Source of the DNA: Deltaproteobacteria bacterium RBG_13_61_14
GTDB taxonomy: Bacteria; RBG-13-61-14
Assembly (NCBI GenBank): GCA_001797815.1
Contig: MGQK01000065.1
Location: 30,376-41,205, forward strand
Length of the DNA: 10,830 bases
Direction of reading: 5' to 3'
Shown: positions 1-10,830 of the stretch, one piece after another
How positions within the stretch are numbered: the first letter of the stretch is position 1
How the letters are laid out: each line of letters begins with the position of its first letter
Position numbers and translations under genes: made by a program
Notes under the pieces: generated by a model
Databases searched by the model: none
Seen by the model: the letters and a program-made list of their open reading frames with translations, nothing else
Told to the model about the DNA's origin: nothing

Positions 1-167
1 GGCAGGTCTTTCAAGAGCACGAACTTGCCCTTTAGCCGCATCGCCGAATGACAGCAGCGGCCGCAGCGCCGGCACAAGCTCTCATCGGCAAAGCGGGCCT
101 CCGCCTCGGGCGGGATCTGATAGGCCGGGCTGAGGAGCGATTGGAAAAGACGGAGCGACATAACCAT
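1..167 (-). CDS. YkgJ-type CxxCGxCC cysteine-cluster protein, 5' part only
   Basis: This is the N-terminal part of a gene that reads leftwards and leaves the window, so no stop codon is visible. In-frame ATGs lie at 167 and 161, and the frame is closed upstream by a stop at 198-200. Neither start has a good Shine-Dalgarno sequence, so the choice is open. Counting from the ATG at 161, residues 30-38 read CRRCGRCCH, followed by a basic, hydrophobic stretch (MRLKGKFVLLKDLP). The CxxCGxCC signature plus this downstream pattern fits the YkgJ / zinc- or iron-chelating family (PF03692), in which the cysteines are thought to bind metal; the biochemical role of most members is unknown. The GC-rich codon use matches the trp genes, so this is host DNA. 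The rest of the protein is needed to confirm the family. Confidence 0.7.
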   Translation of the reverse strand, partial: MVMSLRLFQSLLSPAYQIPPEAEARFADESLCRRCGRCCHSAMRLKGKFVLLKDL

Positions 168-244
168 CCGGTTTGGGGAGCAAAATTCCTGGCCCGGCTA
201 TGGTAACAAAGCCGGCCGGCAAAAGCAATCCGGCCAGAGAAAGG

Positions 245-272
245 CATGAGGCATTAGGCTTTGGGCTTTAGG
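245..272. repeat. heptanucleotide array, consensus CWTNRGG
   Basis: Four consecutive 7-bp units can be read: CATGAGG, CATTAGG, CTTTGGG and CTTTAGG. They are degenerate but keep an exact 7-nt period. This is the first of five heptamer arrays in the flanks of the AT-rich cassette. Confidence 0.55.
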
Positions 273-453
273 CCTCGGAATCCCGGGGACGTGAGCGAAT
301 CAGGATTCACCACCGAGACACCCCTCGGCCTGTCCTCGACCCTGAGGCTCAGACCCGAAGGGAGCTCGGGCCGAAGGCAGAGAGCACAGGGGAAAAAGAA
401 AAAGAGATTTCACCACAAGGACACCAAGGCTCAAGAAGGGAAAGAGAAAAAAA

Positions 454-478
454 TATCCACGAAGGACACGAAGGACAC
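454..478. repeat. CACGAAGGA-type 9-bp tandem repeat
   Basis: GAAGGACAC occurs twice in tandem at 461-469 and 470-478, preceded by ATCCAC. A related degenerate stretch (TTCACCACAAGGACACCAAGG) lies just before it at about 409-429. An inverted, slightly diverged copy of 454-473 is found at 4261-4281 on the other side of the cassette (one inserted base and one mismatch). Repeats of this type are common in intergenic DNA of several environmental bacterial groups and often create spurious HHKDTK-type open frames. Confidence 0.6.
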
Positions 479-829
479 CAATAACTGTAAACCTTCATAC
501 ACCCGCGACCAAGGGGAGCAGGCCAAGGTTGAGTCCAGGGATCATCCCTGGCGGCTGCTCGCCGGTCCGCAAAGGGTGGGGGTAAGAAAAACTGCACCAT
601 TTATACATATATAGAGAGATGAAGGGTCAGGGATGAAGGCTGGAATAAAACGATTGTTCGAGATGCTAACCCTGCGATTTCTCAGGGCATTTTTATCCCA
701 GTGCCCCCAAGATGCACCCCCATTCCTGCCATCGGCCCTTCTGAATCCTCCGATCTTCCTCCCCGACTACCCGGGAACCAACTTAACCTGGCGAAATTTC
801 TATTGGTTTCTTCTTCTTCTCTTTCCCGA

Positions 830-850
830 CATACTACATACGACATACGA
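830..850. repeat. heptanucleotide array CATACTA/CATACGA/CATACGA
   Basis: Three exact-period 7-bp units: CATACTA at 830-836, CATACGA at 837-843 and CATACGA at 844-850, followed by a degraded TATACCC. This lies 20-30 bp upstream of the 21-bp minisatellite. Confidence 0.65.
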
Positions 851-870
851 TATACCCTCTTCAAACGTCC

Positions 871-959
871 CCCCATATTGCACGGCAACCACCCCATTCT
901 GCACAGCAACCACCCCATTCTGCTCAGCAACTACCCCATCCTGCGCGGCAACCACCCCA
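871..959. repeat. 21-bp minisatellite, about four copies
   Basis: Units begin at 881, 902, 923 and 944 with an exact 21-bp period. The first two differ by one base, the third is more diverged, and the fourth (944-959) is cut after 16 bases. A partial unit (CCCCATATTG, 871-880) precedes them. The shared core is GCAACCACCCCATTCTG. Because 21 is a multiple of three, all frames stay open and produce apparent seven-residue protein repeats, but no credible gene runs through the array. There are no spacers, so it is not a CRISPR array. Confidence 0.8.
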
Positions 960-1025
960 GCATTTTGAAAAGTAGAAAGTAGTCAGACTTCCGCGAGCTC
1001 CCCTCCTCCTTCCTTTTCTAGATTC

Positions 1026-1089
1026 GAAAATAGGTGGCTGTCCCTATTTTCTAGGTGGCTGTCCCTATTTTCCTATTTTCTCTATTTTC
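1026..1089. repeat. REP-like hairpin with duplicated 21-bp unit
   Basis: GAAAATAGG (1026-1034) and CCTATTTTC (1043-1051) form a perfect 9-bp stem around an 8-nt loop, TGGCTGTC. The 21-bp segment 1031-1051 is then repeated exactly at 1052-1072, and two more degenerate CTATTTTC tails follow at 1073-1089. A stable palindrome with a conserved GGCTGTCCC core resembles the REP elements mobilised in trans by REP-associated (IS200-like) transposases. No such transposase is in the window, so the assignment rests on shape alone. Confidence 0.6.
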
Positions 1090-1094
1090 TTATG

Positions 1095-1149
1095 CCCGCC
1101 GGAGCTGGCTTCGCGCAGGCGGGAGCGCTTCGTCCTCCGCGAAGGCGGA
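1095..1149. repeat. pair of short GC-rich hairpins
   Basis: CCCGCC at 1095-1100 pairs with GGCGGG at 1118-1123, and TCCGC at 1136-1140 pairs with GCGGA at 1145-1149 around a GAAG loop. No T-run follows either stem, so they are not intrinsic terminators. They look like remnants of an intergenic repeat family. Confidence 0.45.
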
Positions 1150-1152
1150 TTC

Positions 1153-1170
1153 CGCAGATTTCGCAGATTT
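1153..1170. repeat. 9-bp tandem repeat CGCAGATTT x2
   Basis: CGCAGATTT is repeated exactly at 1153-1161 and 1162-1170. It has the same 9-bp period as the GAAGGACAC repeat at 461-478 but a different sequence. Confidence 0.6.
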
Positions 1171-1204
1171 TCAGAAAACCTCAAACTGATCAATCTGGCA
1201 GGGG

Positions 1205-1224
1205 GACAGACATTCCTGTCTGTC
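1205..1224. repeat. perfect 8-bp hairpin with TTCC loop
   Basis: GACAGACA (1205-1212) and TGTCTGTC (1217-1224) are exact reverse complements around a TTCC tetraloop. A T6 run follows only 10 nt later (1235-1240), too far for a normal terminator. It is more likely a small palindromic repeat. Confidence 0.6.
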
Positions 1225-1335
1225 AACCGCTGCATTTTTTGCTTGACTTTCCCAAAGCTCCTGGCCTAGAATAGCTGCAAAGGAGGCCAGAGCCAGAGCG
1301 CGCGGAGATGAAGACCTCAGAAACAATCCCCCAAT

Positions 1336-1371
1336 TTGTAGCCCATCCCTCGCTCCGGCGAGAGTGGGTCC
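1336..1371 (+). repeat. left copy of 36-bp inverted repeat
   Basis: This segment, starting TTGTAGCCCATCCC and ending GAGAGTGGGTCC, is the reverse complement of 4136-4171 at 35 of 36 positions (one A/G difference in the GAGAGT versus GAGGGT part). Matching stops at once on both outer and inner sides, so the unit is well bounded. Each copy is itself partly palindromic around CTCCGGCGAG. The two copies enclose the AT-rich gene pair. Confidence 0.85.
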
Positions 1372-1408
1372 CTGACATCCCTCGATTACGACTCGGGACA
1401 GGCCCTGA

Positions 1409-1429
1409 CACTTGCCACTTGGCACTTGA
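1409..1429. repeat. heptanucleotide array CACTTGN x3
   Basis: CACTTGC, CACTTGG and CACTTGA follow each other with exact 7-nt period. The array lies just inside the left 36-bp inverted repeat. Confidence 0.65.
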
Positions 1430-1517
1430 CACATCTTTGAGGACCCGGAGTCCAAACCCATGAACCCAAAAACCTCATCCTCTCCTTTGCCGGAAGCCTT
1501 CATCCCGCTGGACAAGA

Positions 1518-1572
1518 TTGACCAAATATCTGAATTATGTATGGTGTCCCCCGAATTCCCAGATTTAGGAGG
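1518..1572 (+). promoter_or_regulatory. candidate promoter, repeated upstream element (copy A) and RBS of the 225-aa protein gene
   Basis: TTGACC (1518-1523), a 16-nt gap and TATGGT (1540-1545) make a moderate sigma-70-like promoter. The -10 part sits in a 24-bp element (1534-1557, core TATGGTGTCCCC, ending GAATT) that recurs upstream of the ATPase gene at 2381-2404 with 20 of 24 identical bases. A full Shine-Dalgarno AGGAGG (1567-1572) stands 8 nt before the ATG at 1581. The 24-bp element also resembles GGGGACACCATA-type REP palindromes, so it may be a repeat remnant rather than a regulatory site. Confidence 0.4.
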
Positions 1573-1580
1573 AATTTATA

Positions 1581-2258
1581 ATGGGTAATGGTCCAGTTAT
1601 TATACGCCATGGTCATGATGGTAAAATTACACGGCATGATCCGCATAAATGTCCATCCTCCGGTGGGCTGATTGAAGCGCTTGTAATTGCGGGCCTTACT
1701 GTAGTTATTATAGAAGGATCCCGCGCTCTCTATAGGTGGTGGACTAAAGATGACGAAGAATCTGAAGCGGAAACGATAAACAAACTTCCACAAGTGAACC
1801 TCAAGAAGTCATATGCTGCCAAGAAAGGTCACCTAACAAGAAAAGCAAAATATGTTGTTACAACTTATAAAAAATTGCAGAAACCACGTCCGTTAAAGGA
1901 AGTCGAGAGATTACTAAAAGATCTGCTTGACCAACTCCAAAATTTGAATGAATATGCCAAGCAACTTAATGCCGAGAAGGTCTACTTGAACATTGATGAA
2001 GAAGCTTGGGCAGCTCTTATAAAAATGAAACGAGAAGCCGAAAATACCTGCCTAGGTCTGAAGAAAATTCTATCGCAAAATCAAATAAAGGGATTCCCAA
2101 GGTTCAAAAGGCCAGAATTCCCGGAATCAATGCATCGTACACTACAGAATCTGGTTTTAATTCAAAACCAGATGTATCATGCGCTCGAATTAGCATCTTG
2201 GTGCGCTGAAAACAACCTCGATGTTGATACTCGCCTCTTAGAGGCTCCAAAAGTTTAA
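1581..2258 (+). CDS. unrecognised 225-aa protein with one predicted membrane segment
   Basis: I do not recognise this family. The ATG start has a perfect AGGAGG 8 nt upstream. Residues 1-28 are polar and histidine-rich (IIRHGHDGKITRHDPHKCP). Residues 29-46 form a hydrophobic stretch (EALVIAGLTVVII) long enough for a single membrane helix. It is followed by RALYRWW and a charged segment, which suggests a short N-terminal tail outside and a C-terminal body in the cytoplasm. Residues 70-225 are charged and probably mostly helical (for example VERLLKDLLDQLQNLNEYA), with no catalytic motif that I can name. The codons are AT-rich, unlike the trp genes, but like those of the ATPase gene 188 nt downstream on the same strand. 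The plausible role is a membrane-anchored partner or effector of that ATPase. This is inferred from position alone. A structural search would be the best route to a family. Confidence 0.75.
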   Translation: MGNGPVIIRHGHDGKITRHDPHKCPSSGGLIEALVIAGLTVVIIEGSRALYRWWTKDDEESEAETINKLPQVNLKKSYAAKKGHLTRKAKYVVTTYKKLQKPRPLKEVERLLKDLLDQLQNLNEYAKQLNAEKVYLNIDEEAWAALIKMKREAENTCLGLKKILSQNQIKGFPRFKRPEFPESMHRTLQNLVLIQNQMYHALELASWCAENNLDVDTRLLEAPKV

Positions 2259-2363
2259 AAGATCTGTCTAAAATCTAAGGGAAGAAGAAAGGATCGGTTC
2301 TTTAATTTATTTTTAGACGAGGCTGGCGAAAAATGGGGCAAGGAAAAACCGGAAAAAAGCAAT

Positions 2364-2404
2364 TTGAACAGATAAGCGGAAATAAGTATGGAGTCCCCAG
2401 AATT
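2364..2404 (+). promoter_or_regulatory. candidate promoter and repeated upstream element (copy B) before the ATPase gene
   Basis: TTGAAC (2364-2369), 17 nt and TATGGA (2387-2392) give a weak sigma-70-like promoter. It overlaps the second copy of the 24-bp element (2381-2404, core TATGGAGTCCCC, ending GAATT). Aligned with the region before 1581, similarity extends back to the TTGA part: about 32 of 42 aligned bases match with one gap. The two genes may therefore share a regulatory input. A REP-type repeat origin remains possible. Confidence 0.35.
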
Positions 2405-2417
2405 AGAATTATTCTAA
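2403..2417. promoter_or_regulatory. perfect 7-1-7 palindrome, candidate operator
   Basis: TTAGAAT (2403-2409), a central T, and ATTCTAA (2411-2417) form an exact inverted repeat without a loop large enough for a stable RNA hairpin. Its size fits a dimeric regulator site. It lies between the putative -10 region and the Shine-Dalgarno of the ATPase gene. No copy is visible before the 225-aa gene. In AT-rich DNA such palindromes can also arise by chance. Confidence 0.35.
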
Positions 2418-2446
2418 ATTAAATATTAATTGGAGGATTCTGAAAT

Positions 2447-4015
2447 TTGCCTGGCAATAAACTAAACGATGTTGAGAGGAAATTGTATGATTGGTGGTCC
2501 AGCAACCAATCATTAAAATTTCCTAATTTGAATAAAATATATGTATACGGAAGACCTGGACATCCTGGAATTAGGGGAATAATAAATCTAAAAATCGAAT
2601 TTAGGTTTCCTCTAACAGTTATTTGTGGGAAAAATGGCTCAGGAAAATCAACATTGCTGGCTTTGGCGGTATTAGGATATCATTCGCCTGATAATCATTA
2701 TGCGAGAGATGCTAATTGTCAAAACAAAAAAGCAAATTGTACCTATTATACATTTAGCAAATTTTTTTATAAGGGCCCACAAGACCCAGATATTACAGGA
2801 GCCTTTATAAGTTGGGATTATAGTGATGGCTTTATTTGGATAGAAAAAAGATCAAACAAATGGATGCATTATGAGCGTCGCCCTCGCCGCCCGGTTCATT
2901 ATATAGGAGTTCGAAGAAGGGCTCCAGCGATTGAAGAAGGTAGTCTTCGATACCGATTCCCTTCTTCTTCAGCATCTAACCGCAATCCGCTAAACGAAGA
3001 ATATCGGAAACGGTTAAGTGATATAATGGGAAGAGAATATGAAAGTGCATATGTTCTAGATTCAGAAAATTACAGTGTGCGAACATGCAATTGCGGAGGT
3101 TTCTATTCAAGCTTTAATATGGGAACAGGCGAAGATACCTTAATTGAGCTTCTGCATATTTTACAGGAAACTCCAGAAGGATCACTCATAGTTGTAGAAG
3201 AGATCGAATTAGGCCTCCATCCCGAGGCAGTAGCAAAATTGGCAAGGCATTTACAAGAGATTATTTTAATAAAAAAGTTTCAAGTAGTTGTATCATCTCA
3301 TTCTGAGCATTTTATTGATAATGTTCCAAGGATGGCTAGGGTACTAATAGAGAAGGCACATACAACACATGCCATTATTTACTGTCCAACTACACGCTTT
3401 GCTCTTGGCTCTATGGAAGGCAGGTCGAGGCCTGAACTAAAAGCCTATTGTGAAGATGTGTTTTCTTCTATTTTAATTCAGAAATCTTTGTCATTAAAGG
3501 TAAGGAAGAGAGTTGAGATAATTCCTTTGGGATCTAAAAATCAACTACCAGAACAAGCTAAATTTCACGTTAAGGGAAAATTCAATGAAAAAATAATAAT
3601 AATTTGGGATGGCGAGGTATCTAGAGACGAGGCAAAAAAATGGTTAAATCAAGATTTTACGAATGATATGAGCTTACTTGATAAAGTTAATTGGGCTTTT
3701 TTGCCTGGCAATGAAATCCCTGAGAGATGGGTCATTAATAAATTGGATTGCGAGGAAGGATACAACTTGATTGCTGCCGAGCTAATGGCAGACAAAACTT
3801 TTGTTACAGGACTAATTGAAAAACTAAAGGTGGAAAGGTCTCACCATGATATATTTTACCGAGCGGCAATAGAATGTAACATTGATAAGATGGAAGCTAT
3901 AAACATATTCTCAAGATCAGTATCCAGATTATCTAATCAACCATTAAAATCAATATCTATAGCATTAGAAGATGTTCTGGAAGGGAAGCTCGTTCATCAA
4001 GAGATCGCTATTTAG
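2447..4015 (+). CDS. OLD-like ATPase with ABC-type motifs and C-terminal TOPRIM-like region
   Basis: A 522-aa protein. The TTG start is supported by GGAGG at 2432-2436 with 10 nt spacing. Walker A is GKNGSGKST (61-69), a signature-like segment MGTGEDTLIELL is at 225-236, Walker B is LIVVEEIELGLHP (247-259) and the H-switch is VVSSHSEHF (281-289). Together these mark the AAA_21/OLD branch of ABC-like ATPases, which act on DNA or as sensors rather than in transport. The C-terminal part has TOPRIM-like landmarks: YCED (334-337), PLGS (360-363), IIIIWDGE (383-390) and LPGNEIPE (419-426). This order matches OLD-family nucleases, although the usual D-x-D is D-x-E here. OLD proteins include the P2 exclusion protein and GajA of Gabija, so a phage-defence role is plausible but not shown. 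Between Walker A and the signature is a poorly conserved insert with CxC (214-216). Base composition matches the upstream 225-aa gene and suggests acquisition together. Confidence 0.85.
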   Translation: MPGNKLNDVERKLYDWWSSNQSLKFPNLNKIYVYGRPGHPGIRGIINLKIEFRFPLTVICGKNGSGKSTLLALAVLGYHSPDNHYARDANCQNKKANCTYYTFSKFFYKGPQDPDITGAFISWDYSDGFIWIEKRSNKWMHYERRPRRPVHYIGVRRRAPAIEEGSLRYRFPSSSASNRNPLNEEYRKRLSDIMGREYESAYVLDSENYSVRTCNCGGFYSSFNMGTGEDTLIELLHILQETPEGSLIVVEEIELGLHPEAVAKLARHLQEIILIKKFQVVVSSHSEHFIDNVPRMARVLIEKAHTTHAIIYCPTTRFALGSMEGRSRPELKAYCEDVFSSILIQKSLSLKVRKRVEIIPLGSKNQLPEQAKFHVKGKFNEKIIIIWDGEVSRDEAKKWLNQDFTNDMSLLDKVNWAFLPGNEIPERWVINKLDCEEGYNLIAAELMADKTFVTGLIEKLKVERSHHDIFYRAAIECNIDKMEAINIFSRSVSRLSNQPLKSISIALEDVLEGKLVHQEIAI

Positions 4016-4121
4016 AACGCTTAGTGTCTCCGGCCTAGGAAAATAATAAAACATGAAAAAACATGGTGTCAAGGCTTTACTTTAAACATTAAATAATTGC
4101 ATGGAGAAGATTGGCGCTTTC

Positions 4122-4135
4122 GGTTCGTGGTTCGT
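4122..4135. repeat. heptanucleotide repeat GGTTCGT x2
   Basis: GGTTCGT is repeated exactly at 4122-4128 and 4129-4135 and abuts the right copy of the 36-bp inverted repeat. Confidence 0.6.
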
Positions 4136-4171
4136 GGACCCACCCTCGCCGGAGCGAGGGATGGGCTACAA
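4136..4171 (-). repeat. right copy of 36-bp inverted repeat
   Basis: The segment begins GGACCCACCCTCGCC and ends GGGATGGGCTACAA. Its reverse complement matches 1336-1371 at 35 of 36 positions. It lies 120 bp after the ATPase stop codon. Confidence 0.85.
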
Positions 4172-4223
4172 GGATGGTTAAAGGCTGACGAGCAATAATG
4201 TCTGCCCCCCTTAACGGTAGGCA

Positions 4224-4237
4224 AGTAGTCAGTAGTC
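4224..4237. repeat. heptanucleotide repeat AGTAGTC x2
   Basis: AGTAGTC occurs twice in tandem (4224-4230, 4231-4237) and is followed by a partial AG. The 10-mer AAGTAGTCAG at 4223-4232 also occurs in the same orientation at 977-986 on the left side of the cassette. Confidence 0.55.
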
Positions 4238-4294
4238 AGGTTGCAGGGGGAAATAGAGACCCTTCGTGTCTTTTCGTGGATGAAGAAAAGAGGT

Positions 4295-4452
4295 TTCACG
4301 CCAAGACGCAAAGGAGCAAAAATCTAAACGATTGGCGGCTTTAAATTCTTTGCGACTAAGCCGGCCGACTTGAGCCGGAGAAGAGGATGAGTTCCTAAGG
4401 CGCCAAGCCTCTTGGCTTTTTCAGCCTTTCCAACTTTGCGGCTTTGCGTGAG
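4295..4452. repeat. imperfect long inverted repeat of the CCAAGACGCAAAG type
   Basis: The arms 4295-4313 (TTCACGCCAAGACGCAAAG) and 4434-4452 (CTTTGCGGCTTTGCGTGAG) are reverse complements at 16 of 19 positions. The 120 bp between them contain further degenerate copies of the same words (for example TTCTTTGCGAC) and the hairpin at 4402-4421. Confidence 0.55.
4402..4421 (+). terminator. intrinsic-terminator-like hairpin
   Basis: GCCAAG (4402-4407) pairs with CTTGGC (4411-4416) around a CCT loop and is followed directly by TTTTT (4417-4421). The shape fits a short rho-independent terminator on the plus strand and could stop read-through from the cassette into trpD. It lies within a repeat family, so the fit may be incidental. 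Confidence 0.45.
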
Positions 4453-4488
4453 AATTCTTCCGTCTGATATCTCTCTTAAGTAAACAGC

Positions 4489-4507
4489 ATTAGGAGCTGA
4501 CCCTAAT
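4489..4507. repeat. small REP-like hairpin
   Basis: ATTAGG (4489-4494) and CCTAAT (4502-4507) pair around a 7-nt loop, AGCTGAC. The layout (TAGG, GCTG, CCCTA) parallels the hairpin at 1026-1051, so related elements lie on both sides of the cassette. Confidence 0.45.
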
Positions 4508-4518
4508 TTCTACAGAAT

Positions 4519-4547
4519 TTGTTAATTAACTCGCGTAATGCTATACT
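4519..4547 (+). promoter_or_regulatory. sigma-70-type promoter of the trpDCF operon
   Basis: TTGTTA (4519-4524), a 17-nt spacer and TATACT (4542-4547) match the consensus at 4 of 6 and 5 of 6 bases. Transcription would start near 4554, giving a leader of about 44 nt. That is too short for a classical Trp-codon leader peptide and attenuator, and none is visible. Confidence 0.65.
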
Positions 4548-4597
4548 GAAGCGGATCGCGGTTATCCAGGAGAAATCACGATCTCGAGGGCAGGGCC

Positions 4598-5617
4598 ATG
4601 ATCAAAGAAGCCATTGGTGAACTGGTCAAGGGGAGGAATCTCAGCCGGGAGGTCATGACCCAGGTGATGAACCAGATCATGTCCGGAGAGGCGAGCGAGG
4701 CGCAGATCGGGTCGTTCCTGACCGCGCTCCGCCTGAAGGGCGAGACGGTGGAGGAGATCACCGGGGCCGCGGAGGTGATGCGGGAAAAGGCGCTCAAGAT
4801 CAAGGCGCCGGGCGAGTGCCTTGATACCTGCGGCACCGGCGGCGACCATTCGCTGTCCATCAACATCTCCACCGGCGCCGCCCTGGTCGCGGCCGCGGCC
4901 GGGCTCACGGTGGCCAAGCACGGCAACCGCGCCGCTTCCTCCGCCTGCGGCAGCGCCGACGTGCTCAAGGCGCTGGGCGTGAACATCGAGGCCGAGCCTC
5001 CGGTGGTGGAGAGGTGCCTCCGCGAAGTCGGCATCGGCTTCCTGTTCGCGCCGCTCCTCCACGGCGCCATGCGCTACGCCATCGGCCCGCGGCGGGAGAT
5101 CGGGATCCGAACCATCTTCAATGTGCTCGGCCCGCTGACCAACCCGGCCGGGGCCAGCCGGCAGCTTTTGGGCGTCTTTGAGGAGAGCTTGACCGAGACC
5201 CTGGCCCGGGTCCTTCATTACCTGGGCAGCCGCGCCGCCCTGGTGGTGCACGGCCTGGACGGATTGGATGAGATCACCCTCACCGGCCCCACCCGGGTCT
5301 CCGAGCTTAAGCAGGGCCAGGTCAAGAATTACACCATCTCCCCGGAGGACTTCGGCCTGAAACCCTGCCGGCTCGACGACCTGCGCGGCGGCGACCCGGA
5401 GCACAACGCCCAGGTCCTGCGCGAGGTCTTTGCCGACCGCCCCGGCCCGGCGCGGGACGCGGTCGCGCTTAATGCCGGCGCCGCCATTTACGTGGGCGGC
5501 AAGGCGCCGACCCTGGCCGAGGGATTCAAACTGGCCCAGGAGACCCTGGCCGGGGGGAAGGCCCTGGAAAAACTCGAACAGTTGATCCAGGTGTCGCGCG
5601 CGAAACTGCCGGCATGA
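4598..5617 (+). CDS. trpD: anthranilate phosphoribosyltransferase
   Basis: TrpD transfers the phosphoribosyl group of PRPP to anthranilate, the second committed step of tryptophan synthesis in the cytoplasm. The 339-aa length is normal for a single-domain TrpD without a fused glutamine amidotransferase. The PRPP-binding loop CGTGGD is at 78-83, the anthranilate/PRPP region KHGNRAASS at 107-115 followed by GSADVLKALG, and the metal-binding Asp-Glu pair in GLDGLDEI at 224-225. ATG 4598 has GAGGG at 4586-4590, 7 nt upstream. A stronger-looking AGGAGA at 4568-4573 has no ATG, GTG or TTG start at the right distance. It is the first gene of a three-gene operon, and its stop overlaps the trpC start by ATGA. 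Codon use is strongly GC-rich and unlike the cassette upstream. Confidence 0.96.
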   Translation: MIKEAIGELVKGRNLSREVMTQVMNQIMSGEASEAQIGSFLTALRLKGETVEEITGAAEVMREKALKIKAPGECLDTCGTGGDHSLSINISTGAALVAAAAGLTVAKHGNRAASSACGSADVLKALGVNIEAEPPVVERCLREVGIGFLFAPLLHGAMRYAIGPRREIGIRTIFNVLGPLTNPAGASRQLLGVFEESLTETLARVLHYLGSRAALVVHGLDGLDEITLTGPTRVSELKQGQVKNYTISPEDFGLKPCRLDDLRGGDPEHNAQVLREVFADRPGPARDAVALNAGAAIYVGGKAPTLAEGFKLAQETLAGGKALEKLEQLIQVSRAKLPA

Positions 5618-6426
5618 ACTTTGCGGCTAAAGCTGCCGGCGAATTCTTGCCCCGCATCCTGGAGCGCAAGCGCGGGGAGGTCGCGGAGAAAAAACAAAAG
5701 CTCAGCCTGGCCGAGGTGAAGAAGCAGGCGGCGCAGGCGGCCCCGGCCCGGGATTTCCTCGCCGGCCTCCGCGACTTATCCCGGCCGGGCCACGCCATCA
5801 TCGCGGAGGTGAAAAAAGCCTCGCCGAGCAAAGGCCTGATCCGGCCGGAATTCGACCCTGTAGCCATCGCCGGGACCTACGCGGCCAACGGCGCCCGCGC
5901 CGTCTCGGTCCTGACCGACGCGCCTTTTTTCCAGGGCGGCATCGAACACCTCCGGTCCATCCGGGCCGCGGTCGCCTTGCCGCTTCTCTGCAAGGACTTT
6001 ATCCTGGATGAATACCAGGTGTTCGAAGCCCGGGCCGCGGGCGCGGACGCGGCGCTATTGATTGTCGCCGCGCTCCCGGATTCGCTTCTGGCCGAGCTCT
6101 GCGGCCTGATTCACGAGCTTAAGATGGCCGCGCTGATCGAGGTCCACAACGAAGCCGAACTTGGCCGGGCGCTGAAGCTCAAGCCGAACCTCCTGGGCAT
6201 CAACAACCGCGACCTGGGCACCTTCCGCATTGACATCGAGACCACCCTCCGGCTGCTGCCCCGGGTCCAGGACGCCCTGGTGGTGAGCGAAAGCGGGCTG
6301 GAGCGGGTGGAAGACCTGGCGCGCCTGCGCCGGGCCGGGGTTCATGCCTTCCTGATCGGAGAAGCCCTGATGCGCGCCCCGGACATCGGGGCCAAGCTCC
6401 GGGAACTGGTGGGCGCTCGTGGTTAA
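5614..6426 (+). CDS. trpC: indole-3-glycerol phosphate synthase
   Basis: TrpC closes the indole ring: it converts carboxyphenylamino-deoxyribulose phosphate to indole-3-glycerol phosphate with loss of CO2. The protein is a stand-alone 270-aa TIM barrel, not fused to TrpF as in enterobacteria. Visible motifs are EVKKASPSKG (65-74), CKDF (126-129) with the catalytic lysine, ALIEVH (173-178) with the catalytic glutamate, INNRDL (196-201), SESG (225-228) and the phosphate-binding GEALM (249-253). The start codon overlaps the trpD stop (ATGA), which points to translational coupling. The product is handed to tryptophan synthase, whose genes are not in the window. Confidence 0.96.
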   Translation: MNFAAKAAGEFLPRILERKRGEVAEKKQKLSLAEVKKQAAQAAPARDFLAGLRDLSRPGHAIIAEVKKASPSKGLIRPEFDPVAIAGTYAANGARAVSVLTDAPFFQGGIEHLRSIRAAVALPLLCKDFILDEYQVFEARAAGADAALLIVAALPDSLLAELCGLIHELKMAALIEVHNEAELGRALKLKPNLLGINNRDLGTFRIDIETTLRLLPRVQDALVVSESGLERVEDLARLRRAGVHAFLIGEALMRAPDIGAKLRELVGARG

Positions 6427-7054
6427 GATCAAGATCTGCGGGATCACCAGCCTGGGCGACGCGCTCCTGGCCGCGGCCGCCGGCGCCGACTTCCTGGGCT
6501 TCAACTTTTATCCGCCTTCTCCCCGCTACGTCGCCCCGGAACTGGTGCGCCGGATTTTGCAGGAGTTAAGCTCCGCCTTCCAGGTCACCCCGGTGGGCGT
6601 CTTTGTCAACGAGAGCGCGGAGACTATCCGCCGCGTGGCGGCCGAGAGCGGAGTGCGGATGATCCAGCTCCACGGGGAGGAGCCGCCTGAATTTTGCCGG
6701 CAGTTTGAGCGGCCGGTGATCAAGGCCCTGCGGCTGGCGGGGCCGGAGGACGTGGAGAAGGTCGCGGGTTACGCGGTCCATGCGCTCCTGGTGGACAGCA
6801 AAACCCCGGCTTACGGCGGCAGCGGCGTCGCGCCCGACTGGCGCCTGGCCGAGCGCATCGCCGGCCGGCACGAGCGGGTGATCCTGGCCGGGGGCTTGAC
6901 CCCGGAGAACGTGGCCGAGGCGATTGCCGCGGTGAAGCCCTGGGGGGTGGACGTGGCCTCCGGGGTGGAGCGGGAGCCGGGGGTTAAGGACGCGGACCAG
7001 GTCCGCCGCTTCATCGCCGCGGCGAGCGCACCTTCCCACCCCGAGAAAAGGTAA
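6419..7054 (+). CDS. trpF: phosphoribosylanthranilate isomerase
   Basis: TrpF performs the Amadori rearrangement of phosphoribosylanthranilate, the step between TrpD and TrpC. The 211-aa protein is a compact TIM barrel with KICGIT (4-9; C7 is the usual general base), GFNFYPPSPRYV (27-38), VGVFVN (59-64), QLHGEE (83-88), LLVDSK (123-128; D126 the general acid), GGSG (133-136), LAGGLTPENV (156-165) and GVDVASGVE (176-184). It starts with GTG at 6419 and overlaps trpC by 8 nt. Gene order trpD-trpC-trpF is standard, but the operon ends here: the next gene converges with only 13 nt between the two stop codons, so trpB and trpA must be elsewhere. Confidence 0.95.
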   Translation: MVKIKICGITSLGDALLAAAAGADFLGFNFYPPSPRYVAPELVRRILQELSSAFQVTPVGVFVNESAETIRRVAAESGVRMIQLHGEEPPEFCRQFERPVIKALRLAGPEDVEKVAGYAVHALLVDSKTPAYGGSGVAPDWRLAERIAGRHERVILAGGLTPENVAEAIAAVKPWGVDVASGVEREPGVKDADQVRRFIAAASAPSHPEKR

Positions 7055-7067
7055 TTTAACCGGCTTC

Positions 7068-9725
7068 TTATTTTTCCGGCGTCAGGGTCAAGAGCGACTC
7101 CGCGCTTTCCGCGATCTGCTCCGGCCGCATCTCCGCCACCATGTAGTCGCTGTTATAGAAAAGGGTGTGCATGTCGCGGTAATGGGGCGAGAGCCACTGG
7201 CCGCTCTCCGAGCCGTCAATCACCAGGAGCGCGTGGTCCGGATCGCCCATGTCCATGATGTGGCGCATGACCGGTCCGCCCAGGCACATGTAGCGGCGCT
7301 TGCCGAAGCCCATCGAGCTGGCATTGCGCACGGTATTATCGCCGCCGGGGTGGGGGAACGGCCCGATGCTCATGTCCTTCAAGGGGCCGAAGCCCATGGG
7401 GTGATACCACTTGATGGTGTGGAGTTGTCCCCACTGCCAGTGGTCCATGTTGTCGCCGAGCACGCTCGAGATCCACTTGACCGCGTCCTCCAAAGCGCCG
7501 ACCAGCGCGTCGTTCCGGTCCTCCACCTTCCGGGTCTTGGTATTGTCGAAGAACTCCGAGTCACCTTTGATCACCCACATCTCCACCGCCTGGCTGATGT
7601 TGCCCTTGATCCATTCGTTGTAATCCTTTTTCTTGAAATCGTCCTTGAGCACCCGGTCGGGCAGGTGCCGCATGGTGTCGTAGAAGATGGCCGCGGCCGG
7701 GCTGTCAATGGTGGCCTCGCGGTCCCATTCCCGCAGGATCTTGGCCGCGTGGAGAATTCGCTTGTCCTTGACGCCTTTCGCTTCCACCGCCCGCAGGATC
7801 AGGGGCACGAACACGTCCGCCTGCTTGACATGGACGTCGTTCTGGATCCGGCGCATCTTGTCCACGGTGATCGGCTGCAACTGCTGGATCAACTCCTCGA
7901 TCCGCCAGGCCCGCCAGCCCGCGCCGTAATTGGTGGCGAACAGGTAAGGATACCACTCGGCGTCCACCACCTCGTTGTTGGCCGTGGCCATCCAGCCCCG
8001 CTCCGGGTCAATGGCGTGGGGGTGCTCCAGCAAGGGGATGAAGCCGACCCAGTCGTAGTCGCCCGACTCGCCCGGCACCGGCATCACGCCCAGGCCCTTC
8101 TTGCGCACCGGCACCAACCCGCCCGGAAGGTAGGCGATGTGCCCGTCCGCATCCGCGGCCAGCCAGTTCATGTTGAGGAGCTCGTTATAGCTCATGGCCT
8201 CGATGAAGTCCTGGATGCTCCGGCCCTTCATCAGCTTGTTGAACATGATCGCCACGTTGATGCCCTGGACCTGGGCCGGGTCCATCTGCCTAAGCTTGGC
8301 GACGAATTCCTCGATGCTCCCGAGAGTGATGAACTGCTCGAACAGCCTGGGGTCGCGGGAAAAGTCCCAGCCCACCCAGCGCAGCGCCAGCGGGGGCGTG
8401 TCCTTGGGCAGGTCCGCCACCATGTCGTTGATAATCGGCCCGTGGATGCTGTGCCGGACCTCGATCACCTTTTGGTGGAAGCGCCGGTCCCGGTCCCATT
8501 GCAGGTGGCCCGGCCGGATCCGGATTTCTTCCTGGTGCACCATGAATTCCCGCCATTCGCCCTTGTATAGATACTGGCCGGGGTGGTTCTTGGGGTCCAC
8601 CGTCTCGATGAACAGGTCCTGGGTGTCGGCCCCGGTCACGGTCGCGGCCCAGGAGAGCTTGCGGGTATGGCCCATGACCACGTAGGGCTGGCCGGGGAAG
8701 ACCACCCCGTAGGCGTCGTAGCCCGCGCCCTTGAGGTGCATCACGTAGCACAGCGAAGGCTCGACGTGCACCAGGTGCGGGTCATTGGCCAGCATGGCGG
8801 TGCCGGTGGCGGTGAGCTTGGGCCCGACCACCCAGTTGTTGCTGGCCCAGCTTTGGGGGAAAAGCGAAGCCGCCCGGATGGCCCGGTCCACCTGCGCCAG
8901 GCGCAGGGCCGCATCGCCGCTGAGGCCGGAGAGCGAAGGGTCGGGCCGGCCGCCGGGAGGCAAGGGCCGCGGCTCGGGCAGGCGGTTTTCGAGCATCTCC
9001 TTGGGCACGATGGTGGGGCCGAGCGAATCGTGGAGCGGCACGAGCTTCCAGGCCATGTCTTCTCCGTATTTGCGGAGCAGGGCGTAGCGGAGCAGCTCGG
9101 TCTCCAGGTTGGCGGTGAGGTTGGAGGCGAAGAAGCGGGACAGCCCGATTACATCCGCGGGCCGGAACGGCTCGGGCTGATAATACAGGACCTGGAACTC
9201 GATGGGCAGGCGGTCGCGGTTGGCTTCGAGGAAAGCGTTGATCCCGTCGCAAAAAGCTTGCATCTGGGCGAGGATGTCGGGGTTGGTCTCGGCGAGGAGC
9301 GCCTCGCCGGCCTCGCCCAGGAAACGCATCCCCATGATCCGCTGGCGTTTGTCCATGTCCAGGGTGGTGAGCTTCATGCCCATCACCGCCTGGCCCGGGA
9401 CGCCGATGTTGCCGAAGATCTCGCTGAGGGTGCCGGTGCCGATGGCCCGGAACAGCACCATCTCCCAGAGCCGGTCCTGGGCCTGGACGTAGCCGTCGGC
9501 GAAGAAAAGGTCGTGCTCGTCCTCGGTGAAAATGTGGGGCACGCCCCACTGGTCCCGATAGACTTTGACCTCGCCGTGCAGGCCCGGAACCCGGAGCACA
9601 CCCTGCACCTGGGGCAAGGTGGGGTTCTTTTCATACCTGGGCATATGCCGGATCGCACAGCTCAAGACCGCGGCCAGGGCGAGCAGCCCCGCCACCCGAA
9701 CACTCCAATTTACCCGTCTCGCCAC
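7068..9725 (-). CDS. penicillin acylase family N-terminal-nucleophile hydrolase, probably exported
   Basis: An 885-aa precursor of the penicillin/AHL acylase family, amide hydrolases that cut themselves into alpha and beta chains. The early motif YRDQWGVPHIF (56-66) and the following FADGYVQAQDRLWEM mark the alpha chain. The beta chain should begin at Ser295 in SWASNNWVVGP, where the hydroxyl of the new N-terminal serine is the nucleophile. LLNMNWLAADADGHI (516-530) and TANNEVV (581-587; an asparagine there normally helps form the oxyanion hole) support activity. The N-terminus MARR plus a hydrophobic core ends at LSC (Cys23), which fits a lipoprotein signal peptide, though VLSC is not an ideal lipobox. 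The GTG start at 9725 has AGGAG 6 nt upstream. The substrate cannot be told from sequence: beta-lactams, acyl-homoserine lactones and other N-acyl compounds are all possible. Confidence 0.93.
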   Translation of the reverse strand: MARRVNWSVRVAGLLALAAVLSCAIRHMPRYEKNPTLPQVQGVLRVPGLHGEVKVYRDQWGVPHIFTEDEHDLFFADGYVQAQDRLWEMVLFRAIGTGTLSEIFGNIGVPGQAVMGMKLTTLDMDKRQRIMGMRFLGEAGEALLAETNPDILAQMQAFCDGINAFLEANRDRLPIEFQVLYYQPEPFRPADVIGLSRFFASNLTANLETELLRYALLRKYGEDMAWKLVPLHDSLGPTIVPKEMLENRLPEPRPLPPGGRPDPSLSGLSGDAALRLAQVDRAIRAASLFPQSWASNNWVVGPKLTATGTAMLANDPHLVHVEPSLCYVMHLKGAGYDAYGVVFPGQPYVVMGHTRKLSWAATVTGADTQDLFIETVDPKNHPGQYLYKGEWREFMVHQEEIRIRPGHLQWDRDRRFHQKVIEVRHSIHGPIINDMVADLPKDTPPLALRWVGWDFSRDPRLFEQFITLGSIEEFVAKLRQMDPAQVQGINVAIMFNKLMKGRSIQDFIEAMSYNELLNMNWLAADADGHIAYLPGGLVPVRKKGLGVMPVPGESGDYDWVGFIPLLEHPHAIDPERGWMATANNEVVDAEWYPYLFATNYGAGWRAWRIEELIQQLQPITVDKMRRIQNDVHVKQADVFVPLILRAVEAKGVKDKRILHAAKILREWDREATIDSPAAAIFYDTMRHLPDRVLKDDFKKKDYNEWIKGNISQAVEMWVIKGDSEFFDNTKTRKVEDRNDALVGALEDAVKWISSVLGDNMDHWQWGQLHTIKWYHPMGFGPLKDMSIGPFPHPGGDNTVRNASSMGFGKRRYMCLGGPVMRHIMDMGDPDHALLVIDGSESGQWLSPHYRDMHTLFYNSDYMVAEMRPEQIAESAESLLTLTPEK

Positions 9726-9774
9726 TTCTTTCTCCTTTGCTGCAAGGGGATGATGATGAATTCGGTCAGGCCGT

Positions 9775-9803
9775 TATATAGCAAGCCGGCCGGAATCCGT
9801 CAA
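9775..9803 (-). promoter_or_regulatory. sigma-70-type promoter of the acylase gene
   Basis: Read on the minus strand, TTGACG (9803-9798), a 17-nt spacer and TATATA (9780-9775) match the consensus well. Transcription would start near 9768 and leave a leader of about 43 nt before the GTG at 9725. Confidence 0.65.
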
Positions 9804-9898
9804 TCCCGGAACCGGAGGATCGCCGAAAATATTCCGCCCGGGTAGGCCCGGTCCAGTCGCGGGGCATCGGCGCCTTTTCCGCCTCCGGCGCGGTGGAC

Positions 9899-9934
9899 TT
9901 GACTTGCGTTGCGAATATGAGTATGATCGTATCA
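9899..9934 (+). promoter_or_regulatory. sigma-70-type promoter of the wHTH-MNT/HEPN operon, with small palindrome
   Basis: TTGACT (9899-9904), a 17-nt spacer and TATGAT (9922-9927) are each 5 of 6 matches to consensus. A short inverted repeat TGAT-CGT-ATCA (9924-9934) overlaps the -10 element and the expected start of transcription. A repressor there, possibly the wHTH protein encoded downstream, would block transcription; that autoregulation is inference. Confidence 0.65.
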
Positions 9935-9964
9935 AATTTAGCAACATAAGTGGAAGCCCGGGCC

Positions 9965-10561
9965 ATGATTCCCTTAACCCTGAAATACCTGTTTTCCTCC
10001 AAGCTCCGCATCAAGCTCCTGGCTTATTTTTTCTTCCACCCGGGGCTGGCGTTCCACGTGCGCCGGCTGGCCGGGGAAGTGCAGGAGTCCGCAGGGACCG
10101 TGGCGCGGGAGCTGAGGCGCCTGGAGAAAGCGGGTCTCCTGGCCTCCGAGCCGGTGGGCAACCAGAAACACTACTCGTTGCGGAAGGACTCGCCGATTCT
10201 GGATGACCTCCGCAACCTCTTCCTCAAAACTGCAGGAGCCAGCGCGGAACTCCGAGCCGCCCTGGAAAAGATCGCCGGCATCGAACTGGCCTTCCTCTAC
10301 GGTTCCTACCCCAGCGGCGATGCCCACGCTTCCAGCGATCTGGATTTGATGGTCATCGGCGAGGTATCCGACCGGGAACTGGCTCCCGCCGTCGCCCGGA
10401 TCGAGCGCCGGCTGAAGCGTCCGATCAACTACCCCCTTTTCCCCCGCCGCGAGGTCGAGAAAAAAGCGGGGAAAAAGGGCGAGTTCCTTCACGAAGTTCT
10501 TTCCGGTTCCAAGATCGTATTGATTGGCAAAGCGGATGACCGATTACTCCGAGTTGGTTGA
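9965..10561 (+). CDS. winged-helix DNA-binding domain fused to a minimal nucleotidyltransferase (MNT)
   Basis: A 198-aa two-domain protein. Residues about 12-75 form a winged helix (VRRLAGEVQESAGTVARELRRLEKAGLL, then a wing ending KHYSL). Residues about 100-190 are an MNT-type nucleotidyltransferase with the metal/nucleotide motif GSYPSGDAHASSDLDL (113-128; acidic pair D125 and D127). In characterised MntA-HepT systems the MNT protein adds AMP to a tyrosine of the HEPN toxin and neutralises it; here the added wHTH suggests the antitoxin may also repress its own operon. I prefer ATG 9965, which has GGAAG at 9952-9956 (8 nt). A GTG at 9950 would add five residues but lacks a Shine-Dalgarno. The next gene overlaps its end by 26 nt. 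Composition is GC-rich like the host. Confidence 0.85.
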   Translation: MIPLTLKYLFSSKLRIKLLAYFFFHPGLAFHVRRLAGEVQESAGTVARELRRLEKAGLLASEPVGNQKHYSLRKDSPILDDLRNLFLKTAGASAELRAALEKIAGIELAFLYGSYPSGDAHASSDLDLMVIGEVSDRELAPAVARIERRLKRPINYPLFPRREVEKKAGKKGEFLHEVLSGSKIVLIGKADDRLLRVG

Positions 10562-10830
10562 CCAAGGCCGGATCAAGCGGGGGCGGTTTGCTCGGCGCCA
10601 GGTGGAGGACTGCCTTCGCCTCGCTCGGCGCGACCTGGAGACGGCCCAGACGGTCCTGGTGGCCAGCCCGGAATGGGCTTTCAACATCGCCTACAATGCG
10701 ATGCACCAGACCGGAAGGGCGTTCATGTTCCATGCCGGTTACCGGACCGCCGGGGAGGGCCACCATGCCACGGTGATCCGTTTCCTGGAAATCGCGCTCG
10801 GCTCCAAGTACCAGGACGTTTTGTCCCTCC
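10536..10830 (+). CDS. HEPN-domain protein, 3' end beyond the window
   Basis: The reading frame starts at ATG 10536, inside the end of the wHTH-MNT gene (26-nt overlap), and is open for 98 codons to the window edge. The residues follow the HEPN pattern: an N-terminal helix RRQVEDCLRLARRDLETAQ (20-38), then WAFNIAYNAMHQTGRAFMFH (47-66), AGYRTAGEGHHATVIRFLE (67-85). R61 and H66 fit an R-x4-H arrangement like the catalytic motif of HEPN ribonucleases. Next to an MNT gene it is most likely the toxin, or the partner protein, of a MNT/HEPN pair. The missing C-terminus prevents a check on full length and on a target tyrosine for modification. Confidence 0.8.
   Translation, partial: MTDYSELVDQGRIKRGRFARRQVEDCLRLARRDLETAQTVLVASPEWAFNIAYNAMHQTGRAFMFHAGYRTAGEGHHATVIRFLEIALGSKYQDVLSL

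Follow-up and report, generated by a model that had tools for sequence, protein, structure and literature searches.

The window analysed here is a stretch of 10,830 nucleotides, bases 30376-41205 of contig 65 in a 4.74-Mb assembly. It contains two neighbouring AT-rich open reading frames on the same strand, P0001 and P0002 (Table 1). An initial annotation had placed two such genes here between GC-rich DNA, and both were found; the GC profile agrees with this, at 0.34-0.41 across the pair versus 0.50-0.57 upstream and 0.63-0.70 downstream, where trpD, trpC, trpF and genes for a penicillin amidase and a nucleotidyltransferase follow. The description of the two genes in that annotation was accurate and left out the dispersed repeats that surround both of them.

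These repeats are LR, MR and RR, present in the genome in 4 full, 3 and 5 long copies, respectively, including those of the window, together with the inverted repeat IR36. An 18-nt phrase, TATGGWGTCCCCMGAATT, stands ahead of both genes and is referred to as the leader motif. The intergenic DNA of this genome is repeat-rich in general. Window positions 600-975, for example, are intergenic DNA full of repeats, with a 21-nt tandem repeat at 871-975 and a dispersed repeat of ~340 nt that has copies on contigs C81, C125, and C127.

Table 1. Features of the window, numbered from its first nucleotide (C44, C65, C79, and C90 are contigs of the assembly)
Feature	Position	Strand	Description
IR36	1336..1371; 4136-4171	+; minus	inverted 36-nt repeat flanking the pair; arms 97% complementary; more genome copies
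LR	1447..1561	+	before P0001, ends in leader motif; three other full genome copies, 85-90%
Leader motif	1540-1557; 2387-2404		one ahead of each gene
P0001	1581..2258	+	225 aa, GC 0.41; N-terminal transmembrane helix and helical body
P0001 transmembrane helix	~1662-1718	+	residues ~28-46, N-terminal, from hydropathy
MR	2312..2410	+	in P0001-P0002 spacer, with second leader motif; other copies C65:25942-26040 and C44:2172-2318
P0002	2447..4015	+	522 aa, TTG start, GC 0.37; ABC ATPase-TOPRIM, HEC-04/IbfA-related, class-1-like OLD
ABC (SMC/OLD-type) ATPase domain	2522..3421	+	invariant columns; fold match to PtuA/Rad50/SMC heads, Z ~16-18
Walker A GKNGSGKST	2627-2653	+	residues 61-69, conserved in 13-sequence alignment
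Signature YSSFNMGTGE	3104-3133	+	residues 220-229, conserved in 13-sequence alignment
Walker B SLIVVEE	3182-3202	+	residues 246-252, conserved in 13-sequence alignment
His switch H285	3299-3301	+	conserved in 13-sequence alignment
TOPRIM-like domain	3422..3742	+	modelled strand/helix order; invariant E336, D388, P425, E426; long Foldseek alignment to full-length TsOLD
E336 (TOPRIM)	3452-3454	+	invariant
D388-x-E390 (TOPRIM)	3608-3616	+	after strand 382-387; D388 invariant
LPGxxxPE (TOPRIM)	3701-3724	+	holds invariant P425, E426
RR	4082..4211	+	after P0002, contains IR36; four other long copies (C65, C79, C90, C44) and shorter partials

ATPase and TOPRIM-like architecture of P0002

P0002 joins an ABC ATPase of the SMC/OLD type to a TOPRIM-like domain. 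In Pfam it matches AAA_21/AAA_15, and its top PADLOC model is HEC-04 (E 9.2e-40, a partial alignment covering profile positions 118-419 of 494), with the runner-up at 5e-19; the PADLOC profile ATPase-Toprim_I-B is matched as well. The Walker A, signature, Walker B, H-switch, and TOPRIM-like landmarks initially read from the sequence are real and conserved across 13 aligned sequences. Invariant positions in this alignment include G61, N63, G66, K67, and T69 in Walker A, Y220, S221, N224, M225, G226, G228, and E229 in the signature, E252 in Walker B, and further H285, E336, D337, G362, D388, P425, E426, and H467. The third TOPRIM acid, residue 390 (3614-3616), is E in P0002 and in one relative (L040) and D in most relatives, and the E in place of D may alter the metal site. 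The TTG start is supported by the (M/L/V)PGxxL motif that opens the close relatives.

In the predicted structure of P0002 (pLDDT 86.3, pTM 0.82), the TOPRIM layout, with an acid following strand 1 and DxD/E following strand 3, is intact: the modelled order is strand 331-335, E336, helix 338-347, strand 356-360, helix 366-376, strand 382-387, and D388xE390. Foldseek ranked TsOLD first for this model (E 1.6e-10), then GajA and retron-Eco8, while a VIA-align 2 comparison, which covered mainly the ATPase part (residues 21-328), returned PtuA, SMC, and Rad50 heads at Z ~16-18. Sequence search gave no match to a TOPRIM domain in P0002 itself, Pfam OLD-like_TOPRIM was reached weakly in one relative (E ~0.001-0.004), and a profile of the isolated TOPRIM domain had no match among PDB sequences. 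The TOPRIM assignment is drawn from the layout and the conserved acids, from the Foldseek alignment, and from two profiles, HEC-04 and ATPase-Toprim_I-B; sequence searches with the domain alone were weak or empty. We class P0002 as a further HEC-04-related, class-1-like OLD.

Relatives of P0002 and their neighbourhoods

In a pattern scan, 84,980 species genomes yielded 165 relatives of P0002, and the best 80 were kept. The 11 closest among these 80, with 33-44% identity to P0002, come from Actinomycetota, Bacillota, Lentisphaerota, Verrucomicrobiota, Pseudomonadota, and Deinococcota and have the (M/L/V)PGxxL N-terminus in common. Together with P0002 they form a 12-row clade in a tree of 78 rows, with support 100/99 and members from at least 6 phyla; in the same tree the branch leading to IbfA is very long. 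Plasmid searches with tblastn recovered a Rhodovastum protein (24.6% over 83%) and the IbfA of IncI1 plasmids (26% over 72% of P0002). There was no tblastn match in phages and no exact-pattern match in viral contigs, and an alignment query of viral contigs gave 7 distant matches, one of which (L011) turned out to be a different ATPase. No relative was found at E 1e-8 in the phylum's other two genomes compared.

The head of P0002 resembles Rad50/SMC, as would be expected of a RecF/Rad50-like ATPase with a housekeeping role in recombination or repair, but we regard such a role as very improbable. The gene is AT-rich against its genome, its relatives are patchy over distant phyla, and it is missing from the two same-order genomes at E 1e-8. 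In addition, the protein carries a fused TOPRIM-like domain, and its top profile is a defence family.

Outside L003, neighbours of the relatives were named by eye from their ORFs. Three relatives (L032, L034, L035) lie in type I R-M loci, and another (L013) adjoins a Hma-like methylase. DNA cytosine methyltransferases, annotated as such in L003, are found beside or near L003, L008, L010, L016, and L017, and these five might mark a methyltransferase-linked subgroup. L003 also has a very short patch repair endonuclease with its methyltransferase. Judged from sequence, the P0002-type ATPase behaves as a single-gene family, and its surroundings have a defence flavour.

P0001 and the dispersed repeats around the pair

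The analysis agrees with the single hydrophobic helix and helical body described for the 225-aa protein in the initial annotation: the lone hydrophobic segment of P0001 scores 2.03 on the Kyte-Doolittle scale from residue 26, and its helical body is basic, with a pI of 9.3. Its single-sequence fold was poor (pLDDT 45). No family was found at a meaningful score in Pfam, NCBIfam, PADLOC, or PHROGs, and tblastn found no relatives in plasmids. IMG/VR and the 84,980 species genomes held none by a search of exact 8-residue stretches, by which close relatives alone are detectable. Matches in 386 sampled genomes were weak and none was credible, and the phylum's other two genomes compared had none at E 0.001. 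The best of these weak matches (L173, E 0.003) was rejected as a chance overlapping-frame match, because a same-strand ORF for a 407-aa membrane protein encloses its 122-aa frame.

The two genes had been proposed to form an undescribed two-gene defence module, together with the suggestion to count how often a homologue of the 225-aa protein lies upstream of the ATPase. A maximum-sensitivity phmmer search of P0001 against all ORFs of at least 40 aa in the fetched loci, which a partner diverged beyond recognition would escape, gave a count of 0/80 for the best 80 of 165 relatives. At least 870 nt lay upstream in 73 of these 80 loci and in 10 of the 11 close relatives, leaving room for a gene placed like P0001. 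Genes upstream of the ATPase vary between the 80 loci, and no small TM gene was seen in the place of P0001 among the close relatives. Homologues of the ATPase thus usually occur without the 225-aa protein, the outcome that the initial annotation had named as refuting its proposal. With no relative of that protein detected in these loci or in the genome sets searched, the proposed module is not supported.

A lineage-specific two-gene system, in which P0001 would anchor the ATPase at the membrane or else sense or restrain it, therefore seems improbable to us, although the genes are neighbours on the same strand and both AT-rich. Defence genes often acquire fast-evolving partners, and a distant Campylobacterales relative (L043) likewise has a TM-plus-helical gene, encoding 208 aa (4198-4824), 84 nt directly upstream of its ATPase. 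Relatedness of that upstream protein to P0001 is, however, not detectable (3.8 bits), and similar TM-plus-helical orphans occur elsewhere in the genome of the window without such an ATPase (L113 2342-3085, L126 8650-9345). Moreover, the gap between P0001 and P0002, 188 nt, is mostly dispersed repeat carrying its own leader motif, and the relative IbfA functions as a single gene (PMC12111858).

The order LR-ORF-MR-ORF-RR is found at all three MR loci, the window included, so the spacer is not specific to this pair. The second array (C65:25.3-26.8 kb) holds a 191-aa unknown and a DUF2007 protein, and the third (C44:0.7-3.3 kb) a Kelch protein and a TM orphan; with these contents, the idea that the arrays are defence-specific was dropped. 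Since the spacer is dispersed repeat and the layout surrounds unrelated gene pairs too, the adjacency of P0001 and P0002 looks like cassette assembly and not like a functional pair. The three loci with all three repeats and differing genes are also the basis of a doubtful further reading, that the pair belongs to a family of repeat-delimited arrays (LR-gene-MR-gene-RR) with integron-like collecting of unrelated, often AT-rich genes. The array pattern may reflect merely where foreign genes land.

The 18-nt core of the leader motif has 61 genome copies with up to 2 mismatches, versus 0 for a reversed control, and some copies of the leader repeat GAATTAAGTATGGTGTCCCC[C/A]GAATT occur in inverted pairs ~48 nt apart. 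As a promoter, TTGACC-N16-TATGGT fits before P0001, yet by eye there was no consistent -35 across 64 sites. Because of this, and because similar variants occur in 8/289 other sampled genomes, we regard the motif as a dispersed repeat. Of the ORFs adjoining it, about half have a GC content below 0.45, versus 15 of 303 ORFs across 400 kb from three contigs, a ratio that serves only as a rough guide because the two counts used differing length cut-offs (60 and 100 aa).

Genes behind the motif include those for a CAP12-type TIR protein, a PDC-S06 ATPase, a SIR2 protein, and an FRG protein. At one locus (L111 2227-4684, C79:46.7-49.2 kb), an AT-rich two-gene cassette lies between inverted copies of the same 36-nt repeat, IR36. 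It encodes a CAP12-PCTIR TIR protein together with a 437-aa protein that has no clear family, and the two may be a TIR defence pair not described before. At another (L112 2173-4869, C127), an 898-aa AAA_13 ATPase, PADLOC candidate PDC-S06 (E 1.5e-129), stands behind a copy of the left repeat. A third (L168 5012-7601, C125) has an AT-rich trio of an FRG protein (PDC-S15), a GmrSD_N-type protein, and a small protein with a hydrophobic start.

We consider it likely that P0002 is an OLD-like defence protein, related to HEC-04/IbfA, that stands alone, and that P0001 is a passenger of its own, anchored in the membrane and restricted to this lineage; the two would adjoin because both lie in AT-rich DNA delimited by repeats. 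From the initial proposal, an OLD-like ATPase/TOPRIM protein with a defence role is retained as probable, by the HEC-04 (9e-40) and ATPase-Toprim_I-B profiles and the TsOLD, GajA, and Eco8 folds, and the two-gene system is not. Dispersed repeats can bring genes together by chance into what looks like a neat two-gene AT-rich cassette.

Comparison with known defence systems

The PARIS AriA models PDLC02979/PDLC02980 match the ATPase residues of P0002 only. As for AriB (DUF4435 TOPRIM), no separate TOPRIM gene lies near P0002, and DUF4435 was not reported for P0002 itself. AriB, the TOPRIM protein of PARIS, acts as an RNA/tRNA-cleaving toxin, and P0002 could be an AriB-like toxin head of this kind instead of a DNA nuclease. 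The AriA profile is matched by 13/13 aligned sequences and the solved AriA structure aligns to P0002 at Z ~16, but the PARIS TOPRIM is usually a separate gene, whereas that of P0002 is fused and Foldseek places OLD, GajA, and retron-Eco8 highest; we therefore think this unlikely.

Gabija shares with P0002 the GajA-type ATPase-TOPRIM architecture but has a GajB helicase as partner, in contrast to the orphan membrane protein here: no UvrD/PcrA/Rep-like GajB lies beside P0002, whose neighbours in the window are P0001, TrpD, TrpC, TrpF, the penicillin amidase, and the nucleotidyltransferase. The likeness to type I-B retrons consists of the ATPase-Toprim_I-B profile, matched by all 13 aligned sequences, and the Eco8 effector in the fold list, and no reverse transcriptase was found near P0002 among the window ORFs given a family. 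Class 1 OLD proteins (P2 Old, T. scotoductus OLD) combine an ABC ATPase and a TOPRIM domain, TOPRIM-like in P0002, in a stand-alone gene and provide the top fold. All of their ATPase features (Walker A, signature, Walker B, His switch) are present in P0002, and their single-gene trait is seen in the absence of a conserved neighbour across 80 loci (best 80 of 165 relatives). Identity to class 1 OLD in the Foldseek alignment is 13%, and the P0002 nuclease is putative.

By analogy with OLD, HEC-04, and IbfA, two P0002 ABC heads would probably pair as an ATP-bound dimer. A trigger produced by the phage would then shift the ATPase state and free the C-terminal TOPRIM domain, which would cleave nucleic acid, either DNA as in OLD or RNA. 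Such cleavage would be expected to halt phage production, probably by abortive infection.

The IncI1 plasmids that encode IbfA occur in Salmonella and E. coli. This ATPase-TOPRIM protein brings phage yield down, and cloned alone under its own promoter it reduces phage plating; it is called homologous to HEC-04, which is reported to be active against T4 and T5 (PMC12111858). P0002 differs from IbfA in sequence (~23-26% identity), in the MPGxxL N-terminus of its clade, and in the E at its third TOPRIM acid. HEC-04/IbfA and P0002 are alike in domain order, length (518-522 aa), and single-gene behaviour, and HEC-04 is the top PADLOC match, the best of the defence profiles for P0002 and one matched by 13/13 aligned sequences. 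This places a stand-alone OLD-like ATPase-TOPRIM clade of at least 6 phyla beside HEC-04/IbfA, which have shown activity in experiments.
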